From contig CP019454.1 in assembly GCA_002951815.1 (NCBI GenBank), positions 1,860,001 to 1,924,000 on the forward strand: a DNA stretch of 64,000 nt, read 5' to 3'. Below the pieces are notes generated by a model. That model did no database searches. It saw only the letters and a list, made by a program, of their open reading frames with translations, and was not told the DNA's origin. The translations under genes and the position numbers were made by a program. Below, piece by piece: positions 1 to 64,000 of this stretch (positions within the stretch are counted from its first letter, which is position 1; the number at the start of each line of letters is the position of its first letter). The stretch is from Sulfobacillus thermotolerans. Its GTDB lineage: Bacteria; Bacillota; Sulfobacillia; Sulfobacillales; Sulfobacillaceae.

Positions 1-1023
1 TGTCCACCACTGAATGAAGGTCCATGCTGCGCTAGCGACTTGTTTGGAAGAGTTTTTGAAAATCACCGCATCGGCTCCCCCTGGGGGCACGGCTTCGACG
101 GGATCTTTCGGCATCATGGTAGCACCCCATGCAAACTTATTGCCAATTTGTTGGGCGTCATACCCGAGGTCTCCCGACGAATCTTCCATCATCGCCACTT
201 TGCCTTGATAGAATGCGGTCATGGTATTGTCCCATCCTTCCGATCCGGGAAAGGCTTCAGCATCGCCTGCATGGATTAGCGCTGCCAGTGCCTTGGTGAC
301 CTTTTCGCCAGAAGGGCTGTCGAAAGTGGCCTGGGTTAGGGATTTATTCATAATGTGACCGCCCGCGGACCAAACTTGGGATTCCCATGGCCACCAATTT
401 GCCAGTGGGGCAAATCCGTAAACGCTTTGGCTGCCGTCATGTTGGGTCAACAGTTGGGCATCATGGATGAGCTCAGGCCACGTGGCTGGGGGTTGGGTAA
501 TGCCAGCTTTTTTGAACAACGTCTCGTTATAAATGATCAGGGGAACGCTACGGTTGAATGGCACGCCATAAATCGTACCATGAATCGTTGTGGTGACCGC
601 CATCCCGGGCAAGTAGTGAGAGGGCCCGTCAATGGATGAGCGGCTAATGTCCTGATTTAAGGGGGCTAGTGCCCCGGTAGCGGCAAATACCGGCATGGAA
701 TGGACTTCAATCTGCGCCACGTCGGGTGGTCGATGGGCGACGATGGCGGCGAGCAATTTCTGTTGTAACGGACCACTGTCGCTATAACTCCCTTCATAGT
801 CGGCTTCGACGTGAATCAAAGGATGGCTGCGATTAAACTCGGCAACCATGGTTTGCACCTGTTGACCCAGTGAGCCCCCAAGACCATACCAGAAGACAAC
901 GGTCGTCGGATGCGCGGCGGTGGCTTGTATTGGTTGGGGCGCACTAGCCGTACTAGTGCCACATCCGGCAAGTAGAGCGCTGGAGAGAATAGCAAGGGAA
1001 GTGGCTTTTACAAAGGTTGTCAT
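1..1023 (-). CDS. ugpB: Glycerol-3-phosphate-type ABC transporter substrate-binding lipoprotein, C-terminus off the left edge
   Basis: Extracellular solute-binding protein of an ABC importer, probably for glycerol-3-phosphate or glycerophosphodiesters. About 341 codons lie inside the window with no stop. The N-terminus is a lipoprotein signal with lipobox LLAGC (lipidated Cys about residue 21), followed by a linker and the start of the binding domain (VVFWYGLGG). The stretch VPFNRSVPLIY is the signature seen in UgpB-type proteins. The start ATG has AAAAGGAGAACACTG just upstream. It lies 31 bp downstream of the permease gene ugpE on the same strand and is the last visible gene of the ugpQ-A-E-B order. 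Substrate is inferred from the family and from the phosphodiesterase upstream; a general sugar-binding role remains possible. Confidence 0.82.
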   Translation of the reverse strand, partial: MTTFVKATSLAILSSALLAGCGTSTASAPQPIQATAAHPTTVVFWYGLGGSLGQQVQTMVAEFNRSHPLIHVEADYEGSYSDSGPLQQKLLAAIVAHRPPDVAQIEVHSMPVFAATGALAPLNQDISRSSIDGPSHYLPGMAVTTTIHGTIYGVPFNRSVPLIIYNETLFKKAGITQPPATWPELIHDAQLLTQHDGSQSVYGFAPLANWWPWESQVWSAGGHIMNKSLTQATFDSPSGEKVTKALAALIHAGDAEAFPGSEGWDNTMTAFYQGKVAMMEDSSGDLGYDAQQIGNKFAWGATMMPKDPVEAVPPGGADAVIFKNSSKQVASAAWTFIQWWT

Positions 1024-1054
1024 CAGTGTTCTCCTTTTTAAGTAAGGTTGGCGA

Positions 1055-1882
1055 CTATCCGCGGATTCCGTAGTGCATCACGCCGGCTCGCAAATAGCGC
1101 TGGGCTAAAGCAAATAAAACCATCATGGGTAAGACCGTCATTAAGACCGCTGCCATCATCAGATTCCATTGCATGAATCCGCTTTGCTGCGCAACAAAAT
1201 AGGATAGACCTAAAGGCAACACGCGGTAAGCGGCCGTGTTGGTGACAAGTAGCGGCCAGAATAGATATCCGTAATGAAAGACGGTGTTAAGAACCGCTAG
1301 GGTGATAACGGCAGGGCGCGTATTAGGCAAAATCAATTGCCACAGAATCGTAAGAGGCGAAGCACCATCCATCATCATGGCTTCTACGAGGGCCCGTGGT
1401 ACATTTCGAAATGCTTGGTGTAGCCAAAAGATACCAAAGGCGGATGCCGCAAAGGGGAGAATTAAGGCTTGGTAGGTATTGATCCAATTCAATTGACTCA
1501 AGATCAGGTAGTCTGGAATGAAGATGGCCTGCACGGGAATCATCATGGCCAGCAAAGTCATTCCCCAGATGATGCGTTTTCCGCGGAATGTCAGAAAAGC
1601 CAAGGCATACGCCGCTAATGACGAGGTAAGAATTTGCAAAGTCACAATGCCAATGGTCGTGGCGATGGAATTTACGTAATACCTCCCAAAGGGCTGGCTG
1701 CGCCACGCGGCGACAAAGTTTTTCAAATTCCATGTAACGGGCCATAGCGTGAGATGCCCCCCAATTAAGGCGTGCATCGGATCAAAAGCCGCAACAACCA
1801 TCCACCACAAAGGCAGCAACATGATGGCGCTTAATAGAATAAGGGGGACATGCCACAGCCACAGTTTGCGAGGTGCGTTCAT
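1055..1882 (-). CDS. ugpE: ABC transporter permease, UgpE/MalG type
   Basis: Inner-membrane permease of the binding-protein-dependent importer, about 275 residues, which is normal for the MalG/UgpE family. It shows about six hydrophobic spans, and the ATPase-docking EAA loop is visible as EAMMMDGASPLTIL. I chose the ATG at 1882 over an upstream in-frame start at 1918: it overlaps the ugpA stop in an ATGA junction and has GGGGAGG eight bases upstream. Translational coupling to ugpA is therefore likely. It pairs with ugpA as the heterodimeric channel. The ATPase gene (ugpC) is not in the window; it may lie to the left or be shared from elsewhere. Confidence 0.85.
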   Translation of the reverse strand: MNAPRKLWLWHVPLILLSAIMLLPLWWMVVAAFDPMHALIGGHLTLWPVTWNLKNFVAAWRSQPFGRYYVNSIATTIGIVTLQILTSSLAAYALAFLTFRGKRIIWGMTLLAMMIPVQAIFIPDYLILSQLNWINTYQALILPFAASAFGIFWLHQAFRNVPRALVEAMMMDGASPLTILWQLILPNTRPAVITLAVLNTVFHYGYLFWPLLVTNTAAYRVLPLGLSYFVAQQSGFMQWNLMMAAVLMTVLPMMVLFALAQRYLRAGVMHYGIRG

Positions 1883-2820
1883 GAGCCGTCGCCTCCCCAC
1901 CGATGCATTCCGCGCCACTGTATTACCGTAATAGCGCCGACCAGCATGACGAACAAGACAGAGGCTGTAGAGGCTTGGCCGACATTAAAAAACTGAAAGC
2001 CTTGCTCATAGATGTAATACACTAAGGTGGTTGTTGCCGTGACAGGCCCTCCAGCAGTCATGACATAGATTTGGTCAAAGGCCTGAAAGGTCTGAATAAC
2101 CACCATGACCCCAGCAAAAACGATCGTGGGGATCAATTGGGGTAAGATGACGTGCCAGAACCGAGGCCAGCTGCCAGCGCCATCCATGGCGGCGGCTTCG
2201 GATAGTGCAGGGTTCAACTGCTGTAGCCCGCTTAAGAAGAGCAGCATATAAAACCCTACATATTCCCAGATTGTGACGGCGATGACAGCTATTAACGCCC
2301 AATGCACGGAACCTAACCAATTGGGGCCGGTAATGTGCAGATGGCCCAGTAGAATATTGATCAATCCGCTTGATGGCGAAAGCAGGCCGCTGAACACAAT
2401 GCCACTGGCAGCTAAGGGCATAACATAGGGGAGAAAGAAAATCATGCGGTACACATGGCGCCCTCGAAGAGGATAATTGAGGAGCCATGCCAGTCCGAAA
2501 CTCGCTGGAAGAATGACGATTGCCACGGCTGCTGCATAGATCACGGTATGTTGCATGGCGTTCCAGAAGTCGAAAGAGGTGAGCACCGATCGATAGTTGG
2601 CAACGCCTGCCCAGTGTGGATGAGGCGTCATCAGGTTCCAGTTTGTAAAGCTCAATCCGACAATAGCCACAGTAGGAAGCAAGACGAAGACGCTCAGCCC
2701 AAGAAGGGCAGGTGCAAGCATAAGCCAAGGCGTTACTAGCCTTGTGCGATGGGCGTAGCGCACAAGAGACGATGCGTTGATCCATGGCGTTCTTTCGCGC
2801 ACGGAGTGTTCTTTCAACAT
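1879..2820 (-). CDS. ugpA: ABC transporter permease, UgpA/MalF type
   Basis: First permease subunit of the importer, 313 residues, with an N-terminal cytosolic tail followed by about six membrane spans. The EAA motif is seen as EAAAMDGAG near the C-terminal third. The start ATG overlaps the 3' end of ugpQ by 7 bp and has GAGGT upstream. The stop overlaps the ugpE start in an ATGA junction, so the three genes are clearly one operon. The neighbouring glycerophosphodiester phosphodiesterase supports glycerol-3-phosphate or glycerophosphodiester as the substrate, but the permease sequence alone does not prove it. Confidence 0.85.
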   Translation of the reverse strand: MLKEHSVRERTPWINASSLVRYAHRTRLVTPWLMLAPALLGLSVFVLLPTVAIVGLSFTNWNLMTPHPHWAGVANYRSVLTSFDFWNAMQHTVIYAAAVAIVILPASFGLAWLLNYPLRGRHVYRMIFFLPYVMPLAASGIVFSGLLSPSSGLINILLGHLHITGPNWLGSVHWALIAVIAVTIWEYVGFYMLLFLSGLQQLNPALSEAAAMDGAGSWPRFWHVILPQLIPTIVFAGVMVVIQTFQAFDQIYVMTAGGPVTATTTLVYYIYEQGFQFFNVGQASTASVLFVMLVGAITVIQWRGMHRWGGDGS

Positions 2821-3545
2821 GGGGCCAACCTCGGCACGTAGGGCCAGTGCGGGTCATCCACGAAGAGCGCGGCGGGCCACTGATTTTTTAGTGTGAGAGA
2901 GATTTGATCGCTTGAGGTAAATCCCCACAATGCTGCATGGACACGGCTGTCGCCAAGAGCTTGCCATGACTCCCAATCCTGATAGTGCAGATGCACCCAC
3001 TGGGGAGAGCATGCGGACATGGACTGTTGCCACGTATCGACATCGAAGGGACTAATAGCCAATGCTCGGGGAATATCGGGCATATGGGTGGCTAGCAGTT
3101 CCAAAGAGGCGACGTCAAAGGATGAGATCATAATCTGTGAGGTCATCCCCATTTGCTGAAGGGTCTCGATCGTACGCTCCACCAACGTCCTTCTAGTCTC
3201 TTCTACAGGCTTAAGTTCCAAACAATACTGGGTGGTCTTGGCGAACAAACGAAACAAATCTTCCAAGCGCAAGAGACCTTCTGTAGATAAGTCGCCGTTG
3301 GGCCGCCGAACCCGCGCCAATTGAAGTTCGGACCAACGTTTCGACCGGACCAAGCCGTTTAGGTTCGTGACGCGTTCTAAGTGAGTGTCGTGAAAAAGGA
3401 CTACCTCGCCATCGGCGGTCAATTGCAGATCGGTTTCAATGCCATTGACTCCTGCGGCAATAGCGGCGGCAAAACCCGCAGCTGTGTTTTCTGGATAACA
3501 CGAGGGATATCCGCGGTGTCCCCATACCCAGCAATGCTGCGCCAC
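2814..3545 (-). CDS. ugpQ: Glycerophosphodiester phosphodiesterase
   Basis: Cytosolic GDPD-family TIM-barrel enzyme that hydrolyses glycerophosphodiesters to glycerol-3-phosphate and an alcohol. Catalytic and metal residues are visible: HRG (His10), the pair in GIETDLQL (Glu37, Asp39), and His52 in LFHD. An in-frame ATG lies upstream at 3566, but the GTG at 3545 is preferred because AAAGGAG sits nine bases before it; this gives 243 residues, normal for the family. It is the first gene of the ugp operon and overlaps ugpA. Supplying or processing imported diesters is the likely role. The C-terminus is complete. Confidence 0.85.
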   Translation of the reverse strand: MAQHCWVWGHRGYPSCYPENTAAGFAAAIAAGVNGIETDLQLTADGEVVLFHDTHLERVTNLNGLVRSKRWSELQLARVRRPNGDLSTEGLLRLEDLFRLFAKTTQYCLELKPVEETRRTLVERTIETLQQMGMTSQIMISSFDVASLELLATHMPDIPRALAISPFDVDTWQQSMSACSPQWVHLHYQDWESWQALGDSRVHAALWGFTSSDQISLTLKNQWPAALFVDDPHWPYVPRLAPC

Positions 3546-3931
3546 AATGGTATTCTCCTTTCTCATCAGCTTGTGTGACGAAGCAAATGTATCAGTTGGG
3601 CATTAAGACTAGGCGATTAGAGGGTGAAGATTGTGGGAAGATTAGGTTGAGCCCAACCGCACTGCATATGCCCACACACCACCACCTTGTTCTGATGACA
3701 ACGCATTGCATCGCGTTCCTTAAAGGTCTCTTGAAGGTGTCTCACTATGGGTCATAAACCACATGCCGGGGGATTCAGCGGCTCACGGGGTTCCCATGGC
3801 TGCCGAAACGTACACGAGTGGCTTAGTGGGCATGTGCTTGGAGTTTCGGGAAAATGGTCGAGCACAGGCATGATATGATTAATGACAAGATGGGGAAATC
3901 ATCAACAACAGATCGTAGTGGAGGATGGGCA
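3546..3931. other. Intergenic region, no gene seen
   Basis: Divergent region between ugpQ (minus) and the SEC-C gene (plus). It should carry both promoters, but I could not place a convincing -35/-10 pair. Short open frames here lack ribosome sites and family motifs. Confidence 0.4.
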
Positions 3932-4600
3932 TTGACAACGGGACGCAATGATCCCTGCCCTTGTGGCAGTGGAAAGAAGTATAAGAAGTGTTGTATTGAT
4001 CAGGATCTGGAACACGTGAAGGGCCAAAGACGTGGGCTTGCGGAATTATTAGACCAAGCTCTGGCCATGGCTGAAAGGGGTCAAATCACCCAATCAATAG
4101 ACACCGGAGAAGAGATCTGGCAAGTCATCCAGCAACAAAATGTCACCCAGTTGACAGCCGTTCCTGCGCTTCGTAGCAAGCTTCGCGTGTGGCTTTCAGA
4201 TTATCATGATCTCTTGCATAATGCGATGTATACCGACCGCAAGATAGCGGGGCGTTGCCTAAATTTTATTGACGGCGTTCTTGTCCGGTTTAAAGATTGG
4301 GTCTCGGAAGAGGAAGCGTCTTTACAAGCCGCTCGAGGCGATGCGTTATTCCTCATGGGCAATTTCGTTGCGGGGGATGAGGTTTTTGCGGCATTGCACC
4401 ACCGTTATCCCAATGACCCATGGCCTCTCATTTGGTGGGGCGATCAATATAACCCGGTTTTTCGGTGGGCGCTACCGCAGCCAGATAAAGCTGCTAGTCT
4501 CTATCAAAAAGCACGAGCCATGGATGAAGCGGACGACGGGATACGGCGGCGGTGGGATGACCTCATGGCATGGCGCAGCCAGAAAGGAATCGCACCATGA
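3932..4600 (+). CDS. SEC-C motif (zinc-binding) domain protein
   Basis: Soluble protein of about 222 residues. Its first 20 residues contain the SEC-C zinc motif NDPCPCGSGKKYKKCC, the same four-cysteine type found at the C-terminus of SecA and in many small regulatory or chaperone-like proteins. The rest is predicted helical and resembles tetratricopeptide-like helical repeats (about residues 30-200), with no catalytic motif seen. I prefer the TTG at 3932, which has GTGGAGG seven bases upstream; in-frame ATGs at 3854 and 3875 lack a comparable site. The stop overlaps the start of the next gene (ATGA), so the two are co-transcribed. Function unknown. Confidence 0.7.
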   Translation: MTTGRNDPCPCGSGKKYKKCCIDQDLEHVKGQRRGLAELLDQALAMAERGQITQSIDTGEEIWQVIQQQNVTQLTAVPALRSKLRVWLSDYHDLLHNAMYTDRKIAGRCLNFIDGVLVRFKDWVSEEEASLQAARGDALFLMGNFVAGDEVFAALHHRYPNDPWPLIWWGDQYNPVFRWALPQPDKAASLYQKARAMDEADDGIRRRWDDLMAWRSQKGIAP

Positions 4601-5595
4601 TGCATAGGACGAAGTCGAGGACTCACCGCGTGGGCATTAGTCGGTGGGTTGGTATGGGATTGGGGCTGGGACTTGCGGGACTGCTTACAGGATGTGGTCA
4701 ACAGGCCGCGTTGGCATCAGCGCCTGCACTTCATGAAGCGCATCCGAGCAATGATAATAAATATTCGGGGGGCGTAAGTGCGAAGATTGTTTTGTCACCG
4801 ACGCGCCTGTTAAAGCCGGCCATTCCTTTAGCCGTTCGCCGTGACGTGCCGAAATTTGTGGTTCAAGGACTCTCGACGGGGCTTCCTCATTTGACAAGTT
4901 CTTCTACAGGTGCCGCGCGTCAGATTTTTGGACCTCAGCAGTCTTTTCCCTGGTATTATCAAGGCACCACGACGCGCAATAATCCAGTGCTCCTTATGGT
5001 CGATACGATTCGCCACCTGGCTTATCCGTCGCGCTTTAGGGGGATTCGTGACGATATTCTGCGTGGGGCGGGCACAACATTCAATAGTTCTAATCCTGTC
5101 ACCATAAACCAAGAGTTGCATGGAAATATAGCCGAGCAAGATCCGGGGTTTCAATCGCTTTATATTCCGACGTTATTCACGGAAACTATGGGTCTTAAGT
5201 CTTTCCAACAGAGTGATCCACATGAAATTGACGTGGTGGCAGTCGGAACGCAATATACCGTGCCGGTCTATTCGGTAAAATCACACGGCCCCGTCCTGTA
5301 TACGGCATTTCACGCCTATTCCCCTCAACAATCGTTAGCGCCTAAGGTGATGCTGCCTGCAGGCTACCAGTTGCAAGAGGGACCTGGAACGATTTTAGTC
5401 GGACAACCAATTTCAGACGTGGTGTTTCGCGATGGGAACTTATGGGCACTAGGAAAGATTCAATGGACAATTATTGAGGCGTTTACGAATCGCGGATGGT
5501 TTGTGGTGACCTTTGATGTTAACCCTGTTCCAAAGAACCTGGGGGCTACGGCTGTCCCTTCGTCTCAGGATGTTGAGGCCCATATTCTTCCGTAA
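4597..5595 (+). CDS. Uncharacterised exported lipoprotein
   Basis: 332 residues with a typical lipoprotein signal: basic N-region (MMHRTKSRTHR), hydrophobic core rich in Gly/Leu, and lipobox LLTGC with Cys33. The mature part is a beta-rich, soluble extracellular domain with no motif I recognise. The ATG at 4597 overlaps the stop of the SEC-C gene and has AAAGGA eight bases upstream; an upstream in-frame start at 4570 lies inside the previous gene and is rejected. A strong hairpin terminator follows. The pairing of a zinc-motif cytosolic protein with a lipoprotein is unexplained. Confidence 0.6.
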   Translation: MMHRTKSRTHRVGISRWVGMGLGLGLAGLLTGCGQQAALASAPALHEAHPSNDNKYSGGVSAKIVLSPTRLLKPAIPLAVRRDVPKFVVQGLSTGLPHLTSSSTGAARQIFGPQQSFPWYYQGTTTRNNPVLLMVDTIRHLAYPSRFRGIRDDILRGAGTTFNSSNPVTINQELHGNIAEQDPGFQSLYIPTLFTETMGLKSFQQSDPHEIDVVAVGTQYTVPVYSVKSHGPVLYTAFHAYSPQQSLAPKVMLPAGYQLQEGPGTILVGQPISDVVFRDGNLWALGKIQWTIIEAFTNRGWFVVTFDVNPVPKNLGATAVPSSQDVEAHILP

Positions 5596-5608
5596 TGACA
5601 TGGAAGTG

Positions 5609-5641
5609 GCAGGAGGGAACTCGCGTTTTGGTCCCTCCTGC
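5609..5641. terminator. Bidirectional hairpin terminator
   Basis: Ten-base-pair perfect stem GCAGGAGGGA / TCCCTCCTGC with a 13-base loop, lying between the convergent lipoprotein gene and the stress-protein gene and followed by TTTT on the plus strand. It probably serves both genes. Confidence 0.75.
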
Positions 5642-5648
5642 GCGTCTT

Positions 5649-6194
5649 TTATGATGCGGAGTAGATGCTGCTTTCGGTGGCATGGGCTTGGTCAATGATT
5701 TTTTTGGCACGAGCCACATCGTCATCCGAGCCATGAACAATCAAAACGAATTTATCCGCTTTGATCGCGCTCTCATAGCGAACGATGCGATCTTTGGGTA
5801 CGCCGATATTGAATAAAGCGGCGCCCAGCGCGCTGAGCCCTCCGACTACCACACCACCCTCCAATGCTCCCACGACGAGACCGACCAATGGGCCAGCGGC
5901 TAAAACGGGCCCAACCCCTGGAATCATGAAAAAACCAGCACCCATTAATAGACCCCAAAACCCTCCCCATAAGGCACCCCAGCTGGCGCCAATGCCTCCC
6001 CAGACTTCCATTTTCTTGCCCGTGGTGTAATAGCCAATGGGCTGCTCTTCGCTGTGATAACCTTTGCCAATAATCGAGAGCTTCTTCATATCAAATCCCG
6101 CATGTTGCAATTCTTTGACTGCCTGGTCAGCCAATTCGTGGGTATCATAAATACCGATAACTGCAGATTCTGCCTTAGAAGTTTGATCGGCCAT
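5649..6194 (-). CDS. General-stress-type glycine-rich membrane protein (DUF1269/GSP17M-like)
   Basis: 181 residues. An N-terminal ferredoxin-like regulatory fold (AVIGIYDTHELADQAVKELQ) is followed by a long Gly-rich hydrophobic stretch, about residues 65-125, that could form two membrane hairpins. A second small alpha/beta unit (FVLIVHGSDDDVARAKKI) closes the protein. This is the layout of the low-temperature- or stress-induced proteins once called general stress protein 17M; molecular function is unknown. The ATG at 6194 has AAAGGAG eight bases upstream and is preferred to the TTG two codons earlier. It stands alone between a terminator and a 230-bp upstream gap. Confidence 0.7.
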   Translation of the reverse strand: MADQTSKAESAVIGIYDTHELADQAVKELQHAGFDMKKLSIIGKGYHSEEQPIGYYTTGKKMEVWGGIGASWGALWGGFWGLLMGAGFFMIPGVGPVLAAGPLVGLVVGALEGGVVVGGLSALGAALFNIGVPKDRIVRYESAIKADKFVLIVHGSDDDVARAKKIIDQAHATESSIYSAS

Positions 6195-6432
6195 TTTCAA
6201 TTCTCCTTTCGTTTTGCGGGGCGTCTACACATTAAGGATCCGCCCAGTAGTGTCAGCGTATCAATTTCGCGGTGTAACACACAGGGACTCTTGGGCCATT
6301 CTTGTCCACCGAATGGTCACATTTTATGGGGATTATGGGCCATGGAGAAGGGGGGGCGCCTACGCGGCTCATCTCCGGCCTAAAGGCCGACGTATCCGCT
6401 GCGCTATATTTTGATGAAAGAGTTGATTATGG

Positions 6433-6822
6433 ATGCACGATGAATGGAAGAAAGACCGATTTGGAGCGATAGAACGCGGGGAGAATCCAATGGTTATGGC
6501 CCGAATGGAAAGCGGATATGTGGTCATCGGTGATACGCAGTTCCTGCCGGGGTATTGTGTGTTGTTGGCCTATCCCAAGGTGCATGCGCTCGAAGACCTA
6601 TGAGTGGCGGACCGCAACCAATACTTAGCGGACATGGCTCTCTTAGGCCAAGCGGTGGCCGATGTGTGCCAGCCTTGGCGCATGAATTACGCGATTTACG
6701 GGAACTCCGATGAATTCCTTCATGCTCACGTGATTCCTCGGTACGCATGGGAACCTAAAGAGCGGAGACGGCGTCCGGTGCGGCGATACCCCGCCGAAAT
6801 GTGGCAAATGCCGATCACATAA
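6433..6822 (+). pseudogene. HIT-family hydrolase broken by an in-frame TGA
   Basis: Read through one stop, this frame gives a normal HIT-superfamily protein of about 130 residues. The first part (RFGAIERGENPMVMARMESG, FLPGYCVLL, LEDL) ends at TGA 6601-6603. The same frame then continues (ADRNQYLADMALLGQAV, INYAIYGN-type region MNYAIYGNSDEFLHAHVIPR). The histidine motif HAHVIPR is present in the second half. No frameshift is needed; a single substitution (for example CGA or GGA to TGA) explains it. A GTG directly after the TGA could restart translation, but the fragment would lack the first half of the fold. A real nonsense mutation or a sequencing error are both possible. Confidence 0.75.
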
Positions 6823-7222
6823 TATACGGATGCACTCCATGGGGCTATGCGAACGGATATTACGCAGCGATTGGAGGAACTTATGGTGGAAAGTGACCGC
6901 TGAGCTATTCTTGTCGGCGTTAGCGTTCTGCGCAAGACATCCACACCACAATCACTTTAACGGGTTGTGCCGCCTTACACATCACTCCGGTCAGATCACC
7001 CGAAGCCCTCTTAGTTAAACCAAGAGACGGCAACAGCCGATCAATCCCAAAATACGGATACCCTCATTAGTGAAATAGTCTATAATATCCGTAACATTAA
7101 GCATTTAGGGCGTGCTTCATATTCCACACCGAAAAACGCCAGCGCCGAGGTGTTCACTTCAAAAGGAAGAGAAGGGGGGAATTGGCGGGAAGGTCCTGGT
7201 TTGAACGTTAGGGTCTTACGCC
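6823..7222. other. Intergenic region with no clear gene
   Basis: 400 bp between the broken HIT gene and the dehydrogenase. A short frame starting at 6847 (MRTDITQRLEELMVESDR) stops after 18 codons and may be a remnant. A TATAAT-like hexamer occurs at 7081, but I could not find a good -35 at the right spacing. Confidence 0.35.
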
Positions 7223-8263
7223 GTGAAACTGATGAAAGCCGCTCGTATCCATGGATATAACGAACCGATTATGATTGATGATGTCGCAGACCCCCAAATT
7301 ACAGATCCAACCGATGTCATTATTAAAGTCGGTGGAGCTGGAGTGTGCCGAACGGACCTCCATATTCTTGAAGGGGTATGGAAAGATGCGTTGGCGGATC
7401 CTGTCTTGCCCTATACGATTGGACATGAGAATGCAGGATGGGTAGAGCAAGTGGGATCTGGGGTGAAGCATTTGAAACCGGGTGATCCGGTTATTTTGCA
7501 TCCGTTGATGTCTTGTGGTCTTTGTCCCGCTTGCCGGGCTGGACAGGATATGCATTGCATAGCGGGACGCTTTCCGGGACTTGATGGGACCGATGGCGGT
7601 TATGCTGAGTATATGAAAACGTCGGTGCGCGCCGTGGTTCCTTTGTCGCCAGATATTGATCCCGTCGCGTTAGCGCCATTTGCAGATGCCGGTATTACCG
7701 CTTACCATGCGGTGAAGAAACTTGTGCCATTGCTCTATCCTGGGAGCTTTGTGGTCGTTATTGGTATTGGAGGGTTGGGCCATTTTGCTATCCAAATTCT
7801 TCGGGCCTTGACGCCGGCTACGATTATTGCGGTCGACACGCACAAAGCGCGCCTGGCCTTTGCCGAGAGATTGGGAGCGCATTATGGGGTGTTGGCGGGT
7901 TCGGATGGGGGGCTAAAAGATGTCGTAGGAATTGCTCCCCGTGGTGCGGATGTTGTCTTCGATTTTGTGGGAGAACATTGCACCCCTGCCGTGGCGCCTT
8001 CTATGCTGGCGAAAGGAGGCACCTATTCGGTCATTGGATATGGCGGCCAGGTGTCGACACCAACGCTAGATTTTGTAAATCGGGAAATTAATATCGTAGG
8101 TAATTTGGTAGGGACCTACAATGAGTTAGTTGAGCTGATGGAACTGCATCGGCAAGGCCGTGTATCGATTTCCGCACAACAATACCCATTGGCGGATGCT
8201 CCAGATGTTCTCAAGATGTTGGACCGGGGAGAAATTATAGGCAGAGCCGTGTTGGTGCCGTAA
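7223..8263 (+). CDS. Zinc-dependent alcohol dehydrogenase (MDR family)
   Basis: 346-residue medium-chain NAD(P)-dependent dehydrogenase acting on alcohols or aldehydes. Catalytic zinc ligands are Cys42 in GVCRTDLH and His68-Glu69 in IGHENAG. The structural zinc site is Cys98, Cys101, Cys104 and Cys112 (CGLCPACRAGQDMHC). The Rossmann nucleotide loop is VVIGIGGLGHFA. The length is standard. The GTG at 7223 or the ATG at 7232 (MKAARIHGY) may be the start; neither has a strong ribosome site. It is monocistronic, with a hairpin after it. The natural substrate cannot be told from the sequence. Confidence 0.88.
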   Translation: MKLMKAARIHGYNEPIMIDDVADPQITDPTDVIIKVGGAGVCRTDLHILEGVWKDALADPVLPYTIGHENAGWVEQVGSGVKHLKPGDPVILHPLMSCGLCPACRAGQDMHCIAGRFPGLDGTDGGYAEYMKTSVRAVVPLSPDIDPVALAPFADAGITAYHAVKKLVPLLYPGSFVVVIGIGGLGHFAIQILRALTPATIIAVDTHKARLAFAERLGAHYGVLAGSDGGLKDVVGIAPRGADVVFDFVGEHCTPAVAPSMLAKGGTYSVIGYGGQVSTPTLDFVNREINIVGNLVGTYNELVELMELHRQGRVSISAQQYPLADAPDVLKMLDRGEIIGRAVLVP

Positions 8264-8285
8264 CGGCGACAAGGAGGCCTGTAGG

Positions 8286-8329
8286 GGTCATGACCGTAGC
8301 GCACTTACGGGTACGCTGTGGTCATGACC
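8286..8329. terminator. Hairpin between convergent genes
   Basis: Inverted repeat with outer arms GGTCATGACC / GGTCATGACC (self-complementary) extended to 16 bp with two mismatches, followed by GTAGTTTT. It lies between the dehydrogenase and the convergent propeller gene and is a likely shared terminator. Confidence 0.55.
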
Positions 8330-8335
8330 GTAGTT

Positions 8336-9809
8336 TTACAGACGTAATTGAGGCACGATTTTTTTCAAGGGAATGGCCATAATCCAGTCATAGCTATTGT
8401 CAATGTACATGGTTCCTCCGGCGATGACAGGATTAACGATGCCGAAACGCCCTCCGACATGGTAGCTGTTTAAAAGATCTCCCGTGCGCGCATTAAAAGC
8501 GTTGATGTTCTGCGCCGTCGCAATCCAAATGATACCGTCCGCGTAGGTGGGGGCGCCTCTTCCCGCTCCTGCGGAGAGGACGTTAGGGATTGCGCTGTGC
8601 CAAAGAACAGTTCCCGTCTTCGCGTTAATGGCAAATAAGGTGCTTGTGGCGGTATCGGACACATAAACGATGCCGTTGTGCGACGTCGATACCGCTCCCC
8701 GGTACGCTGCAGGGACCGAGCCCCGGCCCAAGGAATCTTGCCATACGACGGCGCCAGTTTGGGGATTGATACCGTATACGCCGAAATTGCTGGTTTGTCC
8801 GTTGCTGCCTGACTCCATGCGAACCGATTCCGATTCAATTAACATATTGGCTGTTCGGGAATAGGTCGGAGTCGAGTCACCCATGCCGGTCAGGGTAATG
8901 CCCGGCACCGTTAATGTCCAAGCCAGTCGGTGTGTGCTTAAATTAATGGCGTTGAGCACGTTGGGTTCGGTCGTTCCTAAAATGGCATAACTTTGGTGGG
9001 TTAGGGGATTAGTCCAAATGGTGGTCGAAGACATGCTGTCAAACCCGCCGAGTAAAAGTTTCCACTGGGTTTTGCCCGTTGCAGCGGACAGAGCATAGAA
9101 ATAGCCATTACCATTGGCAAAATAAAGTGTCCCTCGGTATAGCGCGGGCGTTGGCATTTGCTCGCCGGATAGTGGGTGGAACCAACGCAGTTGGCCGGTC
9201 TGGGCATTTAGGGCATAGACGCCACCGTATCCTCCGCCGCGTACGGTGGGTTGTCCAGCAGCAAATGTCATAAGGGCAGGAAAATTAAAAGCCACGTTGC
9301 CGGTCCCGGCATAGACCGTATCATGGGCCACCAAAGGATTGGACATGTCGACGTTCAAAGTCCGAAATTTCCATTGCATGTGACCGGTTAAGGCATTAAC
9401 AGCATAAATGTAACCCGCACTAGAGGCCGCATAGATATCCCTCCCCCAAGCTGATACCCCGACGCCGTTGCCCAAATTTTGGGTCATGGTAACGGCGGCA
9501 TTGACCATGCCACCAAAGGCTTGGGTACCAAGGGGTTGGCGGCTAAGCGGTACGGCATCGAATTCCGGTGTTTGCCATTGTACCCCGGTCCTTAAAGGTG
9601 TGGGAGCTGTTTTAGAAAGGGCGACGACGGCGTTGTGACCGGGAAACTCGCTATATGAACGCCAAGCCGTGTCGGTGAAATACCCGCTAGGGCCGGGGGA
9701 AGCATCGACCGGTTGCGAAGATATGAGGCTTGTCGCCATGAGACCGCAACACGCGATGGAAACCATAGCTCCGACCACCAAAGGCTTGTTATTTTTTATT
9801 CTGGGCCAT
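8336..9809 (-). CDS. Exported PQQ-like beta-propeller protein, start region apparently frameshifted
   Basis: Secreted multi-bladed propeller of about 480 residues. Blades carry the motif YALNAxTGxLxW many times, for example YAVNALTGHMQWKF, YALNAQTGQLRWF, YALSAATGKTQWKL and FAINAKTGTVLWHS. This is the PQQ/quinoprotein dehydrogenase-like repeat, but no dehydrogenase active site was identified. The well-placed start is ATG 9809 (AAAGGAGGGGCAAT before it), yet that frame hits TAA after six codons. Losing one A from the A6 run at 9792-9797 would join it in frame to the hydrophobic signal peptide (KPLVVGAMVSIACCGLMA). As written, the longest frame begins at TTG 9781 with no ribosome site. It is a paralogue of the 634-residue protein upstream. 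Confidence 0.7.
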
Positions 9810-10288
9810 ATTGCCCCTCCTTTGCAAAGTATAATCTACAGCATGTAAATCTAGACCATTATATGGAAGAGAGGACGAACAAGTCAACGGATTATTTAGA
9901 ATATTTAGGTAAAATAATGCTTAAATCAAGTTAAGGGTTATAGGATTTAAAGCTTAGATGGTTTTAAATGCCTGTCGCTAGATTAAACGGAGATAGAAAT
10001 GGGCCAAGACCTATAGGGTGATGCAGTCATTCCGAGATTCTGGGTCGGACTCTTTAGTGATTTAGATAAGCCGGAGCAAAGGACATCGTGTGAGTTATTG
10101 TTCAGACAAATCGGGATTAAAGCGGTTTCCATTTTTACACAATGCGAAATGATTCTTTTGCAAAAGGTACCACCTAGAAAAACGTAGGCAGTAATACGTG
10201 AAGTTGGCGGCATGTATGAGATGGGCGCGTTCACAGAGACGGTCGGGTGCAAACTTAATCGTTTCCATTACAAAAGAAGATGCCCATA
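9810..10288. other. Intergenic region, no gene seen
   Basis: About 480 AT-rich bases between the two propeller genes, both on the minus strand. It should hold the promoter of the downstream propeller gene; no convincing open frame or dyad was found. Confidence 0.4.
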
Positions 10289-10325
10289 CGAAGGGAGCTG
10301 TCCCTGCTTGGGACAGCTCCCTTCG
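10289..10325. terminator. Long perfect hairpin after the larger propeller gene
   Basis: Perfect 16-bp inverted repeat CGAAGGGAGCTGTCCC / GGGACAGCTCCCTTCG with loop TGCTT, 14 bp past the stop codon of the minus-strand gene. The tail on the minus strand is only weakly T-rich (CTTCTTTTG), so termination efficiency is uncertain. Confidence 0.65.
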
Positions 10326-10338
10326 TAGTCACCAAGAT

Positions 10339-12243
10339 TTAAGGCTGTAGCACGACACTTGGATCAATTGTTTTTAAAGGAATGGCTTGAACCCAGTCGT
10401 AGGAATTATCGACATACATGGTGCCGCCCACAATCACGGGATTTACAATGCCAAATCGACCTCCAGGGGTATAGTGGCCGAGTTCTTGCCCCGTGTAAGG
10501 GTTTAGGGCATAGATCTGCGGGCCTGCTGCTACCCAGAGAACCCCATCGGCGATGACGGCGTTGCCGCGTCCAGCGCCTGCTGGTCCTGCGCCTACAAAG
10601 GGAAAGGTCCATAAAATAGATCCGGTTGATTCATTTAAGGCGTAAAAGGTAGAAGTGACGGGGGAGCCCACATAGACAATGCCATCGTGTACCATGCTGA
10701 CCCCAGCTTTATAAGCTGGTGGAGCGCTGCCTACACCCAGGTTGGTCGACCATAAGACGGATCCGTTTGTAGCATTCATTGCATAAACGGCCAAATTAGT
10801 AGTTCCGAGAGTTTTGTCGAAGTTGACCACGGAATCTTGTATAACAAGATTGTGCGTTTCATCGACGGTGGGCGAATTGTCGCCCATGCCGGTATTAAAG
10901 ATGTTGAGAGCTGTTTTTTGAGTCCAAAGGATTTGCCCGGTGGTAGCATTGACCGCCACGACATGATTGCTATCAGACGTTCCCACGATAATTTCGGTTT
11001 GGTGGGTGGTGGGATTGACATAGACGTTGGGGCTCGACATGCTGTCGAATCCGCCTAGAGCCGTCTTCCGCTCCAATTGTCCCGTGTTGGCGTTGAGTGC
11101 CCACAAATTGCCGCCGCCCGTTGGTTCGTAGATCGTTTGGCCTACAATAACGGGGGAGGGCATAGCGTTTCCGTGGAAATCTTGCCGCCACACGAGTCGG
11201 CCGGTGTAGCGATTAAAGGCATAAAGCGCAGAATACATGAGCCCGCGAACTAATGAGGCTTGTCCACCCGATAGTTCGTATTTTAGGACTTGGGAGAATG
11301 GAAATCCGGTATCGCCGGCTGTGACATAGACCATATTGCCTTGGACGATCGGATTACCCATCAGATTGTTGACCAAGGGGCCCGTTTGCCATAATAAAGC
11401 TCCTGTGCGGGCGTTTAAGGCGTATAAGTGATAATCGTCAGATTCCGCATAAATAATGCCGCCAACCGCCGTAACCCCTACCGCGTTGCCGAGGTTTTGG
11501 GTCATTTTGACTGGGGCGCCACGTGCGCCTAAATTGGAGAGGTCAGGAAAGGAAGAGTTCAGGGGTACAGCAGAATCTTCGGCAAAATTCCATTGAACTC
11601 CCGTCTGTTCCCATTTCGGGCTTGTGGCTGGTACGGGAAAGTCTGCGTTATGAGATGGAGAGCCTGCGTATACGTCCCATGATTGGGCAAACCCCGGCAA
11701 TTGAGCGGCGTTTGGAATGGGAGGAGCGACGATGTGGATAAGCTTTTGAATCAGGGACGAACCGTGCCCTGAGATTCTCGCCACGGGATAGCCTTGAGCT
11801 CTAAGTGTTTGCTCAAGGCTCGCGCTGATGGCGGACGTATTGCCAACGATAGTGACGGTGGGTTTTCCGGCTGGTGGTTGATACGGCTGGACGGTTCCGA
11901 TTGGCGATACTTGAGGAACCGTCATTAAACTCAAGGCATGAGCGGTCGCTTGTCCTAGGTCAACCGCATTCTCCGTTAACAATAACGCAGCTCCTATTTT
12001 TGTGGCGAGGCCTTGCGCGGCAACCACGGTTTGTGCCTGGGATGGCAACGACGAGCACAAAATCACATTGTTAGTCCCACTAGGGAAAAGACGGAGGGCC
12101 ATTGTCGCTGCTGTGGCAGAAGGTGAAGCCGATAATGTCGGATGAAGAGTCGTGTGATGCGTCATAGCTAAGACGGACGCGGGCAAAAAGCCTAGGGCGC
12201 CAATACTCAGAGTGCTGAGTGTGGCACGAATGATTTTTTTCAT
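10339..12243 (-). CDS. Exported PQQ-like beta-propeller protein with CWB2-like N-terminal domain
   Basis: 634 residues. An N-terminal signal peptide (MKKIIRATLSTLSIGALGF) is followed at about residues 45-170 by a region resembling one cell-wall-binding repeat of the CWB2 type (ATKIGAALLLTENAV, VTIVGNTSAISASLEQTL, GYPVARISGHG). From about 190 onward comes a PQQ-like propeller whose blades read YALNARTGALLW, YAFNRYTGRLVW, WALNANTGQLE, YAMNATNGSVLW and YALNESTGSILW. The C-terminal blade GGRFGIVNPVI is nearly identical to that of the smaller paralogue. The start has AAAGGAG seven bases upstream. Likely a surface or cell-wall-associated protein; ligand and activity unknown. Confidence 0.78.
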   Translation of the reverse strand: MKKIIRATLSTLSIGALGFLPASVLAMTHHTTLHPTLSASPSATAATMALRLFPSGTNNVILCSSLPSQAQTVVAAQGLATKIGAALLLTENAVDLGQATAHALSLMTVPQVSPIGTVQPYQPPAGKPTVTIVGNTSAISASLEQTLRAQGYPVARISGHGSSLIQKLIHIVAPPIPNAAQLPGFAQSWDVYAGSPSHNADFPVPATSPKWEQTGVQWNFAEDSAVPLNSSFPDLSNLGARGAPVKMTQNLGNAVGVTAVGGIIYAESDDYHLYALNARTGALLWQTGPLVNNLMGNPIVQGNMVYVTAGDTGFPFSQVLKYELSGGQASLVRGLMYSALYAFNRYTGRLVWRQDFHGNAMPSPVIVGQTIYEPTGGGNLWALNANTGQLERKTALGGFDSMSSPNVYVNPTTHQTEIIVGTSDSNHVVAVNATTGQILWTQKTALNIFNTGMGDNSPTVDETHNLVIQDSVVNFDKTLGTTNLAVYAMNATNGSVLWSTNLGVGSAPPAYKAGVSMVHDGIVYVGSPVTSTFYALNESTGSILWTFPFVGAGPAGAGRGNAVIADGVLWVAAGPQIYALNPYTGQELGHYTPGGRFGIVNPVIVGGTMYVDNSYDWVQAIPLKTIDPSVVLQP

Positions 12244-12350
12244 AAGAAGGCTCCTTTCTTTGCGAAATGCAATGTCAGTATGGAGCCATAGGATTCTTAT
12301 AATCTATTGGATTATTTCTTATTTTTAGACTAATAAGGGCAGTGGCAATA

Positions 12351-12379
12351 TTGAATTCACGAGGCAGATTTTGGATAAT
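12351..12379 (+). promoter_or_regulatory. Sigma-A-type promoter for the LuxR-type gene
   Basis: TTGAAT at 12351-12356, a 17-base spacer and GATAAT at 12374-12379, ending 52 bp before the GTG start. It lies in the 188-bp divergent region shared with the larger propeller gene. Confidence 0.55.
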
Positions 12380-12431
12380 GAGAGCGATGTTGGAGGCTCT
12401 AGGTGTAGAGAGAATTTAAGGAGGTGAAAAT

Positions 12432-13325
12432 GTGCCGATGACTTTATGGGCTCCAAGACAATTTGTTGCAGTGGCTCGTTATATTCTCCCCATCTTGTGT
12501 TTGGCGGAAATTCTAACGGGACTGCGCAACGTTCAGCCAGCCTTTGTTATTGGCGGCGCAGCAGCCTTGGATGTTACCTTATGTTGCACGTCTTATGCAT
12601 CTAAGCAATGGCAATGTACGGCGAGTTGGCGTGATTGCCTCTACGCCATAGGATTCTACGTGGTCTATTTAACAAATTCCCATGTGCCGGCGATGTTGCT
12701 TGCCGCTATCCCTGTCATGGAACTGAGTTATATGGGGACGAAAACTCTCGTGCATAAAGTGTTTGGTGTCAGTGTGGGATTGGTTGGTGTGCGCATCTGG
12801 ACGTTGCATCGCATGGTGGGGTGGTTCCCCCATCCAGCATGGCCTCTGTTTATTGTTTTAGTGGTGGCGATGGCTGCGGTTCTAGGACGGATGTTGCGGT
12901 ATGTTGCGCTGCCTGAAGACCTTATGCGTTCGCGGCAACGAGATGTTCGAGCCGCTGTTGCTACGTTAATTCACGAAATGGTGGTCCATGGGGTTGGGGA
13001 GCCATGGAGGAATAGCTCGTTGGAAGAGCTCTTAGCTCAAATGCCTGAACGCTTTGAACCGGGCCAATGCGCAGGACTTGCCCAAGCGCTGGCCAATGTG
13101 CTTCAAGGTGCGGGCACGGTAGTGCGGCCTTTGCTTTTGACGCCTAGGGAACACGAAGTCATACGGTTGATGGCAGACGGCCACCCCTACCGTGTGATCG
13201 CGCACATGCTAAAAATTAGCGAAGGGACTGCTCGGGCTCATGCGGCAAGTATTTTGCGCAAAGCTGGAGCCCATAGTCGTGAAGAAGCTCTCCAGTGGGC
13301 CCATCAACACCATCTCTTGCCTTAG
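12432..13325 (+). CDS. Membrane-anchored LuxR-type transcriptional regulator
   Basis: 297 residues. The first half (about 1-155) is a bundle of hydrophobic spans with no recognised sensor motif. The C-terminal 60 residues form a LuxR/GerE helix-turn-helix (LTPREHEVIRLMADGHPYRV, then ISEGTARAHAASILRKAG). There is no response-regulator receiver domain. The GTG start has a full AAGGAGGTG site five bases upstream. It is divergent from the larger propeller gene and upstream of the sulfocyanin gene, so control of the propeller and copper proteins is a reasonable inference. A DNA-binding domain tethered to the membrane suggests direct one-component sensing. Confidence 0.75.
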   Translation: MPMTLWAPRQFVAVARYILPILCLAEILTGLRNVQPAFVIGGAAALDVTLCCTSYASKQWQCTASWRDCLYAIGFYVVYLTNSHVPAMLLAAIPVMELSYMGTKTLVHKVFGVSVGLVGVRIWTLHRMVGWFPHPAWPLFIVLVVAMAAVLGRMLRYVALPEDLMRSRQRDVRAAVATLIHEMVVHGVGEPWRNSSLEELLAQMPERFEPGQCAGLAQALANVLQGAGTVVRPLLLTPREHEVIRLMADGHPYRVIAHMLKISEGTARAHAASILRKAGAHSREEALQWAHQHHLLP

Positions 13326-13438
13326 TACTGTGGGTGGGGCCTGATGAGCAACCGACACGCTAAGAGGAAAGCCTTTTAACGCTCCTGCTCATGGTATACT
13401 ACATTGTGATTTGATTTTTCCGCGATGAAGAAGGAATA

Positions 13439-14008
13439 ATGATGAGATCTTCTAGAATGGGTAAGGCTTTGGCGGTATTTGCATTGGGTTTTTTGATCCA
13501 AGGGTGTGGAATTCAAGGGGGAACGTCGGCATCTTCGGGGCAAACCGCAACGTTGCCTCCGGTCCCTCATAGTCCTAATCCTCATACATTTATGCACGAC
13601 AACATTCAGCATAAAACGGCAACATTGACTATGGATGCCGATTATAACAACGAAAATGGTGGATTCGATTTTGATGGGTACTCGTTTGGAGAATTGACCA
13701 TTCAGATGCCGGAGAATTACACGGTGACCGTGAATTTTACCAATGATGGGAACATGCCGCATTCGGTTGGTTTGGTTAAAGCGGGCGCAGAAAATCCTAC
13801 AGGGCCTATAATCAAGGGTGCTGCTATTCCGCAGGCGGTAGCAGGTCTGCCGCCAGGGAGCACGGCCACATTCTCATTCCGGACTCCTTCTCATCCTGCA
13901 CATTATGAGTTGGCTTGCTTGGTACCCGGTCATATTGCCGTGGGCATGTACGTGAATTTTGATGTGATATCAGGACCAAAGCCATCCATGGTGGTGGGAA
14001 AACCATAA
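13439..14008 (+). CDS. soxE: Sulfocyanin-like blue copper lipoprotein
   Basis: 189 residues. A lipoprotein signal with lipobox LIQGC (Cys23) anchors it to the outer face of the membrane. The cupredoxin domain has a full type 1 copper site: His108 in NMPHSVGL, Cys160 in YELACLVPGH, His165, and Met170 in GHIAVGM. The spacing and the acidic, Asn/Gly-rich loop match sulfocyanins, the high-potential electron carriers of acidophiles. It probably carries electrons between the respiratory chain and a terminal oxidase, or to or from iron or sulfur oxidation. No oxidase genes are in the window. The symbol is by family analogy only. The ATG at 13439 has AAGGA close upstream. Confidence 0.85.
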   Translation: MMRSSRMGKALAVFALGFLIQGCGIQGGTSASSGQTATLPPVPHSPNPHTFMHDNIQHKTATLTMDADYNNENGGFDFDGYSFGELTIQMPENYTVTVNFTNDGNMPHSVGLVKAGAENPTGPIIKGAAIPQAVAGLPPGSTATFSFRTPSHPAHYELACLVPGHIAVGMYVNFDVISGPKPSMVVGKP

Positions 14009-14010
14009 AA

Positions 14011-14053
14011 ATAGAAGCACGCCCCGGGCTCCAAACGCCGGGCGTGCTTCTAT
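14011..14053. terminator. Bidirectional hairpin terminator
   Basis: Stem ATAGAAGCACGCCC-GG / CCGGGCGTGCTTCTAT with one bulged C and a short loop, flanked by an A-run on the left. It sits between the sulfocyanin gene and the convergent MFS gene. Confidence 0.75.
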
Positions 14054-14060
14054 TGACGAA

Positions 14061-15284
14061 CTAATCTGTGACGATATTACTGTGATCGACGGGCCGGGTC
14101 ATCAACGTGAAAATCAAGGACAATACGCTGGTGAGTCCTAGCGTTACGAGACCTGCAGTTTCGAAACCTGCGGGCAGCAGCGCTGCAAAGAGCGGGCCTC
14201 CTAATAACGCACCGATGTTAAAAACAAGAAACAGCCAGCCCGTAACACTGCCGGCAATGGAGTCATCCACGGAGTCTTGCCCCATTGTCGCTACTAAATC
14301 AACAAAGATTCCCCAACCTGCCCCAAAAATAAAGGTGAGAATAAGAAGAAGAGGAATACTGTTGCCGACGCTAAACATGCCTAAGCATCCGATGGCGATG
14401 AGTAGGGCCGCGAATGACACAATGCGTTTTCGCCCCAGCTTGTCGGCCAAATAGCCAATGGGAAAGGCGCAGATGAACCCACCAAGTCCGCTCATGGAAA
14501 CAATTTCAGCGCTGTGTGCAGAGGACAAGGCAATGGCTTTAAGCAAATACTCGGCATAGTAACCAAGAAATCCAAATAGGGCGATCCCAAAGAGAAAGAT
14601 AGCGAAAGACAACACAACCACATTGCGGTGGAATAGGCCAGAAAATCCTACCTGGCGTTTTTCGAGTTTCTTATAGGTCTTGGGAATGATGAGGTAAAAC
14701 AACAGAAGCGAGATAACGGCAGCAATGCCGGATAAAATAAAGGGAGTACGGTAATGCGGTAAGAAAGGGTTCATGAGATAGGGACCGACAAAAAGTCCTA
14801 GCCCAAAGAACACCGCAAAGGCGGAGACAGCACGTCCTCGGGTTTCAAAGAAGATATCGCCCAACAACGCCACGATAGCGGGTTGGAAAATGCCGACGCC
14901 AATGCCTACCCCTAGGCGGGCGATAAATAAGCCCGTGGGACTGGTAACATATCCGGTCCACACGGTAAAGAAGGCAAAGATGACGACCGATGTCATAATG
15001 GTGTATTTGACAGAATAACGGTCAAATAAGTAGCCGCCAACTAAGCTAAACACTGCCACGCCAAACGCATAACCGGTAGACACTTCACCTAATAACGCTA
15101 CAGTGCCATGCACGTTGTGAACGACAAAGGGCGAGCCAAACGTATATAGATTGGTATCAAACCCTTCAAGAAACGCTGGAATGGCGGAAATGATGACGAT
15201 GAGTACGAACATCGCTGTACTACGTCTGGCCACGGACCTGACAGTAACTTCGCTCGCCGGTTGAGGACGGGGATTGGTGGACAT
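14061..15284 (-). CDS. Major facilitator superfamily transporter
   Basis: 407-residue polytopic membrane carrier with about 12 hydrophobic spans. The MFS loop motif between helices 2 and 3 is seen as GGYLFDRYSVKY, and its counterpart in the second half as GYLADKLGRKR. I chose ATG 15284, which has GGAGG six bases upstream; the open frame extends another 22 codons without a ribosome site. It is transcribed away from the purine/hydantoin operon, so it may carry a related metabolite, but the family does not fix the substrate. Confidence 0.8.
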   Translation of the reverse strand: MSTNPRPQPASEVTVRSVARRSTAMFVLIVIISAIPAFLEGFDTNLYTFGSPFVVHNVHGTVALLGEVSTGYAFGVAVFSLVGGYLFDRYSVKYTIMTSVVIFAFFTVWTGYVTSPTGLFIARLGVGIGVGIFQPAIVALLGDIFFETRGRAVSAFAVFFGLGLFVGPYLMNPFLPHYRTPFILSGIAAVISLLLFYLIIPKTYKKLEKRQVGFSGLFHRNVVVLSFAIFLFGIALFGFLGYYAEYLLKAIALSSAHSAEIVSMSGLGGFICAFPIGYLADKLGRKRIVSFAALLIAIGCLGMFSVGNSIPLLLILTFIFGAGWGIFVDLVATMGQDSVDDSIAGSVTGWLFLVFNIGALLGGPLFAALLPAGFETAGLVTLGLTSVLSLIFTLMTRPVDHSNIVTD

Positions 15285-15744
15285 AAAGTGCCTCCTTATT
15301 CGAATATATAGGGCACCCGATTGGGGCCAAGAGAATGAGTTTGATGGCAACGATGTTGTATTTCACGAGTGCGTGTTTGAGATGGGGTTAAATATCATAG
15401 GTGCGAGAAAGGAGTCTTGCACTTACATGATAATCTACCACATATTGGTCTAAAATATCACCATTTTTTGGATTAGACCGAAATGTTTTGTCAAAAATGC
15501 CAGTAATCAACGCAAATAGGTTATGTGTATTCCCAAGATACGTATGAGGTCGTGGGATGTTTGTCTCGACGTTGTCAGGGGACTGGTAAAGACCCTGCAA
15601 TGGTATATGTCACGAATGGCCCCAAAAGCTTTGTAGGATATAACAATGCTTGGCGCCTACGACACGATCACAATATTAACGGGTGGTCTTGTCGTGGGCG
15701 CATGGCGTCACGCGCTGATTGTGGGAAAGAAAGGGGCAAGTTGC
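15285..15744. promoter_or_regulatory. Divergent regulatory region of the purine/hydantoin operon
   Basis: 460 bp between the MFS gene and the racemase gene. A 7-bp inverted repeat GGTCTAA (15447-15453) / TTAGACC (15473-15479) could be an operator, perhaps for the PucR-type regulator encoded in the operon. No convincing gene is present. Confidence 0.3.
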
Positions 15745-16413
15745 GTGCGAGTTCTTGTTATTAATCCAAATACGCAGGTGGAATTATCTTACGCATTGGC
15801 CGAGACGGTCCGCAACAAGCTGCCAGAGGCGGAAATCGTGGCTTTTTGTCCGACAAGGGGCCCGCTTTCTATTGAATCTGAACGGGATGCGTGGGAGAGT
15901 GCTTGGTATTGTATGGAGGAATTAGGCGAACTGCCTGCGGAAATGGATGCCGTTATTGTCGCGTGTTATAGTGACCATCCATTAATTCCGGTCTTGCGGG
16001 ACCGATTGGTCCATAAACCTGTTATTGGCATTTTGCAAGCATCATTATGGGCTTCAGCAAATGCTGGAATTCCCCCCTTAATTGTAACAAGTGGTGATTC
16101 ATGGATTCCTGTGTTGTCTAATTATTTATCCCAGCGGCAGCACGAGGGCATTGTCCGGGCTGTCCATGCATCGGCGGCCGACCTCTTTGCGAATTCCTCT
16201 GCGACTATTGATGCGATTCGGACAGAATTGGTGGATGCGGATCCATCTACGCCGTATGCTCTGTGTTTAGGATGTGCGGCGATGACGGGGCTGACATCTC
16301 ATATCACGCCGCATTGGTCCTATCCGGTTATAGATGGGGTAGAGGCGGCGGCGGACTGGATAAAAAATTGGTGTGAGGAGCGAGTGTGCGATGGGGATAA
16401 GCGGCTTCGCTGA
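15745..16413 (+). CDS. Aspartate/glutamate/hydantoin racemase family protein
   Basis: 222-residue cofactor-independent racemase. The N-terminus VRVLVINPNTQ is typical of hydantoin and allantoin racemases. The two catalytic cysteines are seen in VIVACYSDHP and CLGCAAMTG. I chose GTG 15745, with AAAGGGG eight bases upstream, over an in-frame start 33 codons earlier. It likely interconverts enantiomers of allantoin or 5-substituted hydantoins so that the stereospecific ring-opening enzymes downstream can act. It is the first gene of the catabolic operon. Confidence 0.82.
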   Translation: MRVLVINPNTQVELSYALAETVRNKLPEAEIVAFCPTRGPLSIESERDAWESAWYCMEELGELPAEMDAVIVACYSDHPLIPVLRDRLVHKPVIGILQASLWASANAGIPPLIVTSGDSWIPVLSNYLSQRQHEGIVRAVHASAADLFANSSATIDAIRTELVDADPSTPYALCLGCAAMTGLTSHITPHWSYPVIDGVEAAADWIKNWCEERVCDGDKRLR

Positions 16414-17653
16414 GATGCAAAGGCTTCAAGATCACGTTATGAGACAATTTATTGAAGATTTTCGCGGTCTATTGCAGGTGCGTTGTGAAAACCCTGGGGC
16501 GGATATGTCGTTGGCCGCTGAATATGTAGCGGCAGTCGCCGAGCGATTAGGGTATACCGTTAGAATCGATCACGTGCCAGACAGTTTAGCGCACCAGCAC
16601 CATGTGAGGAAAGCGGTGAATGTTTTAGCCCGAATCGGTCCAGACGCCGATCAGGCCGTGATTCTTAATGCGCATTTTGATACAACGCCTCCCGGGGAGG
16701 GCTGGAGTGTCGACCCCTACAGCGGCCACCTGAAAGATGAGGTGATCTATGGCCGGGGTGCTGCTGTGTCAAAATCCGACGTCATGGGATATTTGTATGC
16801 GGTATATATGGCATATCAGATGGTAAGGCCTTCATTTCCTGTGTTTGTCATGCTCACTGGCGATGAGGAAACAGGGGGATACCTTGGTCCCCAGCGCCTG
16901 TTGGCACTTGGCTCATGGCCTGCCCACACGGTGGCCATTTGCCCCGGTAGTGCTGATGTGGTAGTGGATCGACACGGAGGGGCTCTTTTGTGGACCATTG
17001 TGCTTAGGGGGCGGTCGCGGCATGCCGCTGTCAGTGAACGCGGCGGCGACAGTGTGAAAGCCGGAGCGGAACTGATTACCGAGTTCTATCAATATCGCGA
17101 TGCGGATGCTGTGCGCCGTGGTGGATGGCTAACCTGTGGCATAGCTAGGGGAGGCGTAGCAGCCAATATGGTAGCGGGGTCTTTTGAAATTCACATTGAC
17201 CGCCGAGTTAATCCGCGTGAGCAATTAAGTGCCGTGCGTCAGGAGTTGCAGGCGGTCTTAGACGGCTGGGCAAAGCGGCATCGCGATATTCAGTGGCATG
17301 TCGAGGAGGTTGTTGCGGCTGAGCCTATGAATGGAGAAAACAATCACACATGGGCAAAGTGGTTTGCAGACCATGCCGCAGGTGTACTGAAGCAGCCTAT
17401 TCCCCTTGGGGCATCGCCGTTATTTACCGATGCACGCCATTTTGATCAAGCACAGATTCCGACTATTTGTTATGGGGCGGGGCAAGCCAATCTTTTCGAA
17501 ATGGGGGCGCATGGCCCTGATGAACACATTGCCATGGCCGATTCATCTCGGGCCATGTTGGTACTTTCAACCGTAGTGGCGACGTTGTGGCGTGAAGGTC
17601 CTACGAGTCTTGTTGATTTAGCTTTGACCGCGAAAGGTGATGAGCATGATTGA
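16391..17653 (+). CDS. M20-family metallo-deacylase or peptidase
   Basis: Zinc hydrolase of the ArgE/DapE/carboxypeptidase G2 type, about 420 residues. Metal and catalytic residues appear in order: His and Asp of ILNAHFDTTPPG, Asp of AVSKSDVMG, the Glu pair of TGDEETGG, and a dimerisation domain starting near SRHAAVS. The ATG at 16391 overlaps the end of the racemase gene and follows GGAG at ten bases. The stop overlaps the start of the next gene by 8 bp. In this operon it may hydrolyse an N-acyl or N-carbamoyl amide intermediate such as a ureido acid; the exact substrate cannot be assigned. Confidence 0.78.
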   Translation: MGISGFAEMQRLQDHVMRQFIEDFRGLLQVRCENPGADMSLAAEYVAAVAERLGYTVRIDHVPDSLAHQHHVRKAVNVLARIGPDADQAVILNAHFDTTPPGEGWSVDPYSGHLKDEVIYGRGAAVSKSDVMGYLYAVYMAYQMVRPSFPVFVMLTGDEETGGYLGPQRLLALGSWPAHTVAICPGSADVVVDRHGGALLWTIVLRGRSRHAAVSERGGDSVKAGAELITEFYQYRDADAVRRGGWLTCGIARGGVAANMVAGSFEIHIDRRVNPREQLSAVRQELQAVLDGWAKRHRDIQWHVEEVVAAEPMNGENNHTWAKWFADHAAGVLKQPIPLGASPLFTDARHFDQAQIPTICYGAGQANLFEMGAHGPDEHIAMADSSRAMLVLSTVVATLWREGPTSLVDLALTAKGDEHD

Positions 17654-18878
17654 TCTCAACCCATACAGAAGAATAGAAGACGATTTACAACAGTTAGCCC
17701 AATACACGGAAGAACCGACGCGAAAAGGGGTTACAAGGCGCCTGTATTCCCCTCAATGGGCAGCGGCACAGAGACACCTTGTGCAGTTAATGCGCGGGGA
17801 AGGATTAAATCCCTGGGTTGACGCGGTAGGCAATGTACATGGGCGGATTGAGGGCCGTTCTCGCCATACGATTCTTACGGGATCGCATTTCGATACCGTT
17901 CGGGGTGGTGGCGCTTATGACGGAGTGTACGGCGTCGTGGCGGGAATTTTCGCCTTATCACAAATTAAGAAGCGGTGTAGAGTGCCTGAAAAATCTTTAG
18001 AAGTGGTAGCGTTTTGTGAAGAAGAAGGAAGCCGTTTTCCCATGACATGTTTGGGCAGTCGAGCCATCTTGGGCGCTTGGCAGCCGGAAGAAGTGGCGCG
18101 TCTTGTGGATGATCAAGGGACGAGCTTGTTCGAAGCCATGCAGATGAATGGCCTCGATTGGCGATCTATGGGAGAAGCAAATCGTTCGGATTATGAAGCC
18201 TATATTGAGCTTCATGTGGAGCAGGGTCCAGAATTAGAAGATGCCCAGTGTGCCATCGGCGTGGTTTCTGAAATTTTTGGCCAAGAACGATGGCTTGTCA
18301 GCGTAAGGGGTGACAGTGCTCATGCGGGGACGACGCCGTTGGCACGTCGTCAAGATGCTTTGGTCGCGGCCAGTGCAATGGTTTTGGCCATCAATACCTT
18401 GGGGTATCGCTATGAACCGATTGGTATAGCCACTGTGGGGATATTGGAAGTCATTCACGGGTCAATCAACTGTGTTCCTGGTCATGTGCAATTTTCGGTC
18501 GATTTTCGAGCTGCCCAAGATTCCGTGCGTCAAAGACTGGCGGATGAAATCCGCCATGCCATAGAAGATGAGGCAAAAAGGTATGGTGTGCGCGTGAATA
18601 TTTCCCCGAAAACCGTGGCCCAAGCCGTACCAATGCACGAGTCCTTGCGGAATACGATTGGTGAACGTGCCCGCGCCATTGGGCTTTCTCAAATGCCAAT
18701 AGCTAGCCGGGCAGGTCATGATGCGCAAATTATTGCGCAAGCCTTGCCAACTGCGATGATCTTTGTGCCGAGTGCCCAAGGTCTTAGCCATCATCCTGAC
18801 GAATATACGCATCGTCAGCATTTAATGAATGGCAGTGTTGTTCTCGAATCCACGTTGGAGAAACTGGCAAATGGCTAG
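17646..18878 (+). CDS. allC: Allantoate amidohydrolase / N-carbamoyl-amino-acid hydrolase
   Basis: M20-type amidohydrolase of about 410 residues. Dimetal site residues are seen in TGSHFDTVRGGGAYDG (His, Asp), FCEEEGSRF (Glu pair), LHVEQGPELE (His) and near the C-terminus in SHHPDEYT (His). The substrate-binding region GDSAHAGTTPLARRQDA is typical of the hydantoinase/carbamoylase family including AllC. I chose ATG 17646, which has AAAGG eight bases upstream; two earlier in-frame starts at 17637 and 17640 are too close to that site. With an allantoinase in the same operon, allantoate is the most likely substrate, releasing ammonia and CO2. Confidence 0.8.
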   Translation: MIDLNPYRRIEDDLQQLAQYTEEPTRKGVTRRLYSPQWAAAQRHLVQLMRGEGLNPWVDAVGNVHGRIEGRSRHTILTGSHFDTVRGGGAYDGVYGVVAGIFALSQIKKRCRVPEKSLEVVAFCEEEGSRFPMTCLGSRAILGAWQPEEVARLVDDQGTSLFEAMQMNGLDWRSMGEANRSDYEAYIELHVEQGPELEDAQCAIGVVSEIFGQERWLVSVRGDSAHAGTTPLARRQDALVAASAMVLAINTLGYRYEPIGIATVGILEVIHGSINCVPGHVQFSVDFRAAQDSVRQRLADEIRHAIEDEAKRYGVRVNISPKTVAQAVPMHESLRNTIGERARAIGLSQMPIASRAGHDAQIIAQALPTAMIFVPSAQGLSHHPDEYTHRQHLMNGSVVLESTLEKLANG

Positions 18879-18902
18879 GTAAGGGACGAGGGAGGAATGC
18901 CT

Positions 18903-20558
18903 GTGCCGCTGACGATCGCTCGCCTGATGAAAACGCCGATTCTAAAAGAAGCGCGCTTAGTGGCCGGATATGATGGGATTAACCGCATGGCCGACTCTGT
19001 CAACATGATGGATGCACCGGATATTGTGGAATGGATTCGTCCCCAGCAAATTCTGATTACGACCCTTTACAGTGTTAAAGACGATAGGTCGGTCCTTAAT
19101 ACGCTCATTCCTCAACTAGCGGAAAGAGGATGTGCGGCATTAGGTATTAAACCTCAACGGTATTTGGAGCGCGTTCCTGCTGAACTCTACGATCAAGCGA
19201 ATCAATGGGGTTTGCCTATTATTGAGCTGCCTCAGCAATTGCCATTGGGAATAATCTCTCACGAGATTACTCGTGCGTTACTGAGGCGCGACGACGTGGA
19301 CTGGAATGATGACACGCAAGAGAAAGTCTTTTTAGAAATGACGGATATCGCGTTAAGAGGGCATCAGGGATGGGAGATGGTGGCTCAACATCTTAGCCAG
19401 CTGTGGCATGCTTCGGTTGGATTATTAGATAATACCCGGGCTATTCGCGCCGTGGCCGCAAGAGGCATAAATAATGCTCTCTTTGAAATGGTTGCACAGC
19501 AATTGCGCGACAGAGCTTCTTATGTGCGTGATGGAAGTCCTCAAGGACTTGTAGCCAGTGGGGAAACTGCAGAAGGCTATCCCGTTATTCGGGAAGGTGT
19601 ATGGTACGGAGAGATTATTCTTGTAAGGCGGCGAAAACCGCTAGGAATGGCGCTGTCGGCGGCGATCCATGCCATTGCCTTATTGAGAGCCAAGCAGTAT
19701 TGGTCCATGCAGCAATTGTACGTCCAACAACGTCAATGGATTGAGGGTATGACCCGTGAAGGCTCGTTGACACCTGTATCGACATTGACTTCGCCATTTC
19801 GGCTCGATCGCGTATTGTTCAAGGGTCCTTATGGTGCCATGGTGGTGCATGTGCAAACGGGACCGGGCTTTCAGAGAATGGGTAACCATTGGAATCAACG
19901 CGTTTCGCTCTTGGATGAAACGGCTCAATGGCTCCAGGTGTTTTTGACCCAGAAGGGGTGGGGACTGATTCTGGCTTCTGACGATGATGAGTTGGTGGGA
20001 ATCGCTTCGCCTGGTTCTAAGTCGATGGAAGGAGACGATTTCTCGTGGAATTATCGTCAATTAGAAGAGGCCAGCCAGGCTTTGTGGGCTCACTTTCATG
20101 TTAAGGTGTCGTTTCATTTAGGACGATTATATCCTTCAGCAAGTCATTTGCCATTGTCTTTGCAAGAAGCCCGCGAGGTCGCAAAGACGCTTACGAATCA
20201 TGTGATCAACGTCTACCAGGCTCGAAGTCTTCAAGCATTGCTTCGCCAGATTGCTCCCGAAGACCGTGCGCGTTTTGTGACAGAAGTATTTGGGCCCTTG
20301 TTAACACTCTCAGAACCGGAACGTGCTGTTTTGCTGGAAACCATGGATATTTTTTTTGAAAACCAAAATCAGGCATCGGAAGCGGCTAAAGCTCTGTATG
20401 TCCACCGCAACACAGTGTTGTACCGAATACGTAAGTTGGAAGATTTGCTGCATCGGTCGCTTAGTGATGCCGAAGATCTTTTGACAGTGCGGGTTGCGCT
20501 CCTTTTTCTTAAAGAACTGGATTTAAGGGAAGGAGCGCCGCGTCATGACATGCACTAA
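18903..20558 (+). CDS. pucR: PucR-family transcriptional regulator
   Basis: About 551 residues. The N-terminal purine-catabolism regulator domain (about 1-125) contains LVAGYDGINRMADSVNMMD and LITTLYSV. A middle GGDEF-like or GAF-like region follows, and a C-terminal PucR helix-turn-helix contains ALYVHRNTVLYRIRKLEDLL. This family activates or represses purine and allantoin genes in response to pathway intermediates. I chose GTG 18903, seven bases after GGAGG; the ATG at 18897 is in frame but too close to it. Its position in the middle of the operon suggests autoregulation. Its 3' end overlaps the allantoinase gene by 14 bp. Confidence 0.85.
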   Translation: MPLTIARLMKTPILKEARLVAGYDGINRMADSVNMMDAPDIVEWIRPQQILITTLYSVKDDRSVLNTLIPQLAERGCAALGIKPQRYLERVPAELYDQANQWGLPIIELPQQLPLGIISHEITRALLRRDDVDWNDDTQEKVFLEMTDIALRGHQGWEMVAQHLSQLWHASVGLLDNTRAIRAVAARGINNALFEMVAQQLRDRASYVRDGSPQGLVASGETAEGYPVIREGVWYGEIILVRRRKPLGMALSAAIHAIALLRAKQYWSMQQLYVQQRQWIEGMTREGSLTPVSTLTSPFRLDRVLFKGPYGAMVVHVQTGPGFQRMGNHWNQRVSLLDETAQWLQVFLTQKGWGLILASDDDELVGIASPGSKSMEGDDFSWNYRQLEEASQALWAHFHVKVSFHLGRLYPSASHLPLSLQEAREVAKTLTNHVINVYQARSLQALLRQIAPEDRARFVTEVFGPLLTLSEPERAVLLETMDIFFENQNQASEAAKALYVHRNTVLYRIRKLEDLLHRSLSDAEDLLTVRVALLFLKELDLREGAPRHDMH

Positions 20559-21906
20559 GATGCGTACGATTTACAATGCCCACATTGTGCTGGAGGACAA
20601 TGAGATGTGGGGACACTTGACTATTGATCAGGGACGCATCCAAAGGATTGGCCCAGGAAACTTAGCTAAGGGATTAGTTTCCGCAAGTTATGATGCGCGG
20701 GGCGCGGTCGTTATGCCGGCCATGATCGATGCGCATGTGCACTTCAATGAACCAGGACGTACTCACTGGGAAGGATTTCATCAGGGGTCTCGTGCGGCTT
20801 TGGCTGGCGGGGTTGGTGTTATCTTTGACATGCCATTGAATAGTCTGCCTCCTACCACAACTAGGGAAGCTTTACAGCAAAAATTGGCGGCTGCCCAAGC
20901 GCATTGTCGCACTCACTTTGGATTATGGGGTGGAGTAGCGAATAATGGAATAGAGCAATGGCGCGCATTGTGGAACGCGGGCGTCATGGGATTTAAACTT
21001 TTTATGGCAGACTCTGGCGTTCCGGAATTTCCTGCGGCTGATGAAGAGACGCTCATAGCGGCTTTGCGTTTTTCGGCGGAGTCGGGTGCCTTGATCGCCG
21101 TGCATGCTGAGGACCAATCCGTAATGGATGGTCAACGGCGTTTTCTTGAAAATGGCTGGCGGCGCGAAGATTATTTGCAGGTTCACAACCCAGATAGTGA
21201 AATAGCGGCGGTCGACCGACTTTTATACTGGGCAGAGCGTTTGAGGGCTAAAATTCATATTGTTCATGCTTCTTTGGCAGATACAGTGGTGAAAACTTTC
21301 AAGGCGAAACAGCGTGGTGTCGATGTTTCAGTAGAGACGTGTCCGCATTACCTGACTTTGACCGATCGGGACTATTTGACAAGGGGAGCACGTTATCAAT
21401 GCGCCCCGCCGCTGCGCTCTGCCCAAAATGTCGAGGATTTGTGGGACTGTGTGGCGAAGGGCTATGTGGATTGGATCGCGAGTGATCATTCCCCGAGTCC
21501 GCCAGGGCTGAAAACGGGGAGCGATGTGTCAAAAATTTGGGGAGGGATATCCGGGATACAATCGAGTGTGGAAGTCCTGTTATCGGAAGGGTGGTTGAAG
21601 CGGCAAATCCCATTGCCACGGCTGTCCGCGTTGCTTAGTACCAATGTGGCCAAAAGATTTGGTTTGCAAGACCGGGGGGCTATTCAACGAGGGTATTGGG
21701 CGGATTTAGCCATAGTTGATTCTCATTCTGATCACTCTTTGGAGTCTTCAACTATCTACGATGCCCACCGACACAATCCTTATTACGGGAAAGTATTGCC
21801 CGCGCAAATTCAAGCGACTTGGCTTAATGGCCAAATAGCATATGCGCAGGGCGAATGGTATGATTTCACGCCGCAATGGATCCCTGGCCCAGGCGTATTG
21901 CTGTGA
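20545..21906 (+). CDS. allB: Allantoinase
   Basis: Amidohydrolase-superfamily enzyme, 453 residues, that opens allantoin to allantoate. Metal ligands are seen in order: DAHVHFNEPGR (two His), Lys in MGFKLFMADSG (the position that is carbamylated in the family), HAED, IVHAS, and Asp in ASDHSPSPPG. The HFNEPGRTHWEG stretch and the DSG loop are typical of allantoinase rather than dihydroorotase. The start ATG has AAGGAG upstream and lies within the end of pucR, so the genes are coupled. A hairpin terminator follows. Confidence 0.87.
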   Translation: MTCTKMRTIYNAHIVLEDNEMWGHLTIDQGRIQRIGPGNLAKGLVSASYDARGAVVMPAMIDAHVHFNEPGRTHWEGFHQGSRAALAGGVGVIFDMPLNSLPPTTTREALQQKLAAAQAHCRTHFGLWGGVANNGIEQWRALWNAGVMGFKLFMADSGVPEFPAADEETLIAALRFSAESGALIAVHAEDQSVMDGQRRFLENGWRREDYLQVHNPDSEIAAVDRLLYWAERLRAKIHIVHASLADTVVKTFKAKQRGVDVSVETCPHYLTLTDRDYLTRGARYQCAPPLRSAQNVEDLWDCVAKGYVDWIASDHSPSPPGLKTGSDVSKIWGGISGIQSSVEVLLSEGWLKRQIPLPRLSALLSTNVAKRFGLQDRGAIQRGYWADLAIVDSHSDHSLESSTIYDAHRHNPYYGKVLPAQIQATWLNGQIAYAQGEWYDFTPQWIPGPGVLL

Positions 21907-22006
21907 CGCCGGGGCAGTGGATCTTTTGACGCTATCAGGGTATAGATGCTATAGAGATCGCTTGGGCCCCGGCGTGTTGCCAAAAATGAAGAGAAAGCCC
22001 CGGCGT
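21906..22006 (+). repeat. Inverted repeat with a duplicated right arm
   Basis: The ten-base arm ACGCCGGGGC at 21906-21915 is complementary to GCCCCGGCGT, which occurs twice, at 21966-21975 and 21997-22006. Two mutually exclusive 10-bp stems with loops of 50 or 81 bases are possible. It begins at the allantoinase stop codon. Confidence 0.6.
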
Positions 22007-22023
22007 ACGTTTGCAAGACATAG

Positions 22024-22053
22024 GCTCTTTTGGTTCGTGAAAGCCAAAAGAGC
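22024..22053 (+). terminator. Hairpin terminator after the allantoinase gene
   Basis: Perfect 10-bp stem GCTCTTTTGG / CCAAAAGAGC with loop TTCGTGAAAG, followed by TTTAATA. It probably ends the racemase-to-allantoinase transcript. Confidence 0.65.
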
Positions 22054-22600
22054 TTTAATAGTATGAGGCAGCATTGCTTGCGTATAAGCGCATGGTGGAT
22101 TATAAGTTCAATTCTAATTTTGTGTGTTCTGTAAACGCCACTTGGTTTCTGCTGCAAGTGTCTGCGTGCGTTGTGGGTGATCCGCGTTGCGAGTGTTATG
22201 GAACTTTTCGCATCAACCTCAGTGCCCCCCAAGGCATTTAAAGCACAACATTCTGCAGTCGCTGAGTATCCAGAAAGAATACGATTTGCGAGCGGCTTCT
22301 TTTGACGTGCCTGACATAAGATTTCCGAAATATATGAGTGCGTTGCACAGGAATTTGGTTGATTAGTTGTCCGTGTAAACGTGTATTGATGGGTCTTTCG
22401 TCTTACAGGATTCATTCACTAGGCCACGCTAACCGTTACTGCCGATCAGTTTTGAGTGAAAGAAATACATTACACAATTAAATAGCGTTTTGTAATAAAT
22501 AACATACGAAATAAAAATTTTTGTCATATCCTATATCGGTAATGGTAGATAAAAATGATAGGTTAACCATGAAGTTAACATGAAAAAGGAGAGAGCGGCA
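22054..22600 (+). promoter_or_regulatory. Upstream region of the NCS1 permease gene
   Basis: About 550 bp without a supported gene. Near the 3' end are an ATTACA/TGTAAT dyad around 22470-22493, a TTGTCA hexamer at 22521, and two copies of GTTAAC followed by CATGAA or ATGAA just before the start codon (about 22562-22584). These may be promoter and operator elements; the assignment is tentative. Confidence 0.3.
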
Positions 22601-24049
22601 ATGGCCAACGATTTGATGGTAAAAGACCCTGAATTGTACAATGTCGACCTTGCTCCCATTGCGAAAGAAAAGAGGCGCTGGACATGGGTGAATTACAGCA
22701 CCATTTGGATGGGAATGGTCCACAATATTGTCGCCTACGAAACTGCCGCGGCTCTTCTAAGCCAAGGTTTTAGTGTGGCGCAAGCCTTGCTTGCTGTCAT
22801 AATTGCCAATGCAATTCTGGTCTTGGCCATGTGGTTGAATGGGGTGGCGGGAGCTAAATATGGATTGCCTTTTCCAGTATTGATTCGTTCCGCTTTTGGC
22901 TACAAAGGAGCACAGATCCCCGTGTTATTGCGTGCCTTTGTCGCGATATTTTGGTTTGCCGTGCAGAGCTACGCGGGTAGCTTAGCCATCAATGCCTTGT
23001 TTGGTTTATTGATTCCGGGTTGGAACAGTCTCTCACAATATGCTTTCTTGGGCTTGCAGGCAAATGTCGCGATTGCGTTTGGATTGTTCTGGATTCTGCA
23101 TGCGTTGGTCATATCCCATGGTATGGAGAGAATTCGACATTTCGAATTATGGGCGGGCCCCATGGTGATTATTATGGGATTGATTGCAGTGGTATGGGCG
23201 GTTAACGCTGCTCATGGATTAGGGCCCCTGTTTACCGAGCCAAGTCACCTATCACCGGCCGCATTTGACGCGGCGTTTCCCTTGGCGGTTACCGGACTGA
23301 TTGGAGTATGGGCAACATTAGTCCTGAACATTCCCGATTTCACAAGATTTGCTAAAAGCCAGCGCGATCAGGTAGTAGGGCAGGCTATTGGATTGCCGAT
23401 TACCGCCATCCTCTTTGCCCTTATTAGCATTATCACGACGTCTGGGGCTTTAGCAGCTTTTGGAAGCGCCATTTCAAATCCCGTCGATTTATTGCAGCGC
23501 TTCCATAATCCTCTCATCTTGGTATTTGGTGCTTTGACTCTTATCGTCGCTACGCTATCCGTGAATGTTGGTGCCAATGTCGTATCGCCTGCTTACGATT
23601 TAGTCAATTTGTTCCCGAGAAAACTGCATTTTGTGAGCGCGGGGATCTTAGCTATTGCCTTAGGAGTCTTGTTTGTCCCGTGGATGTGGTTTAACAATGC
23701 CACCACGATTTACGATGTGTTAGGTGCCATTGGTGGGGCTTTAGGGCCTGTTGCGGGGTTGATGTTGGCGGACTTCTATGTCGTACGCAACCAACATTAT
23801 GATGTCGAGCAATTCTTCGAACGGTCGGGAGATTTTCGTTATCAAAACGGCTGGAATCTCAGGGGTCTAATGGCCTTTGGGGTGGGGCTCTTGGGAGCTT
23901 TTATCGGACTTTTTATTCCAAGCCTGCACGTTTTGTATACGTATTCGTGGTTTGTCGGAATCGTTGCTAGTTTTGTAAGTTATGCGTTGCTGATGAGACC
24001 CTATGTGGTTGCTACGGTTATTCCAGAGCCCCAAGAAGCAGAGCTTTAA
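22601..24049 (+). CDS. NCS1-family allantoin/nucleobase/hydantoin permease
   Basis: 482-residue membrane carrier of the nucleobase:cation symporter-1 family with about 12 spans. The N-terminal region KRRWTWVNYSTIWMGMVHN matches the helix-1 motif of PucI, FurD and Mhp1-type carriers, and GAKYGLPFPVLIRSAFGYKG is the conserved loop after helix 2. The GLNIPDFTRFAKS-like segment (VLNIPDFTRFAKSQRDQ) is also typical. I chose ATG 22601, nine bases after AAGGAG, over the ATG at 22580 that overlaps that site. Likely imports allantoin or hydantoins for the flanking enzymes. Confidence 0.85.
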   Translation: MANDLMVKDPELYNVDLAPIAKEKRRWTWVNYSTIWMGMVHNIVAYETAAALLSQGFSVAQALLAVIIANAILVLAMWLNGVAGAKYGLPFPVLIRSAFGYKGAQIPVLLRAFVAIFWFAVQSYAGSLAINALFGLLIPGWNSLSQYAFLGLQANVAIAFGLFWILHALVISHGMERIRHFELWAGPMVIIMGLIAVVWAVNAAHGLGPLFTEPSHLSPAAFDAAFPLAVTGLIGVWATLVLNIPDFTRFAKSQRDQVVGQAIGLPITAILFALISIITTSGALAAFGSAISNPVDLLQRFHNPLILVFGALTLIVATLSVNVGANVVSPAYDLVNLFPRKLHFVSAGILAIALGVLFVPWMWFNNATTIYDVLGAIGGALGPVAGLMLADFYVVRNQHYDVEQFFERSGDFRYQNGWNLRGLMAFGVGLLGAFIGLFIPSLHVLYTYSWFVGIVASFVSYALLMRPYVVATVIPEPQEAEL

Positions 24050-24055
24050 TGCATC

Positions 24056-24105
24056 ACAAAGTGGCGATGCGCCTAACGCGTCCTATATACGCATCGCTAC
24101 TTTGT
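24056..24105 (+). terminator. Hairpin between permease and hydantoinase genes
   Basis: 16-bp stem ACAAAGTGGCGATGCG / CGCATCGCTACTTTGT with one mismatch and an 18-base loop, lying between the two genes. It could terminate or attenuate transcription into the hydantoinase gene. Confidence 0.6.
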
Positions 24106-24162
24106 TTCAGAGGGTTCGCGTGAGTATAACAACGTCAATATCAATAGTAGGAGGGGCTACTC

Positions 24163-25551
24163 GTGCGCACGATAATTCGAAACGGCTACATTGGTCTGAC
24201 GCCAGATACACTCATTCAGGCAGACTTGGGCATTGTCCAGGGAAGCGTTTACTCTATTGGCCGGGATGTGAATCGTCAAGATTATGATGTGGAAGTGGAT
24301 GCGAGTGGATGCTGGGTTCTCCCTGGCGGGATTGACCCGCATGTGCACCTCGATTGGGATTTTGGCGATACGGTGACGACTGATGATATGGGTTCAGGGA
24401 CAAAGGCCGCCGTGTTTGGTGGTACGACAACCGTCATGAATTTTATCCAGCCACAACCGGGGGAATCGTTGTCCGCGTTAGTGGAACGATGGAAAGAAAA
24501 AAGTGGGGCGTCGTGGGCCCACTACGGCTTTCACATCATCATTCCCGAAATGAATGACCAGTGGCTTAAAGAACTGGCATTATTGCCTTCCCTAGGAGTG
24601 CACACGATTAAGGTATTTACTGCTTATCCTGGCAAACTTATGCTCTCCGATGCGGATATTTATAAAGTTTTGCGAACGGCAGGTCACAGTGGTGTTATGA
24701 CCATGGTTCATGCGGAAAATGGTCCGGTAATCGATGTGATTGCCGAAGACGCCATTATGGCTGGTCATTATCAAGCGGGTTATCATGGGATAACGAGGCC
24801 GGCGGAACTGGAAGGGGAAGCGGTGTTTCGTGTGGGCCAACTCGCCAGACTAGCCAAAGCGGCAGCATATATTGTGCACATGAGTTCTCATGAGGCGGTC
24901 CAAGCTCTCGCGTTCGCGCGCCAATTAGGTGCGAACTTGGCAGCGGAGACGTGCCCGCAATATTTATTCTTGGATGACCAAGTCTATGAATCGGACAGTT
25001 TTTCTGTCGCGCGTTTTGTGTACACGCCCCCATCACGCTCCCTTAAAGACCAGGAAGTTTTATGGACGGCATTGAAAAGAGGAGACATTGGCATTGTCTC
25101 GAGCGATCATTGTCCTTTTGACATGGAGGGGGCAAAGCAACTCGGCATTCATGATTTTCGACAGATTCCTAATGGAGGGCCAGGAATTGAGACGCGTGTG
25201 CCATTATTGTTAAATGCGGTTCAGCGTAAAGAGATTGACTTGGGTTCCACGGTCGGTTGGATGTCGACGCATGCTGCTAAAACGTTTGGACTTTTTCCGT
25301 ATAAGGGTGCACTGTTGCCCGGTAGCGATGCTGACATTATTATTGTTGATCCTCAAAGGGTTCCACCGCCCATCCATGTGGAACAATTGCATCAGCGTGT
25401 CGATTATACACCATATGAAGGGTGGGCCGTTCGAGGTTTTCCGCGGGACGTGATGGTAGGTGGCCAATGGGCTATTCGGGACTATCAATCGACAGGCCTG
25501 CCCCCTAATGGGCAGTTTATTGGTTTTCAGCATGCGGCAGTGAGGGCGTAG
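24163..25551 (+). CDS. hydA: Dihydropyrimidinase / D-hydantoinase
   Basis: 462-residue cyclic amidohydrolase. Metal ligands: GIDPHVHLDWDFGD (two His), Lys in HTIKVFTAYPG (carbamylated lysine position), His in MVHAENG, His in YIVHMSSHEA, and Asp in VSSDHCPFD. The GTTTVMNF segment and the NGGPGIETRVPLL loop are characteristic of hydantoinases and dihydropyrimidinases. The GTG start follows GGAGGGGCTACTC. The next gene, a carbamoylase, starts three bases after its stop. Together they would convert a dihydropyrimidine or hydantoin to an N-carbamoyl acid and then to an amino acid. Confidence 0.88.
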   Translation: MRTIIRNGYIGLTPDTLIQADLGIVQGSVYSIGRDVNRQDYDVEVDASGCWVLPGGIDPHVHLDWDFGDTVTTDDMGSGTKAAVFGGTTTVMNFIQPQPGESLSALVERWKEKSGASWAHYGFHIIIPEMNDQWLKELALLPSLGVHTIKVFTAYPGKLMLSDADIYKVLRTAGHSGVMTMVHAENGPVIDVIAEDAIMAGHYQAGYHGITRPAELEGEAVFRVGQLARLAKAAAYIVHMSSHEAVQALAFARQLGANLAAETCPQYLFLDDQVYESDSFSVARFVYTPPSRSLKDQEVLWTALKRGDIGIVSSDHCPFDMEGAKQLGIHDFRQIPNGGPGIETRVPLLLNAVQRKEIDLGSTVGWMSTHAAKTFGLFPYKGALLPGSDADIIIVDPQRVPPPIHVEQLHQRVDYTPYEGWAVRGFPRDVMVGGQWAIRDYQSTGLPPNGQFIGFQHAAVRA

Positions 25552-25554
25552 CCC

Positions 25555-26748
25555 ATGAACCGACGAAGGTTTTGGGATTACTTTAACAGACTACAAGGCA
25601 TTGGGCGCCAGGACAATGGAGTATTTCGGGTAGCATGGACGGATGAGGATATGTTGGCGCGGCGAGAGTTGGCAGAGATCCTCACGTATGAGGGGTTTAC
25701 AGCGTTTCGCGACGGGGCGGGTAATGTTTGGGGCCTGTGGACACCTAAGCCAGGGCAAGAATATCTAGTGCTCGGTAGCCATCTAGATAGCGTGGCGGGC
25801 GGAGGTGATTTCGATGGAGTCTACGGGGTAGCCGCGGCACTAGAAACGCTCTTGTCCTTGCGTGAATGCCAATTTGGCGATTATGGCAATGTGGCCATCG
25901 TGGCATTCGCTGATGAAGAAGGGGTGCGGTTTAATTCCGGTTTATTAGGAAGCCGAGCTATCACAGGCGCTTTGACGCGCCAAGAATTTATGACAATGGC
26001 AGATGCAAGTGGGAACCACAGTTTAGAGGATGCGGCGGCTGCGTATGGGGTGACATGGGAATCCTTGTCTGCCATAAGACCGGTGCCGATCTGTGCGTAT
26101 CTAGAAATCCACGTGGAACAAGGTCCGATCCTTGAAGAGCGCCAAATTCCTTTAGGGATTGTGAACGTGATTGCGGGAAGGTCGCAAGGGTATGTGCGGT
26201 TTACGGGGCGTCAAAACCACGCAGGGACTACGCCCATGGACAAAAGACAAGATGCCTTGCTTGCGGCAGCGCAGGCTGTTGTGGGCTTGCATGAGGCCGT
26301 TATGGACCATGAATGTGTGGGGACGGTTGGCGATATTATCGCGGATCCTGGTAGTCCTAATGTTATTGCCGGTCATTCTGCAATTTCTTTTGATGTTCGC
26401 GCACCTAAAGACGATATACGGGAAGCGGTTTTGCGTCGGTGGCAAGCCTCATGGGCGGCAGGGGCTATCGTGCAAAGGGTTGATAAGGCGGCAGTAGCGT
26501 TAGACCTTATGATTCGCAATATCTTACGCGACGCTGCTGCTCGCCTTCAGATTCCAACAATGTTTCTCAATAGTTGGGCTGTACATGATGCTATGATCTT
26601 GGCTCAATCCGTGCCCTCAGGACTGCTGTTTATTCCAAGTGCTGCGGGCGTTAGTCATGCTCGCGATGAATGGTCTTCGCCCCAAGATTGCGAAATCGGG
26701 GTGATGGTGTTCGAAGAAGCAGCTCGGACAATATTGACAGGGACTTGA
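25555..26748 (+). CDS. hyuC: N-carbamoyl-L-amino-acid hydrolase / beta-ureidopropionase type
   Basis: 397-residue M20-family carbamoylase and a paralogue of the AllC-like enzyme 8 kb upstream. Dimetal residues are in LGSHLDSVAGGGDFDG (His, Asp), ADEEGVRF (Glu pair), IHVEQGPILEE (His) and SHARDEWS (His). The segment QNHAGTTPMDKRQDALLAA matches the dimer/substrate domain of the family. Its placement directly after the hydantoinase supports action on N-carbamoyl amino acids rather than allantoate. The start ATG has GAGG upstream. A terminator follows about 160 bp downstream. Confidence 0.85.
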   Translation: MNRRRFWDYFNRLQGIGRQDNGVFRVAWTDEDMLARRELAEILTYEGFTAFRDGAGNVWGLWTPKPGQEYLVLGSHLDSVAGGGDFDGVYGVAAALETLLSLRECQFGDYGNVAIVAFADEEGVRFNSGLLGSRAITGALTRQEFMTMADASGNHSLEDAAAAYGVTWESLSAIRPVPICAYLEIHVEQGPILEERQIPLGIVNVIAGRSQGYVRFTGRQNHAGTTPMDKRQDALLAAAQAVVGLHEAVMDHECVGTVGDIIADPGSPNVIAGHSAISFDVRAPKDDIREAVLRRWQASWAAGAIVQRVDKAAVALDLMIRNILRDAAARLQIPTMFLNSWAVHDAMILAQSVPSGLLFIPSAAGVSHARDEWSSPQDCEIGVMVFEEAARTILTGT

Positions 26749-27129
26749 ACATTGAAGGCTTAGTAGAAACCTGCTAGACCATGCTTGCTAACCTTGATCC
26801 ATGGGCATAAAAAGAGCCAAACATGGGGGCAAGGAAGTCAGGGCTCTAACCGGTTACTGTATAGGCCTGAAGGCATGGGATGGGACAGGATTTGACAAGA
26901 GGAGAGTGTGGGCGGTCCCAGACAAGTGGCATCCTCGTGTCTGAGACCGCTATTTTGTCATGTATTTTGAGTTAAATAACATATTTTACCCAATCATTTC
27001 CAATAATATTTATAATGAAGCCATCCTCCATGGACATTCTCAGTCCCTTTGGGGATATGAAGGAAAATGGTATACGCAAGGGGTTGTCGAAGCGATATGT
27101 AATAAGGAGGTTTTAATCGAAGGTGGGCT
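26749..27129. other. Intergenic region with terminator
   Basis: 380 bp after the carbamoylase gene. Apart from the hairpin at 26912-26950 I see no gene. An AAGGAGG ribosome-like site at about 27104 precedes the heme A synthase fragment by some 20 bases. Confidence 0.4.
26912..26950 (+). terminator. Rho-independent terminator of the hydantoinase-carbamoylase transcript
   Basis: Stem GCGGTCCCAGACA / TGTCTGAGACCGC (one mismatch) with a 13-base loop, followed by TATTTTGT. Confidence 0.7.
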
Positions 27130-27315
27130 ATGAGATCTAATACCACACCATCTTTGAGATGGCTAAAAGCGATGGGCATCATCAGTGTCATCGGTGTCTT
27201 TGCTGTGAACGCTGCAGGCTTTATCGATCATGATACGCATTCAGGCCAGGGATGCGGCGCGGATTGGCCATTGTGCCACGGCGCGGTGGTCCCTCGTTTT
27301 GATAAAATACGCTAA
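27130..27315 (+). pseudogene. ctaA: N-terminal stub of a heme A synthase (CtaA/COX15)
   Basis: 61-codon frame. Its first hydrophobic helix and following loop (SLRWLKAMGIISVIGVFAVN, then GQGCGADWPLCHGAVVP) match the N-terminus of heme A synthases, including the GCG-DWPLC-G motif. A full CtaA is several times longer; here the frame stops after residue 61, right before a good terminator. The rest of the gene is absent from the window. It is best read as a deletion remnant, though a stable small membrane peptide cannot be excluded. Confidence 0.6.
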
Positions 27316-27318
27316 AGA

Positions 27319-27357
27319 CCAAAGCCGCCCCGGTGACAGGAATCCGGAGCGGTTTTT
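27319..27357 (+). terminator. Hairpin terminator after the ctaA stub
   Basis: Stem AAGCCGCCCCGG / CCGGAGCGGTTT with one mismatch and a ten-base loop, followed by TTAGTTG. The retained terminator suggests an internal deletion of the parent gene. Confidence 0.65.
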
Positions 27358-27376
27358 AGTTGAAGGCCAATGCGTC

Positions 27377-28192
27377 CTATTCCAAAGGAAGGTCCTCAGC
27401 AATGGCATGAATATGAATGCCTTTCTTTTTGGCGTGTGCTACAGACCAATGGTAGATGGCTGTTCCTACGAGAATGGCAACGACGGCTTGAAAGGCAGGC
27501 TGGAAGACTACGGGGGTTTTCGGTACGATGAGGACGCTGCTAATTAACAGGGCTGCAATAATAATTCCTAAGACAGCGGCGATAACGACTGCCCAACCAT
27601 GGGCAATCGGTTCTCGCCAATGGCTGTGGCGAAAATGCGATCCCCACCTTAGGTTTAGCACGCCAATGCCGAGCAGGGCTAAGACCAATAAGATCGCAAT
27701 GGACCGAAATGTCACGCCGATCGACCATCCGACGAGCGCCGACTGTATTAAAGATAAGGTGCCGATCACGGCGCTGAGAAATAGAGCAGCCGACGGAGTG
27801 TGCCATTTCGATGTTTTGGCAAACAGGGCCGGAAACAAATGGTCTTGGGCCCATGCAAAGACGAGACGAGATGTGCCCATCATTTGTGGAGCGAGGGTTT
27901 TGCCAACAATGAGGGCGACTAATAGATTAAGAGCGGCGGCAAGGCTTGGAGATCCTAAGAGTCCTACCAGTCCTGGGGTGGTTGCGTACGCTGTATCGCC
28001 GTGATGAATTAATGTGACGACGCCCCACCAGGGAGCCGCGTGGAAAATGGCCAGGGATACCAGAGAAAACAACACGATTGCCGAAAGCCATCCCCAAAAA
28101 ATTCCGAGGGGAATGGAACGCGTGCTGTCTTTGGCTTCTCCGCCTAAAAACGGCGCCGCAGAGATTCCTCCGTAAGCAAAAATGAAGAGGGT
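27377..28192 (-). pseudogene. 5'-truncated amino-acid/polyamine permease (APC family)
   Basis: The frame encodes the C-terminal half of an APC-superfamily carrier: LFIFAYGGISAAPFLGGEAK (the conserved helix-6 motif followed by GGEAKDSTRSIP), then about six further spans, ending in a Lys/His-rich tail. A TAA lies directly upstream in frame at 28195-28193, and no ATG or ribosome site precedes the homologous part. The N-terminal half (about five helices) is missing, so this is a gene remnant. The break lies 20 bp from the terminator hairpin of the next gene, which marks a rearrangement boundary. Confidence 0.7.
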
Positions 28193-28213
28193 TTATGTCT
28201 CGTAACGTTTGTT

Positions 28214-28261
28214 AATAAGCACAAAGGGCAGGCTGTTCAGGGCCTGCCCTTTGTGTTTATT
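28214..28261. terminator. Long hairpin terminator of the hydroxylase transcript
   Basis: 20-bp stem AATAAGCACAAAGGGCAGGC / GCCTGCCCTTTGTGTTTATT with one G-T type mismatch and an eight-base loop. It starts at the stop codon of the small minus-strand gene. A/T arms provide a T-tract in either direction. Confidence 0.8.
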
Positions 28262-28493
28262 ATTCGTCTTTTGCAGTGGAAGCAAGGGATTGGGCTAACC
28301 AGTTATGGTATTCATGCAGCAAGTGTGTACTGAGAATCATAGCGGCGTCAAGAATCACGGGACTCAAGGTTTCCGGTGATTCTTGACCACTGGCTAGGCG
28401 GTCGGTCAGCATTTTTAAGGCGTTGTCATAAACCTTACCTAATCGGTCTGGATTCAATTGCGAGTAAAACACGGTGAATTCCGGCAGTGTCAT
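28260..28493 (-). CDS. Small uncharacterised protein downstream of the aromatic hydroxylase
   Basis: 77 residues, MTLPEFTVFYSQLNPDRLGK at the N-terminus, soluble, helical, no known motif. The open frame continues upstream in the hydroxylase region, but ATG 28493 has GAGGG six bases before it and begins 17 bp after the hydroxylase stop, so it is the credible start. Co-transcribed with the flavin hydroxylase. It could be a small accessory or structural subunit; I do not recognise the family. Confidence 0.55.
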   Translation of the reverse strand: MTLPEFTVFYSQLNPDRLGKVYDNALKMLTDRLASGQESPETLSPVILDAAMILSTHLLHEYHNWLAQSLASTAKDE

Positions 28494-28509
28494 TAGCAAC
28501 CCTCTTCTC

Positions 28510-29730
28510 TTAATATTTGGTGGTAGCGGATGGACCGGAGCGCGGTCCATATGGCCCTTCATCAAGCCAGCGCCCGAGTGCAGGCCACGCAGGAGACAAA
28601 GCAGCAGCGACATAACGTTTGGCTTGCATGCCGCTCGATGCGCCTTGGATGTGTTCGAGGGCGATGCCGGCTGCGTTCCGGTTGTAAATCGCGGCGTGGT
28701 GGCGTTGCTCGGCAAAATGAGCAATAGCCTCTTGCGCTGCGGAGGACGACTTGGCGTTCAGCGCTTGGTGAATGGCTTGCGCAGCGGTTACGGCATCGGG
28801 GACGCCGGAATTAAATCCGCGGGCACCGAAGGGCGCGAACAGGTGGGCGGCTTCGCCAACGAGCAGGACACGGTACAAAGAATCAGTGAAGGAATTCGCG
28901 ACAACTTGAAGGAATTGATAGGTCGATACCCACGTAATGCGGTCCGCATATTTCTTATCCATAACAAGTGGAAGCCAACGTCGTACCGCGTCGAGACCAG
29001 CAAAGTCCTCGACGACGTCACTGTCCTTTAATTGAAGATCGATGCGCCAACCGCCCGCAAAAGGCACGAACAAGACATTGCGTCCATCCATTTGCGGGTG
29101 GTTGTAATGGAACACGCGTTCTAGCGGTAGGGGATCATCGGGGTCTTCAGAAACATCGACGACAATAAAGGTATTGGCAGAGCGTGTGCCTTCCATATCG
29201 ATATGAGCAGCATGACGCACAGTGGAATGGGCTCCGTCAGCGCCGATGACATAGGACGTGGTATAAGTGTGGCCATTGCGGGTTTTCACCACAACGCCGG
29301 TGGGCTCGATCTGTAATGTCTCAACAGGACTGGACCACACAAATTCAACCCCTTGCTCCAAGCACGCTTGATATAAAAATTGCTCGATTTGTACTTGGGG
29401 CAAGCTGGTAAACGGGGGAAGAGTATCGGGGGAAGGGGATGGATACGTTTTGGTGTATACTTCTTGCCCTTCAAACCACGTGCGCTTAACCGGCCAAACC
29501 ACTCCATGTTGTGCCATGGTCTTCCCCAACGAGGGGGCGATGTCTTCGAGTAATTGCAGTGTGGCCTTATGCAGAAAAATGGCACGGCTACCGGGACGTA
29601 GGCGGTCTTGAGATTCCGCTTCTAAGACCATGACCGGAATATTTTCATGACGCAAAGCTAAGGCGGCCGTCATGCCTACAGGACCAGCGCCGACGACAAT
29701 GGCGGGAAATGCGATATCTTGTAAACTCAC
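28510..29730 (-). CDS. FAD-dependent aromatic hydroxylase (salicylate/hydroxybenzoate or aryl-CoA hydroxylase type)
   Basis: 406-residue class A flavoprotein monooxygenase using NAD(P)H and O2. The N-terminal dinucleotide-binding motif is VVGAGPVGMTAALAL; the DG motif is GADGAHSTVRHAA; the second FAD motif is VLLVGEAAHLFAPFGARGFN, where the usual GD is GE. The GTG start has AGGAGG seven bases upstream. Its neighbours are a hot-dog thioesterase, an FAH hydrolase, a CoA ligase and a gentisate-dioxygenase-like protein. This context suggests ring hydroxylation to gentisate or gentisyl-CoA; the direct substrate (salicylyl-CoA, 3-hydroxybenzoyl-CoA or the free acid) is inference. Confidence 0.78.
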   Translation of the reverse strand: MSLQDIAFPAIVVGAGPVGMTAALALRHENIPVMVLEAESQDRLRPGSRAIFLHKATLQLLEDIAPSLGKTMAQHGVVWPVKRTWFEGQEVYTKTYPSPSPDTLPPFTSLPQVQIEQFLYQACLEQGVEFVWSSPVETLQIEPTGVVVKTRNGHTYTTSYVIGADGAHSTVRHAAHIDMEGTRSANTFIVVDVSEDPDDPLPLERVFHYNHPQMDGRNVLFVPFAGGWRIDLQLKDSDVVEDFAGLDAVRRWLPLVMDKKYADRITWVSTYQFLQVVANSFTDSLYRVLLVGEAAHLFAPFGARGFNSGVPDAVTAAQAIHQALNAKSSSAAQEAIAHFAEQRHHAAIYNRNAAGIALEHIQGASSGMQAKRYVAAALSPAWPALGRWLDEGPYGPRSGPSATTKY

Positions 29731-29975
29731 CGGTTGACCTCCTAGGATGATGAATTGTGACGGACAAAATCAATGCTCTAGCATGCTGCATGGGCCCAAT
29801 CCATTATGCAGGGCACCATGTTGTTTCGCCATGGAGCGCAAGTTCGTGGTTATCATGACAATTTAGATTGTCTTCAAGAAAAAGTATAATATATAATATA
29901 GAAGATGTCGCGCCTTGCATATTAATCTGACGAATAAAGAATCCTGGATGTATTTCTGAGCAAGGAGAGGTAGCC
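29731..29975. promoter_or_regulatory. Divergent promoter region with AT-rich dyad
   Basis: Shared control region of the hydroxylase (minus) and thioesterase (plus) genes. An AT-only stretch, TATAATATATAATATA, lies at about 29885-29900. Similar palindromic AT blocks occur at 33820-33840 and 34036-34051 beside the other genes of the same pathway, so it may be an operator for a common regulator. Confidence 0.45.
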
Positions 29976-30446
29976 ATGATAGAAGACCGTATGGAGCAGG
30001 ACGATGAACCAACACCAGGGCAGGATATCTGGCGCACTACGGTAGCATGGGGGGATACCGACGCGGCGGGTTTCGTATTTTATCCGAATTATTTTGCCTG
30101 GTTTGATGAAGCAACTCATCACTTTATCGGATCTTTAGCACAGAGTAGCCCCCAGTGGTTTACGGTGGAGCGTATTGGTTTTCCTTTGCTCGAGGCCTCT
30201 ATTCAATTTTTTGCTCCGTTGCATTTTGGCGATCCTATTGAAGTGTCGACGACGGTGGAGCACGTCGGTAATAAGTCTATGACATTGTTACACGATATTG
30301 TCTGTCGTGGTCAACGTATTGCGCATGGCCGTGAAAAACGGGCGTGGGTAACATTTAAAGATGTAGAAACTCCCGTGGCGATTCCTATTCCGGAGACAGT
30401 TCGCCCCGAATTGTTGCGCCGATTAGTATCTCAGCAGTCATCGTAG
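29976..30446 (+). CDS. Acyl-CoA thioesterase of the 4-hydroxybenzoyl-CoA thioesterase family
   Basis: 156-residue hot-dog-fold thioesterase. The catalytic signature WGDTDAAGFVFYPNYFAWFD is complete, with the Asp of DTDAAG as the usual catalytic residue; FPLLEASIQFFAPLHFGDPI is the second conserved strand region. The start has AAGGAGAGG upstream. It is 15 bp before the FAH hydrolase gene. In this cluster it would release free gentisate (or another hydroxybenzoate) from its CoA ester after ring hydroxylation. Confidence 0.82.
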   Translation: MIEDRMEQDDEPTPGQDIWRTTVAWGDTDAAGFVFYPNYFAWFDEATHHFIGSLAQSSPQWFTVERIGFPLLEASIQFFAPLHFGDPIEVSTTVEHVGNKSMTLLHDIVCRGQRIAHGREKRAWVTFKDVETPVAIPIPETVRPELLRRLVSQQSS

Positions 30447-30461
30447 TCAGGAGGAAACCGA

Positions 30462-31385
30462 ATGAAGTTAGCCGTATTTGATGAAGCGCGAGTTGGCCTT
30501 ATTGTCGATCACAGCGTGGTTGATATTACCGATTGGGTTCCGGATTGGTCACCTCGTTGGCCGTATGCTTGGATGCTCCCCTTTATTGCTCAGTTTGACG
30601 CGAAACGTGCGCAGTGGGAAGATTTAGCAGCCAATGGCCCACGGCAGCCGCTCGACAAGGTGCATTTACGCGCGCCTGTGCCCATGCCCTCGAAAATTAT
30701 TGCTGCCCCCGTAAACTACGTATTGCATCAGCAAGAGATGGGGGGGGCCAAAGGCGTATACGCCGGCACACAAGTCAAAACCATTGAAGATTACGGCTTA
30801 TTTCTGAAGCCTTCCTCATCTATTGCAGGGCCGGATGAGACCATCACGCTTCCCTTTGCCGAACGGCGAACGGATCACGAGGCGGAAGTCGGTGTCATCA
30901 TCGGTCGTCAAGTGCGAAACATTACAGAAGACGAGGCAGAACAAGCGATTTTTGGATTTACGGGATTGCTCGATCTGTCCGTGCGCGGGCCTGAAGATCG
31001 CCCGTATCGTAAAGGGTTTGACGGGTTTTGTCCGATTGGGCCGTGGATTGTTACCAAAGATGAAATGCCGGATATCAACCACATGACCTTTCGATTATGG
31101 GTTAATGGGGCGTTGCGGCAAGAAGGCTGCACCCAAGACATGATTTATTCCATCCGGCGATTAATCTCGTTGGCCTCGTATCAAACGACCTTATTCCCTG
31201 GCGACATTATTGCCTCGGGAACGCCGCAAGGCGTGGGGGAAGTCAAGCCTGGCGACGAGATGCATTTGCAAGTGGATGGGATTGGGGATTTAATCGTGCG
31301 GGTGTCAAAGATGACAGCCACTCCACCAAAAAATATGGGGGACTGGTTCAACAAATTTACCGTGGCCCGCACTGTGACCGCATAA
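30462..31385 (+). CDS. Fumarylacetoacetate hydrolase-family protein (likely fumaryl/maleylpyruvate hydrolase)
   Basis: 307 residues. The C-terminal FAH fold (about 75-290) contains the metal-ligand region RRTDHEAEVGVIIGRQ, and FGFTGLLDLSVRG, and ends with SGTPQGVGEVKPGDEM, which are all conserved in this family. The N-terminal 70 residues are the small extra domain often present. A strong ribosome site (TCAGGAGG) precedes the start. With a gentisate-dioxygenase-like enzyme nearby, hydrolysis of maleylpyruvate or fumarylpyruvate to pyruvate plus a C4 acid is the likely job. No maleylpyruvate isomerase was seen in the window. Confidence 0.82.
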   Translation: MKLAVFDEARVGLIVDHSVVDITDWVPDWSPRWPYAWMLPFIAQFDAKRAQWEDLAANGPRQPLDKVHLRAPVPMPSKIIAAPVNYVLHQQEMGGAKGVYAGTQVKTIEDYGLFLKPSSSIAGPDETITLPFAERRTDHEAEVGVIIGRQVRNITEDEAEQAIFGFTGLLDLSVRGPEDRPYRKGFDGFCPIGPWIVTKDEMPDINHMTFRLWVNGALRQEGCTQDMIYSIRRLISLASYQTTLFPGDIIASGTPQGVGEVKPGDEMHLQVDGIGDLIVRVSKMTATPPKNMGDWFNKFTVARTVTA

Positions 31386-31403
31386 ATTGTTTTTGCTAAT
31401 AAC

Positions 31404-31435
31404 AAGCCGAGTGAGAATATATTCTCACTCGGCTT
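31404..31435 (+). terminator. Perfect hairpin terminator, probable group II intron target
   Basis: Perfect 15-bp stem AAGCCGAGTGAGAAT / ATTCTCACTCGGCTT with a two-base loop, ending the thioesterase-FAH transcript. The group II intron sequence starts five bases later, as seen for introns that insert behind terminators. Confidence 0.8.
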
Positions 31436-31832
31436 ATCGGTGCGCCCGGCATGGGTGTGTGCTTTAGGGTGAAAGTCCCAAAGGGGGGATGACCGTTCCA
31501 ACCATAGCTTAAGGGTGCTCGTCACGAGGCGAGATCTGAAGGAAGCCGGTCGCAAACCTCCGGCCGGACGAACAGGAAGGGTATCCGAGGCGGGGCGCGT
31601 GGGGTGTATTCGCTGAACAGAACGAAGCCCAATACGGTCAAGCGCGCGTCACGTAAATGCACCTGGTAGATGGAGGGACCGTACACGTTCTTAGCCGAGG
31701 AGGTCTCTCGCGGTACCGCTAAAGCGGACAGGCGCACCGCAAGGTGCGCGTTACGGGAGAGAAGTCTAGGCCCGCGCGGGCTGCAGAACCGAACATGATC
31801 AGAAAGTGGTGCAGCTTATGAATTCGTGGGAC

Positions 31833-31952
31833 TCACGACGGCAGCCGACTACCTAAGGTCTTACTGGGAATGCCCAATTCGCGTGCCACTTTTTTGTGTT
31901 GTGTCACCGCCAGTTGAACCGATTGTTCTTTAAACGTTCGATCATATGGATT
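31833..31952 (-). pseudogene. Fragment of an IS3-type transposase OrfA
   Basis: About 39 codons reading PYDRTFKEQSVQLAVTQHKK then VARELGIPSKTLGS, which match the N-terminal helix-turn-helix of IS3-family OrfA proteins (RTFKEQAVQL, VARELGIP-KTL). It stops at 31833, and upstream the frame runs into unrelated sequence. It lies inside the group II intron shell. Confidence 0.6.
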
Positions 31953-32106
31953 GGCCGTCGGATACCTGCTCAACCTGACCGTCGGGGATGTGCGCGAAAC
32001 GCCCACAAAGTGGCGGGAGCGCATTCAGATTACCGAACAGAAGACCGGGAAGACGAAAGACTTTCCGATGAGTGCGTCCGCGAAGAAAGCGTTGGGACCA
32101 CCGTGA
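31948..32106 (+). pseudogene. Fragment of a tyrosine recombinase/phage integrase
   Basis: 52 codons without a start, reading GLAVGYLLNLTVGDVRE and then ITEQKTGKTKDFPMSASAKK. This matches the core of XerC/phage-type integrases around the first catalytic arginine (G-LR-SELLNL-VGDV ... I-E-KTGK-R--P). The arginine position is Ala here. No other part of the recombinase is present. Confidence 0.55.
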
Positions 32107-32194
32107 TCCACACAAAACCAGATACTGTGTTTAAGTATTTTAGAAAATCCTGACAGAGAGGGAACCCTATGTCTCACAACCACTCAGCGCTGAA

Positions 32195-32228
32195 GAGCTC
32201 AGTGAGGGAAACCCGCACGCTGGGTTCC
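32195..32228 (+). ncRNA. Group II intron domain V
   Basis: 34-base hairpin from GAGCTCAG to CTGGGTTC with the distal GGGAAACCC-like stem-loop, followed by GTGGGGGTTGGGCTACTCC and a GTAGCCC partner (domain VI-like) and CTACCC. This is the catalytic core segment of the decayed intron. Confidence 0.65.
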
Positions 32229-32341
32229 GTGGGGGTTGGGCTACTCCAAGTGAGTAGCCCTTCTACCCGGCGGCGCGGGTTAGTCACCCGCCGCTACTCG
32301 AATTTTGACCTCAATCAAGGTAGGGTTTACGGACAGAAAAG

Positions 32342-33772
32342 TTACGGGGAAATTTCCTCTAGCTGGCGCCCGCGGGTTTTGACCCCGAATTGGGCAATGA
32401 TGGCGCCTACGGCTAAAAATGCTCCCGTCATCAAAAATGCGGACATCACACTCATGTGTAAGGCTAGTGGTGCAATCACCATCAAGCCAACACCGCCGCC
32501 TAAATGGCCAATGCCATCCACCAAAGCAAATCCCGTGGTGCGCGCGCGAGTGGGGTAATTTTCTGTCGACCAACTATAAGTCATGGGGACCCAGAGGTTA
32601 AAGCCAAAAAAGATCATCGAGGAACCCAGCACAGACAACACAAAATCTGATCCCGCTTCGGCAACGAAAATGCCGCCTAATATGCAAATGACGGCAGAAA
32701 TCGGCAGCCAGTATTTTCGCTCAAGCCGCTCTGCTGTGTAAAATGCGACAATCGTGGCTAAAATAAATCCGAAGGTTCCAAATGCGGCGATCAGCCCTGC
32801 TTCTGGTGGCGCGAAATGCAAGCTGACCAAAATACTGGTCATCCCCGCTGCATACGTATACACCGTCACGTAACTGATAAACCACATGGCCATGAGTAAA
32901 ATTGTCCGTTTAAGATAGAGCGGATTGGAGAAAATTGCGGAGTAGGGAATGGCAGGTTCTCCAATTGCTGGTGGCTCGACTTGTTCTGTGATAGGGGGCA
33001 AGGGTCCGCGTAAAGACGCCATGTCTTCCATGAGGGACACAACCATGCTGGCCTCATGAATTCGATTTTGGGTAATGAGCCAACGGGGCGATTCGGGAAG
33101 GCGGATACGAACAAAAATGCCCGTGACAGCAAGCAGTCCGCCAATCAAATACATGGTGCGCCAGCCATTGGTGTAATGGGCGCTAGCCATAGCAAACGGC
33201 AAGCCCAGAGGGAATGGAGTGGCAGGCGTTGTCAGCAACAAGCCTAGCCAAATGCCTAAAAATGCTCCTAACGAGGACATTATAAAAATCAAGGAGGTAT
33301 ACTTGGCCCGACCCTGTCGTGGGGCGATTTCGTTGATATACGTATTGACAATGGCCAAGTCTGCGCCGACTCCCACGCCAGTCAGAATGCGAGAGAAGAT
33401 GAATTGGTTATAGGTGGGAGAAAAAGCTGTCCATAAGGAGCCGATTCCTGTAATCATCATGGTGACAAGCAGCATATCGCGGCGCCCGATGCGGTCAGAC
33501 AAAGGGCTTAAAATTAAGGTGCCGATGACATAGCCGACAAGGTTTAAAAGAACGGGCAAACCAAGCCATGTGGACGAACTCTCCGGCGTACAACCATGGA
33601 CGAGTTGGGTGCAGGTTTGAATAAACGACACATTAATATCAAACATGTCGTAGAACGTGAACAAAAAACCCACGCCGATGACGCCAATAAATAAATAGGG
33701 CATAGACCAAACGGATAACCGTTCGAGTCGGGAGAGCACGCTGCTCGGAGAAATCGCTGTTTCAGGCTTCAT
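32342..33772 (-). CDS. MFS transporter of the sugar/aromatic-acid porter type
   Basis: 476-residue 12-span carrier. The first-half motif is ILSPLSDRIGRRDMLL, a long central loop (about residues 220-260) separates the halves, and RIRLPESPRWLI is the post-helix-6 PESPR motif of the sugar-porter and aromatic-acid:H+ symporter groups. An acidic residue lies in helix 1 (YDMFDINV), as in aromatic-acid carriers. AGAGGTG precedes the ATG. Position between the FAH hydrolase and CoA ligase genes suggests uptake of the aromatic substrate. Confidence 0.8.
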   Translation of the reverse strand: MKPETAISPSSVLSRLERLSVWSMPYLFIGVIGVGFLFTFYDMFDINVSFIQTCTQLVHGCTPESSSTWLGLPVLLNLVGYVIGTLILSPLSDRIGRRDMLLVTMMITGIGSLWTAFSPTYNQFIFSRILTGVGVGADLAIVNTYINEIAPRQGRAKYTSLIFIMSSLGAFLGIWLGLLLTTPATPFPLGLPFAMASAHYTNGWRTMYLIGGLLAVTGIFVRIRLPESPRWLITQNRIHEASMVVSLMEDMASLRGPLPPITEQVEPPAIGEPAIPYSAIFSNPLYLKRTILLMAMWFISYVTVYTYAAGMTSILVSLHFAPPEAGLIAAFGTFGFILATIVAFYTAERLERKYWLPISAVICILGGIFVAEAGSDFVLSVLGSSMIFFGFNLWVPMTYSWSTENYPTRARTTGFALVDGIGHLGGGVGLMVIAPLALHMSVMSAFLMTGAFLAVGAIIAQFGVKTRGRQLEEISP

Positions 33773-34208
33773 AAATTCACCTCTGTTTGTCAGAAAATAG
33801 AGATAAGGAGGATATGCGCATATATAATATATTATATTAAAGAGGGCTTCAATAAAAATGATGCCAATAGCAAGGTTTTATTTGTGAGTAGCCTTGTGTG
33901 AGGGGTCAATGAGGGGGAGGCCTTAATATTGCGAGAATAATAGCACGATAGTAAGAACTTGGCCTAGGAGGCTTTGGAATATTTACGAGGTTTGGAGTCT
34001 TGCGGCAGGGGCTTTGGTTGGCTAGAATGAATAATACATTATATATAATGTTTTCCGCTAAATTTTAATTACCGCAATCGCTCACGCGCAACGTGCAGCG
34101 GATCTCAAAGAAGGGAGGATGCCTGGCTATGTAGTTCGTCTTGAGCATGTAGACGGCTACAACCCTGGGGCAACACGATTTGTAGGATGGCCCCAAGGAC
34201 TCAGCTAG
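33773..34208. promoter_or_regulatory. Divergent regulatory region with two AT-rich palindromes
   Basis: 436 bp between the MFS and CoA ligase genes. It contains TATAATATATTATA (about 33823-33836, perfect palindrome) near the MFS start and ACATTATATATAATGT (34036-34051, perfect 16-bp palindrome) nearer the ligase gene. Both resemble the AT block at 29885. A small open frame (34119-34208) precedes the ligase start. Confidence 0.5.
34119..34208 (+). CDS. Possible 29-residue leader peptide or cupin-gene remnant
   Basis: ATG directly after AAGGGAGG, 29 codons, with its stop TAG abutting the GTG start of the CoA ligase. The peptide begins MPGYVVRLEHVDGYNPGATR, which resembles the opening of small cupin proteins found in aromatic-degradation clusters. 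It may be a remnant or a translationally coupled leader; the zero spacing between GGAGG and ATG is unusual. Confidence 0.35.
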   Translation: MPGYVVRLEHVDGYNPGATRFVGWPQGLS

Positions 34209-35870
34209 GTGACGCCAGTGCTAACGGAAAAAGACTATTTATTTAACATTCCAGTGTCATTGCAATCCTACCTTCAGGGCTACACACTCCCTGACGTCTT
34301 TGACAAAACCGTGGCGCGTTATGGCCACCGTATTGCGGCATACGATGGGGAAAGGTCATATACCTGGCAACAATGGCAGGAAGACGCTCGCGCTTTTGCA
34401 ACAGCTCTGGCCAACATGGGGATTGGACGTGGGGATGTTGTTGGCGTTCATTTGCCCAATTCGTGGGAATTTTTAGTGGCTCATGTGGGTATTGCCATGC
34501 GCGGCGCGGTTATGCTGCCATTGCATATGGCGCACGGGGAGCGGGAAATATCGGCTCTATTATCCCGGACTCAAGCTCGTGTTGTCATCACGCCAGATCA
34601 ATTTCGGGGGCATCAGCAATCCACGTTGACACAACATCTGCTGGAAACGCTTCCCTTTCTGGAAACAATTATTGTGGTAGGAGCTCAGAGAGGGTCGTTC
34701 TCGCACCCCGCCATGAAGGATTACCATACGTTAATGGAGCACGGTCGCCAAGATTCGTGGCAACCCGTTCCGGTGCGTCCGGACGATCCGTTTATGCTTA
34801 TCGCGTCATCCGGCACAACATCGACGCGTCCTAAAATTTGTTTGCATAGCCATGACGGACTGCTGTCTAATGCTTGGGTTACGGCCACCGAAGGGCAAGC
34901 GCGGCCCGAGGACATCATTCTCAGTGGCAGCCCTTTTACCCATTTGTTTGGCATCTTATCGGTTCATATCAGTCTGCTTATGGGGGGAGGGCAAAGCCTT
35001 ATCGCGTACTGGAATGTTATGGACTTTCTAGAACGTGCGCAATCGTCTCAGGCCACTGTTATTTTTGCCGTTCCGACGCAGTTGCGCGACATGATGAATG
35101 CTTTGGATGCCCATCCTCATTCTTATCAACTATCGGTTCGTGAGATTCGTACAGGTGGGGCTGCCGTTCCCAAAGAGCTCATTGCTGCGGTACGTCAGCA
35201 TTTGAATGCAGGAGTAGTGATTCAGTGGGGTATGTCAGAAATTGGGTCGGGTATCTTTACGAGGCCCGGCGTACCTGATGCCATTGTTGGGGAGAGTGTG
35301 GGGCGTCCGGCTCCCGGTGCGGAGGTGCGGATTTTGATCGAGGGGGCTCCAGCGCCCGTTGGGGATATCGGCGATTTGTATTACCGGAGTCCCTATCTCT
35401 TTCATGGCTATTATGGCGATCCGGAATTGACGGCGGAGCAGGTGGATGCGGAGGCGTGGCTTCGTACGGGAGATTTAGCGAGTTGGAATGCCGATGGGAC
35501 GATTCAGTATCGGGGACGGGCGACGGAAACCTTGAATCGTGGGGGACTGAAATTTAGTGCATTGGAAGTCGAGTCCTTATTATCTGACCTGCCAGAAATT
35601 GCTCAACACGCGATTCTGCCGCGTCCCGATTTACGATTGGGGGAACGCGCTTGTCTTGCGGTGTCTTTCCGTGAGGGAGCCTCTTTGACGCTTCAAGACA
35701 TCTGTCACCATTTGGAGGCCAAAGGGCTCGCGAAATATAAATGGCCAGAAGAATTAGTCGTGCTAGAGAAATTGCCAACTACGCCGACAGGAAAAATTGC
35801 TCGCGCATTGCTCAAAGAAGCGGTTCTAGAAGCGGAACGTAACAAGACATCGGAAGGAGCATCGAAATGA
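34209..35870 (+). CDS. AMP-forming acyl/aryl-CoA ligase
   Basis: 553-residue ANL-superfamily enzyme that activates a carboxylic acid with ATP and CoA. The phosphate-binding motif is IASSGTTSTRPKICLHSHDG, the adenylation motif WGMSEIGSG, the hinge region WLRTGDLASW followed by GRATETLNRGG, and the C-terminal lysine motif PTTPTGKIARALLK. The GTG start follows AAGGA at nine bases. Its stop overlaps the bicupin start (ATGA). With a hydroxylase, thioesterase and gentisate dioxygenase nearby, an aryl substrate such as salicylate or 3-hydroxybenzoate is likely. Confidence 0.83.
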   Translation: MTPVLTEKDYLFNIPVSLQSYLQGYTLPDVFDKTVARYGHRIAAYDGERSYTWQQWQEDARAFATALANMGIGRGDVVGVHLPNSWEFLVAHVGIAMRGAVMLPLHMAHGEREISALLSRTQARVVITPDQFRGHQQSTLTQHLLETLPFLETIIVVGAQRGSFSHPAMKDYHTLMEHGRQDSWQPVPVRPDDPFMLIASSGTTSTRPKICLHSHDGLLSNAWVTATEGQARPEDIILSGSPFTHLFGILSVHISLLMGGGQSLIAYWNVMDFLERAQSSQATVIFAVPTQLRDMMNALDAHPHSYQLSVREIRTGGAAVPKELIAAVRQHLNAGVVIQWGMSEIGSGIFTRPGVPDAIVGESVGRPAPGAEVRILIEGAPAPVGDIGDLYYRSPYLFHGYYGDPELTAEQVDAEAWLRTGDLASWNADGTIQYRGRATETLNRGGLKFSALEVESLLSDLPEIAQHAILPRPDLRLGERACLAVSFREGASLTLQDICHHLEAKGLAKYKWPEELVVLEKLPTTPTGKIARALLKEAVLEAERNKTSEGASK

Positions 35871-36883
35871 TACAAGATCCGTATGAAGCCATTAAAGAAT
35901 TAGGGGCGGCTCCCTTATGGAAATACTATGGCAATCTGTTCCCCGCTGAGCCTAAAAGTGAAGCCGTGCCTTATGTGTGGCGTTATCGAGACCTTCGCCC
36001 CTACATGTTGCATTTTTCCGAGGTGCTGTCCTTACATGAAGCGGAGCGGCGCGTCTTAATGTTAGTCAACCCTGGATTAACGGAGCCTCCTGCGACGGTG
36101 AATTCTTTATACGCGGGTATCCAGATTATTTTGCCGGGTGAGACGGCTCAAGCCCATCGTCACTCCGCCTCGGCGTTTCGCTTCATTATTGAAGGGGAAG
36201 GAGCTTATACCACGGTCAATGGGGAGCGAGTTGATATGCATCCGGGTGATTTGCTGTTAACGCCGGGCTGGCATTGGCACGATCATTCCCATGAAGGAAA
36301 TGGCCCCATGATGTGGCTCGATGGGCTAGATTATCCTCTTGTCAATAAGCTTGAAGCAGGCTTCTTTGAACTTTTGGGCGTAAGAATGCAAGAACAGACA
36401 GTGCCTGCCAATAGTTCGACGAAAAAGTTTATTCATGGGCGGTTGTTGCCACTTTGGGAAAGTCCAGCGGGCCCTCACTCACCTATTGGAAACTATCCCT
36501 GGTCAGAAACTGAAAAGGCTCTTGCTGGGATTTCTGATGAAGCCGAAGGGAGTGCAGTCGAGGGGATTGTTCTCGAATATACCAATCCCTGGACGGGTGG
36601 GCCGGTGATGCCTACGATGAGTTGCCGGGTGAGTCGATTGAAGCCTGGATTTCATGGATTGCCCTTTAAGCACACTGCGAGCACTATTTATCACGTCGTC
36701 AAGGGTCAAGGCGAAACCGTGGTTGATGGAGTCAAATTGGATTGGGCGGAACACGACACGTTTTGTGTTCCCGGTTGGGCACAGTATGCGCATGTCAATC
36801 GCTCGGCGTCTGAAGATGCGATCTTATTCTCGTATTCCGATGAACCCGTCATGAAAGCGTTAGGTTTATATCGCCACATATAG
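35867..36883 (+). CDS. Gentisate 1,2-dioxygenase-like bicupin
   Basis: 338 residues with two cupin barrels. The N-terminal metal cupin reads ETAQAHRHSASAFRFIIEG with the expected His pair and a downstream His in LTPGWHWHDHSHE; the C-terminal cupin (LPFKHTASTIYHVVKGQGE) has the matching fold. This layout and length fit Fe(II)-dependent gentisate or 1-hydroxy-2-naphthoate dioxygenases, which cleave the ring between the carboxyl- and hydroxyl-bearing carbons. It is coupled to the CoA ligase by a 4-bp overlap. It supplies the substrate of the FAH hydrolase. Confidence 0.82.
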   Translation: MIQDPYEAIKELGAAPLWKYYGNLFPAEPKSEAVPYVWRYRDLRPYMLHFSEVLSLHEAERRVLMLVNPGLTEPPATVNSLYAGIQIILPGETAQAHRHSASAFRFIIEGEGAYTTVNGERVDMHPGDLLLTPGWHWHDHSHEGNGPMMWLDGLDYPLVNKLEAGFFELLGVRMQEQTVPANSSTKKFIHGRLLPLWESPAGPHSPIGNYPWSETEKALAGISDEAEGSAVEGIVLEYTNPWTGGPVMPTMSCRVSRLKPGFHGLPFKHTASTIYHVVKGQGETVVDGVKLDWAEHDTFCVPGWAQYAHVNRSASEDAILFSYSDEPVMKALGLYRHI

Positions 36884-36909
36884 TAAAGGTCGAGCGAAAG
36901 GCCTAGAAG

Positions 36910-36942
36910 AGTGGCACTACGAAGATTTTTCGTGGTGCCACT
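36910..36942 (+). terminator. Rho-independent terminator after the bicupin gene
   Basis: Stem AGTGGCACTACGAA / TTCGTGGTGCCACT with one mismatch and a five-base loop, followed by TTTTT. Confidence 0.85.
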
Positions 36943-37131
36943 TTTTATGTTAAAAAACTTCGGAAAAGATTTCCACAGGACCCCCAGAGATTTCTTTGAC
37001 GTATCGAATGTTGTATCAGAACCGTAAAAGGCAAAAAGAGGTCAGTGGTAAAAACACGGTAGGAAAAAGAGGAAGGATTACGGTGGTGTCGAATCATGCA
37101 TGATGAAGACACAACGAAAGGAAGGGAATCC

Positions 37132-37431
37132 ATGTTACGCCACGGATGGCGTGTTGGCGGGCTCCTAATTATAGGGAGCTTAACCGCGGGATGTGGGGTC
37201 GCTCATACCGCGACGGCCACGCCCCAAAGTCCTACTGCTGTATCTGGTTCCGTTGTGACCGCAAAATCGGTGACCAAATCACCAGCGGTTCATATTAGCG
37301 TGGTGCAAAATCATGGGCAATTAGCGGTTAAGGTAGCGACATCGTCGAAGGCTTCGACGGCTACCGTCGAACAACTGCAGAAATCTGTTGCGCAATTGAA
37401 TCAGCTTTTGCAAGAACTGCAAAATCCCTGA
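37132..37431 (+). CDS. Small exported lipoprotein
   Basis: 99 residues with lipobox SLTAGC (Cys about 22) after a short hydrophobic signal (GGLLIIGSLT). The mature part is Ser/Thr/Val-rich, then a short coiled-coil-like C-terminus (VEQLQKSVAQLNQLLQELQN). I chose ATG 37132, preceded by AAAGGAAGGG; an in-frame ATG 12 codons upstream lacks a site. It is 42 bp upstream of another secreted protein gene, probably one transcript. Function unknown. Confidence 0.6.
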   Translation: MLRHGWRVGGLLIIGSLTAGCGVAHTATATPQSPTAVSGSVVTAKSVTKSPAVHISVVQNHGQLAVKVATSSKASTATVEQLQKSVAQLNQLLQELQNP

Positions 37432-37473
37432 ACGAGAAAACAAGACAAAACATTTGGTAGGAGTGATGGAATA

Positions 37474-38196
37474 ATGAACGTGTGGAAAACAGCGCCTATT
37501 GTGGCGGCGGCATTAGCGGTGACCGCGGCCGTACCCGTCATGGCAGCAGGCCATGGACACAGTCCAGCCAACTTGCCCAGTCAGGCTGTCGCGCATGCCG
37601 TGTCTACGACATCCAATGGGGTTTCGGCCCGTGTATCGCAGGCGAGTTCTGTGGCATCTAAGAGTTCGACCGCTGTCCCCAGCCATGTAGTGTCGTTGCC
37701 AAAACAGGCGACCAGCCACGCTCACGGCCAGTCGTCTCAGGTGCTGGCGGATGTTGAAAAAATGCATGCCCTCATCATGCAGGTAAAGACGGCGCGTCAG
37801 CAATATGTCGCGGCCATTCGCGCCTATCTGCAAGGCTTATCGCAGACGGTCTCGACAGGATCTGCGACCGGAATGCAGCAAGCGTTGACGCAATTGCAGA
37901 CGATTAAAACGACGTTAGCGCAAACGGTCCAAACGGTCATGGCAGCTCAACATGCGCAAGCAACGATGGGGGGTCAATCTGGACCGACCGCGTTATCTAA
38001 CGTCATCGCCAAATTTCAAGCGGAACTCGCAGCCCTTGTCAAAGCGACTGCCCAGGTCAAGGCTTTGACGACGACGGTGAGTACTAGCCCTAGTACAGCG
38101 CCTTCCACGGGATCCAGTACGTCGCCCTCGACGAGTACGAGCACCGCTCCAAGCACGTCGCCTTCGGCGTCATCTACGGCGAGTTCAAGTAATTGA
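37474..38196 (+). CDS. Secreted Ser/Thr/Ala-rich low-complexity protein
   Basis: 240 residues. Signal peptide (WKTAPIVAAALAVTAAVPVM with a likely cut after AAG), then an Ala/Gln/Val-rich helical middle with many hydrophobic heptads (about 85-195), and a C-terminal tail of short STSPS/TAPST repeats (about 200-240). The tail could be a wall-spanning linker or a glycosylation target. AGGAG lies ten bases upstream of the ATG. No enzymatic motif is visible. Confidence 0.6.
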   Translation: MNVWKTAPIVAAALAVTAAVPVMAAGHGHSPANLPSQAVAHAVSTTSNGVSARVSQASSVASKSSTAVPSHVVSLPKQATSHAHGQSSQVLADVEKMHALIMQVKTARQQYVAAIRAYLQGLSQTVSTGSATGMQQALTQLQTIKTTLAQTVQTVMAAQHAQATMGGQSGPTALSNVIAKFQAELAALVKATAQVKALTTTVSTSPSTAPSTGSSTSPSTSTSTAPSTSPSASSTASSSN

Positions 38197-38211
38197 CCTT
38201 AAATGGCCTAG

Positions 38212-38233
38212 GGCTGTCCCCATGGGGGCAGCC
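38212..38233 (+). terminator. Rho-independent terminator
   Basis: Stem GGCTGTCCCC / GGGGGCAGCC with a two-base loop, followed by TTCTTTTTTATTT. Confidence 0.85.
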
Positions 38234-38512
38234 TTCTTTTTTATTTGGGGATGACTCCCAAGTAGCGCAGGTGGGCGCGACAAGGTTTGCTGACGAACAG
38301 ACAGGGACTACGGCTGGTATGATTGATGTGGCGCGGTCTAAAGCGCGTTGAACTATGGACGGTTACTTCGAACCTAAACGGATGCCTCGTGTTGCGGAGA
38401 GGGGCTTGGGCGAATTGGGCTGTTAAGCAGAATACACAGCAGTTTAGAGTTTGGCGAAGAGACCTTCGCTCGTTCAGCATACTAGAGGAGCCCAGCAACG
38501 AAAGGAGCTTTT

Positions 38513-39052
38513 ATGCAACGAATTCTCGTTATTGGTCCCAGTGGGGCTGGTAAGTCCACGCTGGCGAGACAATTACAAGAACTGACGGGGATTTTTGTCA
38601 TTCATTTAGACCAAGTCTATTGGCATCCGAATTGGCAAAAAACCAGCCGAAACGAATGGCGAATTTTGCAAGAAAATCTCGTGCAAAGACCCACGTGGAT
38701 TATCGATGGCAATTATGGGGCGACATTGGATATTCGGCTGCAAGCTGCGGATACCGTGATTTTTTTGGATTTTCCCCGGGGCCTGTGTTTGTGGAGAGTG
38801 CTAAAGCGCCTGGTCCAATATCGTGGACGAAGTCGTCCGGACATGGCGCCGGGCTGTCCAGAAAAAATCGATAGGGAGTTTTTACGGTGGATTTGGCGCT
38901 GGCCGGTGGATGAACGGCCGCTGGTTATGACACGGCTCAGCCAAGCTCCTAACGTGACGCAAATAACGCTTAAAACACCCAGGCAAGTGCGTGATTTTCT
39001 TGCGCGCATGGCTCAACAATGCCGAGAGCAGTCATCTCAGGGAGAGGGCTAG
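38513..39052 (+). CDS. P-loop kinase-like protein (adenylate-kinase/topology-modulation family)
   Basis: 179 residues. Walker A motif IGPSGAGKSTLARQL at residues 6-20, HLDQVYWHPNW as the conserved region after strand 2, and WIIDGNYGATLDIRL, which together define the FlaR/topology-modulation or adenylate-kinase-like group. It probably phosphorylates a small molecule or nucleotide; substrate unknown. AAAGGAG is seven bases before the ATG. Its last 4 bp overlap the end of the convergent anti-sigma gene. Confidence 0.75.
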   Translation: MQRILVIGPSGAGKSTLARQLQELTGIFVIHLDQVYWHPNWQKTSRNEWRILQENLVQRPTWIIDGNYGATLDIRLQAADTVIFLDFPRGLCLWRVLKRLVQYRGRSRPDMAPGCPEKIDREFLRWIWRWPVDERPLVMTRLSQAPNVTQITLKTPRQVRDFLARMAQQCREQSSQGEG

Positions 39053-39660
39053 GAAGAGAAATGGTAACCGAAAATGCGCGGGCTGGTTGGGACCGGCATA
39101 TTAGGGGCCGGTTCCATGGTAATGCCGACGGCGCGCGCATCGCGCGCGGGGTATGGCACCGCAAAAGTTATCGTCTGGGGTGTGCGCGTGAGAGGCAACA
39201 CGGTGACAGGGATGTGTTGGTGTCCTTTGACCATCCAAACTTCGAGGACTCGGCCCAAGTGGGGGCTCAGATTTGTGGTGTGGATACGTCCCATAACATC
39301 GCCTGGACGCCACTGAAGAGTGACGTGACTAGTGCTAAACGGTAGACTTGACGCCGTCATGGCAACAGGAGTGGGCCACGTGGGATGTGATGGGGCCACT
39401 GGGATGGCTGCCAAAACAGCTGCACTGGCTACCACCGCAAGGATACGGGAAACCTTTGGACGTGGCGTAAAGTGGGCTTGGGCCAAAATGCTATAGGCAT
39501 CGACATTAGGGTACGCGTAGGGTTCCGGTGCAAGTTGATGTAAGGCGCGAAGTAGGTCGGCTTGGCGCTTCTGACATAATTGGCAGGTCTGCAAGTGTTT
39601 GGGCACGCGGCCGTAGCGACGATGTGCTGTGAGCAATGCCTCATCAGTTAAATGGGCCAC
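39049..39660 (-). CDS. Anti-sigma factor with zinc-type N-terminus
   Basis: 203 residues. The N-terminal sigma-binding region carries HLQTCQLCQKR, an H-x3-C-x2-C zinc anti-sigma motif (His22, Cys26, Cys29). One membrane span (about residues 70-88, ILAVVASAAVLAAI) leads to an extracellular beta domain resembling the RskA C-terminal domain (residues 100-203). The GTG start, eight bases after GGAG, overlaps the sigma gene by 17 bp. It should hold the ECF sigma factor at the membrane until an external signal releases it. Confidence 0.78.
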   Translation of the reverse strand: MAHLTDEALLTAHRRYGRVPKHLQTCQLCQKRQADLLRALHQLAPEPYAYPNVDAYSILAQAHFTPRPKVSRILAVVASAAVLAAIPVAPSHPTWPTPVAMTASSLPFSTSHVTLQWRPGDVMGRIHTTNLSPHLGRVLEVWMVKGHQHIPVTVLPLTRTPQTITFAVPYPARDARAVGITMEPAPNMPVPTSPRIFGYHFSS

Positions 39661-40237
39661 GGGGTTCTCTCCTTTCTGTTTCTTGATGAGTCTCCAATGC
39701 GGTTCGCAGTTTATGAAGTCCTCTGTGTATCCAACTCTTCACGGATCCTAAGGGCTTCCTTAGCATTTGCGCGATTTCTCGTTGACTAAATCCTCCGTAA
39801 ACCGTCAAGATAATGGCTTGTCGTTCCTGCGAACTCAGAGGTTGGATCAATTGTCTGGCCGTCAATAAGGCGTCAATTTTGGCCATCTCATCTTCAGACG
39901 GCGCTGGCTCATCGAGAAAGGTGCTAGAGACTTCGGTCACTACCCGTCGCTTTTGGCGCAATGCATCGATGATGCGGCTTTTAGCAATTTGAAAAATATA
40001 GGCTTCAACGGACCCCCGCTCAGGTTTATAGGCATGGCATCTTTGCCATATATTAAGAAATACGATCTGCATCACGTCTTCGGATTCACGGTCATCAAAA
40101 ATGATGCGTCTCGTGAGCCCGAGCACGCGAGGGGCATAGCGGTTATATAAAATGGCAAAGGCATCCTGATCGCCTGCTTGAATTCGTACCATTAACTCTA
40201 AATCGGTACGCTGTTCATCCTCTCCCTGCGTTTTCAT
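39644..40237 (-). CDS. ECF-type RNA polymerase sigma factor
   Basis: 197 residues. Region 2 contains YAPRVLGLTRRIIFDDRESED with the -10-melting segment VFLNIWQRCH; region 4 contains LSSQERQAIILTVYGGFSQR and REIAQMLRKPLGSVKSWIHR (helix-turn-helix). I chose ATG 40237 (MKTQGEDEQ); the frame is open another 36 codons but those have no sigma homology. Co-transcribed with its anti-sigma factor. It resembles the SigK/SigB-like groups that pair with RskA-type anti-sigmas. A GGAACC element upstream of the divergent secreted propeller gene may be its target. Confidence 0.85.
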   Translation of the reverse strand: MKTQGEDEQRTDLELMVRIQAGDQDAFAILYNRYAPRVLGLTRRIIFDDRESEDVMQIVFLNIWQRCHAYKPERGSVEAYIFQIAKSRIIDALRQKRRVVTEVSSTFLDEPAPSEDEMAKIDALLTARQLIQPLSSQERQAIILTVYGGFSQREIAQMLRKPLGSVKSWIHRGLHKLRTALETHQETERREPRGPFN

Positions 40238-40312
40238 CCATCGCCCCAAGAAAGTCGTCTTCGTCTTAAAGTCATCATAGCATGAGAATCCGACAGAATT
40301 CGTGGATGATAT

Positions 40313-40379
40313 TTTCAGCGTATAAAAACATTGGATGAAGCCCATTGGCGTGCATCCATGGGGAACCTTTTCAGCGTAT
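40313..40379 (+). promoter_or_regulatory. Twin TTTTCAGCGTAT repeats with an ECF-like -35 box
   Basis: TTTTCAGCGTAT occurs at 40313-40324 and again at 40368-40379. The second copy directly follows GGGGAACC (40360-40367), a classic -35 element for ECF sigma factors. The arrangement sits in the divergent region between the ECF sigma gene and the secreted propeller gene, about 80 bp before the latter's start. Confidence 0.5.
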
Positions 40380-40449
40380 TGCTAAATGAAGGTTAGAACA
40401 AATTACCAAAACCGTGATGACACGGCATTTTTATCAAGGAGGCTATTGC

Positions 40450-42096
40450 ATGACAATGGGGAAGAGTTCACGGATTATTTTGGCATCTGCTGCCTTGTCT
40501 ATGGCATGGTTACCATTAACGGCCTATGCGGCAAGTTCCGGACCTATCTTACAAGCAAGCGCGGAGACTGCCAGTATTGGGCAAACGATTCAATACACCG
40601 TGCAAGACGGTCAAGCGACCTCGTCGACAGAGTACCAGTTTTGGATTGAAACACCTTCGGGTCAATGGAAAATGGCGCAATCCTATTCAGCTAACCCGCA
40701 TTTTATATTGCCCCATGTCCAAGCAGGAAGTTATGAGGTTGTCGCCTACGCGCTAAGCCGTCAAGATGTGGAACAAGGTGATTGGGCAAAGGCCATGGCC
40801 ACAACGCCGGACAGTTTGTATGTCAATGCTACCGTGTCTGTCAAAATGATGAGCGAACAAGGCGCATCCGGACCTGCGGAAGCGGTTACCGTAGCGACAT
40901 CGAACGTGAGTCAGCCTGTTTATCAACTATGGTGGAAGACTCCAAGCGGCGTATGGCAAGCCAGTGGCCCATATCAATCTGATCCGAATTTTTCGGTTCC
41001 GTTAACAGAAAATGGCGCCTATCAATTTGTGGCGTACGCGAAATCTATTGACAGTCCGGCGACGAGTGCGCAGACTATGGCATCGTCGACTCAAAGCCTG
41101 ATGAATAGCAATGTTAGCATCATGCATACCATCCAAAAAGTTGCCAGCACTGTCGATGCTACGAATGGCGACAGTAATCCCTATGGACTCACTTACGACA
41201 GTTTTGCCGGCACCTCGGCTGCGCCCAACCCCTATTATGGCGATCTGCTGGTCTCCAACTTTTCGAATGCAGCAGGGGCCCAAGGTGCGGGCACTACGAT
41301 TGAAGCGATTAATCCCCAGACTGGTAGCGTTAAGACGTTCTCATCTGATGTGCAAGGAGCTGATGCGTTGGCCGTCAGCCCTAAGGGTCCACTTTGGGTG
41401 GCAGACTTTGGCACCATGGGAACGAATGGCAATGTTATGGTGTTAACGCCGGGTGGCGGTGTATTTCCCAACGGTGGCAGTGAGATAACGGGAAGCAACC
41501 TCGATGGCCCATGGGGGCAAGCGTTCGTTCCCAATCCAACGACGCCGGCATTCTTTGTGACGAATGCCCTCAATGGGACAGTCGATGCCATGTATGGTTT
41601 TGCGCCGCCTAATTTTAACACCGATACCCATTTTATGGAGATTGGCAGTGGATTGGCGCATTCAGGGTCGACGGCTAGTACCATCGAAGGGCCACAAGGG
41701 ATGGTCTATGATCCGATGACGCACATGGTTTATGTCACGGACACAGCAGACAATTCCATTCGCGCCTACGAGTGGACAGGCGCCAATACCCCAAATCAAG
41801 GGCAAGGACAGCTCATCTACCAGGGTGGTGCATTGATGAAACCGGCGGGTATTACCCTCGATCCTCTGAATGGCGACTTGCTGGTTGTAAATCAGGGTAA
41901 CAACAACCTGGTCGAAATCGCTTTGAATAATGGCCATGCCTATGTCGCAGGGCAGAAGGTGTTGGATAATACGCCGGTGAATCCTAAGACGGGTGCGGGC
42001 TCGGCTTTATTTGGTGTCGATGCTGTTGCCTCCAATGGACATTTATTCGTCTACTACACCGACGACAACACCAATACGGTAAACGTTTTAGAGTAA
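40450..42096 (+). CDS. Secreted NHL-type beta-propeller protein with two N-terminal repeats
   Basis: 548 residues. Signal peptide (RIILASAALSMAWLPLTAYA), then two tandem copies of a beta domain: YQFWIETPSGQWKMAQSYSA with GSYEVVAYA, and YQLWWKTPSGVWQASGPYQS with GAYQFVAYA (about residues 30-215). The C-terminal 300 residues form an NHL/SMP-30-like propeller (DLLVSNFSN, PLWVADFG, GMVYDPMTHMVYVTDTADNS, ITLDPLNGDLLVVNQGNN). GGAGG is seven bases before ATG 40450. The ECF promoter-like element upstream suggests control by the neighbouring sigma factor. Function unknown; perhaps surface binding. Confidence 0.68.
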   Translation: MTMGKSSRIILASAALSMAWLPLTAYAASSGPILQASAETASIGQTIQYTVQDGQATSSTEYQFWIETPSGQWKMAQSYSANPHFILPHVQAGSYEVVAYALSRQDVEQGDWAKAMATTPDSLYVNATVSVKMMSEQGASGPAEAVTVATSNVSQPVYQLWWKTPSGVWQASGPYQSDPNFSVPLTENGAYQFVAYAKSIDSPATSAQTMASSTQSLMNSNVSIMHTIQKVASTVDATNGDSNPYGLTYDSFAGTSAAPNPYYGDLLVSNFSNAAGAQGAGTTIEAINPQTGSVKTFSSDVQGADALAVSPKGPLWVADFGTMGTNGNVMVLTPGGGVFPNGGSEITGSNLDGPWGQAFVPNPTTPAFFVTNALNGTVDAMYGFAPPNFNTDTHFMEIGSGLAHSGSTASTIEGPQGMVYDPMTHMVYVTDTADNSIRAYEWTGANTPNQGQGQLIYQGGALMKPAGITLDPLNGDLLVVNQGNNNLVEIALNNGHAYVAGQKVLDNTPVNPKTGAGSALFGVDAVASNGHLFVYYTDDNTNTVNVLE

Positions 42097-42165
42097 ACCG
42101 GGACCATGAGCTGGTGAGCGGAACGCGGTTGTGAATAGAGAACAAACCGTCATAAAGGCTTAAGC

Positions 42166-42197
42166 AATAAGGGGCGCCAGAATTGGCGCCCCTTATT
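42166..42197. terminator. Bidirectional perfect hairpin terminator
   Basis: Perfect 14-bp stem AATAAGGGGCGCCA / TGGCGCCCCTTATT with loop GAAT, between the convergent propeller and peptide-binding-protein genes. Confidence 0.85.
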
Positions 42198-42221
42198 AAG
42201 GGTACAAGGTGCATGCAGAGC

Positions 42222-43976
42222 CTATTGAGAAACCGTCCAGTAGTTCGGGAAAATCATGTCCGTAATGGGGTTGAAGGTACTAACCGTGCCGTGGAGGTTC
42301 TTGGCGTGTTCTGGCAAGGATGCTCCAGCGTATGATGACGCAGGGTACGGAAGCCAGATGACCGGAAGTTGTTGCGCTGCGAATTTCTCATAGTTATAGA
42401 GGGCTTGCAGCGTTTGGGCAGAAGTCCCCGGCGCGTAGGATTTTTGAATCAGGGTATCCATCGTTTGGTTGCTGTAGCCTTGGAAGTTGGAGGCAGCGCC
42501 GGTCGCAAACAATCCGCCCCCTGTGGGATAGTAATCGGGCTGATAAGTCCAACCGCCGCCCCAGTCGGCCATGCTCCATTTCTCAGGGTCTGTGCCTTGC
42601 TGGTTGGCGTCTGCAATAATGTTGTTAAACTGCTGCTGTTGGATGTTGACGACAATGCCTTCTTGAGCCCAGTCGCTCTTCAGTAGTTGTTGCAAGTTGG
42701 TCTGGGCTTGGTCTCCGGAAACCGCTAAGAAGGTAAATTCCAGTTTGATGCCGTTGCGTGTCATGACTCCGTTAACTTCGTGCCATCCGTGCTTCTCTAA
42801 CAGTGCTTTCCCCTTAGCCGGATCAAACCCGTACAGGGGTTTGGATAGTGCGGGATCCGCATAGGGGGTTTTGGGCAAGGAAGCCACCGGCCCTCCTTCT
42901 TCGATGGCATTGCCGTTGAAAATACTTTGAATAATGCCGGGTTGATCCACGCCCATTTGCAAGGCTTGGCGAATATACAACTTGGAGAAAATTGGCCCTA
43001 GTCCACCGGGGGCTTTGGGATTGAAATTGAGAATCAAATAATTGAAGCCCAGCTGATAAGGAATGGTTAGGACGTCATTCGTGAGTTGCGAGCGAGCTCC
43101 CCATGATGAGAATGGGAGGTAACCCATGTTGACGGTCCCGGTCTTTAATGCCGTGAATTCTGCGTCGTCAGAGGCTTCATATTCAAAGATCACCTTGCTC
43201 AAACTGGACTTGTGTCCGCCAAATGAGGGGTTGGGGACAAATGTCCAGTGGCTGTTTGGCGCATAGGACTGGAAGTGGTATGGACCATCTACGACCTTGT
43301 ACACGGGATTTGACGGGGAGTTGGCCACTGACTCAATAAACTTGAGTTCAGCCGTCATGTTGTTAGGATCTTTGTTCCATACCGACTCTGGTACGGGCCA
43401 AATTTGGCCAAGCCCGTTGTGAATAAACCAATCAGGGTTGGACGGAGTGGTCAATGTGACAACCACTTTGTCGTTGCCTTCGGCTTGGACGTTTTGCCAC
43501 CTTGTGGGCAGTCCACCAATTCCTACGCCGCCATAGGTCCACGGTGCCGAAGAGCCGCTGGTGGCTTTTAAGATATTCCAGGTGAAAACCACGTCTTGAG
43601 CCGTAATGGGCTGTCCATTGGACCATTTGTACTTTTTGCTAAGCGTCAGCACATATTGCGTTCCTGTGCTGTTGTAAGAAATGTTCGATACTAGCGACCG
43701 CGCATAATCGACTTGATCTTGTTTGTTAAACATGATTAAGGGTCGATACATCATGCTGTCGACCTGCGTGTTGACATCGCTAAAGGCTGCCGCAGACAGA
43801 TCAGGGAAAAACCAGTTGGGTGAGGTCTGGGTGGCCAGAGCAATGACAGCGGTGCCTCCGGCGTGCGATGATGTTGCTGAACTGGTTGAAGATGTAGTTC
43901 CGCAGCCGGAAAGTGCTGCAGCGGATAGCAGTAATCCCACGGATCCTGCAGCCAATGCTTTGCGTTTAATCAACAT
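42222..43976 (-). CDS. Oligopeptide-type ABC transporter substrate-binding lipoprotein
   Basis: 584-residue family 5 solute-binding protein (OppA/DppA class). Lipobox ALSGC (Cys25), a Ser/Thr linker, then the binding domain with YVLTLSKKYKWSNGQPITAQ and DVVFTWN, the conserved start region of this family. AAGGAGG is just before the ATG. No cognate permease or ATPase gene adjoins it; the ABC genes upstream are an exporter of another class. It may serve an importer encoded elsewhere. Peptides are the family default; other ligands are possible. Confidence 0.83.
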   Translation of the reverse strand: MLIKRKALAAGSVGLLLSAAALSGCGTTSSTSSATSSHAGGTAVIALATQTSPNWFFPDLSAAAFSDVNTQVDSMMYRPLIMFNKQDQVDYARSLVSNISYNSTGTQYVLTLSKKYKWSNGQPITAQDVVFTWNILKATSGSSAPWTYGGVGIGGLPTRWQNVQAEGNDKVVVTLTTPSNPDWFIHNGLGQIWPVPESVWNKDPNNMTAELKFIESVANSPSNPVYKVVDGPYHFQSYAPNSHWTFVPNPSFGGHKSSLSKVIFEYEASDDAEFTALKTGTVNMGYLPFSSWGARSQLTNDVLTIPYQLGFNYLILNFNPKAPGGLGPIFSKLYIRQALQMGVDQPGIIQSIFNGNAIEEGGPVASLPKTPYADPALSKPLYGFDPAKGKALLEKHGWHEVNGVMTRNGIKLEFTFLAVSGDQAQTNLQQLLKSDWAQEGIVVNIQQQQFNNIIADANQQGTDPEKWSMADWGGGWTYQPDYYPTGGGLFATGAASNFQGYSNQTMDTLIQKSYAPGTSAQTLQALYNYEKFAAQQLPVIWLPYPASSYAGASLPEHAKNLHGTVSTFNPITDMIFPNYWTVSQ

Positions 43977-44119
43977 ATAGCCTCCTTCTATTGGCCTTTA
44001 TCCGCCGACATCGCAAGATGTTGGCGCAAAAAAAGACTAGGGCGATATATTCGACAACACTCATCAAAACTCCTGCCGATATCACTCGGATCTTGTATTT
44101 CGTCTTCTTTTGGTCATGG

Positions 44120-44899
44120 CTACAATTCTTTGCGCAAAGACCGGGATGCGGTCCATGATGCCCAAGACAGTGTGAAAGCGACCGAAAGCAGCACGGCAAG
44201 GACACCGTGCCAATAAACTGTTGTCGAAAAATGGGGAGAAAGCAGGCTGCGCATGGCGTTAAAGACATATGTGGTGGGATTGAACTGGGCTGCGATGCGC
44301 ATCCAGTGAGCACGGATAGCACGAATCGGAACAAAGGTATCACTTAAAAAGAGCAGGGGAAAGAACACAAAGGTGGCAGCTTGAGCGGCTTGACTATTTT
44401 TGGACCGGAGAGCCATGGCTACCGCGTAGCCGGCAAAGGCCAATCCCCACCCCGCGGTTAAGACTAGTAGGCCCACAAGCGATAGAGCTCCGTGGGGCAG
44501 TGTTAATCCCATCGCATAGGCCACCGCGATAATCAGAGCGGTTTGAACGAGCAATTGGGCCATGCCCGCAATCATCGGAGCTAAAACAAGGGCGGTACGC
44601 GATACTGGGCTGAGACGGAGTTTCATAAAATACCCCGAGTCGATGTCACGAATTAGCGATTGTCCAGCACCACCAGCACCTCCGACTGCGCCGGAAACAA
44701 CAGCAACGGGCAAAATAAAATTGATATAGGGTAACTTACCAAACACAGGTAAAGCTGCGATGCCCGAGAGTCCTCCTTGATAGACGAGAAGGAAGAAGAG
44801 GCTAATCAGCAAGTTGGGAATGATGGCGAATGGTACGCGTATGGTTACACGCAATGCGCGGACGGTAAGAAGCCACAAATCACTCAGAAATTTGCGCAT
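44120..44899 (-). CDS. ABC-2 type exporter permease
   Basis: 259-residue membrane protein with about six spans, DrrB-like. Conserved features are the amphipathic N-terminus, GGAGGAGQSLIRDIDSGYFM in the first cytoplasmic region and LLFLSDTFVPIRAI in the last periplasmic loop. I chose ATG 44899, eight bases after GGAGG; it overlaps the end of the ATPase gene by 20 bp. Forms an efflux pump with that ATPase, perhaps for a drug, lipid or antibiotic. Confidence 0.82.
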   Translation of the reverse strand: MRKFLSDLWLLTVRALRVTIRVPFAIIPNLLISLFFLLVYQGGLSGIAALPVFGKLPYINFILPVAVVSGAVGGAGGAGQSLIRDIDSGYFMKLRLSPVSRTALVLAPMIAGMAQLLVQTALIIAVAYAMGLTLPHGALSLVGLLVLTAGWGLAFAGYAVAMALRSKNSQAAQAATFVFFPLLFLSDTFVPIRAIRAHWMRIAAQFNPTTYVFNAMRSLLSPHFSTTVYWHGVLAVLLSVAFTLSWASWTASRSLRKEL

Positions 44900-45854
44900 G
44901 GCGGATGCCTCCTTCAGGAGAATTCGTAACGGCCAAAAATACATCGTCTAACGAAGGCGATGAGACATGAAAATCCTCCACTGAAATATTTGCTGACTGT
45001 AACCACATGGTGGTTTGCGCGACATCCGCCAGCGTATCGCGAGTAGTCATACGCACGCGTTGGCCGGTCACAGAACCCAACATGTTGGATTTTTGTAACC
45101 ACTGTTCGATGCGAGGGATATGGTCAGGGGAAGGGACGGAGAATGTCACCACGTCATGCCCCAGCTGCTGCTTCAAGTGGCTGGGTGTGTCTTCTGCCAC
45201 AATTTGCCCTTGGCGCATAAAAGCCACTCGGTTGCATAAAACGTCTGCCTCTTCGAGATACTGGGTTGTGAGAAAAATGGTAATCCCGGCGTCATGGTTC
45301 AGTTGGCGGAGAAGATCCCACAGCATAAAGCGGTTCGTGGGATCGAGTCCAGTCGTTGGTTCGTCTAAGAATAAGATGAGGGGTTTGTGAACTAACGCCA
45401 ACGCTAAATCCAATCGTCTGCGCATGCCTCCCGAATACGTGCGAAGTCTTTGATGTTGGGCGGTCGTTAGTCCAAACTGGTCGAGTAATTCGTCGACGCG
45501 TGCTTGACTTTGACGGGGAGAGAGTCCAAAAAGGCGGCATTGGAGGAGAAGGTTTTCACGACCGGTGAGTAAGGGATCCACGCCCACATCTTGCAATGCG
45601 ACGCCTATATGACTCCGAATAGCTTCGTCGTCATCACCGATTCGGTATTCTCCAACCCAAGCTTCCCCTGTGCTCGGAGCCATAAGTGTTGTCAAAATTT
45701 TAATTAAGGTGGTTTTTCCGGCCCCGTTAGGCCCAAGAAACCCAAAAAACTCTCCATAGGCTACGGTGAGGTCCAAATTATTTAAAGCGAGAAAGTCTCC
45801 ATATTGCTTCGTAAGATGGCGAACATTTATGGCAAAGTGCGGTGTTTCACTCAT
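44880..45854 (-). CDS. ABC exporter ATP-binding protein (DrrA-type)
   Basis: 324 residues. Walker A GPNGAGKTTLIK, Q-loop in GVALQDVGVDPLLTGREN, signature YSGGMRRRLDLAL, Walker B LILFLDEPTTGLDP and the H-loop in IFLTTQYLEEAD (Gln in place of the usual His). A C-terminal extension (about 240-324) matches the DrrA dimer domain. It is the first gene of the exporter pair and is divergent from a TetR-type regulator. The H-loop residue difference is shared by many members of this subgroup. Confidence 0.87.
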   Translation of the reverse strand: MSETPHFAINVRHLTKQYGDFLALNNLDLTVAYGEFFGFLGPNGAGKTTLIKILTTLMAPSTGEAWVGEYRIGDDDEAIRSHIGVALQDVGVDPLLTGRENLLLQCRLFGLSPRQSQARVDELLDQFGLTTAQHQRLRTYSGGMRRRLDLALALVHKPLILFLDEPTTGLDPTNRFMLWDLLRQLNHDAGITIFLTTQYLEEADVLCNRVAFMRQGQIVAEDTPSHLKQQLGHDVVTFSVPSPDHIPRIEQWLQKSNMLGSVTGQRVRMTTRDTLADVAQTTMWLQSANISVEDFHVSSPSLDDVFLAVTNSPEGGIRHAQISE

Positions 45855-45870
45855 AGTGATTACCTCCCTA

Positions 45871-45891
45871 TTTATTTAACCGTTTATTTAA
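45871..45891. promoter_or_regulatory. Direct repeat, probable TetR operator
   Basis: TTTATTTAA occurs at 45871-45879 and 45883-45891, 12 bp apart, in the 84-bp divergent region between the exporter ATPase and the TetR-type gene. AT-rich repeats in this position are typical operator sites of a local repressor. Confidence 0.5.
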
Positions 45892-45938
45892 TTAATGTGC
45901 AAGCAGACTATGATAAAATTCTTGCGAGGTGATTCAAC

Positions 45939-46565
45939 GTGGCTCCCGGATCCAGGCCGCTGGGGCGGCCGAGGGCCGTTCCGGAAGGACAAACCCAAGA
46001 ACGCATTTTAAGCACGGCGGCTCAGTTATTTATGGAGCTTGGATATGATGGGGTAAGTATTGCCGATGTGGCCACACAAGCTGGAATTACAAAAGCCGCT
46101 ATTTATTATTATTTCTCGACGAAAACCGAGTTATTTGTCGCGTCCCTAGTGCAGTTGTTGACGATTATCCGGCAGCAGACGGCTAAAATTTTACACGAGC
46201 CGGTTTCTCTCCGAGAACGATTAATGCGCTTGACATTGACGCGTTTACAAGTGGCTCAAACCCGATTGGATTTTAATCAAGTGCTTAGTGAAGCGCTGCC
46301 GGCGTTAACGGCGAAACAGCAGCAAGAATTGCATGCGTGTATGGATGACTTAGCCCAAGTGTTGGTTCAAGCATTTGATAACGCCCAAGAATTGGGAGAA
46401 ATCAACGCGGATCATACACCGGAATTTTTAGCGCATGCGTACTTAGCTTTGCTTTCTTTAGCCTATGCCAAAGATCGCGACGGCCAGCCCTTGTATCCTA
46501 CCGAGGACATTCCCGCAAAAATCATAAGCTTGTTGTGGATGGGAATCGCACCAATCTCGCACTAA
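45939..46565 (+). CDS. TetR-family transcriptional repressor
   Basis: 208 residues. The N-terminal helix-turn-helix reads ILSTAAQLFMELGYDGVSIA followed by DVATQAGITKAAIYYYFSTK, the classic TetR signature. The C-terminal ligand domain is all helical. The GTG start follows GAGGTG. It is divergent from the DrrAB-type exporter, so ligand-relieved repression of that pump is the likely role. Its stop abuts the end of the convergent methyltransferase gene. Confidence 0.85.
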   Translation: MAPGSRPLGRPRAVPEGQTQERILSTAAQLFMELGYDGVSIADVATQAGITKAAIYYYFSTKTELFVASLVQLLTIIRQQTAKILHEPVSLRERLMRLTLTRLQVAQTRLDFNQVLSEALPALTAKQQQELHACMDDLAQVLVQAFDNAQELGEINADHTPEFLAHAYLALLSLAYAKDRDGQPLYPTEDIPAKIISLLWMGIAPISH

Positions 46566-47021
46566 TTACAACCAACGTCGCACGGTTTGTTGATATTGAG
46601 AGAAGGTTTGTGGAAACTTGTGCAGAAGATATCGCTCTTCGGCTCGAATGATTTTGTAATGCACAATAAGGAGTGTAGGAATGATGAGGAGAAGGCTCCA
46701 AGTCAAATGCCAGTAGAGAGCTGCGCCTAGGTACAATAATGTCTGTGCGACGTAAAGGGGATTACGTGACCACCGGTAAGGGCCAGTCGTTACCAAAAAA
46801 TTGACCGGGCGAGAGGGGTCGACCGGGGTATGATGCTGCCGGAGAACCCTTAAACTCGCCATCGTGATCCCTACTCCACTAAGAAACAGAAGAATACCGC
46901 TCCACCGAGTGATGGAGACAGCGGGCCATGCTATGGCTTTGAGAGATTGAGCAAACGCGCCTAAAACAAAGGCGGCTGCGTATACCAAAGGCGCTGGAAT
47001 GATGTGTGGGGAATTTTTGAT
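46566..47021 (-). CDS. Isoprenylcysteine carboxyl methyltransferase-like membrane protein, non-canonical start
   Basis: About 151 residues with four or five spans. The C-terminal half has the family motif GPYRWSRNPLYVAQTLLYLG and ends with the RAEERYLLHKFPQTFSQYQQ segment seen in isoprenylcysteine and phospholipid-type methyltransferases. The upstream codons read KNSPHIIPAPLVY, which matches the usual N-terminus of such proteins. There the only codon correctly spaced from AAAGGAGG is ATC at 47021. A TTG at 46988 would give a 140-residue form lacking this segment and has no ribosome site. Substrate unknown. Confidence 0.68.
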   Translation of the reverse strand: MKNSPHIIPAPLVYAAAFVLGAFAQSLKAIAWPAVSITRWSGILLFLSGVGITMASLRVLRQHHTPVDPSRPVNFLVTTGPYRWSRNPLYVAQTLLYLGAALYWHLTWSLLLIIPTLLIVHYKIIRAEERYLLHKFPQTFSQYQQTVRRWL

Positions 47022-47134
47022 TGCGTAAACCCTCCTTTATCGATAAATCGATCCTAACACACTTCTTAAGAGACTGGCGCATGGGTACCCTGCCTGGTAT
47101 TGTAAGGATTATCGAACGCGAGGAGGCGCCTTAG

Positions 47135-47596
47135 GTGGCCAACTATATTCAAGAATTGCGTCAACAAGTGGGTAAAAAGCCACTGATTATGGCCGGATCA
47201 GGTGTCATTATTCTTAATGCACAGGGGCAACTGTTATTGCAACATCGCCGAGATAATGAATGCTGGGGATTGCCTGGCGGAGCGATGGAAATCGGAGAAA
47301 GTTTTGAAGAAACGGCCCGGCGCGAGGTGCGCGAAGAAACCGGGTTGGAACTCTATGAGTTGGAATATTTTATGACAGATTCGGGTGCCGCGACTTTTCA
47401 TGTGTATCCCAATGGGGATCCCGTGTATTTGGCGGCCGTGTATTATATATCCAAGAATTTTTCAGGAACAATGCATGCGGATCCGCAAGAAACTTTGCAA
47501 TTGCAGTGGTTTGGACCTCGTGAATTGCCTGATTGCATGGGTCCTAACGATACGCGTGTTTTACATGAATACCTGCGCCGATTCGTGGCATCATGA
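47135..47596 (+). CDS. NUDIX hydrolase
   Basis: 153 residues with a complete Nudix box: GGAMEIGESFEETARREVRE followed by ETGLE (G-x5-E-x7-R-E-x2-E-E-x-G). Hydrolyses nucleoside diphosphates linked to another moiety, such as damaged nucleotides or sugar nucleotides; the substrate cannot be called. The GTG start follows GAGGAGG. Stands alone. Confidence 0.85.
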   Translation: MANYIQELRQQVGKKPLIMAGSGVIILNAQGQLLLQHRRDNECWGLPGGAMEIGESFEETARREVREETGLELYELEYFMTDSGAATFHVYPNGDPVYLAAVYYISKNFSGTMHADPQETLQLQWFGPRELPDCMGPNDTRVLHEYLRRFVAS

Positions 47597-47736
47597 GAGC
47601 ACCTGTTTATTCTTAAGGACGCACCGAAGCGATTGCTCTAGACTATTAAATGAACCACTGTGAATGGGCATGTGCGATGGCCTTTTAGAATGTCGATACA
47701 CACTGTTCGCGTCCGTCCTTCGGTGTTATGAAAATC

Positions 47737-47776
47737 CTGCCGTGCATTGGGTTTATCATCTAGCCTTGCACGGCAG
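47737..47776. terminator. Hairpin between convergent genes
   Basis: Perfect 10-bp stem CTGCCGTGCA / TGCACGGCAG with a 20-base loop and TCGATGTTTT after it, lying between the Nudix gene and the convergent membrane-protein gene. Confidence 0.55.
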
Positions 47777-47809
47777 TCGATGTTTTGAGGGTCTTGTCGT
47801 GGGTATGGG

Positions 47810-48232
47810 TTAATCGGCATTATGCGATGACAATTTCGCTAACAACCCGGTCAGGGCAAAAAGACCTCCCAAGGTGGCGGCGGCATTCCATGTGTCGAGT
47901 GCTGACGTTGACGCCAGCACGACCCCATGACGCAAGACAGCCATGAGCACCAAAGCCAATAACGGTCTTAAAGGTAAGTGGTGCGTTTGCAAGGCCATGA
48001 GGATGGTGTGGAGTAGTTCAGCGAGCATGAGAAGAAACAAAAGAGGGTCTAAAACGTCAACGATGGCGCTGTAAGATGGGGCGTGCCACAAGATCTCGAT
48101 GATGCTGTAGACGACCCGACCAGCTAAAGCCAAAACCGCAATGACGGTTAAAAGGTAGACCGCATCAACGCCCCACCTTGTCAGGCGATTGACAAGAGGA
48201 CGCATGGGAGAGCCTTCCAGCATGGAGCTCAT
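47810..48232 (-). CDS. PsiE-like membrane protein
   Basis: 140 residues with four hydrophobic spans; the stretch DVLDPLLFLLMLAELLHTIL followed by HHLPLRPLLALVLMAVLRH resembles the phosphate-starvation-inducible PsiE family. GAGGTG lies five bases before the ATG; a second in-frame ATG nine codons on also has a site. Molecular role unknown. Confidence 0.6.
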   Translation of the reverse strand: MSSMLEGSPMRPLVNRLTRWGVDAVYLLTVIAVLALAGRVVYSIIEILWHAPSYSAIVDVLDPLLFLLMLAELLHTILMALQTHHLPLRPLLALVLMAVLRHGVVLASTSALDTWNAAATLGGLFALTGLLAKLSSHNAD

Positions 48233-48318
48233 CAGATCACCTCATAGCACTCTATGGTTTACGGCGGGTGCTGATGATAGGGTCGTAAGCGAGGGGCCAT
48301 GGAACGTAATGGCCCTCG

Positions 48319-50100
48319 TTAATGGAACGGAAAGAAGATAGGGATAAGCAATGTTGTGACGATCCCCATGACCAGGCTTAAAGGAATGCCCAGACGCAAA
48401 AAGTCTCCATAGCGAAAGCCGCCCGGTCCCATAATCAGAAGGTCAACTTTATTAGCCAGCGGCGTGAGGGGGGAAACGGAGACCGCCACAATTACCGCCA
48501 TGACAAAGGGATAAGGGAGTAGATGCAAGGTCTTGGCGAGTTCTGCTGCTACGGGGGCCATGACTAAGACGGTGGCGATGTTAGACAGCACCTGGGTCAA
48601 GATCGCAGCGATTACGAAGAGGACGGCGATCATGAGCACAGGATGAAGGGCTACGCTTTTCCAGAGTGCAAGGGCGTGGACCATGTGGTGGGTAATCCCC
48701 GTACTAATGAGAGCAGACCCTAAAGGAATCATTCCGGCCACAAATACTACAATCCTCCACTCGATAGCGTTATAGGCATTCGACAAGGATAAGATGCCGG
48801 TACCGGCCATGAGAGCGACTCCCAAGACGATAGCTAACCGCAAGCCCATGACGCCGAAGGCCGCGAGCAACAAACTGCCTAACAAAATGGCTGGAGAGAG
48901 CCAGAGTCGGTAGGAGGGCTGCGCACGTCGTGTGATGGGGGCATTAAGGGGAATGAGGCCGTGTAATCCTCTTAAAGCCGCAACACTTTCCGGGGCCCCT
49001 TGTACGAGCAAAATGTCTCCGGTGCGTAAGCGTACGGTAGCTAGCCGTTGCAGTAATAATTGGCCGTCGCGGTAAATACCTAGGACACTGATTCCGTAGC
49101 GTTGCCGTAAATTGAGTTGGACGACGGTGCGTCCAAGCCATGGTGCACGGTGACCTAGCAGGAGTTCTACGACGTCAACGTGTTCCTTTAGGGACAAGGT
49201 TGTGGATTCGCCTGCGATTCCCACTCCCCATTGCACACTGTCTGACTCTAGCAGCTGGTCGACATCACCGAGCACCAATAAAATATCGTTCGGCGCTAAA
49301 ATTGTTTTCCCGTTCACCGTCATGATTTGCTCATCATGAATACGGCGTAAGATGGTAATGCCGTGGTCCGAGAAAAAGTGAACCTGGTCCAAGGATTTTC
49401 CAATAAGAGGAGAATCGGGAAGGATCTTCAACTCAGAGACGAATTGTCTGAGATGCCCTTCATCGGCATCAAGCAACATGGTCGTTGAGGGAGGAGTTTT
49501 GGGTAGCAGTATCCGACCTATGGTGGTCATAAAGGCCACTCCAGATAATAAGAGCAAAAACCCAAGAGGTGTAATTCCAAAAATACCTAGAGGACGATAG
49601 CCGGCCGTAACCAGGGCCTGATTGCCCACGATATTGCCAGCACTGCCGACCATGGTAAGCAACCCGCCAAACGTGGCAGCGATTCCTAAGGGCATTAATA
49701 AACGGCTAGCGGGGATCTGTACGCGACGGGTGAGGCTGCGTACCACCGGAATAAACATGCCAACGAGGCCGACATCGCTAATAAAGGCGGACGGCAAGGC
49801 GGACACGATCATGAGAACAATGGCCAGGCGACGCTCATGGCCTTGACCCATCTTCCTTACAAAGTTAGCAAGGGCTTCGGTAACGCCCGAGGCAACCAAC
49901 CCTTCGCCTAATGCGAGCATTCCTGCAATTAAAATAGCGGCTTCTGATGAAAATCCGTCAAATAATTGAGAGGATGGGACTACACCGGTGAGGCCTAATC
50001 CTAGCAAAACAATGAGACCGATGAGGTCAATGCGCACCCGATTCGACGCCAGAAGTATCATGGCGATAACAAAGATGCTTAGTACGATGTTGGTTTGCAC
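48319..50100 (-). CDS. SLC13/DASS-type permease with two TrkA-C domains
   Basis: 593 residues. Two permease halves of about five to six spans each: the first contains LPSAFISDVGLVGMFIPVV and GGLLTMVGSAGNIVGNQAL, the second VLSNIATVLVMAPVAAELAK and VSPLTPLANKVDLLIMGPG. Between them (about 205-400) lie two RCK_C/TrkA-C-type regulatory domains (LPDSPLIGKSLDQV, APNDILLVLGD; APWLGRTVVQLNLR, RTGDILLVQGAPE). I chose GTG 50100, seven bases after GGAG; the open frame runs further but has no site. Likely a sodium- or proton-coupled anion carrier (dicarboxylate, sulfate or the like). Confidence 0.82.
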   Translation of the reverse strand: MQTNIVLSIFVIAMILLASNRVRIDLIGLIVLLGLGLTGVVPSSQLFDGFSSEAAILIAGMLALGEGLVASGVTEALANFVRKMGQGHERRLAIVLMIVSALPSAFISDVGLVGMFIPVVRSLTRRVQIPASRLLMPLGIAATFGGLLTMVGSAGNIVGNQALVTAGYRPLGIFGITPLGFLLLLSGVAFMTTIGRILLPKTPPSTTMLLDADEGHLRQFVSELKILPDSPLIGKSLDQVHFFSDHGITILRRIHDEQIMTVNGKTILAPNDILLVLGDVDQLLESDSVQWGVGIAGESTTLSLKEHVDVVELLLGHRAPWLGRTVVQLNLRQRYGISVLGIYRDGQLLLQRLATVRLRTGDILLVQGAPESVAALRGLHGLIPLNAPITRRAQPSYRLWLSPAILLGSLLLAAFGVMGLRLAIVLGVALMAGTGILSLSNAYNAIEWRIVVFVAGMIPLGSALISTGITHHMVHALALWKSVALHPVLMIAVLFVIAAILTQVLSNIATVLVMAPVAAELAKTLHLLPYPFVMAVIVAVSVSPLTPLANKVDLLIMGPGGFRYGDFLRLGIPLSLVMGIVTTLLIPIFFPFH

Positions 50101-50300
50101 AAACCCGCTCCTTTTATTTTCTTGGATGGTTTTGGTCGTATGCGAGCCCTTACTATCATACAGAAAGATCGCAATGGGGGGAATTTGTCCCAAGACATGT
50201 GAGGAACCCATCCCAAGATCCGAAGAGTATAATGATAGCAGGGGTTTTAACAGTTTGCTAAAAGTTTACCTATGGTTACCCATTATTGTATAATTTAGGT

Positions 50301-50930
50301 ATGCATAGAAAACTTGTCGGCATTCGTGAAGCGGCGGAATTTTTAGGTGTGACCCCATCGTCGTTACGTCGATGGGAACACGAAGGAACGTTGTTGCCCG
50401 ATGAACGCACAGCGGGTGGGTATCGGCGTTACGACTTGGCCCGGTTGCGACCTGACCAGTTTCACCGACGCAGCCCGCGTCGCAAAACCGTCGCCTATGC
50501 CCGCGTATCGAGCCACGACCAGAAAGACGATCTGGAGCGGCAAAAGCACGTGCTGGAGATCTATTGTGCCCGTCAAGGGTGGACCTTTGAGGTCGTGGCG
50601 GATCTCGGATCCGGGATGAATTATCACAAAAAGGGTCTCAAGCGCCTCTTAAATGACATCCTCGCCGACCGGGTCGGTCGGCTGGTTGTGACCCATAAGG
50701 ACCGTCTCTTGCGCTTTGGGGCGGAGCTCGTCTTTGCGATCTGCGAAGCCAAGCAGGTGGAGGTGGTGATTCTCAATCAAGGCGAGGACACGACCTTTGA
50801 GGAAGAGCTGGCTCAAGACGTCCTCGAAATAATCACCGTGTTTTCGGCTCGGCTCTACGGCAGCCGCTCCCGCAAGAACCAAAAATTGCTCGACGGCGTG
50901 AAACACGCCGTGGAGGAGGCGTCATCATGA
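50301..50930 (+). CDS. tnpA: IS607-family serine recombinase (TnpA)
   Basis: 209 residues. An N-terminal MerR-like helix-turn-helix (IREAAEFLGVTPSSLRRWEH, then AGGYRRYDLARL) is followed by a small serine recombinase catalytic domain: YARVSSHDQKDDLERQ with the nucleophile about Ser70, GSGMNYHKKGLKRLL, and VTHKDRLLRFG. The reversed order of DNA-binding and catalytic domains is the hallmark of IS607 transposases. The ATG at 50301 is preferred. It has only a weak site (TTTAGGT). Overlaps tnpB by 4 bp. Confidence 0.9.
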   Translation: MHRKLVGIREAAEFLGVTPSSLRRWEHEGTLLPDERTAGGYRRYDLARLRPDQFHRRSPRRKTVAYARVSSHDQKDDLERQKHVLEIYCARQGWTFEVVADLGSGMNYHKKGLKRLLNDILADRVGRLVVTHKDRLLRFGAELVFAICEAKQVEVVILNQGEDTTFEEELAQDVLEIITVFSARLYGSRSRKNQKLLDGVKHAVEEASS

Positions 50931-52114
50931 TTCTGGCCCATAAGATTGCGCTCGACCCGAATAACGTTCAAGAGACGTATTTCCGCAAGGCCGCCGGGAC
51001 GGCCCGTTTCGCGTACAATGGGGCCTTGGATCAGTGGCAACAACAGTTCGACGCATGGAAAGCCGATCCTACGTTGCCCAAGCCGACCGAAGCCGCTCTG
51101 CGGCGTCAACTCAATGCACTCAAGCGCGACGCCTTCCCCTGGATGCTGGAGGTTACCAAGAACGCCCCCCAGATGGCGATTATGCACTTGGGTCAAGCGT
51201 TCAAGAATTTCTTTGCGGGGATCGCCGAGTATCCCACGTTTAAGAAAAAGGGCCGACACGACAGCTTTACGCTCACCAACGACCAATTCACGGTCAAAGG
51301 GCAAAAAGTGCATATTCCCAAATTAGGCTGGGTGCGCATGCACGAACCGTTGCGATTTATCGGCAAAGTGGTAGAAGGCACCGTGTCGCGGACCGCTGAT
51401 CGCTGGTTTTTGAGCGTCACCGTCGAACTTCCTGATCCCCCCAGTGTCCGCCGCGAAAGCCAAGCGGTAGTCGGCGTGGATTTGGGCGTGTCGGCGTTGG
51501 CGACGCTCTCGACCGGAGAGAAGATCGTGGGACCGAAAGCCTATGCGGACGCCTTGGCACAGCTTCGTCGGTTATCGAAACAATTCAGTCGCCAGATGGA
51601 AGTCGCCAAAGTCCGCGCCGGGCTTCAGCCCGGCCAGCCCACCCCGAAAGGGATGCCCATGCCCTTGTCCCAGAATATGCGAAAGACGCAGCGGCGCATG
51701 GCCCGACTCCATGCGCGGATTGCGAATATCCGGGCGGATGCGTTACACCAACTGACCACCGATCTTGTGCAGCGCTTCGATGTCATTGCCATCGAGGACC
51801 TGAACGTCGCCGGGATGCTCAAAAATCATCCTCTCGCCCGGGCGATTGCTGATATGGGCTTTGGGGAATTCCGTCGGCAACTCGCATACAAAGCGGCCCA
51901 ATGCGGGAAAACGGTGGTCATCGTGAGCCGTTGGTATCCGAGCAGCAAAACGTGTTCCGCGTGTGGATACAAAATGCCGAAAATGCCGCTCGCTATGCGG
52001 GAGTGGACGTGCCCAGAATGTCACACACACCACGACCGCGACATCAATGCGGCGATCAATTTGCGAACCGTGGCCGAGAGTTCGGTGAGGGGCTCCTCAC
52101 CCGTGTCTGCCTGA
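50927..52114 (+). CDS. tnpB: TnpB, RNA-guided nuclease of the IS200/IS605/IS607 group
   Basis: 395 residues. Split RuvC site complete: Asp185 in VVGVDLGVSALA, Glu290 in VIAIEDLNVAGM, Asp372 in HHDRDINAAINL. The zinc ribbon has Cys343/Cys346 (KTCSACG) and Cys362/Cys365 (WTCPECH). The N-terminal wedge/REC part (1-175) begins MILAHKIALDPN. Family members are ancestors of Cas12 and cut DNA next to a short target-adjacent motif, using an RNA made from the element's 3' end. GGAGG precedes the ATG within tnpA. All catalytic residues are present, so activity is plausible. Confidence 0.92.
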   Translation: MILAHKIALDPNNVQETYFRKAAGTARFAYNGALDQWQQQFDAWKADPTLPKPTEAALRRQLNALKRDAFPWMLEVTKNAPQMAIMHLGQAFKNFFAGIAEYPTFKKKGRHDSFTLTNDQFTVKGQKVHIPKLGWVRMHEPLRFIGKVVEGTVSRTADRWFLSVTVELPDPPSVRRESQAVVGVDLGVSALATLSTGEKIVGPKAYADALAQLRRLSKQFSRQMEVAKVRAGLQPGQPTPKGMPMPLSQNMRKTQRRMARLHARIANIRADALHQLTTDLVQRFDVIAIEDLNVAGMLKNHPLARAIADMGFGEFRRQLAYKAAQCGKTVVIVSRWYPSSKTCSACGYKMPKMPLAMREWTCPECHTHHDRDINAAINLRTVAESSVRGSSPVSA

Positions 52115-52220
52115 CGGCAGACCTGCTCGGTGACAGCCTGTGGAGTGCCCGCCCGTGGACGACCGGCCAATGGCCCTAAGAAGCGGTGGCATGATGACAC
52201 AGGAAGGTGGCTCCGTTTGA
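52060..52220 (+). ncRNA. Candidate omega (guide) RNA scaffold at the tnpB 3' end
   Basis: The tnpB 3' end and about 100 bp beyond can fold into several short hairpins: GAGG-GGC-TCCTC (52085 region), CTGCC-TGAC-GGCAG (about 52108-52121) and GGCC-AAT-GGCC (about 52166-52176). This is where omega RNA is encoded in related elements. The boundary is not determined. Confidence 0.4.
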
Positions 52221-52624
52221 TCAATTGATTAACGATGATCAGACTTGGATAAGTCCATCAGAACGGCTAAAGTGAGTGAGCTTCAGGACCTATTTTCCTT
52301 TATAGACGAACCAGACACGATAAGCGACGGGCGGGTTCGCTACGCGAACCGTTGAGAGTTTTAGTGCACTGGCGATTTACTTGAAGCTCTGCGCATTGAC
52401 GTCTAGTGGTTCGAGAGTTCGGGCCAGCTTGTGTTATAACCTGCAAGCTCAGCGCATGGCATAACACCGGTAAATCCCGTTTGGTCTTCTTATAGATACC
52501 CCAAACCACCAAGAAGAAAGACTGTAGGGACGGCGGGCCGTCCATGAGTTGTGGACAAGTCAACCATAACAACAGCGCCTAACGGGCAGATGTGGTTTTT
52601 AAATCCCTTATATAAAGGAAGGCG
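52221..52624. other. Structured non-coding stretch between the IS element and acyl-CoA ligase gene
   Basis: No credible gene. Hairpins include GGTTCGC-TAC-GCGAACC (about 52334-52350), GTTATAAC/GTTATGCC-type pairing around 52430-52470, and GGACGG-CGGG-CCGTCC (about 52528-52543). It might be part of the IS607 right end, a remnant of another element, or a leader of the ligase gene. Confidence 0.4.
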
Positions 52625-54235
52625 ATGAACGAAGTGGCGGAAGATAACATGCAATGGACTGCGGCTGACTATTTCGATCATTGGTCGGTGGTACAACCTG
52701 ATGCGGTCTACGTCGTCGATCATTCTTTAGAACGGGCGGAAGAGGTTTATACATACGGACAGTTTGCGGTGCTTGTAAAGAAAACCGCGCGGGCATTACA
52801 AAATATTGGTATTAGTTCTGGAGATGTGGTAGCAGTCCAATTGCCCAATAGTTGGGAATTTGTTGTACTGACATGGGCGATTTGGAAAATTGGCGCAGTC
52901 ATTTGTCCCATTATGCCGATTTTTCGTCTCCATGAGGTGCGCCAAATTTTAGGACAAACGGACGCGAAACTTTGGGTGGTGCCGCAGACCTTTCGTCGCT
53001 TTGATTTTGCTGAAATGGTTAATACCATGCGGCAAGAACGGCCACAGATGCAAGTGTGGTCTTATGGGCCAGACGTAGCCCCTGATCAGAACTTTCATCA
53101 GCTGCTTGTTGATACACCCGCAGATGTTTTGCCGGTCTCAGGGGTGTCTTACGATCAGATAGCAGAAATTGTGTTTACTTCGGGCACGACAGGACGTCCT
53201 AAAGGTGTTGTGCACAGTCATCGTACGCTGATGACGGGATTGTTGTTGCAAACGGGATTTTTACATCTAGGACACGATGATGTTATCTTTATGGCCTCGC
53301 CGTTTGCCCATCAAACGGGATTTCTTTACGGGGTGTTATTGCCCGTAATTTTAGGCGTCCGGGCAATTTATCAAGACATTTGGGATGCTGACACGGCTTT
53401 GGCTCTCATGTCACAGTGGCACGTGACGTTTTCCATGGGCGCGACGCCGTTTTTAGCGGACTTGACCGACCGTTACCAGGCACAGGTTCATAACTTAGCG
53501 GCGCTTAAAATCTTTATTAGTGCCGGTGCCCCTATTCCTCGCATTTTGGTCGAAAAAGCACATGACCAGTTTGGGGTGCACATCCTAGCGGGGTGGGGGA
53601 TGTCCGAGAATTCGTTGGTGACGCTAGTTCGCCCGGAGGATGACTTGGAAAAAACCTACACGACCGATGGTCGACCCGTTCCACACATGCAATGTCGTGT
53701 GGTCAATACCCAAGGACAAGAACTGGGTCCCTATCAGGAAGGGGAATTGCAAGTCAAAGGGCCTCAAAATTTCATCGGATACTATCAAGATCTTGAGACA
53801 ACCAAACAAGTGTTGAACGATGATGGGTGGCTGTCGACCGGGGATATGGCGGTACTAGACACACAAGGCTATGTGCGGATTACGGGACGAGTCCGCGATA
53901 TGATCAATCGTGGCGGAGAGAAAGTACCGGTTGCTGATGTAGAGGAATTGCTGTACCGTCATCCTGCCATCCGTGAAGCGGCATTAGTGGCGGTAGACGA
54001 TTCTCGCCTCGTCCACCGCGCCTGCGCCTGTGTGGTACTTAATGAAGGGCATTCGTTAACGTTGCCAGAGTTGCTACGTTATCTTGAGGCGTGCGACCTC
54101 ACGAAGCAGTTTTGGCCAGAACGTTTGGAAGTATTGGAGTCAATGCCGAAAACACCGAGCGGCAAAATTCAGAAATACCGGTTGCGTGAATGGCTGAGTC
54201 ATGGAGTTCTTGGCTCACCCCAGCAGCCGGCTTAA
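52625..54235 (+). CDS. AMP-forming acyl-CoA ligase
   Basis: 536-residue ANL enzyme. Motifs: IVFTSGTTGRPKGVVHSHRT (phosphate loop), WGMSENSLVTLV (adenylate motif), WLSTGDMAVLDTQGYVRITG and RVRDMINRGGEKVP (hinge), PKTPSGKIQKYRLRE with the catalytic C-terminal lysine. GGAAGG lies two bases before the ATG. The closest family features suggest a medium/long or cyclic acid substrate, such as cyclohexanecarboxylate-type ligases; it is related to the ligase at 34209 but not coupled to a ring dioxygenase. Its 3' end overlaps fabF tail to tail by 21 bp. Confidence 0.82.
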   Translation: MNEVAEDNMQWTAADYFDHWSVVQPDAVYVVDHSLERAEEVYTYGQFAVLVKKTARALQNIGISSGDVVAVQLPNSWEFVVLTWAIWKIGAVICPIMPIFRLHEVRQILGQTDAKLWVVPQTFRRFDFAEMVNTMRQERPQMQVWSYGPDVAPDQNFHQLLVDTPADVLPVSGVSYDQIAEIVFTSGTTGRPKGVVHSHRTLMTGLLLQTGFLHLGHDDVIFMASPFAHQTGFLYGVLLPVILGVRAIYQDIWDADTALALMSQWHVTFSMGATPFLADLTDRYQAQVHNLAALKIFISAGAPIPRILVEKAHDQFGVHILAGWGMSENSLVTLVRPEDDLEKTYTTDGRPVPHMQCRVVNTQGQELGPYQEGELQVKGPQNFIGYYQDLETTKQVLNDDGWLSTGDMAVLDTQGYVRITGRVRDMINRGGEKVPVADVEELLYRHPAIREAALVAVDDSRLVHRACACVVLNEGHSLTLPELLRYLEACDLTKQFWPERLEVLESMPKTPSGKIQKYRLREWLSHGVLGSPQQPA

Positions 54236-55441
54236 GATAATCGAGGCATTTTGTCCGCCAAAACCAAAAGCATTAACTTGAATTGTTGATAGGGAAAAGG
54301 GTTTGGCCTTGTCTTGAACAAGGTCAAACTCTACTTCTGGGTCTAGCTCTGTGGTGCCAACCGTGGGGGGGAGTATTCCGTCTTGCAAGGCATAAAGGGC
54401 CGCGATGGCGGACATGGCACCCGAAGCTCCCATACTATGGCCGAGGTGTCCTTTGATCGACGTGACCGGAACGTGGTGATAAGCATAGACGTCGTGCATC
54501 GCGCGCATTTCTGCTCGGTCTCCTACGACGGTGCTGGTGCCATGGGCAATAATGGCGTCGATATCTTGCGGCGTCCGTTGGGCATCGGCTAAGGCTTGCC
54601 GCATTGCTAGGGCTTCCCACGTTCCGGATGGTTCAGGAGAGGTCACGTGGTAGCCATCGGCTAATGATGCATAGCCTAACACCTGGCCAAAAATCTTTGC
54701 ATCCCGTTGTTGGGCATGATGATACGACTCAAGTACCAAGATCGCGGCTCCTTCTCCCATGACGAATCCTGTTCGGTGGGCATCAAATGGTTGTGAAGCA
54801 TTTTGAGCTGACGCCGCTTGTGACAACGCATGCGCATTAAAGAGGCTATAGCCAACAACGGGGTTGATGAGTGTTTCGGCGCCGCCTGCGATGGCTACGT
54901 CGACGGAGCCGGATTGGATAAGGCGAGCTGCGAGGCCCAAGGCATCGATAGACGAGGCGCACGCATTGGTCAGGGTGAGTTGCGGGCCGTGTAATCCATA
55001 TAGCAGGGCTATTTGTGCACTGGCCATGTTCGGGATTACGGTGGCCATGAGGCGCGCCGACACAGCTTGAGGGCCTTTGGCTAACTGTTCTTGGGCGTCC
55101 ACCAACTCCGGTACGCCGCCCATTGAGGTGCCTATGATGACCGCTGTGCGAAGGGCAGGAGGAGTTGGTAAGGCAGCTTGGTCCAATGCTTGTGCGACAG
55201 CGGCTAAGGCATAGAGCGTAAAGCGGGCTGAATTTTTGAGAATCTTTGGATGGTGGATCCATTGCGAAGCATCGAAATGTGGCGTGATAGGCGATTGCCA
55301 TATCGGATGCTGTATCGGGCTAAAAGGCCAGTCAACGGCACTAATTTGTTGGGTTCCCAATAGAAGTTGTTGCCAAAAATCTTGGGTCGTTAATCCTAAG
55401 GATGAAACAATTCCCATACCTGTGACGACCGGAATTTGCAT
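54215..55441 (-). CDS. fabF: Beta-ketoacyl-ACP synthase II
   Basis: 408-residue condensing enzyme of fatty-acid or polyketide-type synthesis. Catalytic triad: Cys161 in TNACASSIDALG, His in IIAHGTSTVVGD and His in SIKGHLGHSMGASG, with the lysine just before it. The C-terminal glycine motif NAFGFGGQNAS is present. It is a stand-alone gene with no other fab genes nearby, so it may be a secondary synthase for special acyl chains. The start has only a weak ribosome site. Confidence 0.87.
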   Translation of the reverse strand: MQIPVVTGMGIVSSLGLTTQDFWQQLLLGTQQISAVDWPFSPIQHPIWQSPITPHFDASQWIHHPKILKNSARFTLYALAAVAQALDQAALPTPPALRTAVIIGTSMGGVPELVDAQEQLAKGPQAVSARLMATVIPNMASAQIALLYGLHGPQLTLTNACASSIDALGLAARLIQSGSVDVAIAGGAETLINPVVGYSLFNAHALSQAASAQNASQPFDAHRTGFVMGEGAAILVLESYHHAQQRDAKIFGQVLGYASLADGYHVTSPEPSGTWEALAMRQALADAQRTPQDIDAIIAHGTSTVVGDRAEMRAMHDVYAYHHVPVTSIKGHLGHSMGASGAMSAIAALYALQDGILPPTVGTTELDPEVEFDLVQDKAKPFSLSTIQVNAFGFGGQNASIILSRLLG

Positions 55442-55748
55442 AGTGTTGTGGCGCTCTTGGCGTCTGTCCCCCCTTGTAAAAAAGGCCTGTCTACTTGCTG
55501 TGATGCCGAAGATGGTTTAATTGCATCGGCAGGCATGTGTTAAGTGTGATTATGATAGCACTTTGCAGGATTTTACGTTTGACTTCAACGGTTCTGGTCT
55601 TCGGTGGGTGTTCGCGGGGTGACCAATAGAACGTCAGACACGGGTGATGTTCGTCATCGGCACTGTAAAGGCCGTATGGGAGTCCGTGTTCTTCTGGGGG
55701 GAGCTCCTACGCTTAGGCGGGTAAGGTGCGCCTTAGCTTAAGAAAAGG

Positions 55749-55812
55749 AGGCATCCCATTCGGCTTCCTAAGTGAGATTTCAGTGACCTTTTGGGAACCG
55801 AATGGGATGCCT
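55749..55812. repeat. 15-bp inverted repeat with 34-base loop
   Basis: AGGCATCCCATTCGG (55749-55763) and its exact complement CCGAATGGGATGCCT (55798-55812). No T-run follows, so it is not an ordinary terminator. Confidence 0.7.
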
Positions 55813-55820
55813 GTTATGCC

Positions 55821-55854
55821 GATAGACGGTGTCATCCGTGACGTAACGTCTATC
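55821..55854. repeat. Nested hairpin
   Basis: GATAGACG / CGTCTATC arms enclose an inner GTCA-TCCG-TGAC hairpin. It is about 75 bp past the MFS stop codon on the minus strand and could act as that gene's terminator. Confidence 0.5.
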
Positions 55855-55929
55855 ACAACGCATCGTTGGACGGCCACTTTCGTTGGCGTCTTTTTTCTCT
55901 CAAGGTGACGCTGGTGTGATGATAATGGC

Positions 55930-57270
55930 TTATCCGCCGGCTAACTCTTGGCCTTTGGGCTCGGGGGCTAACCATAGGGTCAACACCATGCCTATTAAAT
56001 CCAAAATCCCAAAGACAATAAGACCGGTTGATAATCCGACGTGGGCGATAAAGAGGGGGAGCACTAAAATCCCTATCAAGGCTCCCACACGGGATGAAGC
56101 TGTCGCAAACCCATGACCGGTGGCCCGCACGGATGTGGGAAAGACTTCGCCAGCGTATACGTACGTCAGTTGGCCAGGTCCTTGGTCCACGACCGAAAGA
56201 ACCAGAAATAACGAGAGAAAGAGTCCGAATCCGGGGTGATGTAATAATCCGGTAAGAATGAAAATCAAGCCTAAACCCAAAAACCCATAAGATTGCAGGC
56301 GTTTTCGTCCGGCGCGGTCGACGAGGATCCACACCACAGCAATTCCTACGAGCCCAATCGCCTGCATGGCCGCCGAGGCCAGTACCGATGACGTCAATGT
56401 AGAACCCTTGAGCATTTTGAAAATGGTAGGGCTGAAAACGATCGTTGCATAATTGCCGACATCAAATAAAAGCCATGTCACTGACGCAAAAAGCGTCATG
56501 CGGATCAGATCTTTGTGAAATAAACGGGAAAATGACGCCATCGTGGTGGGGGTTTCTTGGCCTAATCCTCCGCCACCTTGGATATTGAGGGTGGTGTCAG
56601 CTTCACGCGCCACTTGCTGGGCAATGGCAATGGCCTTGTCATGTTGTCCGTCAGCTGCTAGCCACCTGGGCGATTCTGGTATAGAGCGTCGACCCCAGAT
56701 GACTAAGATGGCGGGAATCGCTCCAGATGCCAACATCCAGCGCCATGCGTTGGGACCGGTGTGCAGAAGCAGTAAACTGACAAAATAGGAGACAATGGCA
56801 CCGACTGTCCAAAAGCCGATTGTCGTGACCATTAGGATACCGCGGCGGCGTCGTGGAGCAAATTCTGCGGTCAGGGTTGATGAAATCGGATAATCGGCCC
56901 CCAGTCCAATCCCTAGGAAAAAGCGAAAAATGATAAGCTCAGCCATGTTCTGCGATATGGCAGCTAATAGTGCGAAGACCACAAAGAATACTAAATCGAG
57001 AAGATACATGGTACGGCGTCCAAATCGATCGGTCAGGTTGCCAAATAACAAGGCTCCTATCAGCATTCCTAAAACGGCTGCTGAACCCACTAATCCTAAT
57101 AAGAATGGAGAGGGATGAAATTGCGGTTTGATAAATAACAGGGCCACCGAAATAATGGTGAGGTCGTAACCATCAAGAAATAATCCCATTGCTGATAGAA
57201 AGGTCAGACGACGAATAAAGCGACTAACGGGTAAGTCTCCAAAATTGACACCCGTTTGAAGTCCATCCAT
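55930..57270 (-). CDS. MFS transporter (sugar/aromatic/organic-acid porter type)
   Basis: 446 residues, 12 spans. Helix 1 ends with GYDLTIISVALLF (acidic residue as in organic-acid carriers); the loop 2-3 motif is LFGNLTDRFGRRTMYLLD; helix 4 has FRFFLGIGLGADYPISSTL; the post-helix-6 motif is RRSIPESPRWLAADG. AAGGAGG precedes the ATG. Related in type to the carrier at 32342. Neighbours do not fix its substrate. Confidence 0.82.
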   Translation of the reverse strand: MDGLQTGVNFGDLPVSRFIRRLTFLSAMGLFLDGYDLTIISVALLFIKPQFHPSPFLLGLVGSAAVLGMLIGALLFGNLTDRFGRRTMYLLDLVFFVVFALLAAISQNMAELIIFRFFLGIGLGADYPISSTLTAEFAPRRRRGILMVTTIGFWTVGAIVSYFVSLLLLHTGPNAWRWMLASGAIPAILVIWGRRSIPESPRWLAADGQHDKAIAIAQQVAREADTTLNIQGGGGLGQETPTTMASFSRLFHKDLIRMTLFASVTWLLFDVGNYATIVFSPTIFKMLKGSTLTSSVLASAAMQAIGLVGIAVVWILVDRAGRKRLQSYGFLGLGLIFILTGLLHHPGFGLFLSLFLVLSVVDQGPGQLTYVYAGEVFPTSVRATGHGFATASSRVGALIGILVLPLFIAHVGLSTGLIVFGILDLIGMVLTLWLAPEPKGQELAGG

Positions 57271-57484
57271 GATGACGCCTCCTTTTTGACCTAGTCAGAT
57301 CAGTCGGCGTGCGTATCGGCATGCACGTTCTTTTATGAGGGAAAAGAAGAATATTAAATCGGTACACAGTATTCTGTCAAAAATGGCTTTATGAATGTCT
57401 GGTGCGCCGTCATAGCCTGCTTTTGTAACGCAAAGTCAGAGGACAACAACGTGTCAGTTTGCAAAGGGGCTGCCGTGAGGATTG

Positions 57485-58381
57485 TCATACGTTGGGGTTC
57501 GATGCAATGCGGTCAACAAGGGCTATTACTGCTTCATGCGTAGGAAGATGCATTCCATGAGCGCGTGCTTGTTGCACAAGATATCCATTAATCGCGTTGA
57601 TTTCTGTTGGGCGGTGCCGCCTGACATCTTGGAGCATTGAGGAGATATTGGGAGCTGTGGCGCGGGCCAACTGAGTTACTTTCTCGCCGAGATTTGAGGG
57701 TAAAACAATTCCGGCCGTTTGGGCTATCATGCGCGCTTCGTGAATTAAATCTGGCATCAGATGCCACAATGGCAGGTCGGGGAGTGCGCCATTGGGGGTA
57801 TTGGCCAGGACAGATAAGGGATTAATGACGCTGTTTTGAACCAGTTTAACCCAGCGTGCGCGTAGAACGGCCTCCAAGGGGAGAAACCGCCATGACCATC
57901 CGATATGGTCAAGCGTTTCCTTCCAAAAAGGGATGAGAGGATGAGGCATCAACGGAATCGTCGTTTCTCCCCGCGCCGTCACCGTGGCTTCAGGTAAACG
58001 GTGGTGTTTGTTCCACGAAAGCGTTACGGCATTAGTGGTTAAGCCGCAGGCCAGTTGTTGAGGGGACAAGGGCGGAATTAAAGCCGCCTCTTGCCCCATG
58101 CCATTCATTAGCGAAATAATCAAGCACTCATTGGGTTGATGGGCCAATAATTGCTGGACAAGCGGCATGGCAGGCCATTTTACAGCCAAAATAATCACAT
58201 CCCAGGGTGTGTCAGCTGCGTCGTTCCACGAGACAAAAGGCGGATCAAGCAGTGTTTGCTTGTCGCTTTCTGTGACCAAAAACGGGCGGTAACGCCGCCC
58301 GATTAACGTGGGTGATAAAGGCTTTAGGCTATAGGCATAGAACATGGCCATGGCGCCTGTGCCCGCTATGGCAATGTTCAT
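57485..58381 (-). CDS. panE: 2-dehydropantoate 2-reductase (ketopantoate reductase)
   Basis: 298 residues. NADPH-binding motif IAIAGTGAMAMFYAYSL at the N-terminus; conserved WVKLVQNSVINPLSVL (catalytic Lys and Asn region) and HRPTEINAINGYLVQQA near the C-terminus. Reduces ketopantoate to pantoate in coenzyme A synthesis. I chose ATG 58381, which overlaps the panB stop in an ATGA junction, over an in-frame start inside panB. The pairing panB-panE gives the first two pantothenate steps; panC was not seen. Confidence 0.85.
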   Translation of the reverse strand: MNIAIAGTGAMAMFYAYSLKPLSPTLIGRRYRPFLVTESDKQTLLDPPFVSWNDAADTPWDVIILAVKWPAMPLVQQLLAHQPNECLIISLMNGMGQEAALIPPLSPQQLACGLTTNAVTLSWNKHHRLPEATVTARGETTIPLMPHPLIPFWKETLDHIGWSWRFLPLEAVLRARWVKLVQNSVINPLSVLANTPNGALPDLPLWHLMPDLIHEARMIAQTAGIVLPSNLGEKVTQLARATAPNISSMLQDVRRHRPTEINAINGYLVQQARAHGMHLPTHEAVIALVDRIASNPNV

Positions 58382-59211
58382 GAATTTTCTCTCGCTTGGA
58401 TAAATTTTTCCCATTCGCTATCAGGCAGGTGATAGGATTCTGCGTCTTGCGGGAACGTGCGGTTGATAACACTGTCGCGATAGGACTGTAACCCCGCAAT
58501 CATGGCGTGCCGAATATCAGCAAATGGGCGGGCAAACTTAGGCAATGATGAGCTAAGTCCTAAACAATCGTGAAATACTAAGACTTGTCCGTCGACGTCG
58601 GGACCGGCGCCAATGCCTATGGTTGGTGCCTCGATGTGTGCGGTGACATAAGCGGCTACCCGGTCTGGGATTCCTTCAAGGACGATGGCGCTTACGCCAT
58701 GCTCGCTGAGTGCTTGTGCATCTTGGACCAATTCTTCAATGGCCGATGAGGATTTGGCTTGAACTTTATATCCGCCCATGGTATGCACGCTTTGTGGAGT
58801 TAGACCTAGGTGGCCGATGACGGGAATCTTTTCTTGGATAAGGGCATCCACCACAGGAAGAATGGCTTGTCCTCCCTCTAATTTGACGCCGTTCGCTAGC
58901 GTTTGCTGCATAATGCGTCCAGCGCTTGCGAGCGCAATGTCCTTATTGTAATACGTCAGATAGGGCAAATCGACAATCATCATCGTGTGAGGAGCTCCAC
59001 GACGCACCATGGCCGCATGGCGCAGCATATCATCCAATGTGACGGGAATGGTCGACTCGTATCCTAAGGTGGTCATGCCTAGCGAGTCACCCACCAAAAT
59101 CACATCGATAGCGGCCTCTTCGGCGACTTGGGCTTGCACGACGTCATAGGCGGTAATCCATGTGATAGGGCGTGTGCCCTTTAACGATCGCAGTTGTGGA
59201 GCAGTTAACAT
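58378..59211 (-). CDS. panB: 3-methyl-2-oxobutanoate hydroxymethyltransferase
   Basis: 277 residues, the normal PanB size. Motifs: ITAYDVVQAQVAEEAAID, VILVGDSLGMTTLGYESTIP (metal Asp), MIVDLPYLTYYN, IPVIGHLGLTPQSVHTMGGY and IGIGAGPDVDGQVLVFHD. Transfers a hydroxymethyl group from methylene-tetrahydrofolate to ketoisovalerate. ATG 59211 has AGGTG eight bases upstream. Because of the upstream 282-bp duplication, a second copy of this start at 59493 reads in frame through the old promoter region into panB, which could add 94 residues to the N-terminus if used. Confidence 0.9.
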   Translation of the reverse strand: MLTAPQLRSLKGTRPITWITAYDVVQAQVAEEAAIDVILVGDSLGMTTLGYESTIPVTLDDMLRHAAMVRRGAPHTMMIVDLPYLTYYNKDIALASAGRIMQQTLANGVKLEGGQAILPVVDALIQEKIPVIGHLGLTPQSVHTMGGYKVQAKSSSAIEELVQDAQALSEHGVSAIVLEGIPDRVAAYVTAHIEAPTIGIGAGPDVDGQVLVFHDCLGLSSSLPKFARPFADIRHAMIAGLQSYRDSVINRTFPQDAESYHLPDSEWEKFIQARENS

Positions 59212-59421
59212 GTTGTATTCACCTGTCTTTGATGGCGCAGAAGTGCTGCCGGATTTATTTAGATTATAGTCGTTTTGGACAAATTCGCGGTAGAATGAAT
59301 TCTGGATGGATGTAGCCATGTAAAGGGGATATGACGCATGGATTGGGATATTACGCCCGAAGAGCGCCTGATTCAAGAGACAGTTCGAGAATTTGCTAAT
59401 GAGATGGTAGCACCTGAGGCA
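59140..59421. repeat. 282-bp tandem duplication, copy A
   Basis: Contains the first 24 codons of panB (minus), the divergent intergenic region and the first 28 codons of the acyl-CoA dehydrogenase gene (plus). It is identical base for base to copy B, which follows immediately. This copy's panB start is the one attached to the full panB gene. Confidence 0.95.
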
Positions 59422-59466
59422 GACGTCATAGGCGGTAATCCATGTGATAGGGCGTGTGCCCTTTAA
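59338..59466 (+). pseudogene. Duplicated, truncated start of the acyl-CoA dehydrogenase gene
   Basis: 42-codon frame: the first 28 residues ([20 protein letters not shown] and on) match the intact gene exactly, then the reading runs into the antisense of panB copy B and stops at TAA 59464-59466. It has the same ribosome site as the intact gene and may be translated. Confidence 0.8.
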
Positions 59467-59703
59467 CGATCGCAGTTGTGGAGCAGTTAACATGTTGTAT
59501 TCACCTGTCTTTGATGGCGCAGAAGTGCTGCCGGATTTATTTAGATTATAGTCGTTTTGGACAAATTCGCGGTAGAATGAATTCTGGATGGATGTAGCCA
59601 TGTAAAGGGGATATGACGCATGGATTGGGATATTACGCCCGAAGAGCGCCTGATTCAAGAGACAGTTCGAGAATTTGCTAATGAGATGGTAGCACCTGAG
59701 GCA
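59422..59703. repeat. 282-bp tandem duplication, copy B
   Basis: Exact second copy. Its plus-strand start (59620) belongs to the full acyl-CoA dehydrogenase gene; its minus-strand panB start (59493) is the extra one. The two junctions share only one base of homology. 282 is a multiple of three, so the panB frame stays open across the duplication. Confidence 0.95.
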
Positions 59704-60759
59704 GGCTACCGCGATGAGCACGAAGAGTTTCCATGGGATTTAATGCAACAGATGGGGCAACTAGGGTTTTATGGATTGCCGTTTTCGGAAGAATGGGGTG
59801 GGTCTGGGGCCGGGACCGTAAGCTATGCGTTAGCCGTGGAGGAAATTGGGCGGGTTGATGCCTCGTTAGGGTTGGGATTTGCGGCCCATGTGTCTTTAGG
59901 ATGTTCGCCCATTTATGCTTTTGGCACTCAGGAACAGAAAGAAACCTTTTTAGTTCCGGCCATACGAGGGGAGTTTTTGGCCTCGTTTGGCTTAACTGAG
60001 CCGGAAGCTGGCTCAGATGCCGGAGGAACGCAAACGTTTGCCCAAGAAGATGGGGACCGTTACCGCATTTCAGGAACGAAAATCTATATAACCAATGCGA
60101 AGCATGCCGGTTATATTGTGGTGACGGCTCGAACCGACCGCAATGAGCGCCGTATTTCGGCGTTTATTGTTCCTCAAGGGAGTCCCGGCTTGTCTGTCAA
60201 TGCGGGGTATAAAAAGATGGGTATGCGCTCTAGCGAAACCTGTGAGGTCTACTTGGATAACGTGGAAGTTCCTGTCAAATACTTATTAGGGCAAAAGGAT
60301 AAGGGTTTTCACCAGTTTCTCGACATTTTGGATGGAGGAAGAATTAGCATTGGGGCGTTGAGTGTGGGGGTCGCTCAGGGGTGTTTGGATGCGTCCTTGC
60401 GATATAGTCGGCAACGTCGTCAATTTGGAAAAACGTTAGATCGTTTTCAAGCGATTCAATTTAAGCTGGCGGATATGGCAATGGAAGTTGAACTGGCGCG
60501 CATGATGGTATTGAAAGCGGCGTGGTTGAAAGATCAGCATCGCCCCTATGCTAAAGAGGCGGCAATGGCCAAGCTTTATGCGTCTGAGACTGCCATGCGG
60601 GCCGCATTGCAAGCGGTGCAAATTCATGGGGGGGCAGGATACATGCATGACTTCCCTGTGGAGCGCTTTATGCGCGATGCGAAACTTCTGGAAATCGGAG
60701 AGGGGACATCGGAGATTCAACGCATGGTGATTGCAAGACAGCTGGAGTCCGTAGAATAG
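59620..60759 (+). CDS. Acyl-CoA dehydrogenase, probably isovaleryl/short-branched-chain type
   Basis: 379-residue FAD enzyme that introduces a 2,3-double bond into an acyl-CoA. Motifs: [19 protein letters not shown] (flavin/substrate loop), [55 protein letters not shown] and [20 protein letters not shown] followed by [17 protein letters not shown], where the Glu of IGEGT is the base position in most subfamilies. GGGG is nine bases before the ATG. Followed by genes for a biotin carrier, carboxyltransferase and HMG-CoA lyase, so isovaleryl-CoA (leucine pathway) is the best guess. Confidence 0.87.
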
Positions 60760-61439
60760 TGCATACGGTCATGGCGACTTGGGAACGCGACGCGGCACTT
60801 CGGACGCAACTCACACCTGAACGTCTAGAGTATTGGCAGCGTCTTTCAGGGTTTGCAGAGCTCCCTCACAATTGGGCCGATATTTGGGCTGGATGGGTTA
60901 CGCATCATGTCTTTTGTCTCAATGCATCAAAAAAGGCTCGGTTGACGCCTCTGCAAATTTTAGATGGACGGGAAAGTCAGGGATACTGGGCCCTAGCGAC
61001 AATATTTCACCATAAACTATGGGTATTTTCCCATCAAGCGGTCTATTATGGGGCTTGTGCATGGAAATCTTGGGATATTCACGCCGTAGTGGGACATGGG
61101 CAAGAGATTAGCTGGATGAACGATATGCCCGGCTTTAACGGAAAGACGCTTTATATTCGTTGCCCATCCCCCATTCCCGGATTTTGGGCTGCTCGCAGTG
61201 CCGATCATGTGCTCCTGTGGCATCCTTTGATATTGGGACCAGTGGGAGAGTGGGTGGAGGGACGTTTGGTGGCGTCAGTGGGTCTCGCCGCAGAATACGC
61301 GCCTCCCCGAGAGTGGAAAATCCGCGGTGAGGCCGTTGCTGGTGGCGTATGGGGCTCTACGGGGCTACGTCCACTACCTGCCTTAGAGGGATGGTTTTCC
61401 GAACAATCAATATGGCAAATCGAGGAGATGAATTCATGA
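60759..61439 (+). CDS. Uncharacterised protein inside the leucine/acyl-CoA operon
   Basis: 226 residues, soluble, Trp-rich (many WxxxW and YxW elements such as YWQRLSGFAELPHNWADIWA and AVYYGACAWKSWDIHAVVGH). No signal peptide, membrane span or known motif was recognised. The GTG start overlaps the dehydrogenase stop by one base (TAGTG), and the biotin-carrier start overlaps its end, so it is clearly a member of the operon. It might be a divergent hydratase- or thioesterase-like enzyme, but the sequence gives no proof. Confidence 0.55.
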   Translation: MHTVMATWERDAALRTQLTPERLEYWQRLSGFAELPHNWADIWAGWVTHHVFCLNASKKARLTPLQILDGRESQGYWALATIFHHKLWVFSHQAVYYGACAWKSWDIHAVVGHGQEISWMNDMPGFNGKTLYIRCPSPIPGFWAARSADHVLLWHPLILGPVGEWVEGRLVASVGLAAEYAPPREWKIRGEAVAGGVWGSTGLRPLPALEGWFSEQSIWQIEEMNS

Positions 61440-61648
61440 GTAGTGTTGTTGCAAGTTTGGCAGGAACCGTATTTAAGGTGTTGGTCGGGCCGGGAGATCA
61501 GGTGGCCGTCGGACAAGAGGTGGTTCGGTTGGAGTCGATGAAAATGGAAATTCCCATTGAATCGGAAGTGGCGGGCCGGGTCATTGAAGTGCTAGTGCAT
61601 GAAGGGGATTTTGTCAACGAAAGCGATCCTCTGCTGATTTTGGAATAA
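61436..61648 (+). CDS. Stand-alone biotin carboxyl carrier protein
   Basis: 70-residue biotinyl domain. The biotin lysine lies in RLESMKMEIPIESE (the MKM motif), and the surrounding hammerhead fold is complete from SVVASLAGTVFKVLVGPGDQ to EGDFVNESDPLLILE. I chose ATG 61436, which has GAGGAG eight bases upstream, over an in-frame start in the previous gene. It should carry carboxybiotin from a biotin carboxylase (not seen in the window) to the carboxyltransferase encoded next. Confidence 0.88.
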   Translation: MSSVVASLAGTVFKVLVGPGDQVAVGQEVVRLESMKMEIPIESEVAGRVIEVLVHEGDFVNESDPLLILE

Positions 61649-61676
61649 CATAGATATCAGAAGGGGGATATCGGCA

Positions 61677-63194
61677 TTGAGTCCCGAGGAGTTAAGCCAA
61701 CAACGTGCGCGAGCTTTAGCTGGAGGATCACAGAAATATCAGCAAAAGCTGGCAGAATCCCACAAATTATCGGTGCGCCAGCGTCTTGATCTCTTACTTG
61801 ACCCTGGCTATGTCGAAGATGGGTTGTTTGCCAATGCCAAGGCGGATGGTCTTGCGGCTGATGGCGTGGTGACTGTTACCGGAACGATCGATGGACGTAC
61901 GGTCGTTGTCATGGCCAATGATCCGACCATTAAAGCTGGGTCATGGGGGGCGCGTACGGTCGAAAAAATTCTGCGCATCCAAGAAAAGGCATTGGATTTG
62001 AATTGCCCTATTTTTTACTTGGTGGATTCGGCAGGCGCACGCATAACGGATCAAGTTGAGATGTTTCCCGGACGCCGGGGGGCTGGCCGGATATTTTACA
62101 ATCAGGTCAAGCTATCGGGCCGTGTCCCGCAAATTTGTTTGTTATTCGGGCCATCAGCCGCAGGCGGAGCCTACATTCCGGCCTTTACGGATGTGGTCAT
62201 TATGGTCGATGGCAATGCATCAATGTATTTAGGTTCTCCGCGCATGGCGGAAATGGTGATTGGAGAAAAAGTGAGTTTGGAAGAAATGGGTGGGGCCCGG
62301 ATGCATTGCACGGTAAGTGGCAACGGTGATTTATTGGCGGCCGATGAGCCGCAAGCAATTGCATGGGGTAAGCAGTATCTCAGTTACTTTCCCGACCATT
62401 ATCAAGCCGCACCGCCGGCAATTGCTCCACAGCCTCCCGTGTCAACCGATTGGGATCGTGTGATTCCAAGCAATCAAAATGTGCCGTTTGATATGCACCG
62501 AGTGATTTTTGGATTGGTGGACGAAGGCACTTGGTTTCCAATCAAGCCGTTGTTTGCACCAGAAATTTTGGTAGGGCTGGCACGGTTAAATGGCGAGCCT
62601 ATCGCCATCGTAGCCAATCAATCTAAGGTCAAGGGCGGGGTGTTGTTTGTGGATTCCGCCGACAAAGCCGCACGCTTTATTACCTTGGCAGATGCGTTCA
62701 ATATTCCTTTATTATTCTTGGCGGATGTGCCGGGATTTATGATCGGGACCAAGGTTGAACGCATGGGCATCATTCGCCATGGGGCGAAAATGATTGCCGC
62801 AGTGTCCGAAGCGACCGTTCCCAAAATTAGTGTGATTGTTCGTAAAGCGTACGGAGCAGGACTCTATGCTATGGCGGGGCCAGCTTTTGGAGCGGATGCG
62901 ACGTTGGCGTTGCCGTCGGCGCAAATTGCGGTTATGGGGCCAGAGGCTGCGGTCAATGCTGTGTATTTTAATAAGATTCATGAACTCGACGGAGCCGAGC
63001 GTCAGCAGTTTATTCAAGAACGGCAGAGGGAATACCGTGAGGATATCGATATTCTGCGCTTAGCCTCTGAATTGGTTGTGGATGAACTCGTGCAACCGCA
63101 TGAGTTACGCCAAGAGTTGATTCGGCGTTTTCACTTGTATCGGAATAAATCACGGGATTTTAGTGCTAGGCGTCATCCAGTGACTCCGGTATAA
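61677..63194 (+). CDS. Acyl-CoA carboxylase carboxyltransferase subunit (MCC/PCC beta type)
   Basis: 505 residues of the crotonase-like carboxyltransferase fold. Two halves are seen: the acyl-CoA side with LVDSAGARITDQVEMFPGRR and FGPSAAGGAYIPAFTDVVIM, and the biotin side with FLADVPGFMIGTKVERMGII and VRKAYGAGLYAMAGPAFGAD. The TTG start follows AAGGGGGATATCGGCA. In leucine breakdown this would be methylcrotonyl-CoA carboxylase beta; propionyl-CoA carboxylase is the alternative. The dehydrogenase before and HMG-CoA lyase after favour methylcrotonyl-CoA. Confidence 0.85.
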   Translation: MSPEELSQQRARALAGGSQKYQQKLAESHKLSVRQRLDLLLDPGYVEDGLFANAKADGLAADGVVTVTGTIDGRTVVVMANDPTIKAGSWGARTVEKILRIQEKALDLNCPIFYLVDSAGARITDQVEMFPGRRGAGRIFYNQVKLSGRVPQICLLFGPSAAGGAYIPAFTDVVIMVDGNASMYLGSPRMAEMVIGEKVSLEEMGGARMHCTVSGNGDLLAADEPQAIAWGKQYLSYFPDHYQAAPPAIAPQPPVSTDWDRVIPSNQNVPFDMHRVIFGLVDEGTWFPIKPLFAPEILVGLARLNGEPIAIVANQSKVKGGVLFVDSADKAARFITLADAFNIPLLFLADVPGFMIGTKVERMGIIRHGAKMIAAVSEATVPKISVIVRKAYGAGLYAMAGPAFGADATLALPSAQIAVMGPEAAVNAVYFNKIHELDGAERQQFIQERQREYREDIDILRLASELVVDELVQPHELRQELIRRFHLYRNKSRDFSARRHPVTPV

Positions 63195-63218
63195 ATCCCG
63201 TAGAAGGGGAGTCAAGCA

Positions 63219-64000
63219 ATGAGCTGGGAATGGCAAGCACCACCGAAAGTCTGGATTCGGGACGTGTCTCCTCGAGATGGACTACAAGCGGAAAAAGTGA
63301 TTGTGTCCACTGAGGATAAGGTCTCGCTCGTTGATCAACTGACCCATGCCGGGGTACCCCGTATTGAGGTAACGTCTTTTGTGAGCCCCAAGTGGCTGCC
63401 GCAAATGGCGGATGCGGAGCAGGTTATGGCAAAGATCGCCCGGCGTGCGGACGTCGTGTACTCGGTATTGGTGCCCAATCCTGTAGGAGCCGAGCGCGCT
63501 TTAGCAACACATCCCGATGAGATGACTGTGTTTGTGTCGGCCAGTGAAACGCATAATCAAAAAAATGTGCACCGGACCATTGACGAGTCATTAAAAGGCT
63601 TTGCAGAGATCAGCGCAATGGCACGGTCCCATGGCGTAGTTCTTTCTGCGGTTATTGTCACAGCTTTTGGCTGTCCTTATGAAGGCACCGTGCCTTTGTC
63701 TCAAGTACTGGGCTTGGCGGAGCGGTTGCGCGATATGGGCATTCATGAATTGGCCCTGGGGGATACCGTGGGCGTTGCTAATCCGCGGCAGGTTGCGCAC
63801 GTTGTGCAGGCTTTTCGCGAAAAATTGCCGGATATCTCATTGGCTTTGCATTTCCATGATACGCGGGGAACGGCATTATCCAATTTGCTAGCCGCTGTTG
63901 GTAGTGGTGCCTCGCGTTTTGAAACCGCGTTAGGAGGGATTGGGGGCTCGCCTTTTTCTCCAGGGGCCGGTGGCAATTTATCGACAGAAGATACCGTGTA
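63219..64000 (+). CDS. mvaB: Hydroxymethylglutaryl-CoA lyase, 3' end off the window
   Basis: First 260 codons of an HMG-CoA lyase: WIRDVSPRDGLQAEKVIVST (metal and catalytic Arg-Asp), IEVTSFVSPKWLPQMADA, FVSASETHNQKNVHRTIDES, LALGDTVGVANP and LHFHDTRGTALSNLLAAVGS (metal His pair), then ETALGGIGGSPFSPGAGGN. Cleaves HMG-CoA to acetyl-CoA and acetoacetate, the last step of leucine breakdown. ATG 63219 follows AGAAGGGGAG. Usual length is near 300, so only about 40 residues are missing. Confidence 0.9.
   Translation, partial: MSWEWQAPPKVWIRDVSPRDGLQAEKVIVSTEDKVSLVDQLTHAGVPRIEVTSFVSPKWLPQMADAEQVMAKIARRADVVYSVLVPNPVGAERALATHPDEMTVFVSASETHNQKNVHRTIDESLKGFAEISAMARSHGVVLSAVIVTAFGCPYEGTVPLSQVLGLAERLRDMGIHELALGDTVGVANPRQVAHVVQAFREKLPDISLALHFHDTRGTALSNLLAAVGSGASRFETALGGIGGSPFSPGAGGNLSTEDTV

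Follow-up and report, generated by a model that had tools for sequence, protein, structure and literature searches.

A gene cluster of Sulfobacillus thermotolerans predicted to lead from an aromatic acid to gentisate through CoA thioesters

Six genes are clustered between positions 28260 and 36883 of the window (the 64,000-nucleotide stretch of Sulfobacillus thermotolerans DNA analyzed here), encoding a flavin hydroxylase, a thioesterase, an FAH-family hydrolase, an MFS carrier, a ligase and a bicupin protein (Table 1). All six had been named in a sequence-only reading of this DNA and were found where it had placed them, with Pfam or NCBIfam matches; its description of the host as an acidophile-like Gram-positive was likewise correct. 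The start of its span needs correction, as position 28260 opens a separate small gene and not the hydroxylase. That reading mentioned neither this 77-aa gene nor the three palindromic sites, the group II intron remnant and the GntR regulator of relatives. Genome-wide searches covered the single 3,317,203 bp contig (3.32 Mb) of the host.

Table 1 Features of the cluster, in window coordinates.
Feature	Position	Strand	Evidence or remark
Small gene, 77 aa, candidate accessory protein of the hydroxylase	28260..28493	-	16 nt downstream of hydroxylase
Class A flavin monooxygenase, 406 aa, putative hydroxybenzoyl-CoA hydroxylase (to gentisyl-CoA)	28510..29730	-	FAD_binding_3, E 1.7e-43
Palindromic operator-like site TATAATATATAATATA, divergent hydroxylase/thioesterase promoter region	29885..29900	.	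perfect match
Hotdog thioesterase, 4HBT class-I type, putative gentisyl-CoA thioesterase	29976..30446	+	4HBT_2, E 7.7e-17; also 4HBT
FAH-family hydrolase, putative maleylpyruvate hydrolase	30462..31385	+	FAA_hydrolase, E 5.7e-55
Group II intron remnant lacking a reverse transcriptase ORF	31440..32310 (ends approximate)	+	Rfam matches; not part of the pathway
MFS carrier, putative aromatic acid/H+ symporter	32342..33772	-	Sugar_tr/MFS_1
Palindromic operator-like site TATAATATATTATATA, upstream of MFS gene	33821..33838	.	perfect match
Palindromic operator-like site, ACATTATATATAATGT core, upstream of ligase-dioxygenase operon	34030..34047	.	2 mismatches
AMP-forming aryl-CoA ligase (predicted)	34209..35870	+	AMP-binding, E 5.9e-67
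Bicupin gentisate 1,2-dioxygenase (predicted)	35867..36883	+	TIGR02272, 350 bits, E 1.2e-104

The same genes, arranged alike, are present in genome G024 (locus L021, also numbered L037) at 66-84% identity, a conserved synteny that rules out a chance neighborhood. The palindromic operator-like sites of the cluster are TATAATATATTATA sites. Fifteen matches to the pattern, at five places, were counted in the window against 0.48 expected, a number reached by 0 of 100 shuffles; across the genome the pattern is not over-represented (10 matches versus 15 for the reversed control). The argument for operators is therefore based on placement and conservation in relatives and not on site count: sites between hydroxylase and thioesterase and upstream of the MFS gene also occur at L021 and at L036 (S. 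benefaciens), and a ATACATTATATATAATGTT core precedes the ligase at L021 as well. Because the cluster recurs nearly gene for gene in a relative, together with matching operator-like sites, these sequence comparisons identify it as one predicted functional unit. The clusters of relatives include a GntR regulator that the window copy lacks. An FCD-type GntR regulator probably binds the conserved site of the three transcription units and in this genome would act from elsewhere; a 56% homolog of the GntR protein of those clusters is encoded at positions 3185562-3186230 of the genome.

The convergent gap between the hydrolase and MFS genes holds the intron remnant, recognized by RF02001 (31518-31689, 117.8 bits) and RF00029 (32193-32271, 34.9 bits, slightly below the gathering score). 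The best NCBIfam model for the MFS protein was TIGR00895, aromatic acid/H+ symport (128 bits, under the cut-off), and carriers 62-86% identical adjoin the same genes in relatives. Relatives keep the 77-aa gene next to the hydroxylase as well (L036-L039, L041, L042, L025, L179 and L180), with P4, F6, F9-Y10, L13, T56-H57, Y62-H63 and W65-L66 invariant in the alignment. Its AlphaFold model consists of helices only (mean pLDDT 81); the protein has no match in Pfam or NCBIfam, and fold comparison with the PDB returned nothing better than E 2.3. We propose that it serves as an accessory protein of the hydroxylase.

At the downstream end of the predicted pathway, the bicupin gene overlaps the ligase stop by 4 nt. 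TIGR02272 was its best NCBIfam model, yet the score in Table 1 lies under the 442-bit curated cut-off. The protein aligns with the gentisate dioxygenases 3bu7 (E 3e-81) and 2d40 (E 2e-78), including the HRH...WHDH residues of the first cupin, and with these metal histidines and this best model it has the sequence features of a gentisate 1,2-dioxygenase. For the FAH-family protein, the best match among all PDB entries was 6jvv, named maleylpyruvate hydrolase by its depositors (residues 1-281, 216 bits). This match to 6jvv/6jvw is near full-length, from which the window protein differs by short insertions and 26 further residues past the match; for the hydrolase of L043, which adjoins a DinB-family gene, 6jvv ranks 13th. 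Searches of the whole genome for the maleylpyruvate isomerase families TIGR01262, PF12867 and PF11716 found none, which extends to genome scale, for these three families, the earlier remark that no isomerase is present. Together with the top match to 6jvv, this supports the suggestion made at the same time that maleylpyruvate is hydrolyzed directly, an activity we predict for the FAH-family protein.

The thioesterase belongs to the hotdog family and carries the catalytic-type Asp motif D-x-D-x-x-G (here GDTDAAG), kept in 10 of 10 aligned homologs, which places it among predicted 4HBT class-I enzymes with gentisyl-CoA as putative substrate. Its top PDB match was 5wh9, "4-hydroxybenzoyl-CoA thioesterase". 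The gentisate cluster of Bacillus halodurans encodes the gentisyl-CoA thioesterase BH1999 (PMC516016) and resembles the window in having a class-I 4HBT thioesterase inside a Gram-positive gentisate cluster; that description covers the thioesterase only, and the comparison made here concerns this enzyme.

The closest PDB sequences to the ligase were DHB/salicylate-AMP ligases, and this favors the model of the sequence-only reading, an analogy with the Sdg pathway of Streptomyces sp. WA46 in which the ligase would make salicylyl-CoA, the monooxygenase would hydroxylate C5 and the thioesterase would free gentisate. The logic of the steps is identical, with activation, hydroxylation as a CoA ester and a gentisate dioxygenase, and C5 hydroxylation of a salicylyl group, para to the hydroxyl, is chemically easy. 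Against it, the ligase has HLFG where 6e8o, 5wm2, 1md9 and 7tyb have HNF or HNY, and so lacks the HN-motif Asn common to DHB/salicylate ligases, a residue that in DhbE is close to the ortho-hydroxyl of the bound acid; the motif therefore gives no support to a salicylate-specific ligase. The hydroxylase, too, is not of the SdgC type. It showed 22% identity to an SdgC-type protein over 219 aa, about half its length, and the two match different NCBIfam models (PRK08132 at 216 bits, under the cut-off, for the window hydroxylase; PRK08255/NF006101 for the SdgC branch). An SdgC-type hydroxylase half was found nowhere in the genome, where matches to PRK08255 cover the oxidoreductase half only. A position next to SdgC-type enzymes in a tree had been anticipated; the hydroxylase instead lies far off, in a different part of the class A monooxygenases, with a very long branch in between. 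Membership of the SdgC type is thereby ruled out, and the contexts of relatives (below) indicate para-substituted acids. A salicylyl-CoA route may operate through convergent use of an unrelated hydroxylase, but we consider it distinctly unlikely.

The hydroxylase is a member of a poorly studied family common to other bacteria, haloarchaea and Streptomyces, whose members are labeled "FAD-dependent monooxygenase" in sequence records. Its AlphaFold model (pLDDT 90) has the class A monooxygenase fold, and its Foldseek neighbors, which reflect this general fold, are free-substrate hydroxylases; no CoA-ester hydroxylase was among the listed matches to provide a point of comparison. A scan of Bacilli found the hydroxylase in 10 of 398 genomes. 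By our count, a gentisate dioxygenase accompanies it in 16 of 17 Bacillota loci, a dedicated CoA ligase in 15/17 and a class-I thioesterase in 11/17 (one of them, L038, weak). The ligase slot is filled by three families: DHB-type AMP-forming in Sulfobacillus, PaaK-type in Melghirimyces (L043, L179, L183) and ADP-forming two-subunit in haloarchaea (L117, L122, L126, L127), and all five haloarchaeal catabolic loci have a 4HBT thioesterase and a dioxygenase. Since three CoA-ligase types are found alongside the same trio of hydroxylase, thioesterase and dioxygenase, gene content gives good support to a CoA-thioester route toward gentisate. The general logic of the sequence-only reading is thus retained; its link to salicylyl-CoA and SdgC is not. 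Its proposal that CoA trapping could help at low pH found no support and was abandoned, since haloarchaea and Melghirimyces, which are not acidophiles, have this architecture too.

The monooxygenase could instead act on the free acid, like 3-hydroxybenzoate 6-hydroxylase, leaving ligase and thioesterase for uptake, detoxification or another substrate. The Foldseek neighbors are compatible with this, as are loci with hydroxylase and dioxygenase and no ligase or thioesterase nearby (L049, L039 on a short contig, and L025 of genome G011, where ligase, thioesterase and hydrolase occupy the separate locus L022). Likewise, L036 is otherwise collinear with the window cluster and has no thioesterase gene, and searching the S. 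benefaciens genome for one gave remote matches only. The near-constant company of ligases from different families argues the other way, as does L183, a bare trio of ligase, thioesterase and hydroxylase. Some relatives may hydroxylate a free acid, given the loci without a ligase in view; for the window cluster this appears very unlikely.

Further support for the CoA-thioester route came from loci where ligase, hydroxylase, thioesterase and dioxygenase are joined by the beta-oxidation genes enoyl-CoA hydratase and thiolase (L040, L177, L178, L180-L182; at L178 also 3-hydroxyacyl-CoA dehydrogenase), because thiolysis yields aroyl-CoA directly. Elsewhere, hydroxylase relatives adjoin a chorismate pyruvate-lyase (archaeal L123) or pabAB and ADC-lyase-like genes (62 actinobacterial loci, 4-aminobenzoate-type operons). 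These three contexts are why the comparison points to a para-substituted benzoyl-CoA as substrate, following the 4-hydroxybenzoyl-CoA to gentisyl-CoA logic of PhgABC. As a counterpoint, the thioester used by the actinobacterial enzymes may be of another kind (amino substrate, carrier protein). Alternatively, 3-hydroxybenzoate, or its CoA ester derived from benzoate or phenylpropanoids, would be hydroxylated at C6. BH1999 reportedly also accepts 3-hydroxybenzoyl-CoA, and the beta-oxidation genes of several loci suit 3-hydroxycinnamate as well as 4-coumarate. Haloferax D1227 offers a precedent, using 3-hydroxybenzoate and phenylpropionate via gentisate (PMC4005966). This alternative leaves the chorismate-lyase and pabAB contexts unexplained, and we regard it as unlikely.

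The comparative context agrees more closely with a PhgABC-type route than with the salicylyl-CoA/SdgC one. PhgABC of Brevibacillus laterosporus PHB-7a is said to comprise a 4-hydroxybenzoyl-CoA ligase, a 1,2-shift hydroxylase and a gentisyl-CoA thioesterase. As summarized in PMC7862547, Zhao et al. (2018) described conversion of 4-hydroxybenzoate to gentisate by PhgABC via a CoA thioester and a 1,2-shift. By these described functions, the window encodes the same three classes (ligase, flavin hydroxylase and hotdog thioesterase) with gentisate catabolism, conserved in relatives and likewise in a Bacillota-type Gram-positive, and the L183 trio equals the composition reported for PhgABC. The Sulfobacillus cluster differs in its DHB-like ligase and in including ring-cleavage, hydrolase and carrier genes. 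In the haloarchaeal loci surveyed here the hydroxylase is 47-53% identical and lies alongside a thioesterase, a dioxygenase and a hydrolase; the difference is in the ligase, which is of the ADP-forming two-subunit type. The CoA-synthetase and thioesterase genes of Haloarcula D1 are reportedly not induced by 4-hydroxybenzoate, which counts against a CoA route. According to summaries in PMC4005966 and PMC6592069, Fairley et al. (2002) found that Haloarcula sp. D1 uses 4-hydroxybenzoate via gentisate with an NIH shift.

Overall, our favored reading, held with moderate confidence, is that the cluster is a CoA-thioester catabolic unit, most likely leading from 4-hydroxybenzoate via gentisate to maleate and pyruvate. 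Gene content, conservation, family assignments and the absence of the tested isomerase families come from sequence; all substrates, the placing of hydroxylation before hydrolysis, the NIH shift and the regulator are what we infer. Following uptake, a hydroxybenzoate, most likely 4-hydroxybenzoate, would be converted by the ligase to its CoA thioester and by the flavin monooxygenase to gentisyl-CoA, which for a 4-hydroxy substrate would need ipso attack at C1 and migration of the thioester group (NIH shift). The hotdog thioesterase would release gentisate, the dioxygenase would open its ring to maleylpyruvate, and the FAH-family hydrolase would split this directly into maleate and pyruvate.

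More tentatively, the hydroxylase may define a broad family of ipso-hydroxylases that act on para-substituted benzoyl thioesters by thioester migration (NIH shift). Such enzymes would serve gentisate-forming catabolism in Bacillota and haloarchaea, in some Bacillota with the help of the small helical partner protein, and would serve biosynthesis in the conserved actinobacterial 4-aminobenzoate operon (predicted product, a 5-aminosalicyl thioester). The chemistry of the cluster follows known logic; the host is new, with no earlier description in S. thermotolerans, whose genome paper does not mention aromatic degradation (PMC6803676). If our favored reading is right, Sulfobacillus, a metal-leaching acidophile usually seen as a mineral oxidizer, can remove an aromatic acid via a CoA-thioester route. 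The comparison also gives a testable rule, assigning aroyl-CoA hydroxylation to an unnamed flavoprotein family of bacteria and archaea. For an operon widespread in Streptomyces, it predicts that the carbon skeleton undergoes an unusual shift.

Gene and domain searches recovered, between positions 28260 and 36883 of the window, every gene named in the sequence-only reading. The genome is one contig of 3,317,203 bp, and the window itself occupies its positions 1,860,001 to 1,924,000. The cluster is real and coherent and represents a pathway of known kind in a new host; the S. thermotolerans Kr1 genome paper nowhere mentions aromatic degradation (PMC6803676).

Genes of the window cluster, with window positions.
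Feature	Position	Strand	Remark
Small gene, 77 aa	28260-28493	-	adjoins hydroxylase
Class A flavin monooxygenase (hydroxylase), 406 aa	28510-29730	-	
4HBT hotdog thioesterase	29976-30446	+	divergent from hydroxylase
FAH-family hydrolase	30462-31385	+	
MFS carrier	32342-33772	-	
AMP-forming ligase and gentisate 1,2-dioxygenase	34209-36883	+	two genes overlap by 4 nt

The cluster is one unit. In the metagenome-assembled genome G024 (locus L021, identical to L037), all seven genes of the table recur in the window's arrangement; their proteins are 66-84% identical, apart from the small one (43%), and a gene for an FCD-type GntR regulator is added between carrier and ligase. Collinearity extends to S. 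benefaciens AMDSBA4 (L036), where the thioesterase is missing. Seven other genomes of the same genus yielded neither the hydroxylase nor a close dioxygenase (75% or more) when searched, and the cluster is thus patchily distributed. The small protein is predicted to be helical, and its gene keeps its place next to that of the hydroxylase across Sulfobacillia and in some Bacilli; searches found no Pfam family or fold match for it.

Each of the cluster's three transcription units carries an AT palindrome (29885, 33821, 34030), which recurs at the equivalent promoters in L021 and L036 and also near related clusters (L022, L025, L038, L042). Allowing up to three mismatches, the pattern matched 15 times in the window against 0.48 expected, a number reached in none of 100 shuffles, and the only two perfect matches in the genome both lie inside the cluster. 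As the pattern is not over-represented genome-wide relative to a reversed control, we argue from where the sites lie and from their conservation. The window has no copy of the GntR regulator seen in the relatives' clusters; the genome's nearest homologue of it (56% identical, at 3,185,562) may read these sites as putative operators. Further matches occur outside the cluster (L164 4745 and 12592, L165 4189 and L166 5064, which correspond to 486744, 494591, 601188 and 2078063 on contig C1 of this genome). Two of them flank a stretch in which amidohydrolase genes and an MFS gene are accompanied by a separate GntR regulator, and one lies ahead of an aminotransferase-permease pair.

The convergent hydrolase/MFS gap, about 75 bp in L021, holds a group II intron remnant in the window (31440-32310; parts of D1-D4 and domain 5 recognised) with no reverse transcriptase and, within the remnant region, a fragment resembling a tyrosine-recombinase/integrase reading frame (31940-32110). 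Elsewhere in the window, genes for nucleobase-type transporter, dihydropyrimidinase-like and N-carbamoyl-amidohydrolase-like proteins (22580-26748) likely form a pyrimidine or hydantoin degradation operon.

The sequence-only reading had matched the gene combination to the logic of the salicylyl-CoA 5-hydroxylase (SdgC) pathway of Streptomyces and proposed tree placement of the hydroxylase as a check; the link to SdgC was not borne out. A clear SdgC-type bifunctional protein from a Cupriavidus plasmid (L121; PRK08255, 1359 bits) shares 22% identity with the window hydroxylase over 219 residues, and in the tree a branch about ten changes per column long leads to it. PRK08132 was the best model, though below threshold, for the window protein as for its relatives in Alicyclobacillus, Melghirimyces, Halorussus and Streptomyces. 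By identity, branch length and best model the window hydroxylase is not SdgC. Across the S. thermotolerans genome, matches to the SdgC model were confined to its old-yellow-enzyme half, with none to the hydroxylase half.

For the lower pathway, the proposed direct hydrolysis of maleylpyruvate held at the level of sequence. Maleylpyruvate isomerases of the GST (TIGR01262), DinB_2 (PF12867) and MDMPI (PF11716) types were absent genome-wide, with controls matching, and the best PDB match of the FAH-family hydrolase was maleylpyruvate hydrolase 6jvv (216 bits, nearly full length). Melghirimyces, by contrast, has a different hydrolase subtype, with 6jvv 13th among its PDB matches, and a DinB-family gene lies between this hydrolase and the dioxygenase (L043, 12178-12693). 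DinB-like genes paired with this subtype, between or next to hydrolase and dioxygenase, also occur in L179 (10301-10780) and L180 (10575-11096). These genes are candidates for a thiol-dependent maleylpyruvate isomerase of Bacilli, for which bacillithiol would be the obvious cofactor.

Hydroxylase relatives were gathered from 84,980 species genomes, a plasmid search and 398 Bacilli genomes. The Bacillota proteins grouped in the tree (17 rows, SH-aLRT 99), separate from the actinobacterial ones. By our count, 16 of the 17 Bacillota loci (window, L025, L036-L043, L177-L183) include a gentisate dioxygenase, 15 a dedicated CoA ligase and 11 a class-I thioesterase (one case weak), L183 being a bare ligase-thioesterase-hydroxylase trio; all five dioxygenase-bearing haloarchaeal loci (L117, L122, L124, L126, L127) carry thioesterase, hydrolase and ADP-forming CoA-ligase subunits. 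This recurrence upholds the CoA-thioester logic first proposed. The accompanying rationale, that CoA trapping helps at low pH, fails on the equal architecture of non-acidophiles (haloarchaea, Melghirimyces). Three families fill the ligase slot (DHB-type, PaaK-type and the ADP-forming type, non-homologous to both), as expected if what is conserved is the requirement for CoA activation, whichever ligase provides it. Six loci (L040, L177, L178, L180-L182) add enoyl-CoA hydratase and thiolase to the ligase, hydroxylase, thioesterase and dioxygenase, and aroyl-CoA would form there directly by thiolysis. Two of these, from large Bacilli genomes, encode a ~195-aa protein without Pfam match between thioesterase and dioxygenase (L178 10784-11371, L177 11216-11806). 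Hydroxylation may instead act on the free acid, at least in some relatives, since L036 has no thioesterase and L025, L039 (a short contig) and L049 show hydroxylase and dioxygenase with no ligase in view.

Under the CoA-thioester route, candidate substrates are 2-, 3- and 4-hydroxybenzoyl-CoA, because flavin hydroxylases require an activated ring; each would yield gentisyl-CoA. We favour the 4-isomer on three grounds. Actinobacterial-type loci pair the hydroxylase relative with an aryl ligase in 66 of 66 cases and with both pabAB and ADC-lyase-like genes, i.e., 4-aminobenzoate synthesis, in 62; an Rv2949c-like chorismate pyruvate-lyase, a type that makes 4-hydroxybenzoate, lies directly upstream of the relative in Halorussus caseinilyticus (L123, 7384-7905); and the window ligase has HLFG in place of the HN(F/Y) of salicylate and DHB ligases. 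A MenA-type prenyltransferase near the lyase perhaps indicates a quinone-related pathway. The actinobacterial operon (L066, L120, L048 and others within L045-L115) conserves pabAB, aryl ligases, the hydroxylase relative and an ADC-lyase-like aminotransferase, with a hydroxylated 4-aminobenzoyl derivative as predicted product; in S. goshikiensis (L120) it adjoins a fatty acyl-AMP ligase, desaturases and an acyl carrier protein.

PMC7862547, citing Zhao et al. 2018, attributes to PhgABC a CoA-thioester route that turns 4-hydroxybenzoate into gentisate with a 1,2-shift, and passages of PMC4005966 and PMC6592069 citing Fairley et al. 2002 describe 4-hydroxybenzoate degradation with an NIH shift in haloarchaea. 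A gentisyl-CoA thioesterase is known from the Bacillus halodurans gentisate cluster (PMC516016). We liken the window cluster to PhgABC on the basis of pathway logic and gene context, not of orthology to the hydroxylase PhgB, and for the window we infer every substrate, the 1,2-shift and that hydroxylation precedes hydrolysis. Overall, the wider hydroxylase family is a more interesting lead than the window cluster itself.
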